Part shown: in pieces, positions 1 through 54,602 of the stretch | Layout of the letters: every line of letters begins with the position of its first letter | How positions within the stretch are numbered: position 1 is the stretch's first letter | Assembly (NCBI GenBank): GCA_040218145.1 | Contig: JAVJQK010000083.1 | Span: 1-54,602, forward strand | Origin: Sandaracinaceae bacterium | GTDB lineage: Bacteria; Myxococcota_A; Polyangia; Polyangiales; Sandaracinaceae | Length of the DNA: 54,602 nt | Direction: 5' to 3' | Program-made: the position numbers and the translations under genes | Notes under the pieces: generated by a model | Database searches by the model: none | Told to the model about the DNA's origin: nothing | Seen by the model: the letters and a program-made list of their open reading frames with translations, nothing else

Positions 1-132
1 CCCGCTCCCGCTCCCGCTCCCGCTCCCGCTCCCGCTCCCGCTCCCGCTCCCGCTCCCGCTCCCGCTCCCGCTCCCGCTCCCGCTCCCGCTCCCGCTCCCG
101 CTCCCGCTCCCGCTCCCGCTCCCGCTCCCGCT
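1..132. repeat. CCCGCT hexanucleotide microsatellite
   Basis: Twenty-two uninterrupted copies of CCCGCT open the window, so the array probably continues to the left. No plausible protein is encoded. The same hexamer family recurs at about 30.1-30.5 kb and 54.2-54.3 kb, which suggests a genome-wide simple-sequence repeat class, not a gene remnant. Confidence 0.97.
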
Positions 133-143
133 CCCGATCTCGT

Positions 144-209
144 GCCGACTCCCGTGCGCTCCCGCGCCGACTCCCGTGCGCTCCCGCGCCGACTCCCGTG
201 CGCTCCCGT
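144..209. repeat. 22-bp tandem repeat, three copies
   Basis: A 22-bp unit beginning GCCGACTCCCGTGCGCT starts at 144, 166 and 188. The third copy decays into further CCCGCT-like sequence. It directly follows the hexamer array and appears derived from it. It lies 3' of the sigma-54 activator gene that ends at 446, and nothing in it looks coding. Confidence 0.85.
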
Positions 210-260
210 GCCCGCTCCCTTTCGCGAGAGCGAGAGGCGACAGCGACAGCGGAGAGCGAT

Positions 261-416
261 ATCGAGGAGCGACGCCGAGTCCGTCGCCGACGGGCGTTCG
301 GTACGACCCGAGCTCAGCGGCAAAGGGACCGTTTCCGTATCGAGGAGCGACGCCGAGCCCGTCGCCGACGGGCGTTCGGTACGACCCGAGCTCAGCGGCA
401 AAGGGACCGTTTCCGT
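261..416. repeat. 78-bp perfect-period tandem duplication
   Basis: Positions 261-338 and 339-416 are two nearly identical copies (about one difference, T/C near 280/358). Each contains CCGTCG-C-CGACGG, a 6-bp inverted repeat with a single-base loop. The period equals 26 codons, but the plus frames here have no protein-like composition. The duplication lies just downstream of the stop codon of the minus-strand activator (446), so it would sit in that gene's 3' untranslated region. Its function is unknown. Confidence 0.9.
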
Positions 417-445
417 GCCTCCCGCGCGGCCCCGCGAGTCAGTCG

Positions 446-1864
446 CTATGCGCGATAGTCGCTGACGTCGATGTCGTAGCGCTTGAGCCAGCGGTGGATC
501 TGCATGCGCTCTTTGCCGAGCTCGCGGCCGACGGCGGCGATGTTGCCTCGGTGTCGGCTGAGCAGCTCGCGCAGCTCGGCCTCGGAGGGCGTCCCACCGC
601 CGCCGCGCGCTGGGGCCGCGGCCTGCGGGGGGAGCGACGGCGCGCTGGGCCCGCGCTTCTCGCCGTGGCCCTGGAGACACTGCCGCACCGGCTCGGGAAG
701 GTGGACGAGGTCCAGCTCCGGGCGGCCCTCCGAGAGCGCGACCGAGAGCTTCACCGCGCTCTCCAGCTCGCGCACGTTGTATGGCCAGCCGTAGTGGGCC
801 AGGCCGACCATGTAAGGGAGCGAGACCGTCGCGTCGGCGCGGCCCGACTTGGTCAGGAAGTGCCGGACGAGGGGATGCAGATCCTCGCGCCGCTCGCGCA
901 AGGGCGGGAGATGCGCGGTGAACTCCCGCAGCCGGGCGAAGAGGTCGCCGCGGAAGCTCCCGCTCGAGACGAGCTCCTCGAGGTTGCGGTGCGTGGCGCA
1001 GACGACGCGCACGTCGACCGGCTCGGGCACGGTCGCGCCGACCGGCAGGACCTGCCGCTCCTGGAGCACGCGGAGCAGCTTCGCCTGGGCCTCCGAGGGC
1101 ATGTCGCCGATCTCGTCGAGGAAGAGCGTGCCCCGGTGCGCCGCCTTCACGAGGCCGGGCTTGTCGGTCGACGCGCCCGTGAACGCGCCCTTGCGGTAGC
1201 CGAACAGCTCGCTCTCGATCAGGTTGGCGGGCAGCGCGGCGCAGTTGATGGCCTGGAAGGCGCCGCCGCGCCCCGACGCGAGGTGGACGGTCTTGGCCAC
1301 CAGCTCCTTGCCGGTGCCGCTCTCCCCGGTGACGATCACCGAGAGCTGTGTCCGGGCGACCTTGGCCACCCGCTCGAGCAGCTGATCGACCTGGAACCCG
1401 CCCACGAGGGGGCACTCCGGGAGGCCGTGTCGGATGGGGCGCGCGGACTCCACGATGCTGCCGTCGACGCGGTACGCGCCGTAGCCGTAGATGCCCCGGT
1501 CGGCGAAGCGGACGAGGGTGTCGCCGATGCGGACGACGTCGTGCGGCTCGAGCAGGTGCGCGGCGATGCGTTTGCCGTTGACCAGGATGCCGTTGGTGGA
1601 GCCGTTGTCGACGATCCAGCACCCGTCGGGGCGACGCTCGACCCGCCCGTGATAGCGCGAGACAGCCGCCTCGGGGATGCACAAGAGGTTGTCGGGCTCG
1701 CGGCCGAAGCTGGTCACCTCCGACGCGAAGGGGACCGCGCTCGGGAGCTGCCGGTGGAGGCGCGAGTAGATGAGCACGAACCCGGGGGTCGGATCCTTGG
1801 TCGCCTCGATGGCCGGGATGGCCTCGATCGAGGCCGTGGTCCATCCGTCTTGGCCGCTGCTCAT
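446..1864 (-). CDS. FHA-domain sigma-54-dependent transcriptional activator
   Basis: A 472-residue enhancer-binding protein that should open RNA polymerase-sigma-54 promoters by ATP hydrolysis. An FHA domain (about residues 30-120, with GRE, SRYHGR and NGSTNG) replaces a receiver domain, so input is probably binding of a phosphothreonine protein. The AAA+ domain has Walker A GESGTGKE (180-187), the sigma-54-contacting loop GAFTGA (226-231) and Walker B TLFLDEIGD (246-254). A Fis-type helix-turn-helix ends the protein (about 435-465). The start at 1864 lies just before the FHA domain; the frame stays open upstream but would run into the divergent lipoprotein at 1944. FHA input is typical of myxobacterial activators that work with Ser/Thr kinases. 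Its targets are not visible here, although a sigma-54-like promoter lies at 18.5 kb. Confidence 0.95.
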   Translation of the reverse strand: MSSGQDGWTTASIEAIPAIEATKDPTPGFVLIYSRLHRQLPSAVPFASEVTSFGREPDNLLCIPEAAVSRYHGRVERRPDGCWIVDNGSTNGILVNGKRIAAHLLEPHDVVRIGDTLVRFADRGIYGYGAYRVDGSIVESARPIRHGLPECPLVGGFQVDQLLERVAKVARTQLSVIVTGESGTGKELVAKTVHLASGRGGAFQAINCAALPANLIESELFGYRKGAFTGASTDKPGLVKAAHRGTLFLDEIGDMPSEAQAKLLRVLQERQVLPVGATVPEPVDVRVVCATHRNLEELVSSGSFRGDLFARLREFTAHLPPLRERREDLHPLVRHFLTKSGRADATVSLPYMVGLAHYGWPYNVRELESAVKLSVALSEGRPELDLVHLPEPVRQCLQGHGEKRGPSAPSLPPQAAAPARGGGGTPSEAELRELLSRHRGNIAAVGRELGKERMQIHRWLKRYDIDVSDYRA

Positions 1865-1943
1865 CGGCGCAAAACGGTAACCCGGACGCGGCCCGAAATC
1901 ACGTGGGCTTTTCATCCCTGGCGGGGCAGGGCAGGGTAGCCCG

Positions 1944-2432
1944 ATGTGGACGCGGCGGACCTGCCTGGCGTGGGCCTTGGTCGCGGCAGGCTGTGGCGCG
2001 GCGTCTCCCGGGACGGGCGCTCCGCCCGTGACGGCCGACGGCGCGAGCGTGCGCTCGGAGGTGCAGGCCGAGTCGACCCGCCGCGGGTCCGCATCCACGC
2101 GGCCGTCGGACACGCCGCTCACCTTCGACGAGCGGGTCCAGCGGGCGCGAGAGGCCCACGGTGACGCGCTGGTCGCCGCGCGCGTCGGCGGCGTGGACGG
2201 GGCGCACCTCGTGCTCGAGGCGTCGCGATGCTACCGCCTGGAGATCCTCGGCGACGGCCGCGTGCACGCGTCGCTCCACGACGAGCATGGTCACCTCGTC
2301 GCCGACGGCGGAGGCGCGCGCGTGCGTCTCGGCCCGCTCTGCCCGCGGTGGACGGGCTCGTTCGAGCTCGAGGTCACCGGCGCCACGCGCGCCGCGCTGC
2401 TGCTCTCGCGCGCAGACCCGCGCCCGGACTGA
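1944..2432 (+). CDS. Small predicted lipoprotein, unknown function
   Basis: A 162-residue protein with an N-terminal positively charged stretch, a hydrophobic helix and a lipobox-like AAGC (Cys17), so probably a membrane-anchored lipoprotein. A Ser/Thr/Ala-rich linker follows, then a compact region of about 100 residues with alternating beta-like segments (YRLEILGDGRVHASL, SFELEVTG). This resembles small beta-sandwich periplasmic domains, but I do not recognise the family. It is divergent from the sigma-54 activator (79-bp gap) and convergent with the histidine kinase 8 bp away. The coding call rests on good composition and the clear signal sequence. Confidence 0.8.
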   Translation: MWTRRTCLAWALVAAGCGAASPGTGAPPVTADGASVRSEVQAESTRRGSASTRPSDTPLTFDERVQRAREAHGDALVAARVGGVDGAHLVLEASRCYRLEILGDGRVHASLHDEHGHLVADGGGARVRLGPLCPRWTGSFELEVTGATRAALLLSRADPRPD

Positions 2433-2440
2433 AGCCCCGG

Positions 2441-3862
2441 TCAGCCTTCGGCTTCGAGGGAGCCGTTGCCGACCACGCGCTCGATGACCTGGTGGAGATC
2501 CTCGAGCTCGAACGGCTTGCGGAGCACCGCGTCGGGGTCGCCCGTGGCGCCCAGCTCCACGTCGGCCGAGCCGCTGAGGAGCACCGCGCGCTGGACGCGC
2601 TCGTCCGCCCGCAGCGCGCCGATGAGCTCGTCGCCGCGGCCGTCGCCGAGGTTCAGGTCCACCAGCGCCAGGTCGAACGGGCCCTCGAGGGCGATCGCGC
2701 TCTCGTAGCCGTCGGCGTCGGTGACCTGCGCGCCCTGGATCTCCAGCGCCGTGCGCATCATCGAGCGCATCCCCGCGTCGTCGTCCACCACGAGCACGCG
2801 CAGGTTCACCATCACGGGCTTCGGGTGCACGCCGCTGGAGGCGGTCGAGACCCGGGGCGGTCGCATCGACAGGTTCGCCGCGCCCGCGAGCGGGAGCCAC
2901 ACGTCGAACCGGGTGCCGCGGCCCTCCCGCGTGAACACCTCCAGGCGTCCGCCCGCCTCGTGCACCGTGTCGCGCACGAGCGCGAGGCCGAGCCCGGTCC
3001 CGGAGCGCTTGGTCGTGAAGTACCGGTCGAAGGCCTGGGCGAGGGTCTCCTTCGCCATGCCCGGGCCGTCGTCCGCGACCGTGAGCACGAAGCGCTCTCC
3101 CCGCCGGTCGACCTCCACCCGGATGGTGCCGCCCTCGTCGAGGGCTTCGAACGCGTTCCGGACCAGGTTGCTCACCACGAGGCGGAGCGCGGCCGGGGGC
3201 GCGGTGCCGATCACGTTGGCCGAGAGATCCGTCTCGAGCGTGATCGAGGCCTCCTCGAGCTCCGGGCGCAAGGTCTCGAGGACCTCGTGGATCACCGCGC
3301 CGACGTCGGTGTCGTCGGGCCGGCTCGGGAGCACGTGTCCGTCCGCGTCGCGCATCGTGCGGAGCAGGCCACGCGCGGTGTCGAGCGCGCCCCGGGCGCT
3401 CCGCTGGACGACGTCGAGCGCCTCGCGCGTCCGGTCGGGGAGGGGGCCGCCCGTCGAGGCCATGCGTGTCCAGCCAGCGATGGCGGTCAGCGCGTTGGCC
3501 AGCTCGTGCGTGACGCCGGCGGCCATGTCTGCGGCGGCGGCGCGCCGGACCAGCGCGCCGTCCCCCACGTCGGGCGCGAGCATGACCCGGACGCCCGTCG
3601 GCGCGGGCCACGCGAAGACGGTTCGATCGGCGAGCCGCTCGGATCCGGGCGCGCCGGCCTGCGCGCGGTCCAGGAGCGCCACCAGCGCGGGGGGCGGCTC
3701 CTCGAGCTGGAGCATCGCGGTGACTGCATCGGTCAGGCCGAGGCCCTGTACATCCCCGACCCCCGCCAGCACGCGCACCTCGCCCCCGGGAGGCCCTTCC
3801 AAGAGGGCGAACCCGAGCTCCTGAGCGATCCAGGAGAGAGGCTCTGATGAGACTGGAACCAT
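2441..3862 (-). CDS. Hybrid sensor histidine kinase with C-terminal receiver domain
   Basis: A 473-residue soluble hybrid kinase. The first 100 or so residues form an unrecognised sensory region without a membrane segment. The dimerisation H-box GVTHELANAL carries the phosphoacceptor His119. The HATPase part shows an N-box (NLVRNAFEAL), G1 (DDGPGM) and G2 (GTGLGLAL). The C-terminal receiver has an acidic triplet VDDD, phosphoacceptor Asp about 402 (LVDLNLG) and Lys about 449 in RKPF. No separate DNA-binding output is fused, so the receiver may regulate the kinase or pass phosphate to an unlinked protein. The ATG at 3862 was chosen over an upstream extension that runs into the promoter-like region. 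It converges with the small lipoprotein. Confidence 0.93.
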   Translation of the reverse strand: MVPVSSEPLSWIAQELGFALLEGPPGGEVRVLAGVGDVQGLGLTDAVTAMLQLEEPPPALVALLDRAQAGAPGSERLADRTVFAWPAPTGVRVMLAPDVGDGALVRRAAAADMAAGVTHELANALTAIAGWTRMASTGGPLPDRTREALDVVQRSARGALDTARGLLRTMRDADGHVLPSRPDDTDVGAVIHEVLETLRPELEEASITLETDLSANVIGTAPPAALRLVVSNLVRNAFEALDEGGTIRVEVDRRGERFVLTVADDGPGMAKETLAQAFDRYFTTKRSGTGLGLALVRDTVHEAGGRLEVFTREGRGTRFDVWLPLAGAANLSMRPPRVSTASSGVHPKPVMVNLRVLVVDDDAGMRSMMRTALEIQGAQVTDADGYESAIALEGPFDLALVDLNLGDGRGDELIGALRADERVQRAVLLSGSADVELGATGDPDAVLRKPFELEDLHQVIERVVGNGSLEAEG

Positions 3863-3876
3863 GCGTCTCCGCAGGA

Positions 3877-3906
3877 ATAGTATCCCCTTCCTCCGAAACT
3901 TGTCGA
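3877..3906 (-). promoter_or_regulatory. Candidate sigma-70-type promoter of the hybrid kinase
   Basis: On the minus strand, TCGACA (3906-3901; 5 of 6 matches to TTGACA) is followed after 18 bp by TACTAT (3882-3877; 4 of 6 matches to TATAAT). The predicted transcription start near 3870 lies only about 8 nt before the kinase ATG at 3862. Leaderless or short-leader initiation would therefore be expected. Confidence 0.4.
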
Positions 3907-3924
3907 GCACTCTTGCCTCGCACC

Positions 3925-3944
3925 CCCGTGAGCAGTCACACGGG
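3925..3944. promoter_or_regulatory. Operator-like inverted repeat CCCGTG-N8-CACGGG
   Basis: Perfect 6-bp arms separated by 8 bp in the 165-bp divergent region between the hybrid kinase (3862) and the Cys-rich lipoprotein (4028). Its position suits a dimeric regulator acting on either gene. No regulator can be assigned. Confidence 0.3.
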
Positions 3945-4027
3945 AAATGGTTCGACCACACGCGGTCGCCTGTACGATCGCTTCACTTTCCACCCGGGAG
4001 CGTCCGCTCCCCCTGCACAGGATCCTC

Positions 4028-5083
4028 ATGCAGCACCGCATCTCACTCCTCTGCTTCGTGCTGATGATCGGCTGCGCGCAGGGTGGTGGCGGGGGAGACG
4101 CAGGCCTCCCCGGCAACGACACGGGCACCGTCACTCCCGACTCCGGGCCCGGTGGCGGCGATTGCCCGATGACGTGCCCCGCGGGGACGATCTGCAGGGG
4201 CACGAGCTGCGTGGCGCGGTGCGATCCCGACGGGGCATGCGAGGGCGGGCGGACCTGCTGCGAAGGCGCGTGCGTGAACTTCGACAACAGCCTCACCGAC
4301 TGCGGAGGGTGCGGGATGGAGTGCGGCCTGCGCGGCAACGTCTGCTCGAGCGGAGCGTGCCTCTGCGGCACGGAGAGCGAGTGCACGCCGCCCGAGATCT
4401 GCTGCGGCGGCGGGTGCGTCGAGGTGCTGAGCAACGCGGAGAACTGCGGCGGCTGCGGCATGCGCTGCGCGGCCGGCGAGCTGTGCGAGGAGGGCGTGTG
4501 CGTGATGCCCCCCTGCTCGCCCGCGTGTGAGGGTGAAGAGGTCTGCATGGACAGCGAGTGCCGCTGCGGGGCGGGCCCGAGCTGCACGACCGGCGCCTGC
4601 TGCGGCGGCGGCTGCGTCGACACGCAGACCGACGCGTCGAACTGCGGCTTCTGCGGCAACGCGTGCGGGGCGGGCGAGGTCTGCCTGGCCGGCGGCTGCA
4701 CCACGGACGTGCCGTGTGAGCCGGCCTGCGGGCCCGGGGAGACCTGCTCGGCCGGGACGTGTCGCTGCGGCGGGAGCGCACCGTGCGGGGGTGGGCAGCG
4801 CTGCTGCGACGGAGTCTGCGCGACCCTCGGGAGCGACGTCGGCAACTGCGGCGCGTGCGGGCGCACGTGCTCGGGGAGCGAGTCCTGCTGCTCCGGCGCC
4901 TGCGTGAACACGAACACGAGCGAGGATCACTGCGGCGGCTGCGGCCGGGCGTGCGACTCCGACGTGGCCGATGGCTGCGACATGGGCAGCTGCACGTGCA
5001 ACGGCGGGCCCGTGTGTGCACCTTCGGGGCCGTGCCAGTGTCTGCCGCCGCCGTTCAGCGGTTGCAGCGGCTTCTGCATCTGA
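4028..5083 (+). CDS. Cysteine-rich repeat lipoprotein (Stig1-like modules)
   Basis: A 351-residue secreted protein. The ATG at 4028, preceded by AGGATC, begins a signal peptide ending in a lipobox-like MIGC. After a Gly/Asp linker come about five modules of the form CC-x-G-x-CV ... NCG-x-CG-x-x-C (for example CCGGGCV...NCGGCGMRC), interleaved with other Cys-rich segments. This pattern is frequent in large families of myxobacterial surface proteins, often matched to the Stig1 domain, and implies many disulfides. The molecular role is unknown; surface adhesion or structural use is only a guess. The next gene, mtnA, starts 8 bp downstream, so the two are probably co-transcribed despite having no evident functional link. 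Confidence 0.88.
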   Translation: MQHRISLLCFVLMIGCAQGGGGGDAGLPGNDTGTVTPDSGPGGGDCPMTCPAGTICRGTSCVARCDPDGACEGGRTCCEGACVNFDNSLTDCGGCGMECGLRGNVCSSGACLCGTESECTPPEICCGGGCVEVLSNAENCGGCGMRCAAGELCEEGVCVMPPCSPACEGEEVCMDSECRCGAGPSCTTGACCGGGCVDTQTDASNCGFCGNACGAGEVCLAGGCTTDVPCEPACGPGETCSAGTCRCGGSAPCGGGQRCCDGVCATLGSDVGNCGACGRTCSGSESCCSGACVNTNTSEDHCGGCGRACDSDVADGCDMGSCTCNGGPVCAPSGPCQCLPPPFSGCSGFCI

Positions 5084-5091
5084 GGCTCACC

Positions 5092-6183
5092 ATGAACAGA
5101 CCCGAGCTCTCCCGCCCGCCGATCACCGGCGAGGCGCAGTCCTTCTTCGCCGTCGAGTACGAGCCCGCCACCGGCGAGGTCGTCATGCTCGATCAGCGGC
5201 TCCTCCCGGGACAGGTCGTCTATCACCGCTACACCAAGCCGGACGAAGTGGCGGCGGGGATCCGCGACATGGTGGTGCGCGGGGCGCCGGCCATCGGGAT
5301 CAGCGCGGCGTACGCCCTGGCACAGCTCGCGCGCAACGAGCGGGGCGACGCGAAGATGTTCCTCGTCGTGAACGGCGTGGCCTCGCGCAAGCTCAACGAG
5401 ACCCGGCCGACCGCGGTGAACCTCGCGTGGGCCATCGCGCGCATGAGCAAGCGCGCGGCCGAGGTCGCCGCGCTCCACCCCGACGAGCGCGCGGCGGCGA
5501 TGCAGGCCGAGGCGGAGGCGATCCACCGCGAGGACGTCAAGGCGTGCAAGGAGATGGGCGCGCTCGGCGCGAAGGACGTGCCCGACGGGGCGACGATCCT
5601 GACCCACTGCAACGCGGGCGCGCTCGCCACCGGAGGCTACGGGACGGCGCTCGGGGTGATCCGCGCGGCGCACGAGGCGGGCAAGTCCATTCGCGTGCTC
5701 GCGAGCGAGACGCGGCCGTATCTGCAGGGCGCGCGGCTGACCTCGTGGGAGCTCCACACCGACGGGATCCCGGTCGAGGTGATCACCGACAACATGGCGG
5801 GTCACTTCTTCCAGAAGGGGGAGATCGACTTCGTGGTGGTGGGCAGCGATCGCGTCTGCGCCAACGGAGACGTGGCGAACAAGATCGGCACCTACACCCA
5901 CGCGGTGATGGCCGACGCGCACTCCGTGCCGTTCACGGTCGCGGCGCCGTGGAGCACGGTGGACCTGCGGTGCGCGGAGGGCGCGCAGGTGCCCATCGAG
6001 CAGCGATCGCGCGAGGAGGTCGCCCGGGTGGGCGAGCGGGTGCTGGTCGCGGATGGGATCGGGTGCCGCCATCCGGCCTTCGACGTCACACCGGCCCGGC
6101 TCGTGGGGGCGCTCTACACCGAGCGCGGGGCGGTGCGGCCTCGTGACGGCGAGACACCGGGCGCGTTGATCTCCCGGGAATGA
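5092..6183 (+). CDS. mtnA: S-methyl-5-thioribose-1-phosphate isomerase
   Basis: A 363-residue enzyme converting methylthioribose-1-phosphate to methylthioribulose-1-phosphate in the methionine salvage pathway (recycling of methylthioadenosine); cytosolic. Family hallmarks are the RGAPAIG loop (63-69), catalytic Cys173 in THCNAGALAT and catalytic Asp253 in GSDRVCANGDVANKIGTY. The length is normal for MtnA. The start at 5092 follows the preceding stop by 8 bp, and the frame's upstream extension is a shadow of the Cys-rich gene. No other salvage genes (mtnB, C, D or mtnK) are nearby. The eIF2B-related paralogue is less likely because both catalytic residues are intact. Confidence 0.96.
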   Translation: MNRPELSRPPITGEAQSFFAVEYEPATGEVVMLDQRLLPGQVVYHRYTKPDEVAAGIRDMVVRGAPAIGISAAYALAQLARNERGDAKMFLVVNGVASRKLNETRPTAVNLAWAIARMSKRAAEVAALHPDERAAAMQAEAEAIHREDVKACKEMGALGAKDVPDGATILTHCNAGALATGGYGTALGVIRAAHEAGKSIRVLASETRPYLQGARLTSWELHTDGIPVEVITDNMAGHFFQKGEIDFVVVGSDRVCANGDVANKIGTYTHAVMADAHSVPFTVAAPWSTVDLRCAEGAQVPIEQRSREEVARVGERVLVADGIGCRHPAFDVTPARLVGALYTERGAVRPRDGETPGALISRE

Positions 6184-6315
6184 CGGCGGCGCGCGCTCCG
6201 GTATGGTGCGCACATGCTCCATCCTCGGCGGGTCGCTCCTCGAACGTGCTCGGTCGCTGCGGGCTCCGCGCGACCACGGCGGAGAGGCGCGCGCGATCAG
6301 TGCGGGCGCGCGCTG

Positions 6316-7629
6316 ATGGTCGGGCTGATCGTGCTCTGGGGATGCGGGGCGGACTCGGAGGCTTCGGGGGGAGCGGTGTCGGCTCGGGGAGCGGGGGCGG
6401 GAACCGGGTCGGGCACGGGCGTGGGGACGGGCGCGGGGACGGGGACGGGGACGGGGACGGGGACGGGCGCGGGGACGGGGACGGGGACGGGGACGGGGAC
6501 GGGGACGGGGACGGGCACGGGCGCAGGCGCGCCCGGGATCATCGCGATCGACACGCACGTGGACACCACGCAGCGGATGCTCGACGCGGATGACGACATC
6601 GGGGGGACGCTGCCGGGCGGGCACCTGGACATGCCGCGGATGCGGGCGGGGGGGCTGAGCGGGGCCTTCTTCAGCATCTGGGTGAACCCGACGCGGTACC
6701 CGGGGGAGCGCGCCTGGGAGCGGGCGCTCGCGCTGATCGGCGCGGTGCGGCAGGTGGCGGAGCGGCACCCGGAGGCGGCGGCGGTCTGCACGACCGCGGA
6801 CGAGGTGCGGCGTGCGCACGCGGACGGGAAGATCGCGCTGCTGATGGGGGTCGAAGGAGGGCACGCGCTCGGGGCGCCGGAGGAGGAGGGCGTGTACTTC
6901 GAGCGCCTGCGAGAGCTGCATCGGCTCGGCGTGCGCTACATGACCGTCACCTGGTCGAACGACAACGCGCTCGGGCACGCGTCGACGGGGGACGCGCCGT
7001 CGCGGGGGCTCACGCCGCTCGGGCGCCGGGTGGTCGCGGAGATGAACCGGCTCGGGATCATCGTCGACGTCTCGCACGTGAGCGACCGGACGTTCTGGGA
7101 CATCCTCGAGGTCACCGAGCGGCCCGTGCTCGCGTCGCACTCCTCGTGCCGCGCGCTCGCCGATCACCCGCGCAACATGACCGATCGCATGATCCGCGCG
7201 GTGTCCGAGCAGGGGGGCGCGGTCTGCATCAACTACTACACGCAGTACATCGACGTGGCCTACGCAGGCCGGCGGCGCGCGCTCGAGGCCGCACATCGCG
7301 ATCGCTTCGACGCGGTCGAGGACGCGCACGACCACTCGTGGCTGCGCTGGGCGCCCCGCAACGCGCTCGCGCGGGAGCTCGGCCCGGAGCTCGGCACGCC
7401 GACGCTGGAGACGCTGGGCGCGCACTTCGCGCACGCGGCGCAGGTCGGCTCGCCGGAGGCGGTCTGTCTCGGCTCGGACTTCGACGGGGTGGGGGAGCTG
7501 CCGATCGGGCTGGACGACGTGTCCTTCCTGCCCGCGCTGCGCGGCGAGCTCGAGCGGCGAGAGCTCCCCATCCGGCCGATCTTCGGCGAGAACGTGCTGC
7601 GGGTCCTCGCGGCCCAGAGCGGCACCTGA
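6316..7629 (+). CDS. Membrane dipeptidase (peptidase M19) lipoprotein with Gly-Thr repeat linker
   Basis: A zinc dipeptidase of the renal dipeptidase family, 437 residues from the ATG at 6316. That start gives a short hydrophobic signal ending LWGC (Cys10), an imperfect lipobox with Trp at -2. A low-complexity GT/GA linker (about 25-72) encoded by a GGGACG microsatellite separates the anchor from the enzyme. The catalytic domain begins with the metal ligands His81-x-Asp83 (DTHVDT). The bridging Glu in VEGGHALG, the His pair in DVSHVSD and ASHSSCRAL, and GSDFDGV follow. Expected activity is hydrolysis of dipeptides, possibly also lactones, outside the inner membrane. An ATG at 6214 in the same frame would bury the signal, so it is disfavoured. 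Confidence 0.93.
   Translation: MVGLIVLWGCGADSEASGGAVSARGAGAGTGSGTGVGTGAGTGTGTGTGTGAGTGTGTGTGTGTGTGTGAGAPGIIAIDTHVDTTQRMLDADDDIGGTLPGGHLDMPRMRAGGLSGAFFSIWVNPTRYPGERAWERALALIGAVRQVAERHPEAAAVCTTADEVRRAHADGKIALLMGVEGGHALGAPEEEGVYFERLRELHRLGVRYMTVTWSNDNALGHASTGDAPSRGLTPLGRRVVAEMNRLGIIVDVSHVSDRTFWDILEVTERPVLASHSSCRALADHPRNMTDRMIRAVSEQGGAVCINYYTQYIDVAYAGRRRALEAAHRDRFDAVEDAHDHSWLRWAPRNALARELGPELGTPTLETLGAHFAHAAQVGSPEAVCLGSDFDGVGELPIGLDDVSFLPALRGELERRELPIRPIFGENVLRVLAAQSGT
6421..6525 (+). repeat. In-frame GGGACG microsatellite inside the dipeptidase gene
   Basis: GGGACG hexamers, interrupted by a few GGCGCG/GGCACG variants, encode alternating Gly-Thr (some Gly-Ala) at residues 36-70. The unit is 6 bp, so gain or loss of copies changes linker length without shifting the reading frame. 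Confidence 0.93.
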
Positions 7630-7671
7630 ACGTCGTCGACGCGCCCACGTTTTCGGGTATGGTTCCGCGCC

Positions 7672-8307
7672 ATGAACACCGACCCCGTCGCCTTTTTCCG
7701 TGAAGACCTGCCCGCGCTGTTCAATCAGGGCGTGGCCTCGATGAAGGAGCGCGCCGACGGCGGCGACGCCAAGGCCCAGGAGCGGCTCGCCGACACCTCG
7801 GCGGCCAAGGGCGGCGTGCACGTGCGCCTCGACGGCGACGGCGGGGCCGACTTCTGGCTCCTGATCGACAACGGCGAGATGAAGGCGGCCGACGGGCAGC
7901 CCGACGGCGTCCCGGTCCGCTTCGCCATCGCCGCCCCCGTCGACGCGGCGCGCGCGGCGCTCGAGGAGATCGACGGCGCGGACCTGCTCGAGGGCGACGG
8001 CGTGGCTTACCGCGTCGCCCGCACCGCGTCGGCGGAGCGCGAGAAGCTGCTCGCGGGCCACGTGCTCGAGTTCCACGTCACGCTCACGGACCTCCCGGCC
8101 GAGCCGGACGAGGTGACCCTGCAGATCGGCATCGGCGTCGCGGAGCCGCCGACGACGCCGAAGTTCAGCGCGAAGGTGAGCTGGGACGACATCGAGGACG
8201 TGCGCGCCGGCGACCTGACGCCCCAGCAGCTCTTCGGTCGGCTCAAGCTCACCGGCGACGCGACGCAGGCGATGGCGCTCGGCATGTCGATGATGCAGCG
8301 TCGCTGA
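7672..8307 (+). CDS. SCP2 sterol-binding-domain-like protein
   Basis: A 211-residue cytosolic protein. The final 40 residues (LTPQQLFGRLKLTGDATQAMAL) match the C-terminal signature of SCP2/sterol carrier domains, which bind lipids or acyl-CoA. The middle contains beta-like charged segments (VHVRLDGDGGADFWLLIDNG, VRFAIAAPVDAARAAL) consistent with that fold, preceded by a helical segment. It starts 42 bp after the dipeptidase and could be co-transcribed with it. The ligand is unknown. Its stop codon lies inside a 24-bp perfect palindrome. The fold assignment is from motif memory and is moderately firm. Confidence 0.8.
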   Translation: MNTDPVAFFREDLPALFNQGVASMKERADGGDAKAQERLADTSAAKGGVHVRLDGDGGADFWLLIDNGEMKAADGQPDGVPVRFAIAAPVDAARAALEEIDGADLLEGDGVAYRVARTASAEREKLLAGHVLEFHVTLTDLPAEPDEVTLQIGIGVAEPPTTPKFSAKVSWDDIEDVRAGDLTPQQLFGRLKLTGDATQAMALGMSMMQRR

Positions 8308-8321
8308 GCGCTCAGCGACGC
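8298..8321. repeat. 24-bp perfect palindrome over a stop codon
   Basis: Positions 8298-8321 read identically on both strands (core CTGAGCGCTCAG). The TGA stop of the SCP2-like gene (8305-8307) lies within it. As RNA it could form a 10-bp stem with a 4-nt loop, but no U-tract follows, so a classical intrinsic terminator is not supported. A dimeric protein-binding site or a 3'-end stabilising hairpin are alternatives. The remaining 245 bp before the next gene show nothing else convincing. Confidence 0.6.
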
Positions 8322-8566
8322 GGTCGGCCGTCTCGCGATCCTCGACCGAGACGCCCGCCCCAGCTCGCCTCGAGCGCTGGCGCGCCCTCGCTCCGGAGTC
8401 GAATCGGCGCGTCAGGCCAGCGCGAGCAGGGTCACGAAGGCGGCGCATTTCGTGAGGTTCGCCGTCATCAGAGCCTCGTACCCGACCGGCTCGAGCCCGT
8501 TGCCCGAAAAATCATCGGCGCGTCGGAGGGCGACCGAGCGGGCGGTCGAGTACACTGGGCGGGCCG

Positions 8567-9805
8567 GTGGAAGTCCCGCTGTACATCGTGGTCGGCCGTT
8601 CGACGGATTGCGACCTGGTCCTGCGGGAGCCCAGCGTCTCGGGCCGGCATGCGCGCATGAGCTGGCGCGGCGACACGATCCTGGTCGAGGACCTCGGGAG
8701 CGCCAACGGGACGTATGTCGACGGGGAGCGCGTGCGACGCGCGAGCGTGCGACCGGGGGCCGAGGTGAGCTTCGGCAACGCCGAGATGCACTGGAGCGAT
8801 CCCGCGCTCAAGACGTTCCTGCGGCGAGGCGCGCGCGGCGACACGCTGGTGGGGCTCAAGATCCCCGGGCGCCGCTTCATCTGCGGGTCCTGCGGCGCGC
8901 GCGGCATCATGCCGCAGGGCTTCTCGAAGGGGCAGCTCAAGTGCGGCAGCTGCGGGGTCGAGCTGTCGGTGGGCAAGCGCGCGGGCGGGCAGTGGCTCAC
9001 GGCCGCGATCTCGGCCGCGCTCCTCGCCAGCGCGGTGGTCGCCGGCGTCTGGCTCTGGCGCGAGGGCGCCTCGGCGGACAGCCTGCGCCGCGCGGCGGAG
9101 CGGCTCGGCATCGGACAGACCGACGACGGGCTCGAGCCGGCGACGTCGCCGCAGGAGCGCTCCATCCGGGCTCGCATCGCGCCGGCGGTGACCGAGGCGA
9201 TCGATCCGACGAGCCCGGAGACCCGCAACACCGCGGTGCGGATCGCGGCCGCGGACGAGGGGCCGTTCCGCATCGAGCAGGTCGCGCGCCTCTGGTCGCA
9301 CGTGCGGGGCGAGTGGCGCTACGTCAACGATCCGCGCGGCGACGAGTTCTTCGCGCCGGCCAGCCAGACCATCGCCAACGAGTACGCGGGCGACTGCGAC
9401 GACTTCGCGATCGTGCTCTCGGCCATGATCGAGGCGATCGGCGGCGAGTCGCGCATCGTGATGATCGACGGTGAGCAGGGAGGCCACGCGTACGCGGAGG
9501 TCTGCGTGCAGGAAGATGCCCAGGCGGTGGCGCGGCGCCTGTCCGTTCACTACCGCAACAACTGGGATCGCTACCTCGGGCGCGAGCGGCTGGAGAACAT
9601 CCACTTCCGCAGCTCTCCGTCCTGCCCGGTGTGGCTGAACCTGGACTGGAACGCGCGCGTCCCCGGCGGCCCATACGGGCGCGAGTACTGGGCGGTCGCC
9701 ATCTATCCGGACGGTCACACGGAGACGCTCGCCCCCTCCGGCGGCACGCCGGGGGCCGCGCAGCCGACGCCGCGCGTTCGTGCGAGCGCCCTGCCGAGCG
9801 AGTGA
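8567..9805 (+). CDS. FHA / zinc-ribbon / transmembrane / transglutaminase-like fusion
   Basis: A 412-residue protein, starting at GTG 8567 because the FHA domain begins immediately (VGRSTDCDLVL, SGRHAR, GSANGTY; residues 8-75). Two CGSCG knuckles (Cys106, 109, 126, 129) form a probable zinc ribbon. One transmembrane helix follows (about 143-164). The outer part is a transglutaminase-like cysteine-peptidase fold with a complete triad: Cys277 (AGDCDDF), His307 (GGHAYAE) and Asp360 (NLDW). The topology implies a phosphothreonine-reading cytosolic face and an enzymatic periplasmic face, although the opposite orientation cannot be excluded. A TACACT box at 8551-8556 may be a -10 element, which would make the transcript nearly leaderless. 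The next gene follows after 13 bp. Confidence 0.9.
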   Translation: MEVPLYIVVGRSTDCDLVLREPSVSGRHARMSWRGDTILVEDLGSANGTYVDGERVRRASVRPGAEVSFGNAEMHWSDPALKTFLRRGARGDTLVGLKIPGRRFICGSCGARGIMPQGFSKGQLKCGSCGVELSVGKRAGGQWLTAAISAALLASAVVAGVWLWREGASADSLRRAAERLGIGQTDDGLEPATSPQERSIRARIAPAVTEAIDPTSPETRNTAVRIAAADEGPFRIEQVARLWSHVRGEWRYVNDPRGDEFFAPASQTIANEYAGDCDDFAIVLSAMIEAIGGESRIVMIDGEQGGHAYAEVCVQEDAQAVARRLSVHYRNNWDRYLGRERLENIHFRSSPSCPVWLNLDWNARVPGGPYGREYWAVAIYPDGHTETLAPSGGTPGAAQPTPRVRASALPSE

Positions 9806-9818
9806 TAGAGTCCCCGGC

Positions 9819-10328
9819 GTGAGCACACCCGTTCTCGAGGCGCTGCGCGAGCTGTTGGACGAAGATCTCGATGGCGTCACCTCGACGCCGGAGGGGTTGC
9901 GCGCGGTGGCGGACGCCCGCTGGGGCGAGGTCACGCTCGGGATCGATCAGGACGAGGACGGACCCGACGCGGACGAGATCGCGCTGCGCGTCTCGGCCGC
10001 GATCGCGCCTCCCGCCGGGGCCGGGCACGAGCTGTTGCTCTGGGCCCTGTCGACCAACACCCAGTACTGGGCCGTGAAGATCGGGCTCACGGAGGACGGC
10101 ATGCTGCTCGTCCACGCCGACCTCGACGCAGACGGACCGGAGCCGGACGGCTTGCTCGCCGCGGACGTCATGGACCGCGTCGAGTCGATCCTGCAGCTGC
10201 TCGACGAGGACCTGTCGGAGTGGTGCCTCGTGCACGGCTTCGGCACCCCGGCCCAGCGCGCGCGCTGGGAGAGCCGGCGCCCCGAGCGGGCCCTCGACGA
10301 AGACGACGAAGACGACGACGAGGAGTGA
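9819..10328 (+). CDS. YbjN-like (CesT-fold) protein with acidic tail
   Basis: A 169-residue cytosolic protein, starting at GTG 9819 (13 bp after the previous stop) and not at the overlapping GTG 9780. The pattern of alternating strands with YWAVKIGLTEDGMLLVHADL, then a long helix (VMDRVESILQLLDEDL), resembles YbjN/type-III-chaperone-like domains, which usually act as small chaperones or adaptors. The C-terminus is a run of Asp/Glu. Close spacing to the FHA-transglutaminase gene suggests co-expression. The family assignment is tentative. Confidence 0.78.
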   Translation: MSTPVLEALRELLDEDLDGVTSTPEGLRAVADARWGEVTLGIDQDEDGPDADEIALRVSAAIAPPAGAGHELLLWALSTNTQYWAVKIGLTEDGMLLVHADLDADGPEPDGLLAADVMDRVESILQLLDEDLSEWCLVHGFGTPAQRARWESRRPERALDEDDEDDDEE

Positions 10329-10387
10329 AGACGAGGAGTGAGGCCGTGGAGTAGCGCCGCGTAGCGGCCGATGGCACGCTCCGCGCG

Positions 10388-11548
10388 ATGCGCATCCGCC
10401 CCACGGCGGCGTCGATCGCCTTCGCCTGCCTCTTCAGCCTCACGCTCCTCCGGGTCTCCGTCGCGCGCGCCCAGGACGCGACGTCGCTCGACGATCCGAG
10501 CGACGAGACGGGCAGCTCGCCCGACGTCGCAGCGCCGCCCGTGCCGGACGCGTCCGACGATCTGCCCGAGCCCGTCTACGCGCCCGGCGCGCCGACGCCG
10601 CCCGCCGAGGAGCCGCTCGCGCTGCCGCCCCCGCTCGGCGACGAGCTCGAGGGCCCCGCCGTGGGCGAAGCGGCTCCGCTCGAGCGATCGCGCGCCATCG
10701 ACCTCGCGACCTCGAGCCCGCGCACGCTCCTCGGCCGGCAGGCCGCGGTCTGGGGCGAGCTGGGCGTGACGGGCGGCGGTCCGACCGAGGCCCAGGTCAC
10801 CCTGGTGACGGCCGAGGTCGGCCTGCGCTATCGGCTGGAGGGCGACTTCGTGATGCACGCCTCGTGGGGCCTCGCCTTCGCGGACGCCGACGTGCGCGGC
10901 GAGGAGTCGATCGGCGGAGCGCCCACCGAATACGACGCCAGCGTCTTCGCGGCCCAGCCGGGCAACCCGGTGCTCGGCTCCGGCTTCGACGGCGCGCTGG
11001 GCGACGTGCGCTTCTCCATCTCCGGGGCGCTGGCGATCCCCGCCGCGGCGCGCGCCGAGCTGGGGCGGGACGCCGACACGCTGGCTGGGCGCGCGGCGAG
11101 CGAGGCCTCGCACCGCGCGGTGATGTCGATGCGCGGCTACTGGGGAGCCTGGCGCTGGGCGCCCGAGCGGCTCGGGCTCGTGGTCCCGGTGCGGCTCGCC
11201 ATCCCGGTCGACCGGGTGACGCTCGAGGCCGACGGCGGCCTCGCCGTGCTGGTGCCGATCCTCGGAGACAGCCTCGCCGAGACGGACGTGATCCTCCAGC
11301 TCGCGGCCGGCGCCGACGTGCGGATCGCGGGGCCGCTCTCGGCCGGCGCGCGCCTCCGGCTGGTGGGCGGCGCGAGCGGAAGCACGGTCCCTGGCGCGGT
11401 GGCCTCTCTCGAGCCCTTCGCCGCGCTGCGCTTCGACGAGGTCCACGTGACGCTGCGCGGCAACGTCAGCTTCAATGGCGACGACGGAGTCGCCGGCCCG
11501 CGCGGCCCGGGCTGGGGCCTGTGGCTCGCTTCCGGCCTCGGGTTCTGA
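10388..11548 (+). CDS. Predicted outer-membrane beta-barrel protein
   Basis: A 386-residue exported protein: signal peptide with probable cleavage after VARA (about residue 28), then a Pro/Ala/Asp-rich spacer (about 30-95). A region rich in alternating hydrophobic and polar strands follows (VTLVTAEVGLRYRLEGDFVMHASWGLAF, VILQLAAGADVRIAGPLSAGARLRLVGG, VHVTLRGNVSFNG), shown here in short excerpts only. It ends in Phe (SGLGF), a usual C-terminal mark of Bam-inserted barrels. Cargo or pore function cannot be inferred. The gene starts 59 bp after the YbjN-like gene and converges with the FabH-like gene. Confidence 0.83.
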   Translation: MRIRPTAASIAFACLFSLTLLRVSVARAQDATSLDDPSDETGSSPDVAAPPVPDASDDLPEPVYAPGAPTPPAEEPLALPPPLGDELEGPAVGEAAPLERSRAIDLATSSPRTLLGRQAAVWGELGVTGGGPTEAQVTLVTAEVGLRYRLEGDFVMHASWGLAFADADVRGEESIGGAPTEYDASVFAAQPGNPVLGSGFDGALGDVRFSISGALAIPAAARAELGRDADTLAGRAASEASHRAVMSMRGYWGAWRWAPERLGLVVPVRLAIPVDRVTLEADGGLAVLVPILGDSLAETDVILQLAAGADVRIAGPLSAGARLRLVGGASGSTVPGAVASLEPFAALRFDEVHVTLRGNVSFNGDDGVAGPRGPGWGLWLASGLGF

Positions 11549-11562
11549 GGCAGGCGCCTCAG
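11545..11562. terminator. Hairpin spanning both stop codons of convergent genes
   Basis: CTGAGGC-AGGC-GCCTCAG: a perfect 7-bp stem with a 4-nt loop. It contains the TGA of the plus-strand outer-membrane gene (11546-11548) and the TGA of the minus-strand FabH-like gene (11561-11559). No U-tract is present on either side, so it may act as a transcript end-stabiliser or a weak bidirectional terminator. Confidence 0.45.
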
Positions 11563-12605
11563 AGGCGCATCAGGGCGGCGCCCCAGTTCAGGCCGGCGCC
11601 GAGGCCGAAGAAGCAGACGAGCTGCCCCTCTTCCACCGTGCCCGCGCGCCGCATCTCGTCGATGAGGATGGGGATCGTGGCGTCGGACGTGTTGCCATAG
11701 TGCGCGATGTTCGACGGAACCTTCTCCATCGGCACGCCCAGGCTCTGCACCACCGCCGCGTTGATGCGATCGTTCGCCTGGTGCGCCACGAACCAGTCGA
11801 CGTCGTCGAGCGTGACGCCCACCTTGTCGCAGAGCTCCTTGACGACGGCGGGGAGCCGCTGGACGGCGCACTTGAACAGCTCGCGCCCTCGCATGCTGGG
11901 GATGCGCTCGTCGACCGGCACGTCCCAGTAACGGTAGTGGCGGAAGCCGCCCGCGGGCACGAAGAAGTGATCGTGGCGGTTGCCGTCCGTCCGGCACACG
12001 GTGCCGAGCACGCCGAAGCCCTCGTCCTTCTTGGGGTGAGGGCGGCAGACCACCGCGCCGGCTCCGTCGCCGAAGAGCACGGCCGTGGCGCGGTGCTGCG
12101 TGGCGAACTGGTACGCGTCGGCGTCCGACTTCTCGCCGGACCAGAGCGCGTCCCAGTCCCACGGCATGAAGCCCGCGTGCGCGTTCGCGCCGACGATCAG
12201 GATGGTCTCGGCCACGCCGGCCATGGTGAGCGCGTCGGCCACCTGCACGGCGAACGGGAAGAAGGCGCACTGCTGCCGGATGTCGAGCGCCGGGACGCCC
12301 TCGAGGCCGAGCTTCGCGCCGAGCAGCCCGCCCGAGCCGGGCAGGATGTAGTCCGGCGTCATCGTGCCGAAGATGATGTAGTCGACGTCCTGGGGGCTCA
12401 GCCCGGCCGACTCCAGCGCGCGCTGCGCGGCCGGCAGCGCCAGCTCGCTCACGCCCTGTCCTTCTCGCGCGAAGTGCCGCTGCCCGATCCCCGAGCGCGG
12501 ACGGATCCACTCGTCGCTCGTGTCCATGACGCGCGAGAGATCGTCGTTCGTGACGGGCTCGCCGGGGACGTGGTGTCCCGAACCGATGATCGTGAGTCCA
12601 GGCAT
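11559..12605 (-). CDS. Beta-ketoacyl-ACP synthase III family protein (FabH-like)
   Basis: A 348-residue thiolase-fold condensing enzyme with an intact Cys-His-Asn triad: Cys113 (QQCAF), His275 (AHQAND) and Asn305 (HYGNTSDAT). Members prime fatty-acid synthesis by joining acyl-CoA to malonyl-ACP, or act in secondary metabolite and hydrocarbon synthesis. No acyl carrier or other fab gene is adjacent, so a specialised role is possible. An aromatic insertion (HAGFMPWDWDALWSGEKSD) and a His-rich loop (NRHDHFF) differ from housekeeping FabH. The ATG at 12605 begins exactly at the conserved N-terminus. It is divergent from the M48 gene (119 bp). Confidence 0.93.
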   Translation of the reverse strand: MPGLTIIGSGHHVPGEPVTNDDLSRVMDTSDEWIRPRSGIGQRHFAREGQGVSELALPAAQRALESAGLSPQDVDYIIFGTMTPDYILPGSGGLLGAKLGLEGVPALDIRQQCAFFPFAVQVADALTMAGVAETILIVGANAHAGFMPWDWDALWSGEKSDADAYQFATQHRATAVLFGDGAGAVVCRPHPKKDEGFGVLGTVCRTDGNRHDHFFVPAGGFRHYRYWDVPVDERIPSMRGRELFKCAVQRLPAVVKELCDKVGVTLDDVDWFVAHQANDRINAAVVQSLGVPMEKVPSNIAHYGNTSDATIPILIDEMRRAGTVEEGQLVCFFGLGAGLNWGAALMRL

Positions 12606-12724
12606 GGTGGAACAGTGGCCGGACCCTAGCAGTTGTCTGGCGGAAGCACACGGCTGGTCGTGGGCCGGCGAAGGCCCCATGCCCAAAGAAACGGATCTCC
12701 GATAGGCTCGAAGCGCGAGGACCC

Positions 12725-13710
12725 ATGACCGACCCCAAGCAGACCCCCGGCGCCATCGCGAAGTCCATCGATCTGGACTTCGGCGGCTATCTCGAGAAGA
12801 AGAAGACCGGCTCGTGGGGGCGCGACGACGGCGTCCGCTACGCCTACTCGGCCGACGCGGCGATGCTGCGGAGCTTCCAGCGCATCCGGCCGGTGGAGAT
12901 GGCCGCCGCGGCCGTGGTCCGCACCTCGCACGAGATGATGCGCAGCCAGCTGCTCGGCTCCACGGTCAAGGTCGGGCCGCGCCAGTTCAAGTCCATCTAC
13001 GACATCGTCAGCGACTGCGCGCGCACGCTCACGGTCCCCGTGCCGACGGTCTACATCCAGAACAGCCCCGTCCCGAACGCCTATACGTACGGCACGGAGG
13101 ATGACTCGTTCATCGTCATCCACTCCGCGCTGATCGATCACTTCGACGAGGACGAGCTCCGCTTCGTGATCGGGCACGAGGTCGGCCACATCCAGAACAA
13201 GCACGTCGTGTACAACACGGCGCTGATGATCCTGACCCAGGGCGCGGCCGTGTTCCTCGCGTGGATCGCGCAGCCCGCGCTCGTCGCGCTGCGGCAGTGG
13301 TTCCGGCGCGCGGAGATCACCTGCGACCGGGCGGGCCTGCTCTGTTGCGGCGACCTCGAGGCGGCGAGCCGGAGCTTCCTCAAGCTGGCCACGGGCTCGC
13401 ACAAGCTCTACCCGGAGATGAACATCGACGCCTTCCTCGAGCAGTTCGAGGAGGGCCAGAACAGCATCGGGCGGCTGGGGGAGGCGTTCGCGTCGCACCC
13501 CTACCTGCCCAAGCGCATCCACGCCCTGCGCGTCTTCGCCGAGAGCGAGCTCTATCGCGAGGCGAAGGGCCTGGGCGGAGGTGGGCTCGACATGGAAGAA
13601 GTCGATCGTCGCACGAGCGAGATCATCCAGATCACCAAGGGCCGCGAAGAGCCCGCGTCCGAGCTCGAGGGGCCGGGGGCAGGAGTCGCGGGGGAGAAGG
13701 GGAACGAGGA

Positions 13711-13714
<4 letters not shown>
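12725..13714 (+). CDS. M48-family membrane metallopeptidase
   Basis: A 329-residue zinc protease with HEVGH (His151, Glu152, His155) and a third-ligand region RRAEITCDRAG (Glu197, Asp201), as in HtpX/Ste24-like M48 peptidases. A hydrophobic stretch right after the motif (about 163-190) probably inserts in the membrane. The first 110 residues carry the M48 N-terminal helical region and a beta-hairpin before the active site. The C-terminus is acidic and low-complexity. M48 enzymes cleave misfolded or specific membrane proteins at the cytoplasmic face. The last 4 nt overlap the start of a dynamin-like GTPase (ATGA), implying coupled translation and a shared membrane role. Confidence 0.93.
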
Positions 13715-15486
<1,772 letters not shown>

Positions 15487-15487
15487 A

Positions 15488-15529
15488 GCCTCGGCTCGAG
15501 GCCGCGGTCCGCTAGCTAGCTATCCGCGG
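15488..15529. terminator. Possible bidirectional terminator between convergent genes
   Basis: Two overlapping inverted repeats lie between the dynamin stop (15484-15486) and the DUF4241 stop (15522-15520): GCCTCG-GCT-CGAGGC (15488-15502) and CCGCGG (15502-15507) pairing with CCGCGG (15524-15529). The loop contains the palindrome GCTAGCTAGC. There is no U-tract, so the function is uncertain. Confidence 0.3.
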
Positions 15530-16635
15530 AGGTCGGCCTCGAGCTCGTCGTCCGACGCGAACACGTCGGCGACTTCGTTCCGCTCGAGCAGCCACTCGCC
15601 GACGTGCGCGCCCGGGTTGCGGTGCCCCTGAAGGGACACGAGCTTCTCGAGCAGCGCCTCGGCGAAGACGTCGAGGTTGGCGCCCTCCTCGAGCTCGATC
15701 TTCTCTTCCTTCACCCACTTCTTCACGAGGTCGCGGGTCTGGATGAAGAGGGGGGAGGGGCCCTGTCGGCTCTCGGGCTCCTCGGGCTCGGGTGGCTTGC
15801 CGCCTCCGAGCGCGGCCGCGAGCGCCTCGAGGCCGCTGAGCTTCGGGCCACCGCCGCCGCCGCCCCCCATGGCGCGCTCGATCTCGCCCTCCATCTCGCG
15901 CGACAGCTCGTCCAGCTCGCCGAGGTCGAGGTCGTCGAGGCTCTCGTCGCCGTCGTCGGTCGGCTCGAGCACCCCGAAGTCGGTGACCAGGCAGAGCGGC
16001 TTGCCGGCCTTGTCCAGGCCCCAGAAGCTCGCGTAGACGCCGTCGCCCGAGCCGCTGCGGAAGGCGATGAGGTTGCCCTTCTTCTTGGGCTCGATGATGA
16101 CGTCGGCGAAGGGCGCGTCGGCCAGCTGGGGCTCGACGTCGGCCAGCGGGTCGTCGCCCATCTCCGCGCGGTAGGTCTCGAAGGCCTCGTGGTAGCGGAT
16201 GGGGTCGGTCGGCTCGATGCCGTCCTTGGCCACCTTCTGGGCGATCTTCTCTTCGACGGCCTCTTCGGCCGCCAGGAACGCCTCGACCGTCGCGCGGTCG
16301 ACGAGGCAGCCGACCCCCGAGTCGACACCGTAGCCAGGCCATCCCTCCACGTCGTCCTCGCCGGGGCAGCGCGCCACGGACCACGACGCGATCTTGCCGC
16401 GCTTGGCGAGCTGGAGCTTGGCGTAGGCGGTCTCTCCCGCGATGACGCCGACGAAGGTCGGGTAGCTGCCCGGCTTCACGTCCCGTTGGAAGGGGTCCGC
16501 GCCGAGGAAGACCAGGGGGTCACACGCGACGACGCGTCCGGACGGGAGCTTCAGCTCGGCCGCCTCGACTTCCGTCACCTCTTCGAGCTCGCCAGCCGCG
16601 AGGCGGGTCAGCCAATTCGGGGCATCCTCGGCCAT
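15520..16635 (-). CDS. DUF4241-domain protein
   Basis: A 371-residue cytosolic protein. The N-terminal 240 residues carry hallmarks of DUF4241: LPSGRVVACDPLVFL, a PGSYPTFVGV motif, GYGVDSGVGCLVD and FRSGSGDGVYASFWGLD. The family is widespread but has no assigned biochemical role. An acidic stretch (DDGDESLDDLDLGELDEL) and a poly-Gly run link to a C-terminal helical part of about 100 residues (LVKKWVKEEKIELEEGANLDVFAEALLEKL). It lies 51 bp downstream of the CBS protein on the same strand and may share its transcript. Confidence 0.87.
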   Translation of the reverse strand: MAEDAPNWLTRLAAGELEEVTEVEAAELKLPSGRVVACDPLVFLGADPFQRDVKPGSYPTFVGVIAGETAYAKLQLAKRGKIASWSVARCPGEDDVEGWPGYGVDSGVGCLVDRATVEAFLAAEEAVEEKIAQKVAKDGIEPTDPIRYHEAFETYRAEMGDDPLADVEPQLADAPFADVIIEPKKKGNLIAFRSGSGDGVYASFWGLDKAGKPLCLVTDFGVLEPTDDGDESLDDLDLGELDELSREMEGEIERAMGGGGGGGPKLSGLEALAAALGGGKPPEPEEPESRQGPSPLFIQTRDLVKKWVKEEKIELEEGANLDVFAEALLEKLVSLQGHRNPGAHVGEWLLERNEVADVFASDDELEADLRG

Positions 16636-16686
16636 CCGGCGTGTACTAGCAGGCCAGAAAGCCGACGCACGACCTGTTTTGGAGGC

Positions 16687-17466
16687 TCAGGAGACGGCCG
16701 CGGCCCCCGCGAGGTTGGTCTCCGTGAGCATGCCGACCATGTCGCCGGCCTTCATCGCGACGATGCGTCGGACGTGCATCGCGCGCATCTGCGCGGCCGC
16801 GCGGTGGGCCGGCACCTCGGGCCGCAGGACCAGCACCTCGTGGCCCATGACCTGGTCGACGGCCAGGGCCGCGTCGTGATGGCGTGAGGCCAGGGCCTCC
16901 TCCTCGGCGAAGACGCCCACCGGGCAGCCCTCGTCGGCGACCACCAGACCGCGGATCTTCAGCTCCTTCAGCTGCCGTCGCGCCACGCCCAGCGGCTCGA
17001 ACGTCGCGATGGTCTGGACGGGCTGGGTCATGAAGTCGGAGATGGGGCGCTCGAGGTGATGGTCGACGATCACGCGCATGACGTCGCGCGTGGTCAGCAC
17101 GCCGTGAAGGCGTCGGTCCTGCTCGACGAAGAGGCGGTGCACGTGCTGGTCGAGCATCAGCGCCGCGGCCTCGGCCACGCTCGTGCTCGGCGCGATGGAG
17201 AGTATCTGACGCGTCATCACGTCGTCCGCGCGCATCTCGGGGAGCTTCCACTCGGCGACGCCGCGGCCCTCGGGCACGACGAGCTGTCCCTCGCGCAGGA
17301 GGTCGCGCCGGCTGACCACGCCGACGGTGCGTCCCTCGCCGTCGACGACGGGCATGGCCGAGATGCGGCGGCGCTCGAGCGCGCTCGCGACCTCCTCGAG
17401 GCTCGCGTCCTCGCGCACGGTGATCGGATCGAGGGTCATGTAGACGGAGACGGGCGTACGGAACAT
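16687..17466 (-). CDS. Four-CBS-domain protein
   Basis: A 259-residue protein made almost only of four CBS repeats (two Bateman pairs). Repeat starts are visible at VYMTLDPITVREDAS, VMTRQILSIAPSTSV, FMTQPVQTIATFEPL and VMGHEVLVLRPEVP, each with a downstream strand such as AMPVVDGEGRTVGVVS. CBS pairs bind adenosine nucleotides or S-adenosylmethionine and usually regulate partner enzymes or channels; none is fused here. The ATG at 17466 starts right at the first CBS unit. It is divergent from the Nudix gene by 33 bp and upstream of the DUF4241 gene. Confidence 0.93.
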   Translation of the reverse strand: MFRTPVSVYMTLDPITVREDASLEEVASALERRRISAMPVVDGEGRTVGVVSRRDLLREGQLVVPEGRGVAEWKLPEMRADDVMTRQILSIAPSTSVAEAAALMLDQHVHRLFVEQDRRLHGVLTTRDVMRVIVDHHLERPISDFMTQPVQTIATFEPLGVARRQLKELKIRGLVVADEGCPVGVFAEEEALASRHHDAALAVDQVMGHEVLVLRPEVPAHRAAAQMRAMHVRRIVAMKAGDMVGMLTETNLAGAAAVS

Positions 17467-17499
17467 GTTTGGGACGTACGCACGCCGTAGAGTGCGGCC

Positions 17500-17982
17500 A
17501 TGGCGAAGCGCAGCGCGGGGATCCTGCCCGTCCGGCTCGTGGGCGGCGCGCCCGAGGTCATGCTCGTGCACCCTGGCGGGCCGTTCTTCCGGAAGAAGGA
17601 CCTCGGCGCCTGGAGCGTGGTCAAGGGGCTGCTCGAGGAGGGCGAGGAGCCGCTCGCCGCCGCGCAGCGGGAGCTGGTCGAGGAGACCGGCTTCACGCTC
17701 CCGGCTGGCCCCCATGTGCACCTCGGCCAGGTCGTGCAGAAAGGCGGGAAGCGTGTGGACGCCTACGCCGTCGCGGCGGACTTCGACGTCGAGGCGCTCG
17801 TGAGCGAGACGTTCGAGCTCGAGTGGCCGCCTCGCTCCGGGCGCGTCCAGCGCTTCCCCGAGGTGGATCGCGCCGCGTGGCTCGATCCCGAGGCGGCGCG
17901 AGCGAAGATCCTGGAGGCGCAGCGCCCGTTCGTGGAGCGCGCGTGCGAGCCCGAGACGCTCGCGGCGCTGGGCCTGCGGTGA
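17500..17982 (+). CDS. Nudix hydrolase
   Basis: A 160-residue protein with a perfect Nudix box at residues 43-65 (G-x5-E-x7-REL-VEE-TGF). Preceding residues SAGILPVR and MLVHPGGPFF, and the region KRVDAYAVAADFD...EWPPRSG, match the predicted NUDIX family used on diverse nucleoside-diphosphate-linked compounds. The substrate cannot be assigned. Normal length. Its stop codon (17980-17982) touches the A8 run that forms the U-tract of the terminator serving the opposite-strand DUF4332 gene. Confidence 0.94.
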   Translation: MAKRSAGILPVRLVGGAPEVMLVHPGGPFFRKKDLGAWSVVKGLLEEGEEPLAAAQRELVEETGFTLPAGPHVHLGQVVQKGGKRVDAYAVAADFDVEALVSETFELEWPPRSGRVQRFPEVDRAAWLDPEAARAKILEAQRPFVERACEPETLAALGLR

Positions 17983-18037
17983 AAAAAAAGAGGTGAGCGA
18001 CCGCCGGGTCGGGGAGGGTTGGGCGGCCGCTCACCTC
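17982..18037 (-). terminator. Intrinsic terminator of the DUF4332 gene
   Basis: Read on the minus strand, GAGGTGAGCG pairs with CGCTCACCTC and CCGCC pairs with GGCGG. They are separated by one mismatch and give a stem of about 16 bp (18037-18022 with 18005-17990) and a 16-nt loop. Eight T residues (17989-17982) follow directly. This is a textbook rho-independent terminator, pointing away from the gene ending at 18098 and overlapping the last base of the Nudix stop codon. Confidence 0.9.
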
Positions 18038-18097
18038 GAAGAAGGAGCGGAGGGCGGCGTCGGTCGGGGAGGAAAGAACGCCACCCTCCGCGTCAGC

Positions 18098-18502
18098 TCA
18101 GTAGTGCACGGCGCGCGGGAGCTCCTTGGCGTGTGCGACCCACTTCTCGACCGTGCCCGCGCTGGGGAGCGCCCGGACGAGGCTCTCCTCCGCGTTGATG
18201 CTCTTCATCTTGTCGTGGAGGTTCTCGGCGTTGCGTCGCGAGAGCTCGACCACGGTGTCCACGCCCGCGCGCTCGAGCAGGTCGGCGTACTCCTCGCCCA
18301 CGCCGTTGATGCGGAAGAGGTCCGCCATGTTGACCCAGCGGAGCAGGGACTTCTCGGGCACCCCGCTGTCCGCGGCGATGCGCTTGCGCGCCTCGGGCTG
18401 GGCGGCCTTCTCCAGCAGCGCCTCCACCGTCTGGATGCCCGCGTCCTCGAGCTTCTCCGCGTACGCGGGCCCGATGCCTTCAATCTCGCTGATGTTCGCC
18501 AT
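18098..18502 (-). CDS. DUF4332 helix-hairpin-helix protein
   Basis: A 134-residue protein with two helix-hairpin-helix-like repeats: IEGIGPAYAEKLEDAGIQTVEALL and INGVGEEYADLLERAGVDTVVEL begin them (residues about 7 and 65). This is the DUF4332 pattern, related to small DNA- or nucleic-acid-binding HhH domains. A GAGGAG ribosome-binding site precedes the ATG at 18502. It forms a self-contained unit: a sigma-54-like promoter 42 nt upstream and a strong intrinsic terminator downstream. Its role is not established; a nucleoid-associated or stress-related DNA-binding role is inference only. Confidence 0.9.
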   Translation of the reverse strand: MANISEIEGIGPAYAEKLEDAGIQTVEALLEKAAQPEARKRIAADSGVPEKSLLRWVNMADLFRINGVGEEYADLLERAGVDTVVELSRRNAENLHDKMKSINAEESLVRALPSAGTVEKWVAHAKELPRAVHY

Positions 18503-18543
18503 GAAGCTCTCCTCGCCCGTCCATCGGGCTCGAAGGAGAGTGG

Positions 18544-18559
18544 AGCAGGGCCTGTGCCA
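18544..18559 (-). promoter_or_regulatory. Sigma-54-type -24/-12 promoter
   Basis: Minus strand 18559-18544 reads TGGCACAGGCCCTGCT. It matches the sigma-54 consensus TGGCACR-N4-TTGCW at every position but one (C for T at the first -12 base), with correct GG-to-GC spacing. The predicted transcription start near 18533 leaves a leader of about 30 nt containing a good ribosome-binding site before the DUF4332 ATG at 18502. Confidence 0.65.
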
Positions 18560-18635
18560 ACGCGGTTCCGTGGAGGTCGCGCGAGCGCTCGCCGGGAGCT
18601 TCGTCGGGTGAGTCCAACGCGCTGAGGGGCGCGGC

Positions 18636-19928
18636 CTACAGCTCGTCGCGCCAGAGATCTTCGACCGTCTGGCGGCGACGGATCACCCGGGCCTCGCCGC
18701 CGTCCACGAGGATCTCCGCCGCCTTGGGGCGCGAGTTGTAGTTGCTCGCCATGGACATGCCGTAGGCGCCCGCGCCGCGGAGCAGCACCAGGTCGCCGCG
18801 CTCGAGGTGCGGCACGGCGCGATCGATCGCGAAGAAGTCGCCCGTCTCGCACACCGGGCCCACCACGTCGGCCGGGCGGTGCGCCGCGTCGCCAGGCTCC
18901 CGGACGTGCATGATCGCGTGGTAGGCGTCGTAGAGCGCGGGCCGGATGAGCTCGGTCATGGCGCCATCGACGATGACGAAGCGCTTGTCGGCCTGCTCCT
19001 TGACGAAGATCACGCGCGTGAGCAGCCCGCCCGCGTCGCCGACCAGCGCGCGGCCCGGCTCGACGATGAGCTCCAGGCCGAGCTTCGCGGCGCCGCCCGC
19101 CTCGAGGCCCTCGGCGATGGCGGCGCCGAAGTTCGGCCAGGGCGCGTGCTCGGCGTCCTCGTCCCCGTAGCGGATGGGCCAGCCGCCGCCCGCGTCGATG
19201 CAGCGGAGCTCGGCCCCCGCCTCGACGCACTCCACCGCGAAGCGCGCGAGGATCTCGGTCGCGTCCCGCATCGGGTCCGGGCCGCCCAGCTGGCTGCCGA
19301 TGTGGCAGGCGACGCCCTCGAGCCGCAGGTGAGGGCTCGCGACGACGCGCGGCAACAGCGCGCGCGCCGCGTCCAGCTCGAGGCCGAACTTGGTCTCGTG
19401 CAGCCCCGTCGCGATGTAGGGGTGGGTGTCGGGATCGACGTCCGGGTTCACCCGCAGGGTCATGGGCGCCCGCACCCCGCGCTCGGCCGCGATGGCCTCG
19501 AGCGCGTCGATCTCGGGGGCGCTCTCCACGTGCACGGCGCGGATCCCGGCCTCGAGGGCCAGGGCGAGCTCGCGGTCCGTCTTGCCGACGCCGCTGAAGA
19601 CGATCTTCGCCGGGTCCATGCCCGCCTGCAGGCAGCGCCGCAGCTCCCCGCCCGAGACGATGTCGGCGCCGCAGCCGCGCGCCGCGAGCCGTCGCAGGAG
19701 ATGCAGGTTGCTGTTGGCCTTGATCGCGTACGCGACCAGACACGGCTGCGGCACGGCGGCGACGAGGCGGTCGTAGGCGTGGTCGATGCAAGACCCCGAG
19801 TAGACGAAGGTCGGCGTGCCGTGCGCGTCGGCCACGTCCCGGAGGGGGACGCCGTCGCAGGTCAGGGCGCCGTCTTCGTAGACCCAGTGGTTCGAGAAGG
19901 GGATCTCGGTGCGGGTGCCGCGCTCCAT
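18636..19928 (-). CDS. lysA: Diaminopimelate decarboxylase
   Basis: A 430-residue PLP enzyme of the alanine-racemase fold. It decarboxylates meso-diaminopimelate to L-lysine, the last step of lysine synthesis. Evidence: PLP-binding Lys70 in YAIKANSN, HIGSQ, the glycine-rich phosphate loop GGGWPI, EPGRALV, CETGDFFA and GAGAYGMSMASNYN. The ATG at 19928 shares one base with the argH stop (TGATG), so the two are translationally coupled. Related ornithine/arginine or carboxynorspermidine decarboxylases are less likely given GDFFA and the YNSRP tail. Confidence 0.96.
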   Translation of the reverse strand: MERGTRTEIPFSNHWVYEDGALTCDGVPLRDVADAHGTPTFVYSGSCIDHAYDRLVAAVPQPCLVAYAIKANSNLHLLRRLAARGCGADIVSGGELRRCLQAGMDPAKIVFSGVGKTDRELALALEAGIRAVHVESAPEIDALEAIAAERGVRAPMTLRVNPDVDPDTHPYIATGLHETKFGLELDAARALLPRVVASPHLRLEGVACHIGSQLGGPDPMRDATEILARFAVECVEAGAELRCIDAGGGWPIRYGDEDAEHAPWPNFGAAIAEGLEAGGAAKLGLELIVEPGRALVGDAGGLLTRVIFVKEQADKRFVIVDGAMTELIRPALYDAYHAIMHVREPGDAAHRPADVVGPVCETGDFFAIDRAVPHLERGDLVLLRGAGAYGMSMASNYNSRPKAAEILVDGGEARVIRRRQTVEDLWRDEL

Positions 19929-21331
19929 CACGCCTCCCCGAGCTGGACGTCGCGGCTGGCGAGCCGCGCCGCGAGCGCCTCGATCTGCTCGGCGACGCGC
20001 GCGCGCGCCGGACCTCCGTAGAGGGCGCGCCGCTCGATGGCGGTCTCCGGATCGAGGGCCGCGAAGAGGGTCTCGTCGAACGCCTCGTGCTCCTCCCGCA
20101 GCTCCTCGAGCGTCAGCTCGGGCAGCGTCTTCTTCGCGTCCACGCACCGCCTCACGAGGCGCCCCGTCACGTGGTGCGCCTCCCGGAAGGGGACCCCGCG
20201 CGCGGCCAGCCAGTCGGCGACCTCGGTCGCGTCCACGAAGCCGTGCTCGAGCGCGGCCCGCATGCGGACGGCGTCGAAGCGCGCCGTGTCGATCGATCCC
20301 GCGAGCACGTCGACGCAGTCGTTCACCGTGTCGAAGGCGTCGAAGACGGGCGGCTTGTCCTCCTGCATGTCGCGGTTGTACGCGAGCGGGAGCGCCTTCA
20401 TCAGCATCAGCAGGTTGACGAGGTGCCCGACCACGCGCCCGGTCTTGCCGCGGGCGAGCTCCGCCATGTCGGGGTTCTTCTTCTGCGGCATGATCGACGA
20501 GCCGGTCGTGTAGGCGTCGCTCATCTCGACGAAGCCGAACTCCTGGCTGCTCCAGAGCACCAGCTCCTCGGCCACGCGCGACAGGTTCACCGCGCAGATG
20601 CTCAGGGCGGAGAGGACCTCGAGCAGGAAGTCCCGGCTGCCCACCGCGTCGAGCGAGTTGCGGGTGGGGCCGCGGAAGCCGAGCGCCTTCGCCGTCATCT
20701 CGCGGTCGAGCGGGAAGGTCGTACCTGCCAGCGCGGCCGAGCCGAGCGGGCTCTCGTTCAGTCGGCGCGCCGCGTCCTCGAGCCGGCCTCGATCGCGCTC
20801 GAGCATCTCCGCCCACGCCAGCACGTGATGGGACAGGCGCACCGGCTGGGCGCGCTGGAGGTGGGTGTAGCCGGGGAGCAGGTGATCCTGGAGCTCGGGC
20901 GCGCGCCGCGCGATCACCGCGAGGAAGCGGTCGATGCGGCGGCAGGTGTCGGCGCAGGCCTCGCGGGTCCAGAGCCGCATGTCCGTCGCGACCTGGTCGT
21001 TGCGGCTCCGGCCGGTGTGGAGGCGCCCGCCGGCCTCGCCGATCCGCTCGGTGAGGAGTGACTCCACGTTCATGTGGACGTCCTCCTTCTTGGGATCCCA
21101 GCGCATCTCGCCGCGCTCGATCTCGCCGCGGATCGCCTCGAGCCCGGCCGCGATCTTCTCCGCGTCGGCCTCGGTCACCACGCCGCGCGAGGCGAGCATG
21201 CGCACGTGCGCGATGGATCCGCGGATGTCCTGGTCGGCCAGCCGCTTGTCGACGTCGACCGACGCGCTGAAGCGCAGCGCCAGCGCATCGAGCTCGTCTT
21301 CGAATCGTCCGCCCCAGGCTTTGTCACTCAT
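19928..21331 (-). CDS. argH: Argininosuccinate lyase
   Basis: A 467-residue member of the fumarase/aspartase superfamily, releasing arginine and fumarate from argininosuccinate. The start matches the family (KAWGGRF). [13 protein letters not shown] (105-117), YTHLQRAQP with the general-acid His157, and the mobile signature loop [12 protein letters not shown] (277-288, catalytic Ser) are all intact. Length is standard. It is the first gene of an argH-lysA pair, an arrangement known in several delta-lineage bacteria. It is divergent from the P-type ATPase homologue (86 bp). Confidence 0.98.
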
Positions 21332-21417
21332 CGCGGCGGAAGCTTCCGCGTTTTGCCCAGCGCGTCAAACGCGGCCGTGGTTGACCGCGTGCCGGGACGA
21401 CCGTATGCCCCGCAATC

Positions 21418-23721
21418 GTGCCGTCCGAGCCGACGACCCAGAGCGAGGGGCCGCCTCCCGTGGAGCCCTCCGTTCCCCTCGAGGCCACCGCCTCCGAGGC
21501 TGCTCCTTCCGAGACGGCTCCTCTGGAGGCGAGGCCGTCTCCGGAGCGGCCGCGGCTGCCCGAGGTCCCGTGTCCCGTCTGCGGGAAGCAGGTCGAGCCG
21601 CTGCGCGCCGGGGCGGTGATCTTGCTCGAGGACGGCTTCCGGTTCCTGTGCAGCGTGGACTGCCGCGGCCGCTACTTCGACGGGGAGCGCGACCACGACG
21701 CCTCGCGCGAGCAGCTGCGGACCACCACCGCGCGCCGCCGCGCGGCCAAGGCGCCGGTCCGTCGCAAGCCGATCCCGACCCCCTCTCCCGATCGCTCGGC
21801 CGCGTACGAGGCGCTCTCCGCGCCGCCGATCCCGCCCCCGTGGCTGGGGCTCGGGCTCTCCGCCCTCGCCGCCCTCTTCGCCGGGTTCGCGACGCACCCC
21901 GCGCTCGCGATCCTGAGCGCCGTCGCCGTCGCCGCGGCCGCGGGCGCCGCGCTGCTCCGCGGGTTCGGCGCGCGCCGCGAGGTCGGCTGGCTGGGCTGGG
22001 CGCTCCCGCCCACCGGCGCCGCGCTGGCCGCGGTGGCGGCGCTGGTCGCGGTCGAGGGCGACCCGCGTCTCCCGCTCGCCGGGGCGTCGGTCGCGGCCGC
22101 GGCGGTGGTGGTGCGCGCCTGGCTGGACGCGCGCGCGAACCAGCCCGTGACGCAGCTGGTCGGCGCGCTCCTCAGCAAGATGCCGAGCACGGTTCGCGTG
22201 CCGCTGAAGGCGGAGGACTGGGCGGTCGTCGTCGAGTCCGAAGAGGTGAACGCGAGCCGGGTTCGCACGGGCCAGGAGATCGTCGCGGGCGAGGGCGAGG
22301 TCCTCGCGGTGGACGGCGTGGTGCAGGCGGGCGAGGCCTTCGTGCTGCTCCACCCCGCGAGCCGCACGCCGGTGCGCCGGAGCGCGGGCCAGCCGCTGCT
22401 GGCCGGCGCCCGGGTGGTCGAGGGTGAGGTCCGTGTGCTCGCGACCCGCGTGGGAGACGACCGCGCGCTCGTCCGGCCGCGCACCTTCGGCGACGTCGGG
22501 TCGGGGAGGGCGGCGTCCCTCACCAAGCTGGCCGCGCGCGTGGGGCGCTGGGGCGGGCTGGCCGCGCTGCTCGGCGCGGTCGCGAGCCTCTTCGTGGCCG
22601 CGGGCCTCGAGGAGCAGCTCGCGGCGGCGGCGGCGGTCCTGCTCGCGGCGCCGCTCATCGCCATCCGGCGCGCGTCCGATTCCCCGTACGTCGCCGCGGC
22701 CGCGACGGCGGCCGAGCGGGGCATCGTCTTCGCCAGCGCGCGCACCCTGGACCGCGCGGGCCGCGCGAGCGTCGGCGCGCTCTGCACGCACGGCACCATC
22801 ACCGAGGGCGAGCCCGAGGTCGTCGAGGTGCACACCTTTGGCGACGAGGACTGGAAGCCGCTGGTGGCGCTCGTGGCCGGCGCGGAGTCTGCGGCGGAGG
22901 GTCACCCCATCGCGTCGGCGGTCTTCCGTTTCTGCGGCAGTCGCGGCATCGAGCCGGCCTCGGTGCGGCGCGCCGACTTCAAGGCGGGCCGCGGCGTCAC
23001 CGCCGTCGCGCCGAGCGGAGAGGCGCTGGTCGCGGGCAACCGCGCGCTGCTGCTCGAGGAGGGGGTGAGCGTCGCCGTCGCGGACGCGCACGCGACGCGC
23101 GCCGAGGAGCGCGGGCACACCGTGGTCTTCGTCGGGACGGGCGGACGCGTCCGCGCCGTGATGAGCTTGCGCGACGAGGACCGCATCGGCGCGCGCGCCG
23201 CCGTGCAGCGCCTGATCGACCTCGGCATCGAGGTCGTGCTGATCAGCGGCGACCACCGGGGCACCGTCGAGGCGCTCGCCAAGCCGCTCGACATCACCCA
23301 CGTGAAGGCGGAGCTGCTGCCCGACGAGCAAGGCGCCGAGGTGCGACGCCTCCGGGAGACCGGCGGCGTGGTGGCGGTCGTGGGGCGCCCGACCGATCAC
23401 GCGGCGCTCGAGGCCGCCGACGTGCCCGTGTTGCTCGGCGCGGCGGGCCTTCCCGAGAGCGACCGCTCGATCGCGCTCACGAGCGACGACGTGCGAGACG
23501 CGAGCGCGGCGCTCTGGCTCGCGGCCGCCGCCCGCCGCGCCGCGTGGCGGGGCACGCTCGCGGCGGCGCTCGGCGGAGGCTTCCTGGTCCTGCTCGCCGC
23601 GCTCGGCGTCGCGGGCCCCGCCTTCGCGGCCGTGCTCGCCCTCGGGGTCGACGCCTACGCGCTCCCCAGCGCGGCCCGGCTGCTGCGCCGCATCGAGCTG
23701 CGCCTCCCGGCCCGCGGCTGA
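21418..23721 (+). CDS. Catalytically degenerate P1B-type ATPase homologue with Cys-rich N-terminus
   Basis: A 767-residue membrane protein with the plan of a metal P1B-ATPase but without its chemistry. An N-terminal CPVCG...FLCSVDC cluster (Cys52, 55, 78, 82) resembles TRASH/YHS metal-binding domains. Transmembrane segments lie near 142-235, 377-417 and 695-740. At the phosphorylation site the usual DKTGT is CTHGT (454-464 ALCTHGTITEG), so Cys456 replaces the essential Asp. The actuator TGES is absent (HPASRTPVRRSAGQ), the CPC metal motif reads LLAAPLIA, and GDGxND is VGRPTD. The nucleotide-domain HP motif (GHPIAS, His496) and SGD survive. The frame is intact over its full length, so it is not a simple pseudogene. 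Metal sensing, a scaffold or a regulatory role is inferred. Confidence 0.9.
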   Translation: MPSEPTTQSEGPPPVEPSVPLEATASEAAPSETAPLEARPSPERPRLPEVPCPVCGKQVEPLRAGAVILLEDGFRFLCSVDCRGRYFDGERDHDASREQLRTTTARRRAAKAPVRRKPIPTPSPDRSAAYEALSAPPIPPPWLGLGLSALAALFAGFATHPALAILSAVAVAAAAGAALLRGFGARREVGWLGWALPPTGAALAAVAALVAVEGDPRLPLAGASVAAAAVVVRAWLDARANQPVTQLVGALLSKMPSTVRVPLKAEDWAVVVESEEVNASRVRTGQEIVAGEGEVLAVDGVVQAGEAFVLLHPASRTPVRRSAGQPLLAGARVVEGEVRVLATRVGDDRALVRPRTFGDVGSGRAASLTKLAARVGRWGGLAALLGAVASLFVAAGLEEQLAAAAAVLLAAPLIAIRRASDSPYVAAAATAAERGIVFASARTLDRAGRASVGALCTHGTITEGEPEVVEVHTFGDEDWKPLVALVAGAESAAEGHPIASAVFRFCGSRGIEPASVRRADFKAGRGVTAVAPSGEALVAGNRALLLEEGVSVAVADAHATRAEERGHTVVFVGTGGRVRAVMSLRDEDRIGARAAVQRLIDLGIEVVLISGDHRGTVEALAKPLDITHVKAELLPDEQGAEVRRLRETGGVVAVVGRPTDHAALEAADVPVLLGAAGLPESDRSIALTSDDVRDASAALWLAAAARRAAWRGTLAAALGGGFLVLLAALGVAGPAFAAVLALGVDAYALPSAARLLRRIELRLPARG

Positions 23722-23731
23722 TCCGGGGCTG

Positions 23732-25390
23732 CTACTCGGTCACGTGCACGACGCTGCCCGCGCGGGGCTGCGTGACGCTGAGGCCGTGCCAGCCCGGCGG
23801 GAGCTCGGGCGCGCTCCACTGGAAGATCCAGCGCGCGTCGGCGGGCGCGAGGTTCACGCAGCCGTGGCTGCGCTCGCGGCCGAAGCGGTCGTGCCAGAAC
23901 GCGGCGTGCAGGGCGTAGGAGCCCTCGAAGTACATCGTCCAGGGGACGTCCTCGATGGAGTAGGCCTCGTCGCCTGCGTTCGGGTCGTCCATCGTCGTCG
24001 AAACGTGCTTGGACTGGATGCGGAAGGTGCCCGTCGGCGTCTCGTAGCCGGCGCGGCCGGTCGAGACGAGGGTGGCGAAGACCGGGCGGTCGCCCTCGTA
24101 GGCGACGAGGGTCTGCGACGACAGATCCACGTGCAGCCAGTGGTCGTCCTCGCCCACGCCGGCCGGGCGGGCGAGGGCCTTGGCGACGCGGATCGCGTCC
24201 TCGCGCACGATGCGGCCGCGGTCGTCGACCCGGTAGCGGCGCTGGCGGCGCGTGATCACCTCGTCGGTGAGCGGCATCGGGGTCAGGCGCTCGATCGGCG
24301 CGGCGAGCGACAGCGCGCCGTCGGACGCGCCGCGGGCGAGGGACCGCACGCCTCCTCGGTAGACGAAGCCCAGCGGGAGCTGCCAGCGGCCTCCGAGCAC
24401 CACGCCGCGCATCGTGGGCGGTGACGCCTCGATCATCGCGTCGGCCGGTACGTAGGCGCCGCGGATCGTCCGATAGAAGCGTCGGCCGTCGTGGGTCTCG
24501 AGCCGATCGATGCTCACGTAGAAGCCGCGGCGCATGCGCATGCGGAGGAAGGAGGGCTGCGCGTCTGCCTCGGGCGTGCCCGCGTCCGCCGGGCGGGGCT
24601 CCGCGACCCGCGGCTCCGCGGGGGCGCTCGCGGTCAGCTCCTCCGGCTCCGCGTTCAGCTCCGCCGCGTCGCCGTCGAGGCCAGGCGGCGCCTCGAGATC
24701 CGGCTCCGGCGTCGGCTCGTCCTCTGCGTCGGCCGAGGCGGCCTCGTCGCGTCGCCGCTGCCGCTCGATCCAGGCGCGCGCCGTCGCCTCCTCTTCGCGG
24801 CTCGGCACCCGCCAGTACTGCGGCACGTCGTCGCGGCCGACCCACGCGTAGGCGTAGGGAAGGGCCGCGTCAGCGATCGGCGCGACGGGGGACGACTCGA
24901 AGGTCTGCGCGCGCTCTCCGAGCGCGAAGCCGTTGCCGCGGCACACGAAGCCGCCGCCGGGCACGCGGCTCCAGCCGCGCTCGCAACCCGGCCCTCGGAG
25001 CCCGGGCTGGGCCCGGAACTGCGCGCCGCGCCGCATGTACCCGATCACCGGGCTGCGGCCGTCCGGGCGCGCGTGGACCTGGGCGAGGAAGTGATAGGCG
25101 ACGCCGTGCCACGGGTACTCGCGCTCGAACGCGGCCCGCGCGGCCTCTTCACGCGCCTGCGCGAGCGCCTCCGGGTCCGGCGCCGGCGCGGGCGGCGGAG
25201 GCGGCGGCGTGGGGCGGGGCTCGGCGCGGGTCGGCTCGGGCGCCTCGACCCTCGGCGTCGGCGGCGCGGCCTCGAACGCGACGACGCGCGGCTCGGGCTC
25301 GAGCGCGATCGGGCTGACCTCCGGCTCCCGGCAACCGCCGAGGGAGAGGAGGAGAGTGAGACTGACGACTGTCTTGCGCCGCTTCGACAT
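23732..25390 (-). CDS. L,D-transpeptidase (YkuD) lipoprotein
   Basis: A 552-residue exported protein. The ATG at 25390 opens a signal peptide with lipobox LGGC. A long Pro/Glu/Ala-rich spacer and a probable SH3-like region (VHARPDGRSPVIGYMRRGAQ, residues about 105-160) precede a central region with a second acidic linker. The C-terminal YkuD catalytic domain has HAAFWHDRFG and SHGCVNL, giving the nucleophile Cys511. These enzymes form 3-3 peptidoglycan cross-links or attach proteins to the wall. It sits 53 bp downstream of the esterase/M15-like gene on the same strand, so the pair probably acts together on the envelope. It converges with the ATPase homologue 10 bp away. Confidence 0.94.
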   Translation of the reverse strand: MSKRRKTVVSLTLLLSLGGCREPEVSPIALEPEPRVVAFEAAPPTPRVEAPEPTRAEPRPTPPPPPPAPAPDPEALAQAREEAARAAFEREYPWHGVAYHFLAQVHARPDGRSPVIGYMRRGAQFRAQPGLRGPGCERGWSRVPGGGFVCRGNGFALGERAQTFESSPVAPIADAALPYAYAWVGRDDVPQYWRVPSREEEATARAWIERQRRRDEAASADAEDEPTPEPDLEAPPGLDGDAAELNAEPEELTASAPAEPRVAEPRPADAGTPEADAQPSFLRMRMRRGFYVSIDRLETHDGRRFYRTIRGAYVPADAMIEASPPTMRGVVLGGRWQLPLGFVYRGGVRSLARGASDGALSLAAPIERLTPMPLTDEVITRRQRRYRVDDRGRIVREDAIRVAKALARPAGVGEDDHWLHVDLSSQTLVAYEGDRPVFATLVSTGRAGYETPTGTFRIQSKHVSTTMDDPNAGDEAYSIEDVPWTMYFEGSYALHAAFWHDRFGRERSHGCVNLAPADARWIFQWSAPELPPGWHGLSVTQPRAGSVVHVTE

Positions 25391-25443
25391 GACCCCGCTT
25401 CCCGATCGCACGGCCGGGCGCCGGGCGTCCAAAAAGCGACGAG

Positions 25444-28284
25444 TCAGCGGACGAAGACGCGGTCGTCGTCGGGGCGGATGTCCACGTGGAAGTGGTTGCG
25501 GTGACCCTCGTTGTAGTTGGGGGTCAGGACGGAGCTGAAGCGGCGGGAGGCGGCCAGGTCACACGCGATGTGCCAGAGCGCGGCCGCGCGCCAGTCGTCC
25601 GGCTCGGGCGCGTCGCAGGTGGTGTGGGCCGGCGTCTCCTCGTAGTGGTCGTTCACGACGAGCTGCCCGCGCGGGGTGTCGAAGGCGTAGAGGTCCAGGG
25701 CCATGCCCATGCGGTGGAAGCTCTGGCGCGGGCGCGTGCGGTGGGCGCTCAGCACGACGACGTGGTTCACCCGCTGGCGCCGGACGACGCGGCTCAGGAA
25801 CGGCAACCGCGACGCCATCTCGCAGCTCACGACCACCGTCTCGTCGGGGCGGTAGGTCGAGAACCGCACCCCGTTGATCGCGCCGGTCAGCTCGACGGGG
25901 GTCGGGGTCGGCGTCTCGAGGTCCTCGGTGACGCGCCGGTAGGGCACCTCGTCCTCGTCGAGCGCGGCCAGGCAGTCGGCCTCGGGGCGGATCTTCCAGA
26001 CCGCGCGCCGCGAGGTGTGCCACACGCCGCCGGGGATGATCGCGCGGTAGTTGTAGAAGGTCGGCACGAGCCGGGCGACGAGGCGCGCGATCGGCCCGTT
26101 GGGGTCGTCGCGCGGAGCGAGGAACCGCCTCGGCCGGCCGGGATCGCTCGGCACCTCGCCGGGCTCGAGCTGCGGCGCGGGCTCCTGCTCGAAGAGGGCG
26201 GGCGGGAGGATGAAGTCCGGCGGCGCGCCGACGCGGACCGCGAGGCGGCGCATCTCCTCCGCGGTGACGCCCTCGGGGAGATCGCCGGGCGCGGGGGCAT
26301 CGACCGTCGCGGCCGCGCCCTCGGCCGGCTCGCTCGCCAGCTGCCAGAAGCGGTCGAAGTAGCCGGCGGCGAGCTGGCGGTTGCGGTTGGCGACGAGGCG
26401 CGGCCGGCTCCCCGTGGTGCGCCGATCGTAGACGACGTAGTCGGGCAGGAAGTCGGGCAGGTTCCGGGTGCGAGACACCGCGTCCGCCGTCACCCCCGTG
26501 TGCACCAGCACGTAGCGCGCGGGGGCCTCCGGGTTCGGGTAGATGAAGCGCGCGCCCACGTCGCGACCCTGGAAGCGCTCTCCGCTCGCGAGCACCACCG
26601 CGCCGTCCTCGACGCGGATCGGCAGCGACTCCGCCATCCGGTCGAGCACCGCGTTCTCCCCGGGCGCGCCGTAGAGCGCGAGGTGCGCCTCCTTCATCAG
26701 CCGAGGGGTGACCTCGGTGTCCGCGACCACGCGCTGGTTCAGGTACCAGACCCCGAGCGGCCAGCCGTTGGCGCCTCGCTCCGCCGTCCGGCGCAGCTCC
26801 GCCGTGCTCGACGGGTCCTGCGTGCCGTACACGTGCACGATCTCGTCGTGGTAGGCGTCGGTGATGGGACCGCTGAGGCCGGGGACCTTCTCCAGCCGGC
26901 CTGCCTCCAGCGCGTCTGCGCGGGGCAGGAACCCGAGCGCCCAGCCGCCGTCGGCGTCCCGCGCCGCGTGCACGACGTGCCCGAGGTGCGCGCGCGGGCC
27001 CGCGTAGACCTCCGTGTCGTCGAGCACGATGCGGGTCTCGCCGGACGCCCCGATCGGCGCGTCCCGGAGGTCCAGCGCGAGCTCGAGCACGCCCTCGGTC
27101 TCGGCCGTGATGGCGCCGTCGCGGGCCGTCGCGCGCACCCGCGCCATCCGCGGATAGCGCTCGATGCGGGTCACCGTCACCCAGTGCTGGCGGTTCGCGC
27201 GATAGTCGCCCGTGACGACCCGGACCTCCGCCGGTCGCGGATCGCGCACCAGCTCCGCGAGCTCCGGGTACACGCGGCCGTGCCGGTGCACGAGGTAGAG
27301 CAGATCGTGCCCGTGCTCGTACCAGCGCACGTTCGGCTCGATCTCGAGCCCTCGCATGTGCCGCTCCATCTCGCGCACGAACGCCGGCCGCATCGGGCCC
27401 GGGTCCTGGGTGCCGTGGTAGAAACGGAAATCCGTGTTGACGGAGTTCTCCGCGAGGTGCATCGCGCTGTAGCGGCGCAGCGCCGTCGTCTCGACGTCCG
27501 TCGGCCGGCCGCCCGTGTACTGGAGCCAGCTCGGCGCCCCGGCCATCGCCTGGACGTGGCTGAAGCGCCACGCGTGGCGCATCCCGATGGAGTACGCGCC
27601 CATGCCGCCGTTGCTCAGCCCCCCGAGCACGACGCGCTGGGGGTCGACGTTGTAGTGGCGCTGGACGTCGTCGATGACCTCGAGCACGTCCTGCTCGCCC
27701 ATCCAGCGCCAGATGAGCTGCCCGACTCCGTCCGGCGCCACGACGATCCAGTCCGGGGACCAGCGCGGGGTGAAGTCGTTCCAGAGGAACTGGTTGTAGC
27801 GCTCCCAGTCCATGTTGTTCCCGAGCACCACGCCGAGGAACAGGTTCCCGTTCGACGAGCCGCCGTGCAGCATGACGATGAGCGGGTAGGCCCGGCTCGG
27901 GTCGTAGTCGGGCGGGACGTAGACGGCGTAGCCCTGCGGCCGGGGGCTGAAGCTCGCGTCGTAGCCGCGGTTGACGATCTCCCCTCGCGCGGCGGGGTAG
28001 GGGTCGCGCCCCGCGGCGGCCTCCCCGAGGTAGCGCTGGGCGCGCGCGCGCCACGCGACGCTCTGCTCCGGGAACCGGCTCTCGATGCGGTCGGAGACCT
28101 GCAACAGGTAGCGGATGGAGGTCAGTGCGCCCGGGGGGACACCGTCGGGCCGGTCCGCCTGGAGCTGATCGAGCCGCGCGCGCAGCGCGTCGCTGGACTG
28201 CGTGGCTCCGGGCCCGGACTGGGCCGCGGACAGGGTCGGGGCGAGCGCGAGGAGGGTCAGCGAGAGCGTGAGTCGGCGAAGCAT
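25444..28284 (-). CDS. Secreted alpha/beta-hydrolase fused to an extensin/M15-like peptidase domain
   Basis: A 946-residue secreted protein, starting at ATG 28284 before a clear signal peptide (cleavage near LSAAQ). The N-terminal half is an alpha/beta-hydrolase of the feruloyl-esterase/PHB-depolymerase type: oxyanion-side MLHGGSSNGN and nucleophile elbow GLSNGGMG (Ser224). A middle beta-rich region (about 345-640) is unassigned. The last 100 or so residues match extensin-like/M15 D,D-peptidases: SAHRT, His857 and Asp864 in FHRMGMALDL, and GHRNHFHVDI with His933, the expected zinc ligands. Combining an esterase and a peptidoglycan-type peptidase in one chain suggests a cell-wall or prey-envelope depolymerising enzyme (inference). 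It precedes the L,D-transpeptidase. Confidence 0.9.
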   Translation of the reverse strand: MLRRLTLSLTLLALAPTLSAAQSGPGATQSSDALRARLDQLQADRPDGVPPGALTSIRYLLQVSDRIESRFPEQSVAWRARAQRYLGEAAAGRDPYPAARGEIVNRGYDASFSPRPQGYAVYVPPDYDPSRAYPLIVMLHGGSSNGNLFLGVVLGNNMDWERYNQFLWNDFTPRWSPDWIVVAPDGVGQLIWRWMGEQDVLEVIDDVQRHYNVDPQRVVLGGLSNGGMGAYSIGMRHAWRFSHVQAMAGAPSWLQYTGGRPTDVETTALRRYSAMHLAENSVNTDFRFYHGTQDPGPMRPAFVREMERHMRGLEIEPNVRWYEHGHDLLYLVHRHGRVYPELAELVRDPRPAEVRVVTGDYRANRQHWVTVTRIERYPRMARVRATARDGAITAETEGVLELALDLRDAPIGASGETRIVLDDTEVYAGPRAHLGHVVHAARDADGGWALGFLPRADALEAGRLEKVPGLSGPITDAYHDEIVHVYGTQDPSSTAELRRTAERGANGWPLGVWYLNQRVVADTEVTPRLMKEAHLALYGAPGENAVLDRMAESLPIRVEDGAVVLASGERFQGRDVGARFIYPNPEAPARYVLVHTGVTADAVSRTRNLPDFLPDYVVYDRRTTGSRPRLVANRNRQLAAGYFDRFWQLASEPAEGAAATVDAPAPGDLPEGVTAEEMRRLAVRVGAPPDFILPPALFEQEPAPQLEPGEVPSDPGRPRRFLAPRDDPNGPIARLVARLVPTFYNYRAIIPGGVWHTSRRAVWKIRPEADCLAALDEDEVPYRRVTEDLETPTPTPVELTGAINGVRFSTYRPDETVVVSCEMASRLPFLSRVVRRQRVNHVVVLSAHRTRPRQSFHRMGMALDLYAFDTPRGQLVVNDHYEETPAHTTCDAPEPDDWRAAALWHIACDLAASRRFSSVLTPNYNEGHRNHFHVDIRPDDDRVFVR

Positions 28285-28343
28285 CGTCGTTGCGGCCAAT
28301 TCTGATGCATTGCGGCGACTTTCGCCCGTTTTCGTTCATCGCA

Positions 28344-28371
28344 TTGTGCTCTCGTCGCGCGCTGCTATCTC
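28344..28371 (+). promoter_or_regulatory. Weak extended -10 promoter candidate for the sugar transferase
   Basis: TTGTGC (28344-28349) is followed after 16 bp by TATCTC (28366-28371) with an extended TGC immediately upstream of the -10. Only 3 of 6 bases match in each hexamer. It lies in the 139-bp divergent gap upstream of the gene at 28424. Confidence 0.25.
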
Positions 28372-28377
28372 TAGCCG

Positions 28378-28400
28378 CGCGGCGCCAGGGGGGCGCCGCG
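28378..28400 (+). promoter_or_regulatory. Leader hairpin upstream of the sugar transferase
   Basis: CGCGGCGCC (28378-28386) and GGCGCCGCG (28392-28400) form a perfect 9-bp GC stem with a 5-nt loop. It ends 23 nt before the ATG at 28424, downstream of the candidate promoter, so it would be in the mRNA leader. It could affect mRNA stability or translation. It does not match a known riboswitch. Confidence 0.4.
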
Positions 28401-28423
28401 GAAGAGCGGAGAGGCGAGCGAGG

Positions 28424-29845
28424 ATGGCTAGACCGGGGCTGCTTCGACCCCACACCTCCGAGTTGACGCTCCTGCAGCGGCTGTTCGACGCGGGGTGGAT
28501 CGCGCTGACCCACACGCTGGCGTACTACTTCCACCCGGACGCGCACTGGTTCACGGATCAGACCGTGGCGACCGGCGGCGCGGTCCTCATCTTCTACATC
28601 ACCGGTGAGATCGCCGGTCTCTATCAGGCGTGGCGGGGTGTGCCGCTCGGCAACCAGATCGCGCGCATCTGGATGGCCTGGCTCCCCGTGGTGATGGTCC
28701 TGCTCGCCTCGGCCTTCGCCCTCAAGACGACCGACCGCTTCAGTCGGGTGGCGTCGGGCGGGTGGCTGATCCTGGCCCCGGTCGCGATCACGATCTGGCG
28801 CACGGCCATCCGGATGCTGCTCCGTCGCCTCCGGGCGCAGGGGAAGAACCTCCGGACCGCGGCGGTGTGCGGGGCGACCGAGATCGGGCTCGATCTCGCC
28901 AACCGCATCCTCAGCTCGCCGCACCTCGGGATCAAGCTGCTGGGCTTCTTCGACGACCGCACCCCGGAGCGCACCGAGCGGGTGAGCATGAGCTTCGGCG
29001 GCGTGGTGGGTCGCTTCGACGAGCTGGTGCAGAAGGCGAAGGACGGCGAGGTCGACCTCGTCTACATCGCGCTCCCGCTCAAGGCGGAGCCGCGGGTGAA
29101 CGATCTGTTGCGCAAGCTCGCCGACACGACCGCGAGCGTCTACATCGTGCCGGACTTCTTCGTCTTCGATCTCCTTCACGGCCGCTGGAGCGCGCTCGGC
29201 GACGTGCCGGTGATCAGCATCTTCGAGACGCCCTTCTACGGCGTCGATGGCTGGCTCAAGCGCGTCGAGGACGTCGTGCTCGGGAGCTTCTTCCTCATCG
29301 TCGGCGCGCCGCTGATGATCCTCATCGCGATCGCGATCAAGCTCAACAGCAAGGGCCCCGTGTTCTTCAAGCAGCGCCGCTACGGGCTCGACGGCGAGAC
29401 GATCGAGGTCTTCAAGTTCCGCTCGATGACGGTCGCCGAAGACGGAGCCGAGGTGAAGCAGGCGAAGAAGAACGACCAGCGCGTCACGAGCGTCGGCCGT
29501 CTGCTGCGGCGCACCTCGCTCGACGAGATCCCGCAGCTCATCCACGTCGTGACCGGCTCCATGTCGCTGGTGGGGCCGCGGCCCCACGCGGTCGCGCACA
29601 ACGAGCTCTATCGCAAGAAGATCGCGGGCTACATGCTGCGCCACAAGGTCAAGCCCGGCCTCACCGGCTGGGCTCAGGTCAACGGCTGGCGCGGCGAGAC
29701 CGACGAGCTGTGGAAGATGGAGAAGCGGATCGAGTACGACCTCGAGTACATCCGCCGGTGGGGCGTCGTGTTCGACCTGAAGATCATCGTCATGACCGTC
29801 TGGGGCGTGCTCTTCGGCGGCAAGGTGCGGCAGAACGCGTATTGA
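28424..29845 (+). CDS. Polyisoprenyl-phosphate hexose-1-phosphate transferase (WcaJ/WbaP-like)
   Basis: A 473-residue membrane enzyme that starts exopolysaccharide, capsule or O-antigen repeat units by moving a sugar-1-phosphate from UDP-sugar to undecaprenyl phosphate. Four N-terminal membrane helices lie in residues about 15-125. A nucleotide-fold central domain follows (CGATEIGLDLANRI...LLGFFDDR). Next comes a membrane-associated hairpin (about 285-310) and the catalytic bacterial sugar transferase domain: KFRSM, RRTSLDEIPQ, GPRPHA, KPGLTGWAQVNGWRGET and the EYDLEYIRRW end. The ATG at 28424 has a ribosome-binding site (GAGCGAGG). No other polysaccharide genes adjoin, although GT2 enzymes occur 11 kb downstream. 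Confidence 0.95.
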   Translation: MARPGLLRPHTSELTLLQRLFDAGWIALTHTLAYYFHPDAHWFTDQTVATGGAVLIFYITGEIAGLYQAWRGVPLGNQIARIWMAWLPVVMVLLASAFALKTTDRFSRVASGGWLILAPVAITIWRTAIRMLLRRLRAQGKNLRTAAVCGATEIGLDLANRILSSPHLGIKLLGFFDDRTPERTERVSMSFGGVVGRFDELVQKAKDGEVDLVYIALPLKAEPRVNDLLRKLADTTASVYIVPDFFVFDLLHGRWSALGDVPVISIFETPFYGVDGWLKRVEDVVLGSFFLIVGAPLMILIAIAIKLNSKGPVFFKQRRYGLDGETIEVFKFRSMTVAEDGAEVKQAKKNDQRVTSVGRLLRRTSLDEIPQLIHVVTGSMSLVGPRPHAVAHNELYRKKIAGYMLRHKVKPGLTGWAQVNGWRGETDELWKMEKRIEYDLEYIRRWGVVFDLKIIVMTVWGVLFGGKVRQNAY

Positions 29846-29893
29846 GGGCCTTTTCTTTTGGGCGGGGCTTTTCAAGCCCCTCCCCCCCGCTGC

Positions 29894-29950
29894 GCCGAGG
29901 CAACGATGTTCGCTTCGGGCTTCGCCCTTCGCAAACATCGCTGCCTCGGC
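29894..29950. repeat. Long imperfect inverted repeat (20-bp arms)
   Basis: Arm 29894-29913 (GCCGAGGCAACGATGTTCGC) is the reverse complement of arm 29931-29950 at 18 of 20 positions. The 17-bp spacer contains a further CGGGC-TTCG-CCC hairpin. As RNA or single-stranded DNA it would form a long cruciform or stem. It may be a dispersed palindromic element, but a second copy is not present in this window. Confidence 0.8.
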
Positions 29951-30118
29951 TCCACGGGGCCCCCCCAACCCAAGTCGGGCGACTTCGTCGCCCGTGTCCC
30001 GCGCTCCGCGCGTGAGCCACGCGCCTCGCGCTTTCGCTGCGCGAAAGCTGGGCGCCCGCTGCCGCGGGGGACCCGCGTGGTGGACGACGTCGCTCGCGTT
30101 CGTCGTCGGCTCCTCGTG

Positions 30119-30530
30119 CGCTCCCGCTCCCGCTCCCGCTTCCGCTTCCGCTCCCGTTTCCCGCTCCCGCTCCCGTTTCCCGCTCCCGTTTCCCGCTCCC
30201 GCTCCCGTTTCCCGCTCCCGCTCCCGTTCCCGCTCCCGCTCCCGTTCCCGTTCCCGTTTCCGTTCCCGTTTCCCGCTGCCGCTCCCGTTCCCGCTCCCGT
30301 TCCCGCTCCCGTTCCCGCTCCCGCTCCCGTTCCCGCTCCTGCTGCCGCTGCCGCTGCCGCTGCCGCTCCCGCTCCCGAGTCCGTTGCCGCTGCCGCTCCC
30401 GCTCCCGCTCCCGCTCCCGCTCCCGCTCCCGCTCCCGCTCCCGCTCCCGCTGCCGAGTCCGCTGCCGAGTCTGCTGCCGAGTCCGCTTCCGCTCTTGTTC
30501 CGCGTCTGCTCCCCGCTCCCGAATCTCCTC
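30119..30530. repeat. Degenerate CCCGCT/CCCGTT/TGCCGC hexamer array
   Basis: Roughly 410 bp of hexamer-period sequence: CTCCCG, TTCCCG, TTTCCCG and CTGCCG variants, becoming uniform CTCCCG near 30400-30450. It is the same unit family as 1-132 and 54180-54310. Occasional 7-bp units (TTTCCCG) break the 6-bp phase, as expected for noncoding sequence free of frame constraint. Confidence 0.92.
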
Positions 30531-30722
30531 GCGGATGCGCTTCCGGTTCCGAGCCCTCGCGTGCTCCCTCAGCGGCGCGTCCAAGGGCGCGTCCAGGGGG
30601 CGCGGAGGTCGTGCGGGGGAGGTAGAAAGCGGTTGGCTCCCAGTTGTTCTTCCGAGAACGACTGGGGCCGTGCGGTGCGTGGGGGGCCTCGGGGACGCGT
30701 TCTCGGGCGCCGGGTGGGGGCG

Positions 30723-32300
30723 TCACTGGGTCTTGCGACGTCTCCAGGTCACGAAGAGGCCGGCGGCGAGGACGGCGAGCCAGCTCAGCGCGGTGCCGGA
30801 CGAGAGGCTCTGCGCGGAGCAGCCGCCGCCGCTGCGCCTGGCGCCGGAGGCACCCATGCTGCGACAGGCGACGTCGGGGTCGGTGGTGCCGGCCTCTCTG
30901 AGCTGCTCGACGGTGCCGTCGGGGAGCTCGAGGCGGATGGGGGCGGTGGTCGTGAAGTACTCCTCGTCGCCGCACTCGGTGACGCGGACCGCGGTTCGGA
31001 TCTGGGGCACGTCGGGGAGGCCGTCGTCGAGGGCGAAGACCGGATCGATGGTCATGTCCTCGGGGCGCATCGAGGTGCTGAGCCGCGTGGTGTAGGCGTG
31101 GCGCTCGACGAGCGCCTGGGCCTCGCGTCGAGGGGTCAGGATCTCGTCTTCGAGCGCGCGGACGAGGCCGGCCGGATCGTAGCGCGACGGCTCCTCGCAG
31201 CGGCTGCCCGAGGCCAGGCAGTTGAGGTACCTCTGGGAGTCGATGCCGCTCGGGGGATCGATGTGGCGCGCGAGGATCTCCTGCAGGAGCGCGCCCGGCG
31301 GGTAGCCGCGGAGCTGGAGCTGCTGCACGAAGTCCGCAGGGCTCGCCGTCTCGAGGTCCGCGATGTCGGGCAGGTCGAGCGTGAGGGTCGGGGTCGTCCC
31401 CGCGTAGTCCGTGGCGAACGCGCGTCCCCCGAGCTCCTGTACGCGAGCCTGTACTCGGGTGTCCCACGTGGCGCCGCGGGTCCAGAGCTGGAAGTCGAGG
31501 GGCACGTCCGCGTGGGCGTAGTTCGTCGAGCGCGCCGGGCGGTCGGCCAGATGGAAGAGCGCGATCGGGAGGTTCGGATCCGACGCGATCGGCGTCAGAC
31601 GGATCGGCAAGCAGGCCTCGTCCGTGGGAAGGCGCATGACGACGGGGCGGATCACCGAGCTGTTCCGGTTCGCGTTGAGGCGCAGCGCGACGAAGACGAA
31701 GCCCTGCTCCGCGTACGGGCCGAGGAGCTCCCCGCTCGCGTCCGGGATGTCGTAGCCGTTCATCTGCAGCCACTCGATGACCTCGGGGGCCGTGGACGCG
31801 CTCAGGACAACGGTGTCGTAGGGGCCGACAACGCCCTCCGAGTGCACGGTCACCCCGGGGCTGGCGCCGCCGTCGAAGCGCGCGATCGCGGCGTCGTTCC
31901 CGCCGCTGGAGGCGGGCGAGGCAGCGGACCCGCAGCCGACGCTGCAGCCCGGGCCGGGGTACTCGCACGCGAGCCGAGCGCACTGGCCCTCGACGGCGTC
32001 TCGAAGCGCGAACGTCGGCTCGGTCTGGGCGATCAGCTGCTGGAAGAGGGCGTCGGTGCCGACGGCGATCTCGTCCGGCGCCACCGGCACGGGGAGGATC
32101 CACGCGAAGTCCTCGTCTCGGCCGGAGTAGGTGATCTGGACCGCCATGGTGATCGAGCCGTCCGGCTCGTAGCCGTACACGACGGTCTCCCGCGCCTGGT
32201 TGATCGGGCTCGAGGAGCAGAAGAAGCCGCCACAGGCGGAGGCCTGCGAGATCGGCGAGGCGCCCAGGGCGAGAAGGAAAGCGACAGTCGCGTATCTCAT
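30723..32300 (-). CDS. DUF2330 surface protein with MYXO-CTERM-like tail
   Basis: A 525-residue exported protein. It has a signal peptide ending near SQASA and then the DUF2330 hallmark CGGFFC...PINQARETVVY with QITYSGRDEDFAWILPVPVAP. The body is beta-rich with a Cys-rich loop (CARLACEYPGPGCSVGC). The last 33 residues are a sorting signal: GGGCS, a hydrophobic helix and a terminal WRRRKTQ, as in MYXO-CTERM proteins that are processed and anchored at the myxobacterial surface. The domain's molecular role is unknown. It is divergent from the Hsp70-like gene (203 bp). Confidence 0.94.
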   Translation of the reverse strand: MRYATVAFLLALGASPISQASACGGFFCSSSPINQARETVVYGYEPDGSITMAVQITYSGRDEDFAWILPVPVAPDEIAVGTDALFQQLIAQTEPTFALRDAVEGQCARLACEYPGPGCSVGCGSAASPASSGGNDAAIARFDGGASPGVTVHSEGVVGPYDTVVLSASTAPEVIEWLQMNGYDIPDASGELLGPYAEQGFVFVALRLNANRNSSVIRPVVMRLPTDEACLPIRLTPIASDPNLPIALFHLADRPARSTNYAHADVPLDFQLWTRGATWDTRVQARVQELGGRAFATDYAGTTPTLTLDLPDIADLETASPADFVQQLQLRGYPPGALLQEILARHIDPPSGIDSQRYLNCLASGSRCEEPSRYDPAGLVRALEDEILTPRREAQALVERHAYTTRLSTSMRPEDMTIDPVFALDDGLPDVPQIRTAVRVTECGDEEYFTTTAPIRLELPDGTVEQLREAGTTDPDVACRSMGASGARRSGGGCSAQSLSSGTALSWLAVLAAGLFVTWRRRKTQ

Positions 32301-32428
32301 CTCGAGGGCAACGAGCAGGTCTCATGCCACTTCGTCGCCGCGGCAAGGGCGGCCAGTGACACGTGCCGTTCCGTGCCTCTGAGCCACCCCGACGCGCCGC
32401 TGTCGCTGCATCAATACGAGCCTGCCGC

Positions 32429-32456
32429 TTGCATCGATCCGATGGTGCCGTACAAC
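32429..32456 (+). promoter_or_regulatory. Candidate promoter of the Hsp70-like gene
   Basis: TTGCAT (32429-32434), a 16-bp spacer, then TACAAC (32451-32456; 4 of 6 matches to TATAAT). The predicted start near 32463 leaves a leader of about 40 nt containing GAGGAA before the ATG at 32504. Confidence 0.33.
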
Positions 32457-32503
32457 GGAGCCCTCGGGGGGGAATGGTGTGGGGTCCCCGTAGAGGAACA
32501 GTC

Positions 32504-33682
32504 ATGAGTCACCCCAGTTCAGGTCCGGCGCCCAGGAGCTCGCTCGGCATCGACCTCGGGACCACTCACACGGTCCTCGCGCATCGCTCGGAGGTGCTCC
32601 CCGTGAGCCGTGAGCCGGGGCGCGAGACGCTGCTTCCGTCGGTGGTCGCACATCCTCCGAGCGGTGAGGAGCTGGTCGGCTGGTCGGCGCGCAGCCGCCG
32701 GACCATCGACCCGAGGCATACGCTGACGTCGACCAAGCGCCTGATCGGCGCGCGCTCCGGGAGCTATCGCGCCAAGCGCTTCGCCGAGCGCCACCCGTAC
32801 GAGATCGTCGACGTCGACGGCCACGCCGCGCTCCGGACCCGCGTGGGCTCGGTCCTCCCCACGCAGGTGGCCGCGTCGGTGCTCCGCGAGGCCTGCGCGG
32901 TGGCTGGGTTCGAGCCCTCGAGTCACTTCGCGGTCATCAGCGTCCCCGCCGGCTTCGAGGCCGAGGAGCGGGCCGCCACCCTCGAGGCGGCGCGCGCCGC
33001 CGGGTTCCCACAGGCCCGCCTGATCGAGGAGCCGGTGGCGACGGCGGTGGCGTATCTCGAGCGATCGAGCGTCCGCTACGCGACGATCTACGACCTCGGC
33101 GGAGGCACGTTCGACCTCGCGGTCGTCGACTGCACCCGCTACCCGTTCCGCGTGATCGGACACGGCGGCGACCCCTACCTCGGCGGCGACGACGTCGACC
33201 GCGCGCTCGCGACGCGCGTCGCCGATCGTGTCCTGCGCACCCAGCGCTGGGACCTGGCCAGCGATCCCGAGACGTTCGCGCGGCTGACGGTGCACGCGGA
33301 GGACGCGAAGATCGCGCTCGGGACCGCGGAGGAGACGTCGCGGCCGCTCGACGAGATCGACGCGGCCGCCCCCAACGCGTCGCCCGTCGTCTTCGACCGC
33401 GCGATGTTGACGGAGATCACCACCGACGTCGTGCGACGCACGTTCGTGGTCTGTGACCACGTTCTCGCGGACGCGGGCCTGCGCGCGCGCGACATCGACG
33501 CGGTCTTCCTCGCCGGTGGCTCGACCGCGCTGCCGGGGCTCGGCGACATGGTGGGCTCGTACTTCGGCAAGCGCCCTCGCTTCGACCTCGACCCCATGGA
33601 GGTCGTGGCGCGGGGAGCGAGCCTGGCGGCGGTGCGGCCGGACCTGCACCGATTGCTCGAAGCGGACGGATACGCGGCCTGA
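32504..33682 (+). CDS. Hsp70-family ATPase domain protein lacking a substrate-binding domain
   Basis: A 392-residue actin-fold ATPase. Phosphate loops GIDLGTTHT (15-23) and YDLGGGTFDLAVVD, and the adenosine motif FLAGGSTALPGL, identify the DnaK nucleotide-binding domain. The chain ends right where DnaK's linker and peptide-binding domain would start, so about 240 residues are missing by design or by loss. Such ATPase-only Hsp70 proteins (compare HscC/YegD-like) may act as switches or scaffolds, not general chaperones. The ATG at 32504 follows GAGGAACAGTC. It lies 99 bp ahead of the multidomain kinase on the same strand, which suggests a joint signalling role. No DnaJ or GrpE is nearby. Confidence 0.92.
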   Translation: MSHPSSGPAPRSSLGIDLGTTHTVLAHRSEVLPVSREPGRETLLPSVVAHPPSGEELVGWSARSRRTIDPRHTLTSTKRLIGARSGSYRAKRFAERHPYEIVDVDGHAALRTRVGSVLPTQVAASVLREACAVAGFEPSSHFAVISVPAGFEAEERAATLEAARAAGFPQARLIEEPVATAVAYLERSSVRYATIYDLGGGTFDLAVVDCTRYPFRVIGHGGDPYLGGDDVDRALATRVADRVLRTQRWDLASDPETFARLTVHAEDAKIALGTAEETSRPLDEIDAAAPNASPVVFDRAMLTEITTDVVRRTFVVCDHVLADAGLRARDIDAVFLAGGSTALPGLGDMVGSYFGKRPRFDLDPMEVVARGASLAAVRPDLHRLLEADGYAA

Positions 33683-33781
33683 TGCGGCGCCCGTGGCCGC
33701 GGTGACCCCGGCTGTGGTTGAATGTGCGAGAAGATGCGCCGCGCGCCGATCCGCGCTCGGCTGCTTCTCGTAGGAGCCCCC

Positions 33782-36700
33782 GTGACCGCGGACGTGACGA
33801 TGCGCGACGCCCTCGCGGTGGCGCGGGTGGAGGAGCTGCGAGGCGTGGGCCTCGACGGCGCCTGCTACCTCACCGAGGCCGGCGGCGCGAGCGCCGAGAT
33901 GTGGCGCCTCGAGCCGACGGCGATCGACGCCGCCGCGCGCCGCAGGCTGCGCGCGCTCGCGCAGCTGTCCCACCCGAACCTGGTGCGCATCGCCGAGCTC
34001 AGCCTCGACGAGCCGCGGCCGACCCTGCGCCTCGCGGAGGGGCGTCACGAGTGGGAGGCGCTGGCGTCCATCGGCGACCTGCGCGCCGCGCTCGGCGGTC
34101 TGGCGGGCGCCCTCGCGGCCGCGCACAAGCTGGATGTGGTCCACGGCGCGCTCGGCCCCGCGGCCGTGGGCGTCGACGCCGAGGGCCAGCCGGTGCTGGA
34201 CCTGACGCGGCTGCGCGTGCGGCCCGGGCAGCCTCCGCCGTTGGCTCCGGAGCTGGCGCAGGGCGCGACGCCCTCGGCCGCGGCGGACGTGTGGGCGCTG
34301 GGGCACATGCTCGCCGCGCTCCCGGGCGCGGACGCGCTGCCGGAGCTCGCACGCATGTGCGACCCGGATCCGGAGCGCCGCCCGCGCGCGGCCGAGGTCG
34401 CGGGTGCGCTCGGCGCCGCCCCCGGCCTGGTCGCCCCGGCGCCGCCCGTCGGCGAGAGCGACGCCGCGCGCTTCGGCATCCCCGAGCAGCTCGGCGCGTA
34501 CGCGCTCGACGAGCAGATCGGGGCCGGCGGGATGGGGCGCGTGTTCCGTGCGCGCGACGTGGCGAGCGGTGACGAGGTCGCCCTGAAGGTGCTCCTGTCC
34601 AACTGGGCCAAGGACCCCGAGCTCGTCGCGCGCTTTCGCCGCGAGGCCCGGGTGCTGGCCCAGGTCGAGAGCCCCTACGTGACCCGCTTCGTCGCCGCCA
34701 ACGAAGACGAGGGCTTCCACTACCTCGTGATGGAGCTCGCGAGCGGGCAGAGCGCGGAGGCCCTCCTCAAGGAGCGTCGGCGCCTGGACGTCGATCTGGC
34801 GGTCGGCGTGCTGTGCGACGTCAGCCGCGCGGTGGGCGAGATGCACGCGCTCGGCCTCGTCCACCGCGACATCAAGCCGGCGAACATCCTCGTCGACCAG
34901 GACGGCCCGGAGCCGGTCGTGAAGCTCTGCGACTTCGGCATCGCGCGCAAGGTCTCCCCCGAGCCCGAGCAGCAGCTCACCCAGGCCGGCGCGCCCGGTA
35001 CGCCCTCCTACATGTCCCCCGAGCAGGTCGAGGGGCGGACGGTCGACGCGCGCACGGACGTCTACGCGCTCGGCGCGACGCTCTACTGTCTGCTCGCGGG
35101 GAGGCCGCCCTTCGTCGGCACCGCGCACATCGTGATGATCGCGCACCTGAGTGACGAGCCGACGCCGCTCCGTGACCACGATCCTTCCATCCCTCAGGCC
35201 GTCTCCGACGTGGTGATGAGGTGCCTCGCGAAGTCGCCCGACGAGCGATACGCGGACGCGAACGCGCTGCACGAGGCGTTGCACGCGGCGTGGCGGGGCG
35301 CGACCGAGCAGACGATCGCGCTGCCGCAGCCGCACGGCCTCGAGGGCAAGCCGCGGGTCTACGACTTCGCGTGGCCGCTGCGCGCGGATCCCGAAGAGCT
35401 CTGGCCGCACGTCTCCAACACCGAGCGCCTCAACCGCGCGGCGGGGCTCGACGACGTGGAGTGGACCCACTCGACGGGCGAGGGCTACGTGCAGACGGAA
35501 GGGAGCTTCCGTGCCGCGGGCATGGAGCTGCGCTGGCGAGAGAACCCCTTCGAGTGGGTGGCGCCGCGCCGCCTCGGGGTGGTGCGCGAGTACGTGGCCG
35601 GCCCCTTCGAGTGGCTGCGGAGCACGGTCGAGCTGACGCCGCGCGAAGGGGGAGGCACGGAGCTGCGCCACAAGATCGAGATCCGCCCGCGCGGGCTCCT
35701 GGGCGTCGCGGCGGCCACCGTCGAGGTGGGCATGCGGCTCCGGCGCGGGCTCGAGCGGGTCTATCGCCGGATCGACACCGCCTGCATGACCGCGCGCGAG
35801 AGCGCGCGCCCGGGCTCGATGCCGCCGGTCGATCCGTTCGAGCCGCCGCAGCGGGCGACCGATCGGCTGCGGGCGAGGGTCGACGGGCCCCTCGAGCGGG
35901 TGGTCGAGCGCGGCGGGGATCCGCACGTGGCCGAGGCGCTGGCGAGCCACGTGTGCACCGCGCCCGCGCAGCGGCTCGGGCGGCTCCGCCCCCGCGCGTG
36001 GGCGCGCGCTCACGGCTTCGAGGAGTCGCTCGTGGTCGACACGATGCTGCTGGCCGCGGACGAGGGCCTGCTCGAGGTGCTCTGGGACATCCTCTGTCCG
36101 TCGTGTCGGATCCCGAGCGGGATCGAGGAGTCGCTTCGGGCGCTCGGAGAGCACGGCCGGTGCGAGGTCTGCGACCTGGACTTCGAGCTCGACATGGCCC
36201 GCTCGGTGGAGCTGGTGTTCCGGGTTCACCCCTCCATCCGGCCCGCCGACGTCGGCGTCTATTGCATCGGCGGCCCCGCGCACTCGCCGCACGTGGTGGC
36301 CCAGGTGCGGCTGGTCCCGAGAGAGCGCTTCGCGCTGTCCCTGGATCTCGCGCCGGGGAGGTTCCACGTCACGGGCCGCGGGCTCCCGCAGCGCTGGTCG
36401 TTCACGGTGGACGAGCGCGCCGTCTTCGAGCGCTGGGATCTGCCGCTTCGCGAGGGCGCGTCGCCCGACGTGCCGCGCAGCCTCCGGCCCGGTCGCGTGC
36501 AGATCCTCCTGACGAACGACTTCGAGCAGGAGGTCGTGGTGCGGCTCGAGCGCGCGACCCTCCGAGACGACGCCGTGACGGCGGCGGACGCGGCGGCCTC
36601 TGCGCTCTTCCGGGACCTCTTCCCGGATCAGGTCCTGGCGCCGGAGCGCCTCGTGGCCATCGCGGACGTCGCGCTGCTCTTCGCGCGCGTGGTCGACGCG

Positions 36701-37153
36701 CTCGACCGCTTCGAGCGCGAGGAGACCGAGGTCCATCGCGAGCTGGTCGCGCTCTCGAGCGAGGTGGAGGCGGCGGCGCATCTCGAGGGAGGCGCGCTCG
36801 TGAAGCTGCACGGCGACGGGGTGATGGCCGTCTTCTCCGACCGGGTCGCCGCGGTCCGCGCGGCGCTGCGGGTCACGCGCCCCGACGCCACGGTCGGGCT
36901 CGGCCTGCACGCGGGCCCCGCGCGCATGACCTCCATCGGTGGCCAGCTCGACTACTTCGGCAAGACGCTCCACCTCGCCGAGCACATCAGCCGCGTCGCG
37001 CACGCGGGCGAGCTCGTCGTCAGCGAAGCCCTGCTCGAGGACCCGCGCATGGTCGCGCTCTTCGCCGAGGGCACCGAGACGCTCGGCTACGTGCGCGTGG
37101 GGAGCCTGCTCGCCGGCCGACTCCGCACCCGCGCGCTGCAGCACGCGAGCTGA
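33782..37153 (+). CDS. Pseudokinase / Ser-Thr kinase / SRPBCC / DUF5939 / cyclase-like protein
   Basis: A very large cytosolic signalling protein (1123 residues from GTG 33782, which has AGGAG 6 nt upstream; ATG 33722 in the same frame is an alternative). Region 10-210 is a degenerate kinase: catalytic HRD is HGAL, DFG is DLT, and there is no glycine loop. Region 238-505 is a complete Hanks-type kinase (GAGGMGRV, Lys269, HRDIKPAN with Asp363, DFG, GTPSYMSPEQ). Region 525-675 resembles an SRPBCC/polyketide-cyclase lipid-binding fold. Region 690-885 carries CPSC and CEVC pairs and looks like DUF5939, a partner of class III cyclases. Region 945-1115 is cyclase-like, with GDGVMAVF intact but the first metal Asp replaced (LFAR for LFAD). 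It follows the Hsp70 ATPase. No membrane segment is seen. Confidence 0.9.
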   Translation: MTADVTMRDALAVARVEELRGVGLDGACYLTEAGGASAEMWRLEPTAIDAAARRRLRALAQLSHPNLVRIAELSLDEPRPTLRLAEGRHEWEALASIGDLRAALGGLAGALAAAHKLDVVHGALGPAAVGVDAEGQPVLDLTRLRVRPGQPPPLAPELAQGATPSAAADVWALGHMLAALPGADALPELARMCDPDPERRPRAAEVAGALGAAPGLVAPAPPVGESDAARFGIPEQLGAYALDEQIGAGGMGRVFRARDVASGDEVALKVLLSNWAKDPELVARFRREARVLAQVESPYVTRFVAANEDEGFHYLVMELASGQSAEALLKERRRLDVDLAVGVLCDVSRAVGEMHALGLVHRDIKPANILVDQDGPEPVVKLCDFGIARKVSPEPEQQLTQAGAPGTPSYMSPEQVEGRTVDARTDVYALGATLYCLLAGRPPFVGTAHIVMIAHLSDEPTPLRDHDPSIPQAVSDVVMRCLAKSPDERYADANALHEALHAAWRGATEQTIALPQPHGLEGKPRVYDFAWPLRADPEELWPHVSNTERLNRAAGLDDVEWTHSTGEGYVQTEGSFRAAGMELRWRENPFEWVAPRRLGVVREYVAGPFEWLRSTVELTPREGGGTELRHKIEIRPRGLLGVAAATVEVGMRLRRGLERVYRRIDTACMTARESARPGSMPPVDPFEPPQRATDRLRARVDGPLERVVERGGDPHVAEALASHVCTAPAQRLGRLRPRAWARAHGFEESLVVDTMLLAADEGLLEVLWDILCPSCRIPSGIEESLRALGEHGRCEVCDLDFELDMARSVELVFRVHPSIRPADVGVYCIGGPAHSPHVVAQVRLVPRERFALSLDLAPGRFHVTGRGLPQRWSFTVDERAVFERWDLPLREGASPDVPRSLRPGRVQILLTNDFEQEVVVRLERATLRDDAVTAADAAASALFRDLFPDQVLAPERLVAIADVALLFARVVDALDRFEREETEVHRELVALSSEVEAAAHLEGGALVKLHGDGVMAVFSDRVAAVRAALRVTRPDATVGLGLHAGPARMTSIGGQLDYFGKTLHLAEHISRVAHAGELVVSEALLEDPRMVALFAEGTETLGYVRVGSLLAGRLRTRALQHAS

Positions 37154-37201
37154 GGGCTCGCGCCGCGGCGTCCAGGGGTGACGTGCGTCCGCCTCCATAA
37201 A

Positions 37202-37236
37202 GCGACAGTTGACAGTGTCGCATTAGGTGTCACCAT
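37202..37236 (+). promoter_or_regulatory. Operator and promoter candidate for the merR-vwa pair
   Basis: GCGACA-N8-TGTCGC (37202-37207 and 37216-37221) is a perfect inverted repeat that overlaps a consensus -35 TTGACA (37209-37214). A weak -10 (CACCAT, 37231-37236) lies 16 bp further on. Transcription would start near the GTG at 37243, meaning a leaderless message. MerR-type autoregulation at this site is inferred. Confidence 0.45.
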
Positions 37237-37242
37237 GTCTCC

Positions 37243-37629
37243 GTGACGGACGAGGCTCGATACGGCATCGCGGAGCTCGCCGAGCGGGGCGGGGTCTCGC
37301 GGCGGACCGTGCGGTACTACGTGCAGCGTGGGCTCCTCCCTCCGCCCACCGGGGTCGGGCGGGGCAAGCACTACACGGAGGCGCACCTCGAGGCGCTGGT
37401 GCGGGTGCGGGAGCTGCAGGAGGCGGGGGCCAGCCTGGCCGAGATCCCGGCGCGGGCGGAGGGCGCGGTCGAGCTCTCGTCTACGCCCGAGGTAGAGCAA
37501 ACGACTTGGACACGCGTCGCGGTCGGCGACGGGCTCGAGCTGCACGTGCGTGGGCGGCGACTGAGCGACGAACGGATCCGCGCATTGCAGATCGCGATTT
37601 CAGGCGTGATCGGGGAGGAAGAATCATGA
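37243..37629 (+). CDS. MerR-family regulator with short beta-type effector tail
   Basis: A 128-residue regulator. The winged-helix MerR DNA-binding domain is clear: YGIAELAERGGVSRRTVRYYVQRGLLPP (residues about 7-34, quoted in part), GRGKHYTEAHL, then a helix. No metal-binding cysteines are present. The C-terminal 40 residues (TTWTRVAVGDGLELHVRG) are not a standard effector domain and may bind the neighbouring VIT protein (inference). It begins at GTG 37243 without an obvious ribosome-binding site. Its stop overlaps the next ATG (ATGA at 37626-37629), so translation is coupled. Confidence 0.92.
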   Translation: MTDEARYGIAELAERGGVSRRTVRYYVQRGLLPPPTGVGRGKHYTEAHLEALVRVRELQEAGASLAEIPARAEGAVELSSTPEVEQTTWTRVAVGDGLELHVRGRRLSDERIRALQIAISGVIGEEES

Positions 37630-39932
37630 ACGCGAAGCTCCAGGCAGGTCTGTTCGCGGGGGCGCGCGCCGTCCCGCTCGAGGGCGTGAAGATCGAGGCC
37701 GTGATGCGCGGCCCGTGCGTCGAGGTCACCGTCACGCAGCGCTACCGCAACGCGGAGCCGGACCCCATCGAGGCGGTCTACGCCTTCCCGCTCGAGGAGG
37801 GCGCGGCGGTGTGCGGGTTCGCGGCGAAGGTGGGCGAGCGGCTCGTGCGCGGCCGCGTCGAGGAGCGCGACAACGCATTCGAGATCTACGACGACGCGAT
37901 GATGGAGGGTCACGGCGCGTACCTGCTCGACCAGGAGCGGCCGGACATCTTCCGCGCGTCGGTGGGCAACCTGAACCCCGGCCAGGCGGTGGAGCTGCAG
38001 ATCCGGTACGTGACGCTCGCCCGGTGCGAGGGGGAGGCGACGCGCCTCCAGATCCCGACCACGATCTCGCCGCGCTACGTGCCGGCGAGCTCCCCGAAGG
38101 ACGTGGGCGAGGCAGAGGTGGGCGAGCCGGACGCGGAGGTCGTCAACCCCGAGCGCTGGCCCCGGGTTCCGTACGGGCTCTCGCTCTCGGTGGACGTGCA
38201 GACCGCGGGGCTGCGGCGCGTGGAGTCTCCCAGCCACCCGGTGCGGGCGACGCTGCGCGACGAGGGCGGGCTCGTGGAGCTGGGGCAGGACGAGACGGCG
38301 CTGGATCGAGACTTCGTGCTGCTCGTCGAGACGAAGGCGCCGCACGCGCCGTTCGCGGAGGTGGCCCGCGAGGAAGACGGGCGCCGCGTCGCGCTGGTGA
38401 GCTTCCTGCCCGATCTCGCGCCGGACCCGAGCCGGGGCCACGAGGTGGTCTTCGTGCTCGACTGCTCGGGCTCGATGGGCGGTGACTCCATCGCGCAGGC
38501 CCGCCGCGCGCTCGCGCTCTGCGTCCGGGCGCTGTCCCCGAAGGACACGTTCCAGATCGTGCGCTTCGGCTCGCGGCACGAGTCGCTGTGGCGGGCGCCG
38601 CGGGCCTACGACGACGCGGCGCTCGAGGAGGCGGCGGCGTACGTCGACCGCATCGACGCCGATCTCGGGGGCACGGAGATCCTCTCGCCGCTCACCGCGG
38701 TGCTCGAGCGCGCGCCCGACCCGGAGCGGCCGCGCCGCGTGCTGCTGTTGACCGACGGGCAGGTCTCGAACGAGGACCGGGTGATCGCGCTCGCGAAGGC
38801 GCACGCGTCGACGGCGCGGGTCTTCACCTTCGGCATCGGCGCGGGCGCGTCGGAGCACCTGGTGCGCGGGGTCGCGCGGGCCTCTCGGGGCGCGACGGAG
38901 ATGATCTACCCGGGCGAGCGCATCGAGCCGAAGGTGCTCCGCATGTTCGCGCGGGTGCAGACCCCGGCGCTCGACGACGTGCGCGTGGACTGGCAGGGCC
39001 TCTCGGTGGAGCAGGCGCCCGGGCGCACGCCGCCGCTCTTCGCCGGCGACGCGCTGACGCTCTTCGCGCGCATCGAGGCGGGTGACGCGTCGGAGGTCGT
39101 GCTGCGCGCGGGCGAGCAGCGCTGGACGGTGCCGCTCGACCTCGAGCGCGCGGCGACGGGCGACGCCATCCCGGTGCTCTGGGCGCGCGAGAAGATCCGC
39201 GACCTCGAGGAGGGCGAGCCGCGCCGAGGCTCCGCGCAGCGCCGTGGATCCGGGGAGGACCGGAAGAAGGCGCAGCTCGTGGAGCTGGGCGTGCGCTACG
39301 GGCTGACCAGCAGCGCGACGAGCTACGTCGCGGTGGAGGAGCGCGCCGACGCGGACCGCACGGACGGGCCGGTGCAGCTGCGCAAGATCCCCATCGCGCT
39401 GACGAAGGGCTGGGGTGAGCCGACGCGCTCGGCGGCGGGGGCGATGCCGACGATGTCGGTGGCCGCGCCCATGGCGCCCGCGCCGATGATGGGCGCGCCG
39501 AGCGTGGGCGGCCCCCAGGGCGCGCCGCCTCCGCCCCGCATGGCCCCGCCCCCGCCCCCGTCTGGAGGCGCGCCGCGTCGCCGGAAGTCCGCCAAGCGCG
39601 CGGCGCCCGCGGAGATGACCTTCGACGCCGCGCTGCACGAGGCGGCGGAGCCGGCTCCGGTGGACCGTGTGTTCGACCTGCTCATGACCCAGAAGGCCGA
39701 CGGTCGCTTCGAGCGCTCGGCGGTGCTGGACGCGTGGCTGGGAGCGGACCGGGTCGCGAAGCTCGACGCGGCGCTGACGAGCCACGGCGACGGCGTCATC
39801 ACCGCCCTGGTCGTCGCGCTCCTCGAGCGGGAGGCGGCCGACCGCGAGGACGAGTGGCGCCCCGCCGTGACCAAGGCGCGCGCGTGGCTCGCCGCGAACC
39901 CTGTGGACTTCGATCCAGCGAGCGTGATCTAG
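37626..39932 (+). CDS. VIT and von Willebrand factor type A domain protein
   Basis: A 768-residue protein with no obvious signal peptide. The N-terminal VIT domain (residues 1-135) shows VEVTVTQRYRNAEPDPIEAVYAFPL (quoted in part), GRVEERDNAFEIYDDA and GNLNPGQAVE. A vWA domain (about 271-450) has an intact MIDAS DCSGSMGG (Asp279, Ser281, Ser283) and LLLTDGQVSNED. A C-terminal Pro/Met/Gly-rich linker (APMAPAPMMG, PPPPRMAPPPPP) leads to a helical end of about 130 residues, comparable to inter-alpha-trypsin-inhibitor-like bacterial proteins. It is likely a metal-dependent protein-interaction module. It is coupled to the preceding MerR gene by a 4-nt overlap, and its stop abuts the convergent glycosyltransferase stop with no gap. 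Confidence 0.94.
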   Translation: MNAKLQAGLFAGARAVPLEGVKIEAVMRGPCVEVTVTQRYRNAEPDPIEAVYAFPLEEGAAVCGFAAKVGERLVRGRVEERDNAFEIYDDAMMEGHGAYLLDQERPDIFRASVGNLNPGQAVELQIRYVTLARCEGEATRLQIPTTISPRYVPASSPKDVGEAEVGEPDAEVVNPERWPRVPYGLSLSVDVQTAGLRRVESPSHPVRATLRDEGGLVELGQDETALDRDFVLLVETKAPHAPFAEVAREEDGRRVALVSFLPDLAPDPSRGHEVVFVLDCSGSMGGDSIAQARRALALCVRALSPKDTFQIVRFGSRHESLWRAPRAYDDAALEEAAAYVDRIDADLGGTEILSPLTAVLERAPDPERPRRVLLLTDGQVSNEDRVIALAKAHASTARVFTFGIGAGASEHLVRGVARASRGATEMIYPGERIEPKVLRMFARVQTPALDDVRVDWQGLSVEQAPGRTPPLFAGDALTLFARIEAGDASEVVLRAGEQRWTVPLDLERAATGDAIPVLWAREKIRDLEEGEPRRGSAQRRGSGEDRKKAQLVELGVRYGLTSSATSYVAVEERADADRTDGPVQLRKIPIALTKGWGEPTRSAAGAMPTMSVAAPMAPAPMMGAPSVGGPQGAPPPPRMAPPPPPSGGAPRRRKSAKRAAPAEMTFDAALHEAAEPAPVDRVFDLLMTQKADGRFERSAVLDAWLGADRVAKLDAALTSHGDGVITALVVALLEREAADREDEWRPAVTKARAWLAANPVDFDPASVI

Positions 39933-40913
39933 CTACTTGTACTCGATCAAACCGCGTCGACGGCCGCGCAGGCGGTTGACGTGGTACTCGAGCGCGCCGG
40001 CCGCCTCGGGGAGCTTGCCCAGCGTGGTGAAGACCGCGTAGGGGAGGGCGTCCTCGAGGGGGCGGCCGCGCTCGAGCGTGTGCTTGAGGACGCGGGCCGC
40101 GCTCACCGGGTAGCCGGCGAGCAGACCGAGGCTCAGCCCCATGGTGGGGATCGCGCCGAGCGTCGCGGCGGCGGGGAGGGCCGCGCCCCACATGAGGATG
40201 CGGCGCGTCTCGATCACCCAGTGACGCTCGGGCGGCGCGCCGTGGATCGCCGCGCCCTCCGCGTACGCGTGGCCGCTGCGCTTGGCGCGCTTCCACCACT
40301 GCGAGAACTTCGTCATCGCCGCGTCGTGCAGGGTCATCTCGAGGTCGAGCCGCTCGATCGCGAAGCCCGCCTGGCGAAGCCGCACGCACAGCTCCGGCTC
40401 CTCGCCCGCGATGAGGGTCTCGTCGAAGCCGCCGACCTCGGCGAAGGCGGCGCTCTTCATCATCGCGTCGCCGCCGCACGCCTTCGCCTCGCCGACCGGG
40501 GTGTCCCACTCGATGTCGCAGAGGCGGTTGTAGAGGGTCGCGTCCGGGTGACGCTCGCGTCGCCGACCGCAGACCACGGCCAGGTCCTCGCGCTCACCGA
40601 GCCGCGCGCGGGCCCCCTCGAGCCATCCCTCGACGACCTCGCAGTCGCCGTCGACGAACTGGACGTGAGCGAGATCCTTCACGCGCTCGAACCCGGCGTT
40701 GCGGGCGCGCGCGGCCGTGAATGGGACGGACATGTCGAGCGCGACGACCTCGCAGCCGAGCCGCTCGGCCAGCGCGACGCTGCCGTCGGTCGAGCCGCTG
40801 TCGACGTAGACCACGCGCGCCACGCGATCGACGAGCGACTCCAGGCACGCGCGCAGGCGCTCGCCCTCGTTGCGGCCGATGGCGACCGCGCCGACGTCGT
40901 CCAGGCGGCTCAC
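39933..40913 (-). CDS. GT2-family glycosyltransferase with C-terminal membrane region
   Basis: A 326-residue GT-A fold enzyme. GTG 40913 overlaps the upstream glycosyltransferase stop by 4 nt (GTGA). Motifs: IGRNEGERL, VVYVDSGSTDGS (nucleotide-sugar site), a DGDCEV metal-binding DxD-like element, an acceptor region GGFDETLIAGEEPELCVRLR, and the downstream motif KRAKRSGHAYAEG. Two hydrophobic segments (about 240-275) suggest membrane association. The donor and acceptor are unknown. It is the last gene of the PKS-GT-GT run, so glycosylation of the polyketide or lipid product is inferred. Confidence 0.93.
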   Translation of the reverse strand: MSRLDDVGAVAIGRNEGERLRACLESLVDRVARVVYVDSGSTDGSVALAERLGCEVVALDMSVPFTAARARNAGFERVKDLAHVQFVDGDCEVVEGWLEGARARLGEREDLAVVCGRRRERHPDATLYNRLCDIEWDTPVGEAKACGGDAMMKSAAFAEVGGFDETLIAGEEPELCVRLRQAGFAIERLDLEMTLHDAAMTKFSQWWKRAKRSGHAYAEGAAIHGAPPERHWVIETRRILMWGAALPAAATLGAIPTMGLSLGLLAGYPVSAARVLKHTLERGRPLEDALPYAVFTTLGKLPEAAGALEYHVNRLRGRRRGLIEYK

Positions 40914-41881
40914 GGGCGCTCGTCGAGGAAGTTGTAGCGCACGAAGTCGCGGAGGAAGCGCGCCGGATCCGGGTCGTCCTTCTGCTGGATCTTCGCCCGC
41001 ACCTTGAACGTGGCGAGCCCCACCGCCTGCGCGGTGTTCGCGGCCCAGGTGTAGGCCTTGCCGTGGTTCTTCAGGAAGTAGTGTCGGCGGCTGTCGAACC
41101 AGTAGCGCGGCATGGGGCGCTTCAGGTCTTTGAGCCCGGTGGAGGCGTGCCCGACGTGCTCGACCTTCGACTCGACGACGTACCAGGTCTCGAAGCCGGC
41201 GAGGCGCGCGCGGCGGCAGAGATCCGTCTCCTCGAAGTAGAGGAAGAACGTCTCGTCGAAGAGCCCGACGGTCTCGAGCGTCTCGCGGCGGATCATCATC
41301 GCCGCGCCGGCGAGCCAGTCGACGGGCCGGGTCTGGTCCGGGCGCGGACGGATCGGGACCTCCTTCTCGGGCAGCACCTTGGTCAGCGCGCCCAGCCGGA
41401 AGCTCCCGAGCACCTCCGACGCGAGGGTCGGGAAACGGAAGCTCGAGATGTGCGGCACGCCGTCCGAGCCGTGGAGCGCGCTGCCCGCGATGCCCGCCTC
41501 GGGGTGGTCGTCCATGAAGCGCACCAGCACCTCGATGGCGTCCTCGTGCGGGAAGGCGTCCGAGTTGAGCAGGAAGACGTAGTCGGGCTTCTCGTCCGAG
41601 GCGAGCGCGCGCCGCATCGCGAAGTTGTTGCCGGCGCCGAAGCCGCCGTTGTGGCCGCTCTGCATCACGACGACGTCGTCCATGTCGGCGCACGCCTCGC
41701 TCAGCGTCTCGAACGAGCCGTCCTGTGAGTCGTTGTCGACCACGTCGATGCGGTACGACTCGAGCCGCGCGCAGGCGCGCTGCGCCGCCGCGATGGCCTT
41801 CAGGGTCATCTCGGCGGTCTTGTAGTTCAGGATCACGCACTGAACGCGCATCGTCGTCTGCTCCGAGTCCGCGGCGCTCAT
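40910..41881 (-). CDS. GT2-family glycosyltransferase (rhamnosyltransferase-like)
   Basis: A 323-residue soluble GT-A enzyme. The ATG at 41881 overlaps the PKS stop by 4 nt (ATGA); an internal ATG at 41851 is the alternative start. Motifs: VILNYKTAEMTL, VVDNDSQDGS, SGHNGGFGAGNN, FLLNSDAF (DxD-like), AGAAMMIRRE and FDETFFLYFEETDLCRRA. This set is typical of WbbL/RfbF-type dTDP-rhamnosyl and related transferases. It is the middle gene of the coupled PKS-GT-GT unit. Donor assignment is from family resemblance only. Confidence 0.94.
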   Translation of the reverse strand: MSAADSEQTTMRVQCVILNYKTAEMTLKAIAAAQRACARLESYRIDVVDNDSQDGSFETLSEACADMDDVVVMQSGHNGGFGAGNNFAMRRALASDEKPDYVFLLNSDAFPHEDAIEVLVRFMDDHPEAGIAGSALHGSDGVPHISSFRFPTLASEVLGSFRLGALTKVLPEKEVPIRPRPDQTRPVDWLAGAAMMIRRETLETVGLFDETFFLYFEETDLCRRARLAGFETWYVVESKVEHVGHASTGLKDLKRPMPRYWFDSRRHYFLKNHGKAYTWAANTAQAVGLATFKVRAKIQQKDDPDPARFLRDFVRYNFLDERP

Positions 41882-44800
41882 TCCGCGGCGTTGCGTTCCG
41901 GGACGCGCAGCTCGGCCGGGCGTTGCCGCAGATCGGCCTCCGCCCGCTCGATCACCTCGCGCATCTTGCGCGCGAGGACCCGCACGTTCGGTTCCAGCAC
42001 CATCGAGTCGTGGTCTCCAGGGACCTCGAAGACGTCTAGCCCCCGGACGTGGGGCGTCCACCCGTTGTCCTCGTAGACGTAGTCGCGATCGTGGTCGAGG
42101 AGGCGCCCGTTGCCGAGGTCGTACGCGACCTCGAGCGGGGGGCGGAAGAGCGTGAGGTGCCCGTCATAGGACTTCAGCTCGTAGCGGCCCAGCGCGCGCC
42201 GGAACGCCTGCTCGATCGCCTCGTCCTGGAACTCGGCCGGCGCCTGCTCGGGCTCGGCCTCTTCGAAGCGCTTGCGCAGCTTGCCCATCTCCCAGCGCCA
42301 GCGGTTGACGGCCCACTCGCCGACGTAGGACGCGCCCTTCTGCTGGAGCTGCTGCACCTGGATGAGCGCGCGGTCCTTCGGGCTCAGGCTCGGCGGCGGG
42401 AAGGGCAGCGGCGTGTCGAGCATGACCAGGAGCGGCACGTCCTCGCCCTGCGCGCGGAGGCGCTGCGCCATCTCGTAGGCGGTGATCCCGCCGCCGGAGA
42501 AGCCGCCGAGGAACCAGGGGCCGTTCGGGTGCACGGTGCGCATCTCGGCGAGGTACGCCTCGGCCATCTCGTCGAAGGTCTCGTGAGGCTGCTGGTCGCC
42601 GAAGAGCCCGCGCGCCTGGAGGCCGTAGATGCGCCGGTCCGTACCGACCAGGTGCGCGAGGTGGCGGAGGTTGAGCACGTTGCCGAACATGCCGGCCACG
42701 ATGAAGAAGGGCGTCTTGGGGCCGCCGTCGCCCGGGTGCATCGGGACGAGGTGCGTGTAGCGCGTCTTCGGCGCCTCGGGCTTCTTCGCCTCGGCCCCCT
42801 CCGCGGCCCCACCGGCGGCCGCGCCGCCGATGCGCTCCTTGATCAGCGCGCCGCAGCGCTCGATGGTCGGCGCCTCGAAGAGCACGCTGATCGGGAAGTC
42901 GATCTGGTACGCCTTCTTGACCTTCGCAAAGAGCCGCACCGCGATGAGCGAGTGGCCGCCGAGGTCGAAGAACGAGTCCTGGACGCCGACGGTGTCGATG
43001 CCGAGGAGGTCCTGCCAGAAGCCGACGAGGGTGCGCTCCACCTCGTCCCGCGGCGCGACGAACTCGCTGTCGAGATCGGGGCGCGCCAGCTCGATGCCGC
43101 CTTCGCCCGTCTCCCGCGTCAGCCCGCGGTCGGCCTGCGCGATGAGCCCCTCGAGGTCGAGCGAGCTGACGTAGACCTGCGGGCGCGGCGGCGCGGCGAG
43201 CACGCGGCCGAGCGCCTCCTGACCCTCGCGCGGGAGGATGCCGCGCTCGAGGTTGCGCGCGAGCTGCTGCTCCGCCGGCGAGGGCTCCCGCTCGGTCTCC
43301 TCCAGCTCCACGTCGCGCGGGCTCGGGCGGCTCTTGACAGTGAAGTCCGCGCTGCCCGCCATCTTGCGCAGCGCGAGCCGGTCGACCTCGACGAGGACGT
43401 TGCCCTCCTCGTCGGCGAGGGTGACGTCGAAGTAGACGAACTCGGAGTCGTCGCGGTTCTCGCCGTGGTTGCGGACCCAGCTGACGAGCCGCGGGGAGAG
43501 ATCGCGCAGCACCCGCACCCGCTCGTAGCTGACCGGGACCCAGAGCGCGTCCGCGTGGTAGCCGTCGATGAGCTCCATCGCCCAGCCCGTCGCGATGTCG
43601 AGGAGCGCGGGGTGCAGCCCCATCGCCTCGGTCTCGCTCGCGTACGCGTCCTTCAGGGCGAGGTGCCCGAGCGCCTCGTTCTCGCCGAACGCGCCTCGCC
43701 GGAGCACGCGCCAGCGCTCGCCGAAGCGCAGATGCGCCTCCTGAGGCGTGCGGATGCCGTCAGGGTCCTCGGCGAGCGTCTTTCGGGTGCAGCGCGCCTC
43801 GATCTCGGCCACGGGCACGCGCCCGGGGACCTCGAGCGGGCGGATGGCGAGGTGCGCCTGCGCGTGCAGCTCCCAGCCGGGGCGTCCGTCCAGCTCGAGG
43901 TGGCCGCGCACCTCGAAGGCGTAGCCGCGCCGGGTGGGGCGGAGCTTCACGCGGACGTCTCGCTCCGCGTCGTCCGAGACCGCGAGCGGACGGATGAAGA
44001 AGAGGTCCTCCACCTCGAACGGGCCCTGCTCGCCCGAGGCGCGCAGCGCGGCGCGCGCCAGCTCGAGGTAGCCCGTGCCGGGGATGAGCGCGTGGCCCGC
44101 CTTGGTGCGGTGGCCGTCGAGGATCCAGTCCTCACGCGGCGAGATCGTCGCCTGCAGGACGGCCTCGCCGCGCGCGTCGCGGACCCGCTGTGACAGCAGC
44201 GGGTGGTTCGGCTGCTCGCCGACCGGCTCGCCCGCGTGGGCGCTCGCGTCGTCCGTGAGCTGCGCGGCGGCCATGCCGACCTGGCTCCAGATCCCCCAGT
44301 GCACCGAGGTGACCCGCGTCGGCCCGCCCGCCTTGCTCTCCGCGTAGGCGTCGAGGAAGGTGTTCGCGGCGACGTAGTCGACCTGGCCCGCCGGCGCGGT
44401 CGCGGTGGAGGTCGAGCTGAAGAGCACCATGAAGTCCAGCGCGGCGTCGCTCGACACGCCGTCGACGAAGACCTGGTCGAGCACCATCGTGCCCTGGATC
44501 TTCGGCGTGAAGACCTCGTCCACGCTCGCCTGCGTCTTGAGCGCGATGAGGTCGTCGTCGACCACGCCCGCCGTGTGCAGGACGCCGTGCACGGCGCCGA
44601 AGCGCTCCCGCGCGCGCTGCGCCGCGTCCTGCATCTCCTCGAGGTTGGTCACGTCGGCGCTGAGCACCAGCACCTCGCCGCCCGCGTCCTCCACGTCGAG
44701 GAGGCGCCGCAGCCGCTTGCTGATCCGATCCTCCGCGCCGTGCTGTCGCATCCACGTCGCCCACTGGTCCCGGGGCGGCAGCGGGGTGCGGCCGAGCAGG

Positions 44801-47800
44801 ACGAGCTTCGCGCCGCAGCTGCGCGCGAGGTACTCGGCCATGGTCAGCCCGAGACCGCCGAGCCCGCCGGTGAGGAGATAGACGCCGCCCTGCCGGAGCG
44901 CGGTGGGCATGCCCTCGAAGGGGAGGAGCGGGACGCGCTCGACGACCTGCGTGAAGCGCTTCTCGCCGCGGAGCGCCACCACCTCGTTCTTCGGGGGCGA
45001 GCGCAGCTCGTCCTCGAGGTGCTGCGCGAGCTGGTCCAGCTCGCTCTCCACGCGCTTGCGGCCGCCGAACGGGTCGACCAGCGCCATGCGGAGCGTGCCG
45101 CCGAAGAGCTTGTCGCTCTTCTCGGGCAGCCGGACGTCGATGGCGGCGGCGGTGACGTCCTCGAGCTCCCGCGGCATCACGCGCACGGGGCCGAGCACGG
45201 TGGCCCGGTCGGGGAAGGGGACGGGCTCGTCGCCGACGCGCTGCGCGCCCTCGGTCACCACCGTGACGTGAAGGGGCGGCACGCTCTCGTCGGCCAGCGC
45301 CTGGGCGAAGAAGAAGAGGCTGAAGAACCCGCGCTCCTGGTGGTGGTGGTAGCGGCTCGAGCCGGGGCGCACGCTGGCCTCGGCCTCGAGCAGCCACAGA
45401 TGCACCACCCGGTCGGGCGTCTTGCCGCCCGCGACGAGCGACTCGACCAGCGCGGTGTAGCCCTCCTTGCCGCGCTCGGGGCTGAGCGCGTACTCGGTCT
45501 CGCTCTTCTCGTGGTAGGCGTCGCCGGGGTAGACGCTGATGACGCGGTCCCCCTTCGCCTCGAGCCGGGCGCGCAGGCGCCGCCCGACGCCGGCCGCGTC
45601 CATGAAGATCAGCCAGGTGTGTCGCTCGCCCGCGTCCCTCGGATCAGCGAGCGAGGGCTTCCAGAACGGGCGCCAGCCCCAGTCCTCCACCGCCTCGATC
45701 TTGGGCAGGTCCAGCGCGTCCTCTTCGACGCGGACCTTGCCCGGCTCGAGGAAGTACGGCTTGTGGTTCCACGCGTAGGTCGGCAGCTCGACGCGGCCGC
45801 GCTCCTCGCCCTCCCAGAGGCGGTCCCAGTCGAAGTCCGCGCCCGACGCCCAGGCGCGCCCCAGCGCGGAGAGGAAGTAGACGTCGTCGTCGACCTCCTG
45901 GTCGCGGTGGCGCACGGTCGGGAAGGCGTTGTGCGCGCCCTTGCGGAACGACGGATGCTGCTTCGAGAGCGAGCTGAGCGCGCGCCCCGGTCCGCACTCG
46001 ATCAGGCACCGGCTGGGGGACTCGAGGAGGGTCGCCACGTCGTCGGCGAAGCGCACCGTGCTCCGCAGATGCGTCACCCAGTACTCGGGATCGGTGGCCT
46101 GCTGATCGGTGATCCAGGTGCCGGTCGTGTTGCTGAGGAAGGGCAGCTTCGGGGCGCTCAGCGGGATGGAGCGCAGGTAGTCGCCGAAGGCGCCGAGGAT
46201 GGGCTCGAGCTGCCGCGAGTGCGCGGCGGTCGGGATCGCGAGTCGACGGGCCTCGACGTCCTCGAGGCTCTCCAGGTTCTTCGCGAGCGCGTCGATGGCG
46301 GCCGGCGGGCCGCTGACCACCGTCATGTCGGGCGCGTTGAGCACCGCGAGGTCCAGGTCGTCGGTCATCAGCGGCTTCAGCTCGTCGGGGGGCAGGCTGA
46401 CCGAGAGCATCGCGCCCTCTTCGGTCTTCTCGAAGAGCTGCCCGCGGAGCACCACGAGCCCGAGGCAGTCCTCGTAGCGCATGACGCCCGCGAGGTGCGC
46501 GGCGGTGTTCTCGCCCAGGCTGTGCCCGAGCAGAGCCTCGGGCTTCACGCCCCAGCTCTCGAGCAGCCTCGCCATCGCGACGCTGGTGATGAAGATGGCC
46601 GGCAGCTGGTTGACCATCCGGTCCAGCTCGTCCTCGACCTGCTCGTCCTCGACCTGCGCCTCCTCGCCCTTCGCGCAGAAGATCAGGGGCCGCAGGTCGA
46701 TGCCGTGCTCGGACTTCAGCCGATCGAGCCCGCGGTCCATGTGCTCGCGGAACACGGGCTCTCGCTCGTAGAGGTCCGCCGCCATGCGCGGGAACTGCGC
46801 GCCGCCGCCCGGCAGGAGGAACACGACCGACGTCTTCTCGGGCGCGACGTGGCTGAAGACGCGGCGCGGGTCGGCCTCGTCGAGCAGCTGCGCCGCCTCG
46901 GCGTGGCTCGACGCCGAGAGCACCCGGCGGCGCTCGAACGCGCGGCGGCCGTGGTGCAGCGTCCACGCCACGTCGGCCAGGCTCTGCTCGGGTCGCGCGC
47001 GCAGGTGCGCCGCGAGGCGCCGGCTGCCCTCGTCGAGGCTGTGCTGGCTCTTCGCGCTCAGGGTGATCAGCTGCGCCGCGCGCTGGCTCGGCGCGGGCTC
47101 CGGCATGCCGGGGGGCTCCTGCAAGACGACGTGCGCGTTCGTGCCGCCGACGCCCAGCGAGTTGACCGCCGCGCGCCGGGGGTGCGCCTCGGGCGCGGGC
47201 CAGTCCTCGAGCCGGTCGGCCACGCGGAAGGGCGAGCTGGCGAAGTCGACCGTCGGGTTGGGCTTCTCGAAGTTGAGGGTCGGCGGGAACTTGGCGTGCT
47301 TGAGCGCGAGCACGGCCTTGATGAGGCTCGCCGCGCCGGCCGCGGTGTCGAGGTGGCCGATGTTGGACTTGATCGAGCCGATCCGGCAGAAGCCCGTGTC
47401 CTCGGTGTGGGCGCGGAAGGCCTGGGTCAGCGCCTCGACCTCGATGGGGTCGCCGAGGTACGTGCCGGTCCCGTGGCACTCGATGTACTGGATGGTGCGC
47501 GGGTCGACGTTGGCGAGCCCGTAGGCCTCGACCATGCAAGCCGCCTGGCCGTCGACGCTCGGCGCGAGGTAGTTGACCTTGGTGGAGCCGTCGTTGTTGA
47601 TGGCGCTGCCGCGGATGACCGCGTGGATCACGTCGCCGTCGTCGAGCGCGTCCTCGAGCCGGCGGAGCGCCACGACGCCCGCGCCCGAGCCGAAGATGGT
47701 TCCCTGCGCGCGGTGATCGAACGCGTGGCAGTGCCCGTCCGGCGAGAGGATCTCGCCCTCCTGGTAGAAGTAGCCGCGCCGCTGGGGCAGCTCGATCGTC

Positions 47801-48429
47801 ACGCCGCCGGCGAGCGCGAGGTCGCACTCCCGGCTCAGGAGCGACTGGATGGCGAGGTGCGTGGCGACGAGCGAGGTGGAGCAAGCGGTCTGGACGCCGA
47901 GCGCGGGGCCGCGCAGATCGAGGAGGTAGCTGACCCGCGTGGAGAGGAAGTCCTTGTCGTTGCCCGTGTGGCGCAGGAGGAACATGCCCACGTCCCGGAC
48001 GAGCTCGGGGTGGGTGCAGAGGTGGAAGTAGAAGTAGCTGCCCATGCCGCAGCCGCCGAAGACGCCGATGGGCCCCTCGAAGCGCTCCGGCGGGTGCCCG
48101 GCGTGCTCGAGCGCCTCCCACGCCACCTCGAGGAACTGCCGGTGCTGCGGATCCATGATCAGCGACTCCTTCGGCGAGAAGCCGAAGAACTCACCGTCGA
48201 ACATCTCGAAGCGGTCGAGGGGCGCCCCCGACTTCACGTAGTTCTTCTGCCGCAGGTTCTCGGGGCTCTCGCCCGCCGCGAGCAGCTCCTCATCGCTGAA
48301 GCGGCGGATCGATTCGACCCCGCCCTCGAGGTTGGACCACAGCTCCTCGAGCGTGTGGGCGCCCGGCACGCGGGCCGACATGCCCACGATGGCGATGTCC
48401 GATTCGAAGACCTCGTACTCGTCCGACAT
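41878..48429 (-). CDS. Type I polyketide synthase, single module KS-AT-KR-DH-ACP-TE
   Basis: A 2183-residue synthase, starting at ATG 48429 after AAAAGGAAA. Domains in order: KS (8-435; Cys183 in TACSTS, His319, His359); AT (535-845; Ser637 in GHSLGE, with TAAHS at the specificity loop, neither HAFH nor YASH); a KR structural half (920-1170); catalytic KR (1182-1385; TGGLGGLG, Ser1338/1339, Tyr1352, Asn1356, VDDD hinting at B-type). Then DH (1405-1690; His1440 in DGHRTKAGHALIPG, Asp1611 in HPALLD), ACP (1795-1865; Ser1827 in GGHSL) and type I TE (1905-2170; Ser1978 in GGFSGGG, His2140). DH lies after KR, the reverse of the canonical order. There is no ER or loading module. Two glycosyltransferases follow in coupled frames. 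The product is probably a short or iteratively made acyl chain. Confidence 0.96.
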   Translation of the reverse strand: MSDEYEVFESDIAIVGMSARVPGAHTLEELWSNLEGGVESIRRFSDEELLAAGESPENLRQKNYVKSGAPLDRFEMFDGEFFGFSPKESLIMDPQHRQFLEVAWEALEHAGHPPERFEGPIGVFGGCGMGSYFYFHLCTHPELVRDVGMFLLRHTGNDKDFLSTRVSYLLDLRGPALGVQTACSTSLVATHLAIQSLLSRECDLALAGGVTIELPQRRGYFYQEGEILSPDGHCHAFDHRAQGTIFGSGAGVVALRRLEDALDDGDVIHAVIRGSAINNDGSTKVNYLAPSVDGQAACMVEAYGLANVDPRTIQYIECHGTGTYLGDPIEVEALTQAFRAHTEDTGFCRIGSIKSNIGHLDTAAGAASLIKAVLALKHAKFPPTLNFEKPNPTVDFASSPFRVADRLEDWPAPEAHPRRAAVNSLGVGGTNAHVVLQEPPGMPEPAPSQRAAQLITLSAKSQHSLDEGSRRLAAHLRARPEQSLADVAWTLHHGRRAFERRRVLSASSHAEAAQLLDEADPRRVFSHVAPEKTSVVFLLPGGGAQFPRMAADLYEREPVFREHMDRGLDRLKSEHGIDLRPLIFCAKGEEAQVEDEQVEDELDRMVNQLPAIFITSVAMARLLESWGVKPEALLGHSLGENTAAHLAGVMRYEDCLGLVVLRGQLFEKTEEGAMLSVSLPPDELKPLMTDDLDLAVLNAPDMTVVSGPPAAIDALAKNLESLEDVEARRLAIPTAAHSRQLEPILGAFGDYLRSIPLSAPKLPFLSNTTGTWITDQQATDPEYWVTHLRSTVRFADDVATLLESPSRCLIECGPGRALSSLSKQHPSFRKGAHNAFPTVRHRDQEVDDDVYFLSALGRAWASGADFDWDRLWEGEERGRVELPTYAWNHKPYFLEPGKVRVEEDALDLPKIEAVEDWGWRPFWKPSLADPRDAGERHTWLIFMDAAGVGRRLRARLEAKGDRVISVYPGDAYHEKSETEYALSPERGKEGYTALVESLVAGGKTPDRVVHLWLLEAEASVRPGSSRYHHHQERGFFSLFFFAQALADESVPPLHVTVVTEGAQRVGDEPVPFPDRATVLGPVRVMPRELEDVTAAAIDVRLPEKSDKLFGGTLRMALVDPFGGRKRVESELDQLAQHLEDELRSPPKNEVVALRGEKRFTQVVERVPLLPFEGMPTALRQGGVYLLTGGLGGLGLTMAEYLARSCGAKLVLLGRTPLPPRDQWATWMRQHGAEDRISKRLRRLLDVEDAGGEVLVLSADVTNLEEMQDAAQRARERFGAVHGVLHTAGVVDDDLIALKTQASVDEVFTPKIQGTMVLDQVFVDGVSSDAALDFMVLFSSTSTATAPAGQVDYVAANTFLDAYAESKAGGPTRVTSVHWGIWSQVGMAAAQLTDDASAHAGEPVGEQPNHPLLSQRVRDARGEAVLQATISPREDWILDGHRTKAGHALIPGTGYLELARAALRASGEQGPFEVEDLFFIRPLAVSDDAERDVRVKLRPTRRGYAFEVRGHLELDGRPGWELHAQAHLAIRPLEVPGRVPVAEIEARCTRKTLAEDPDGIRTPQEAHLRFGERWRVLRRGAFGENEALGHLALKDAYASETEAMGLHPALLDIATGWAMELIDGYHADALWVPVSYERVRVLRDLSPRLVSWVRNHGENRDDSEFVYFDVTLADEEGNVLVEVDRLALRKMAGSADFTVKSRPSPRDVELEETEREPSPAEQQLARNLERGILPREGQEALGRVLAAPPRPQVYVSSLDLEGLIAQADRGLTRETGEGGIELARPDLDSEFVAPRDEVERTLVGFWQDLLGIDTVGVQDSFFDLGGHSLIAVRLFAKVKKAYQIDFPISVLFEAPTIERCGALIKERIGGAAAGGAAEGAEAKKPEAPKTRYTHLVPMHPGDGGPKTPFFIVAGMFGNVLNLRHLAHLVGTDRRIYGLQARGLFGDQQPHETFDEMAEAYLAEMRTVHPNGPWFLGGFSGGGITAYEMAQRLRAQGEDVPLLVMLDTPLPFPPPSLSPKDRALIQVQQLQQKGASYVGEWAVNRWRWEMGKLRKRFEEAEPEQAPAEFQDEAIEQAFRRALGRYELKSYDGHLTLFRPPLEVAYDLGNGRLLDHDRDYVYEDNGWTPHVRGLDVFEVPGDHDSMVLEPNVRVLARKMREVIERAEADLRQRPAELRVPERNAAE

Positions 48430-48530
48430 GTTTCCTTTTCCGGTCGCGTCCGCGCCCCCCGAGCCATCGTCCGTAGTCGCGGGACCGGAGCATGGTGGCC
48501 GGTGCACAAGTACGCAACGACCCGCTTCGT

Positions 48531-49439
48531 TCAATGCCGGCGGATGTTTCGCACCGGCATCTTCGGACCGTACTTAGGCGCGGAGTGCCCTCCGTACATC
48601 AGGAGCGTCAGGACGCGTCCGCGATGAGGTCGAAACGGCTCGAGGAGCTCGAGCATGCGCGCGTCGTCGCCGCGCGGCTCTCCCGTGAACGCGAAGCTCA
48701 CCGTGTTGGGGATGTGGTAGTCGCCCACCGGGATCGCGTCGGGGTCACCGAACACGCCGCTGAGCACGGTGCCCGTCGTCCAGGGGCCGATGCCGCGCAT
48801 CGCGAGCAGTCGGCTCTCCGCGAGCTCCGCGCCCTGCTGGGCCAGCCCCTCGATGCGCTTCGCGCGGCGCACCACGTCGAGGATCACCTGGGCGCGCTTC
48901 CGCTCGATGCCGTAGGCATGCAGATCGTAGTAGGCGAGGCCGCGGAGTCGCTCGGGAGACGGGTCGACCCAGAGCTCGGGGGCGGGCCCGGGGGCGGGCT
49001 CGCCGTGGCGCCGCAGGATCTGCTGCCAGCTCCGGCCGGCGCCTTTGCCCGTGACTTTCTGCGACACGATGGTGGGCAGGAGGCGCTCGAGGACGCGGCC
49101 CGTTCGTCCGAAGCGGAGCCCCTCGAAGCGCCGGAGGAGCGGGGCGACGACGGGATCATCGGTCTGGAAGGACTCCGGGTCGTCTCGGCCCCCGAGGTGC
49201 TCGAAGGCGCGCTCGAGCGCGTGCTCCGCGCCGGGGCCCCACGCCTCACAGTCCACGGCGTCCGCGGCGGCCGGGCGGTACGCGATGGTCGCGGGGCCGT
49301 CGGGCGTGCGGAAGGCGCACCACATGGTCTCGCCGTCCCGCCGCATCCCGGGGTCACGCGCGAAGAGGCGAAAGCGCCTCACCGTACGGACCAGGTCCAC
49401 GGGGCCCGGCAGCGAGACGCGTCGGCGCAGCGGCTCCAC
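48531..49439 (-). CDS. AlkA/HhH-GPD-type DNA glycosylase
   Basis: A 302-residue base-excision repair enzyme that should remove alkylated purines. The N-terminal region has AlkA-like beta strands. A helical core follows with TIVSQKVT (123-130). The helix-hairpin-helix is LLAMRGIGPWTTGTV (211-225), and catalytic Asp240 lies in VGDYHIPN. No iron-sulfur cysteine cluster is present, which argues against Nth/MutY. The GTG at 49439 has GAGGAG just upstream. It precedes the PKS gene on the same strand with a 101-bp gap, so a shared transcript is possible but functionally unexpected. Confidence 0.93.
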   Translation of the reverse strand: MEPLRRRVSLPGPVDLVRTVRRFRLFARDPGMRRDGETMWCAFRTPDGPATIAYRPAAADAVDCEAWGPGAEHALERAFEHLGGRDDPESFQTDDPVVAPLLRRFEGLRFGRTGRVLERLLPTIVSQKVTGKGAGRSWQQILRRHGEPAPGPAPELWVDPSPERLRGLAYYDLHAYGIERKRAQVILDVVRRAKRIEGLAQQGAELAESRLLAMRGIGPWTTGTVLSGVFGDPDAIPVGDYHIPNTVSFAFTGEPRGDDARMLELLEPFRPHRGRVLTLLMYGGHSAPKYGPKMPVRNIRRH

Positions 49440-49515
49440 GTCTCCTCGCTACCACGCGGGCGTCCTCACGGGAACCCGCGCGCATTTCGCGCTATGACGC
49501 CGGCTCGGAGGTTAC

Positions 49516-50328
49516 ATGGCTTGGACTCGCGCGCTCCTCTTCGCTCTGCTCTCCCTCGCCGTCGGCTGTGACGGCGGCGGGCCCGCGGACTCGGGCATCG
49601 ACAGCGGCCCGGCAGACGCCGGCGCGGACGCGGCGCCGGACGCCGAGGCGGACTCCGGGATCTGCGACGAGTTCATGCCGGAGCTCTGCCCGCGCGAGTA
49701 CCCGAACACGCCCATCAACCTCCGCGACCTCTGCCAGGTGTTCGCCGACGTGTTCTGCCGCGCCAACCAGAACTGCTGCACGCGGATCGAAGACCAGTAC
49801 TCGTCCTACTCCACGTGCATCATGGACCAGGAGCAGCGCTGCGAGTTCGGCGAGCGACCCTTCGAGGTGCAGGCGAGCGTGACCGCGGGCGAGGCGCTCT
49901 ACAGCGGCGGCGCGGCCGGCGACACGCTCGCGCGGCTCGGTCCGATGGCCGACGCGTGCGAGCCGGTGCGGCTCGGGCCGGAGCTCGACACGGCGTACAC
50001 GGGCCTCATCGCGTCCGGCGAGGCGTGCGACGCGTGGCCCGAGTGTGAAGATCGCTCCTTCTGCCTGCCCTTCGGCGCGCCGGACGCGATCTGCCGCCTG
50101 GCGCCGAACGTGGGCACCGCGTGCACCTCGCACCGCGACTGCGCCACCCGCGACTACCGCTGCGGCAGCGACGGCATGTGCGCCGAGCGCCTCGCGGACG
50201 GGGAGAGCTGCCTCGACAGCTTCGAGTGCGAGAGCCTCCTCTGCATGGACGGCACCTGCGCCGAGTTCACCGGCGACACCGCCTTCTGCGTCGACCTCGA
50301 CGGCCCCGGCGACGCCTTCGGCTACTGA
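49516..50328 (+). CDS. Cysteine-rich predicted lipoprotein, unknown function
   Basis: A 270-residue exported protein: signal peptide with lipobox AVGC (Cys18), an Asp/Ala/Gly-rich linker (DSGIDSGPADAGADAAPDAEADSG), then a body with more than 20 cysteines. Pairs such as NQNCCTRI, CMDQEQRCEF, CTSHRDCATRDYRCGSDGMC and CLDSFECESLLCMDGTC resemble dickkopf/EGF-like disulfide knots common in myxobacterial lipoproteins. Function unknown. It is divergent from the glycosylase (76 bp) and convergent with the aldo/keto reductase. Confidence 0.87.
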   Translation: MAWTRALLFALLSLAVGCDGGGPADSGIDSGPADAGADAAPDAEADSGICDEFMPELCPREYPNTPINLRDLCQVFADVFCRANQNCCTRIEDQYSSYSTCIMDQEQRCEFGERPFEVQASVTAGEALYSGGAAGDTLARLGPMADACEPVRLGPELDTAYTGLIASGEACDAWPECEDRSFCLPFGAPDAICRLAPNVGTACTSHRDCATRDYRCGSDGMCAERLADGESCLDSFECESLLCMDGTCAEFTGDTAFCVDLDGPGDAFGY

Positions 50329-50340
50329 CGGGATCGTCAG
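50325..50340. terminator. Hairpin spanning both stop codons of convergent genes
   Basis: CTGACG-GGAT-CGTCAG forms a 6-bp stem with a 4-nt loop, covering the plus-strand TGA (50326-50328) and the minus-strand TGA (50339-50337). It has the same arrangement as the 11545-11562 hairpin and lacks a U-tract. Confidence 0.4.
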
Positions 50341-51275
50341 CGCGGGAAGAGCGCGTCGAGCTCGGCCTCGAGATCTTCCGGGATCTCGACGTCGAGCGCG
50401 CCCAGGTTGTCCTCGAGCTGGCCGAGCTTGGTGGCGCCCGTGATCACGCTCGAGATCGCGTCGCGCCGAAGGCACCAGGCGAGGGCGAGCTGCGCCGGGG
50501 TGCAGCCGAGCTCCCGCGCGTGGGCGCTCAGCTGGCGCAGGCGAGGGCGCGTCTCGTCGGTGAGGACGTCGTCCAGCCAGCTCGTGTCCGCGCCGCGGGT
50601 GCCCTCGGGCACTCCGTCGTCGTACTTGCCGCTGAGCGCGCCGCCCGCGAGCGGGCTCCACACCACCAGCCCCATGCCGAGCCGGCTGGCGACCGGCAGG
50701 ACGCGCTTCTCGATGTCGCGCTTCAGCAGGTTGTAGCGGGGCTGCTCCACGATGGGGGCGTGGTAGTTGCGCAGCCCACAGAGCGCGTGAGTCTTGAGCA
50801 GCGTCGAGGCGCCCCAGCAGCTCGTGCCCCAGTAGAGGACCTTGCCCATGCGCACGAGGTCGTCCATCGCGCGGACCGTCTCCTCGAGCGGCGTGTCGGG
50901 GTCCTCGCGGTGGCAGAAGTAAAGGTCGAGGTAGTCGGTGCCGAGGCGCCGCAGGCTCGCGTCGCAGCTCTCCATGATGTGCTTGCGGCTCAGCCCGCGA
51001 TCGTTCGGGCCCTCGCCGGTCGGCCAGAAGCACTTGCTCGCGATCACCAGCGAGGAGCGGCGCACCTCGGGGAGCCACGCGCCGACCGCGCGCTCCGCGG
51101 CGCCGTCGTGACCGTAGACGTCGGCGAGATCGACGTAGTTGACGCCGCGATCGATCGCGCCGCGCAGGATCGTCTCGGTGGCGTCCTGGTCGACGCTCTC
51201 GCCCAGCGTCAGCCAGCCGCCGATGGAGATCGCGCTGACCTTCAGGCCGCTCGAGCCCAGCCGTCGGTATTGCAT
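50337..51275 (-). CDS. Aldo/keto reductase (Kv-beta-like subgroup)
   Basis: A 312-residue NADPH-dependent oxidoreductase of the TIM-barrel AKR superfamily. The catalytic tetrad is complete: Asp49, Tyr54 (ADVYG), Lys81 (SKCFW) and His122 (FCHRED). The cofactor region (VITGATKLGQLEDNLGA) matches the potassium-channel-beta-like group (AKR6/12 type). The physiological carbonyl substrate is unknown. It starts 7 bp after the stop of the metzincin-like lipoprotein, so the two form an operon. Confidence 0.95.
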   Translation of the reverse strand: MQYRRLGSSGLKVSAISIGGWLTLGESVDQDATETILRGAIDRGVNYVDLADVYGHDGAAERAVGAWLPEVRRSSLVIASKCFWPTGEGPNDRGLSRKHIMESCDASLRRLGTDYLDLYFCHREDPDTPLEETVRAMDDLVRMGKVLYWGTSCWGASTLLKTHALCGLRNYHAPIVEQPRYNLLKRDIEKRVLPVASRLGMGLVVWSPLAGGALSGKYDDGVPEGTRGADTSWLDDVLTDETRPRLRQLSAHARELGCTPAQLALAWCLRRDAISSVITGATKLGQLEDNLGALDVEIPEDLEAELDALFPR

Positions 51276-51282
51276 TCCGCGG

Positions 51283-52824
51283 TTATCGCACGAAGTAGGC
51301 CCGCCGCATCACCGTGCTCTGCTGCGGAGAGATGCGTCCCGCCTGCGCGGCCCAGAACATGAGCAGGTCGGCGCCCGCGCCGCGACACTCGCTCGGGAGC
51401 AGGAAGCCGTCTCCGTCGCGGTCGCGCGCGATGCGGCACTCCTCGGTGTCGGGGAACGGGTCGTTGACCTGGCCGTCGATCTCGCTCGTGTGGAAGAGGC
51501 CCATGTAGTGGCCGACCTCGTGGGCGATGACGAGCCCGATCTCGTCGAGCGGGATGAGGTCTACGCTGATCGCGACGCCGCTCGCGCCGTTGCCGGGCAG
51601 GACGTGGGGGCCGGGGATGCCGCTCGCGATGCCGAGCGCGCCCTCGATCGAGCGGACGAAGAAGATGGCGAGCCCCGGGCGGTTCTGCCCCGCCGTCAGC
51701 CGGTACATGTCGTCCAGCTCGTCCGGCACGCCGATGGGCCCGCTCGCGCCCTCGAGCACGGCGAAGTCGTCGCGCAGCGCGCCGAAGACCTCGTGCACGC
51801 GCAGCTCTCCGAGCTCGACCCCCGCGGCTCGCAAGACGGCTCCGGCGTCGGCCATCGCGCGGTTCAGCTCCGCCGGGGGACGACCTCCGCGCGCGGTCCA
51901 GTCGCCGCCGCCGACGAGGTAGGCGTCGACGTCGATGACGCGGCCTTCGCCCGAGCGCTGGACGACGAAGCGCTCGAGCGGCGTGCGCGCGCCGGCGCCG
52001 AAGGAGACGGTGAAGCCGCGGCGCTCATCGGGCGTGTTGGGGCCGTTCGGGTAGAGCAGCGTGACCGTGTCGGTGATCGTCAGCGCGCCGGCTCCCCACA
52101 CCGGCGCCGGCCCGTCGGCGGGGCGATCGAGCAGGTCCACCACCACCTCGCGCGGCATGCGCGTCGAGATCGAGGCCATGAACGGGGTCGTCGAGGCCTG
52201 CCCGTTCCAGACGACGAGCGCGTTGTCCCCGAGGGTCGGGAGCGTCTCGTCGATGAAGTCCATGCCGCCCGGCACGACGGGCCCCGGCTCCGGCCCGACC
52301 ACGCGCACGCCCTCCGGCGCCGCGACGAGCGCGGTGCAGGCCATCAGCGGTTGCATGCTGCGGGGGGAGGTCGGCACGAACACCTCGCGGCAGCGCTCGT
52401 CCGGGGCGCAGTCCACGTGGCTCCCGCAGGGCTCCACGCAGACGCCGCTCGTCGCGCAGAGGCCGCGGTCGCACTGCTCGGCCGTGCGGCACGCCTCGCC
52501 GAGCGGGAAGCCGCCGGGGTCGGTCGCGCCGCACGCGAGCGGGAGCGGGACGAGGTCGGCCGGCGGCTCGCCGACGGCGCGTCGGCAAACCCCTCCGCCG
52601 CAGTCCGCGTCACGCTGACAGGGACCTTCGATGACCACGCCCGAATCGACGCCCGAGTCGACCCCGGAGTCGGGAGCGGGGGCGACGCCCGAATCCTCCC
52701 CCGCGTCGCGCGCGGCCCCGGCGTCCACTTCGGGGGGGTCGACCGCGAGCACGGAGCGGGCTCCGCAGCCGCCCAGCGTCGCGCCGATCATCCACAGGAG
52801 CGAGACGAAGACGGGACGACGCAT
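51283..52824 (-). CDS. Metzincin-like zinc protease lipoprotein
   Basis: A 513-residue predicted lipoprotein (TLGGC, Cys20) with an Asp/Ser/Gly/Val linker (DSGVDSGVDSGVV) and a Cys-rich N-terminal segment (CQRDADCGGGVCRR to CGSHVDCAPDERC). The C-terminal part has a perfect metzincin motif HEVGHYMGLFH (His435, 439, 445) and a downstream Met489 (LLMFW) that could form the Met-turn. DRDGDGF is a possible calcium site. Closest in style to M43/pappalysin-like or related myxobacterial metzincins. The substrate is unknown. A GCATG-N3-CATGC repeat (52831-52843) lies just upstream of the start. Confidence 0.92.
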   Translation of the reverse strand: MRRPVFVSLLWMIGATLGGCGARSVLAVDPPEVDAGAARDAGEDSGVAPAPDSGVDSGVDSGVVIEGPCQRDADCGGGVCRRAVGEPPADLVPLPLACGATDPGGFPLGEACRTAEQCDRGLCATSGVCVEPCGSHVDCAPDERCREVFVPTSPRSMQPLMACTALVAAPEGVRVVGPEPGPVVPGGMDFIDETLPTLGDNALVVWNGQASTTPFMASISTRMPREVVVDLLDRPADGPAPVWGAGALTITDTVTLLYPNGPNTPDERRGFTVSFGAGARTPLERFVVQRSGEGRVIDVDAYLVGGGDWTARGGRPPAELNRAMADAGAVLRAAGVELGELRVHEVFGALRDDFAVLEGASGPIGVPDELDDMYRLTAGQNRPGLAIFFVRSIEGALGIASGIPGPHVLPGNGASGVAISVDLIPLDEIGLVIAHEVGHYMGLFHTSEIDGQVNDPFPDTEECRIARDRDGDGFLLPSECRGAGADLLMFWAAQAGRISPQQSTVMRRAYFVR

Positions 52825-52938
52825 TCACGTGCATGTAGCATGCGAGGCCGTTTCGGGCTTTCGTTTCACGCGGTTTCACGCCATGCTGCGGGCAGCCGCG
52901 CGGACCCTCCGAGCGGATCGGGCCGGGTTCACCGGACC

Positions 52939-53238
52939 GTGAAAGGCTCCCCCATCTCGAACGAAGATCAGGCCGTGCGTGAGGCGAGTGACGACGACCG
53001 TCGCGCGCGCGCCATCGAAGGGGGCCGTGCCTGGGCAGCCAGCGTGCGTGAGACCGTGCACGCCGAGGGGCGCCCGGCCGCGGGCGGATGGCCTGGCACC
53101 GTGACCGAGGCGCGCGCGCGCGTCAGCGCCGCGGTCCCGGGCACGCTGCCTCCCGAGGTGCAGCGCGCCCTCGCGAAGCTCCTCTACTCGACCGCCCGCG
53201 ACGCCTGGCTCGAGCAGCGCGAGCCGCGCGAAGAGTAG
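52939..53238 (+). CDS. Small hypothetical protein
   Basis: A 99-residue frame starting at GTG 52939. It is rich in Ala, Arg and Glu with helix-like segments ([18 protein letters not shown] and [22 protein letters not shown]). No family recognised and no signal peptide. Codon-position composition is gene-like and the C-terminal half looks conserved in style, but the start is uncertain (an internal GTG near 52975 is possible). It lies 50 bp before the iron-sulfur subunit. An opposite-strand frame covering the same bases is less protein-like. Confidence 0.6.
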
Positions 53239-53288
53239 ACCTCGATCCGCGCGCTCCATCGAGCGGCCACACGTGCTACCGCTACGGC

Positions 53289-53874
<586 letters not shown>

Positions 53875-53882
<8 letters not shown>

Positions 53883-54438
53883 CGCGCGCGCACCCGCCTC
53901 CGCATCCGCACCCGCGACTGCATCCGCGACCGCATCCGCACCCGCCTCCGCGACCGCACCCGCGACCGCATCCGCACCCGCCTCCGCGACCGCACCCGCC
54001 TCCGCGACCGCACCCGCCTCCGCGACCGCACCCGCCTCCGCGACCGCTTCCGCCTCCGCGACCGCACCCGCCTCCGCGACCGCATCCGCCTCCGCGACCG
54101 CATCCGCCTCCGCGACCGCATCCGCCTCCGCGATCGCATCCGCGACCGCATCCGCCTCCGCGACCGCATGCCGCTGCCGCTGCCGCTCCCGCTCCCGCTG
54201 CCGCTGCCGCTTTCACTGCCCCTCCCGCTGCCGCTGCGCCTGCGGCTCCCGCTCCAGCTGCCGCTCCCGCTGCCGCTCCCGCTGCCGCTCCCGCTCCCGC
54301 TCCCGCTCCCGAGTCCGCTGCTGCGTCTGGGACACAGATCTCGGCTTTCGTCCCGTCTTCGCGCCAGGTCAAACTGCCGCAACGTGGGTGGCGCTCGTCC
54401 TCCGCCATCGACGGTGCCGGACGCGTGCGGGCGAGTAA
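53875..54438 (+). other. Repeat-derived open frame where a molybdenum subunit would be expected
   Basis: ATG 53875 overlaps the IorA-like stop (ATGGCTGA, 8 nt), which is the usual iorA-iorB junction. However, the 187-residue frame is almost entirely repeats: Ala-Ser-Ala-Thr-Ala-Pro units, then Cys-Arg/Ser-Arg units, ending in about 35 ordinary residues without molybdopterin-binding motifs. It may be the repeat-invaded start of a lost or rearranged iorB, or pure repeat. No gene is otherwise recognised between 53883 and 54582. Confidence 0.4.
53893..54310. repeat. 18-bp and 6-bp repeat tract
   Basis: From 53893 to about 54168, permutations of an 18-bp unit built from GCCTCCGCGACCGCA plus CCC/TCC recur many times. 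From about 54169 to 54310 the sequence changes to CTGCCG/CTCCCG hexamers like those at 1-132 and 30.1-30.5 kb. Periods are all multiples of 6. Confidence 0.93.
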
Positions 54439-54484
54439 AGGAGGCCTACGGCCCCAGCCTGCGGCTGGCTTCGGGCGCTGCGCG

Positions 54485-54541
54485 CCCTCGTCCTTGACTA
54501 GCCCACCCGCGTCCTGCGGCGGGCGGGGTGAGGACGAAGGG
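54485..54541. repeat. Imperfect inverted repeat in the right-hand intergenic region
   Basis: CCCTCGTCCT (54485-54494) pairs with AGGACGAAGGG (54531-54541) with one bulge. An inner CCCACCCGC (from 54502) pairs with GCGGGCGGGG. It lies between the repeat tract and the gene start at 54583 and could be a terminator-like stem, without a T-tract. Confidence 0.4.
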
Positions 54542-54582
54542 TGTCAGGTCGACATCCGGGTTGTCTCCGACGGAGGGGCGAG

Positions 54583-54602
54583 ATGCTCCGGATCACCGAA
54601 GA
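54583..54602 (+). CDS. Possible start of a gene running off the window
   Basis: ATG at 54583 is preceded by GGAGGGG 5 nt upstream, a strong ribosome-binding site, and the frame (MLRITE) is open to the end of the window. Only six codons are visible, so nothing can be said about the product. Confidence 0.35.

Follow-up and report, generated by a model that had tools for sequence, protein, structure and literature searches.

The window, by which we mean the whole 54,602-nucleotide stretch of DNA analysed, belongs to the genome of a myxobacterium close to Sandaracinus. The gene of interest is an intact frame of 767 amino acids, with a GTG start and a stop codon, that encodes a pseudo-P1B-ATPase, referred to below as the pseudo-pump. 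Its position, its domains and its neighbours are given in Table 1. A sequence-only reading had described it as a full-length P1B homologue. The protein matches TIGR01525 (2.5e-60, 205 bits; the curated cut-off is 346 bits) and, both above threshold, the Pfam families E1-E2_ATPase and Hydrolase, and its nearest solved sequence in the PDB is CopA (1.8e-38), all in agreement with that description. The pseudo-pump is thus a genuine P1B relative. It is not a KdpB, as TIGR01497, the P1A profile, gave 35 bits compared to 205 for TIGR01525.

Table 1. Features of the pseudo-pump gene and its neighbours (positions in the window)
Feature	Position	Strand	Basis
lysA (diaminopimelate decarboxylase), travels with argH	18636..19910	-	context
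argH (argininosuccinate lyase), divergent, 86 bp from the pseudo-pump	19928..21331	-	context
Pseudo-P1B-ATPase ORF	21418..23721	+	frame reading, profile matches, predicted structure
Four-Cys domain core, residues 52-82, TRASH/YHS/L24e type	21571..21663	+	alignment, profile, fold prediction
Membrane helices MA, MB, M1, M2, residues 142-252	21841..22173	+	DSSP on model; no Cys/His/Met
Actuator domain, residues 253-362	22174..22503	+	alignment
TGES position, PASR, residues 313-316	22354-22365	+	motif alignment
Membrane helices M3-M4, residues 367-433, CPC replaced	22516..22716	+	model, alignment
Phosphorylation-site position, CTHGT in place of DKTGT, residues 456-460	22783..22797	+	motif alignment
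N domain, residues 463-583: E490, H496-P497, G524xG526, G540-N541-R542	22804..23166	+	alignment, structure
SGD (TGD equivalent), residues 610-612, kept	23245..23253	+	motif alignment
GRPTDH, degenerate GDGxND, residues 656-661	23383..23400	+	motif alignment
Membrane helices M5-M6 and C-terminal helix, residues 692-762	23491..23703	+	model
L,D-transpeptidase (YkuD), convergent	23732..25432	-	context

Motifs were compared in an alignment of 11 canonical P1B pumps with 66 homologues, 54 of them from the same order and 12 from other orders. The replacement of the phosphorylated Asp by Cys456, the loss of TGES, CPC and GDGxND, and the presence of HP, SGD, the membrane helices and a four-Cys N-terminal domain had all been read from the sequence, and all were found again. 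The losses are common to the family: the phosphorylated Asp, the Glu of TGES and the first Asp of GDGxND, a Mg ligand, are each present in 11 of 11 canonical pumps versus none of the 66 pseudo-pumps, and no CPC or CPx membrane metal site was found in M4 among the 54 same-order and 12 other-order homologues. In the window protein the CPC stretch has become AAPLIA (residues 410-415, within AAPLIAIRR, 410-418), with a proline retained nearby. The second Asp of GDGxND is retained in the order. Two losses come in addition to those first listed, the Lys of DKTGT (11/11 canonical pumps versus 1/66 pseudo-pumps) and the Lys of HAD motif III (11/11 versus 1/54 in the order), the latter being an Arg in 47 of the 54 and Gln638 in the window protein. 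By known P-type chemistry a Post-Albers cycle is impossible when the phosphorylated Asp, TGES, CPC and this first Asp are missing, so the cycle cannot run here. Two of the 11 canonical pumps, paralogues with all motifs intact (L048 and L049), are encoded in the same genome as the pseudo-pump; the organism therefore also has real pumps.

Could the protein nevertheless be an active pump or phosphatase, using Cys456 or some other residue as a non-canonical nucleophile? Cys is the commonest residue at this position (29 of the 54 same-order homologues), and the protein retains SGD, the second Asp of GDGxND and a HAD fold. However, CTHGT did not prove to be conserved: the column also holds Ser (10), Ala (4), Leu (4), Asn (2), Val (2) and Phe, Pro and Gln (one each), so that no Cys nucleophile is implied, and a conserved one was ruled out. 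In addition, the HAD Lys and the first Asp of GDGxND are gone, as is the membrane metal site, and M3-M4 is the most relaxed region of the protein. We consider an active enzyme very improbable.

Long homologues, at 34-66% identity, were found in most of the 57 related genomes searched. In a sample of 144 genomes of the class, strong matches (E <= 1e-55) were confined to the order (18 genomes), and a search with the N-terminal domain recovered more distant members in other orders; in one other family of the class, f20, 13 of 14 genomes carry a pseudo-pump. Named records with members of the family are Sandaracinus, Sandaracinaceae, Myxococcales and Polyangia MAGs. A single branch splits canonical pumps from pseudo-pumps, with a support of 100 in a quick tree of 52 rows and of 100/100 in a careful mixture-model tree of 32 rows; the position of the root and the grouping of the members from other orders (71/32) are less certain. 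Subgroups of pseudo-pumps track taxonomic families.

A sequencing error or frameshift at 22783-22800 was ruled out, given that full-length relatives across the order and the class share the losses. Ongoing decay of a former pump, as a pseudogene or under relaxed selection, would be in keeping with the relaxation of the membrane helices and the actuator described below, and with the loss of the actuator in another family. It is contradicted by the full-length open frames kept across order and class over deep branches, by the invariance of the N-terminal Cys quartet and of Arg542, and by the dN/dS values. For pairs with a usable dS, the Nei-Gojobori method gave 0.048 (a pair 98% identical), 0.088, 0.11-0.13 and, for the remaining pairs, 0.14-0.31, values similar to those of adjacent genes compared between the same genomes (0.06-0.36). 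The window protein and its nearest relative, L002 (67% identical), gave 0.44 at a dS of 0.62, and one pair at 42% identity gave an uninformative 0.67. The pseudo-pump is under ordinary purifying selection. A case for decay might have been made from orthologues with an intact DKTGT and relaxed selection in the window; the orthologues, however, lack DKTGT as well. Decay is in our judgement the least probable of the explanations considered.

The fold is predicted to be intact. An AlphaFold2 model built on 24 alignment rows (pLDDT 88.9, pTM 0.81) shows the eight expected helices, MA to M6, and the A, P and N domains. Foldseek and VIA-align group it with P1B ATPases (7r0g, 4bbj, ATP7B), and its P and N domains superimpose on those of CopA with AMPPCP (3a1e) at 1.6 Å over 264 residues (Z 26). 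KdpB structures are also among the fold matches. Human TMEM94, discussed below, is absent among the structure matches listed, which is uninformative either way.

The distribution of constraint along the protein is inverted compared to pumps, the head being guarded and the membrane helices and actuator relaxed. Mean pairwise identity in canonical pumps, a small set (n=8) not matched in divergence to the pseudo-pumps, is 0.62 for M3-M4, 0.61 for M5-M6 and lowest, 0.41, for the N domain, versus 0.23 for M3-M4, 0.26 for M1-M2, 0.34 for M5-M6, 0.44 for the N domain and 0.49 for the lower P domain in pseudo-pumps. In the f20 homologues the actuator is deleted, 30-34 residues separating M2 from M3 instead of 108. 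No Cys, His or Met is present in the membrane helices of the window protein, which offer no metal-ligand array. To judge from these alignments, the transport path has been released from constraint and the head has not. The first reading had proposed a sensor, a channel or a scaffold; sensor and scaffold remain candidates, and a channel using the old ion path is disfavoured because the helices show the weakest conservation and have no metal ligands.

In the head, the pocket of the N domain (Glu, HP, GxG and a further Gly) is complete in the window protein. Gly524, Gly526, Gly540 and Gly656 are fixed or nearly so in the order, where Glu490 is kept in 45 of 54 homologues and Pro497 in 50. His496 is less constant: present in 34 of the 54 (lost in 20), it is found in none of the 12 members from other orders. 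The Asn of the GN pair is variable across pseudo-pumps. The Arg next to it, Arg542, is invariant (66/66) and specific to the family, as only one of the 11 canonical pumps has it.

The N-terminal domain is the other guarded part. Conservation of its cysteines had been proposed as a check, and Cys52, Cys55, Arg63, Cys78 and Cys82 (spacing Cx2C...Cx3C) are invariant in all 66 pseudo-pumps. Taken alone, the domain (53 residues) is predicted to form a small zinc-finger-like unit (AlphaFold2 pLDDT 92.6). Its best fold matches, weak ones (E 0.03 or weaker), are eL24-type, that is L24e ribosomal proteins, the fold group to which TRASH and YHS domains are compared. Pfam TRASH, MYM/FCS and DUF7576 match it, all below their curated cut-offs.

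Similar domains were noticed in other settings. Three short proteins (L140:2879-3463, L141:2663-3235 and L143:2585-3364) combine a YHS/TRASH domain of the VDxLRAxAVGIF type with one C-terminal membrane helix, and are stand-alone relatives of the N-terminal domain of the pseudo-pump. By eye, at L142:2793-4037 a membrane helix and HEAT-like repeats come after the same Cys domain, and at L185:5959-7059 (minus strand) two TRASH-type Cys domains are fused ahead of a ParA-like ATPase. An 835-amino-acid frame with the N-terminal motif (L176) gave no match to the profile of the pseudo-pump family.

The residues needed for pumping are lost, yet the head and the four-Cys domain are guarded, which points to something other than a pump. 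That the protein is not a pump and is nonetheless functional seems to us very probable. The first reading had suggested a repurposed pseudo-pump, and the shared losses, the low dN/dS, the invariant cysteines and the predicted intact fold speak for this. A protein that retains its nucleotide pocket and Cys domain most likely serves as a membrane-anchored binding protein with a conformational or scaffolding output. Our main reading, to which we give a probability of about 0.6, is a membrane-anchored pseudo-pump that binds nucleotide, metal or both and acts as a sensor or regulator. A P1B-type metal ATPase would have been duplicated, and one copy would have lost phosphoryl transfer, dephosphorylation and the membrane metal site early in the class, the dead copy being kept since as a membrane-anchored pseudo-pump. 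Its N domain may still bind nucleotide without hydrolysing it, as suggested by GxG, the third Gly, the Glu, the mostly retained His-Pro and the new Arg542, and the TRASH-type domain may bind a metal ion. Ligand binding would then alter the contacts of the head with partner proteins at the membrane, as in a sensor or regulatory subunit and not in a transporter. We hold ligand sensing of this kind to be reasonably likely. The partner may differ by lineage, trkH in one family and arg genes in others.

Gene order varies by lineage. In 19 related genomes argH immediately follows the pseudo-pump on the same strand, usually with lysA next, and a YkuD L,D-transpeptidase gene often adjoins it in the order. 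Another family of the order has it behind argD in 16 genomes, often also behind argF, which it overlaps by 4-5 bp in two; in eight genomes a Fur-family gene comes after it. Four genomes of a third family have it ahead of frr. Three genomes have apbE, for an FAD:protein FMN transferase, after it (L126, L128, L132); in L128 the two genes overlap by 1 bp and are followed by rsmH/mraW and a penicillin-binding protein gene. In f20, 9 of 13 genomes (five genera) have trkH immediately after it and co-directional, with a gap of 8-42 bp where starts were read. The trkH-linked, actuator-less pseudo-pumps (L127, L129-L131, L133, L136, L194, L196, L200) recall the pairing of KdpB with KdpA. Two other features of the window were noted in passing: a 134-amino-acid protein at 18098-18502 (minus strand) with helix-hairpin-helix-like repeats (MANISEIEGIGPAYAEKLEDAGI...), DUF4332-like by eye, and, between two genes at 29800-30650, a long low-complexity stretch with (Arg-Glu)n, (Ala-Gly)n and (Pro-Leu)n frames on both strands.

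The positions next to argH, argD and argF, including the argF overlaps, would suit a membrane scaffold or regulator tied to enzymes of arginine and lysine biosynthesis. However, both arg arrangements may go back to a single ancestral cluster and thus reflect an inherited gene order, other families of the order have frr as a neighbour instead, and no biochemical link is known; we regard this role as unlikely. Hardly better placed, and doubtful too, is a role in which the protein regulates or stabilises a K+ transporter as a subunit, modelled on KdpB, a P-type ATPase, and KdpA, of the TrkH superfamily. TrkH is a relative of KdpA. The f20 gene order and the KdpB structures among the fold matches favour such a subunit; against it, trkH is no neighbour in the order of the window, the host genome has two trkH genes elsewhere, and the sequence is P1B and not P1A. 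No neighbour is common to all families, so that a single functional partner was rejected on synteny, and any given partner is improbable. A broader proposal, a class-wide pseudo-P-type family whose state is set by nucleotide and metal and which controls a lineage-specific partner (TrkH, in Kdp-like manner, or arginine biosynthesis), is tentative, if somewhat better placed than any one partner. The sensor or regulator set out above thus remains our preferred reading.

Pseudo-kinases and pseudo-phosphatases are well known. Catalytically dead P-type ATPases, in contrast, are almost undocumented, the one discussed case found being human TMEM94, which is disputed. A literature search for a dead P-type ATPase or pseudo-pump in bacteria retrieved no paper, which is weak evidence of absence, as subscription papers lay mostly outside it. 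The present family is large and deeply vertical, comes with and without an actuator and has active paralogues in the same genomes, which makes it a natural experiment on a P-type head that does not pump. The homology label "heavy metal translocating P-type ATPase" would misname such genes.

Compared to the P1B ATPases CopA, CopB and ZntA (TIGR01525; 3a1e, 7r0g, 4umv), the pseudo-pump has the same fold, with eight helices, A, P and N domains and most of the N-domain pocket, but lacks all the catalytic and metal-transport residues, has a relaxed actuator and membrane core, and carries a TRASH-type domain in place of the HMA domain. It descends from such pumps but fails the tests that define them, and should therefore not be filed as one. 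Canonical P1B pumps with an N-terminal YHS/TRASH-type domain also exist (L048 of the same genome, at G000:C74, and L137, L177 and L186); DKTGT, TGE(S/P) (SGE in L186), CPC and GDGxND are intact in these, and they stand apart in the tree. They are a plausible source of the pseudo-pump family. The adenylyl cyclase of Mycobacterium phlei carries a YHS domain, a related small Cys module, as a probable Cu2+ switch (PMC4626032); there the protein context is different and the enzyme is active. In KdpFABC, a P-type subunit works with a channel-like SKT subunit, an arrangement comparable to a pseudo-pump with trkH, but KdpB is active and P1A, and the link of the pseudo-pump to trkH is one of gene order alone, confined to f20. 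Human TMEM94 (ERMA) has a P-type architecture without TGES; it was found with AMPPCP bound, with no detectable ATPase activity and no Post-Albers conformations (PMC12134183). Its status is contested, PMC13322241 arguing for a Mg2+ ATPase. Unlike the pseudo-pump, it is eukaryotic, has ten helices, keeps the Asp (D417) and has no reported four-Cys domain. By analogy of architecture, TMEM94 would be the closest described analogue of the pseudo-pump.
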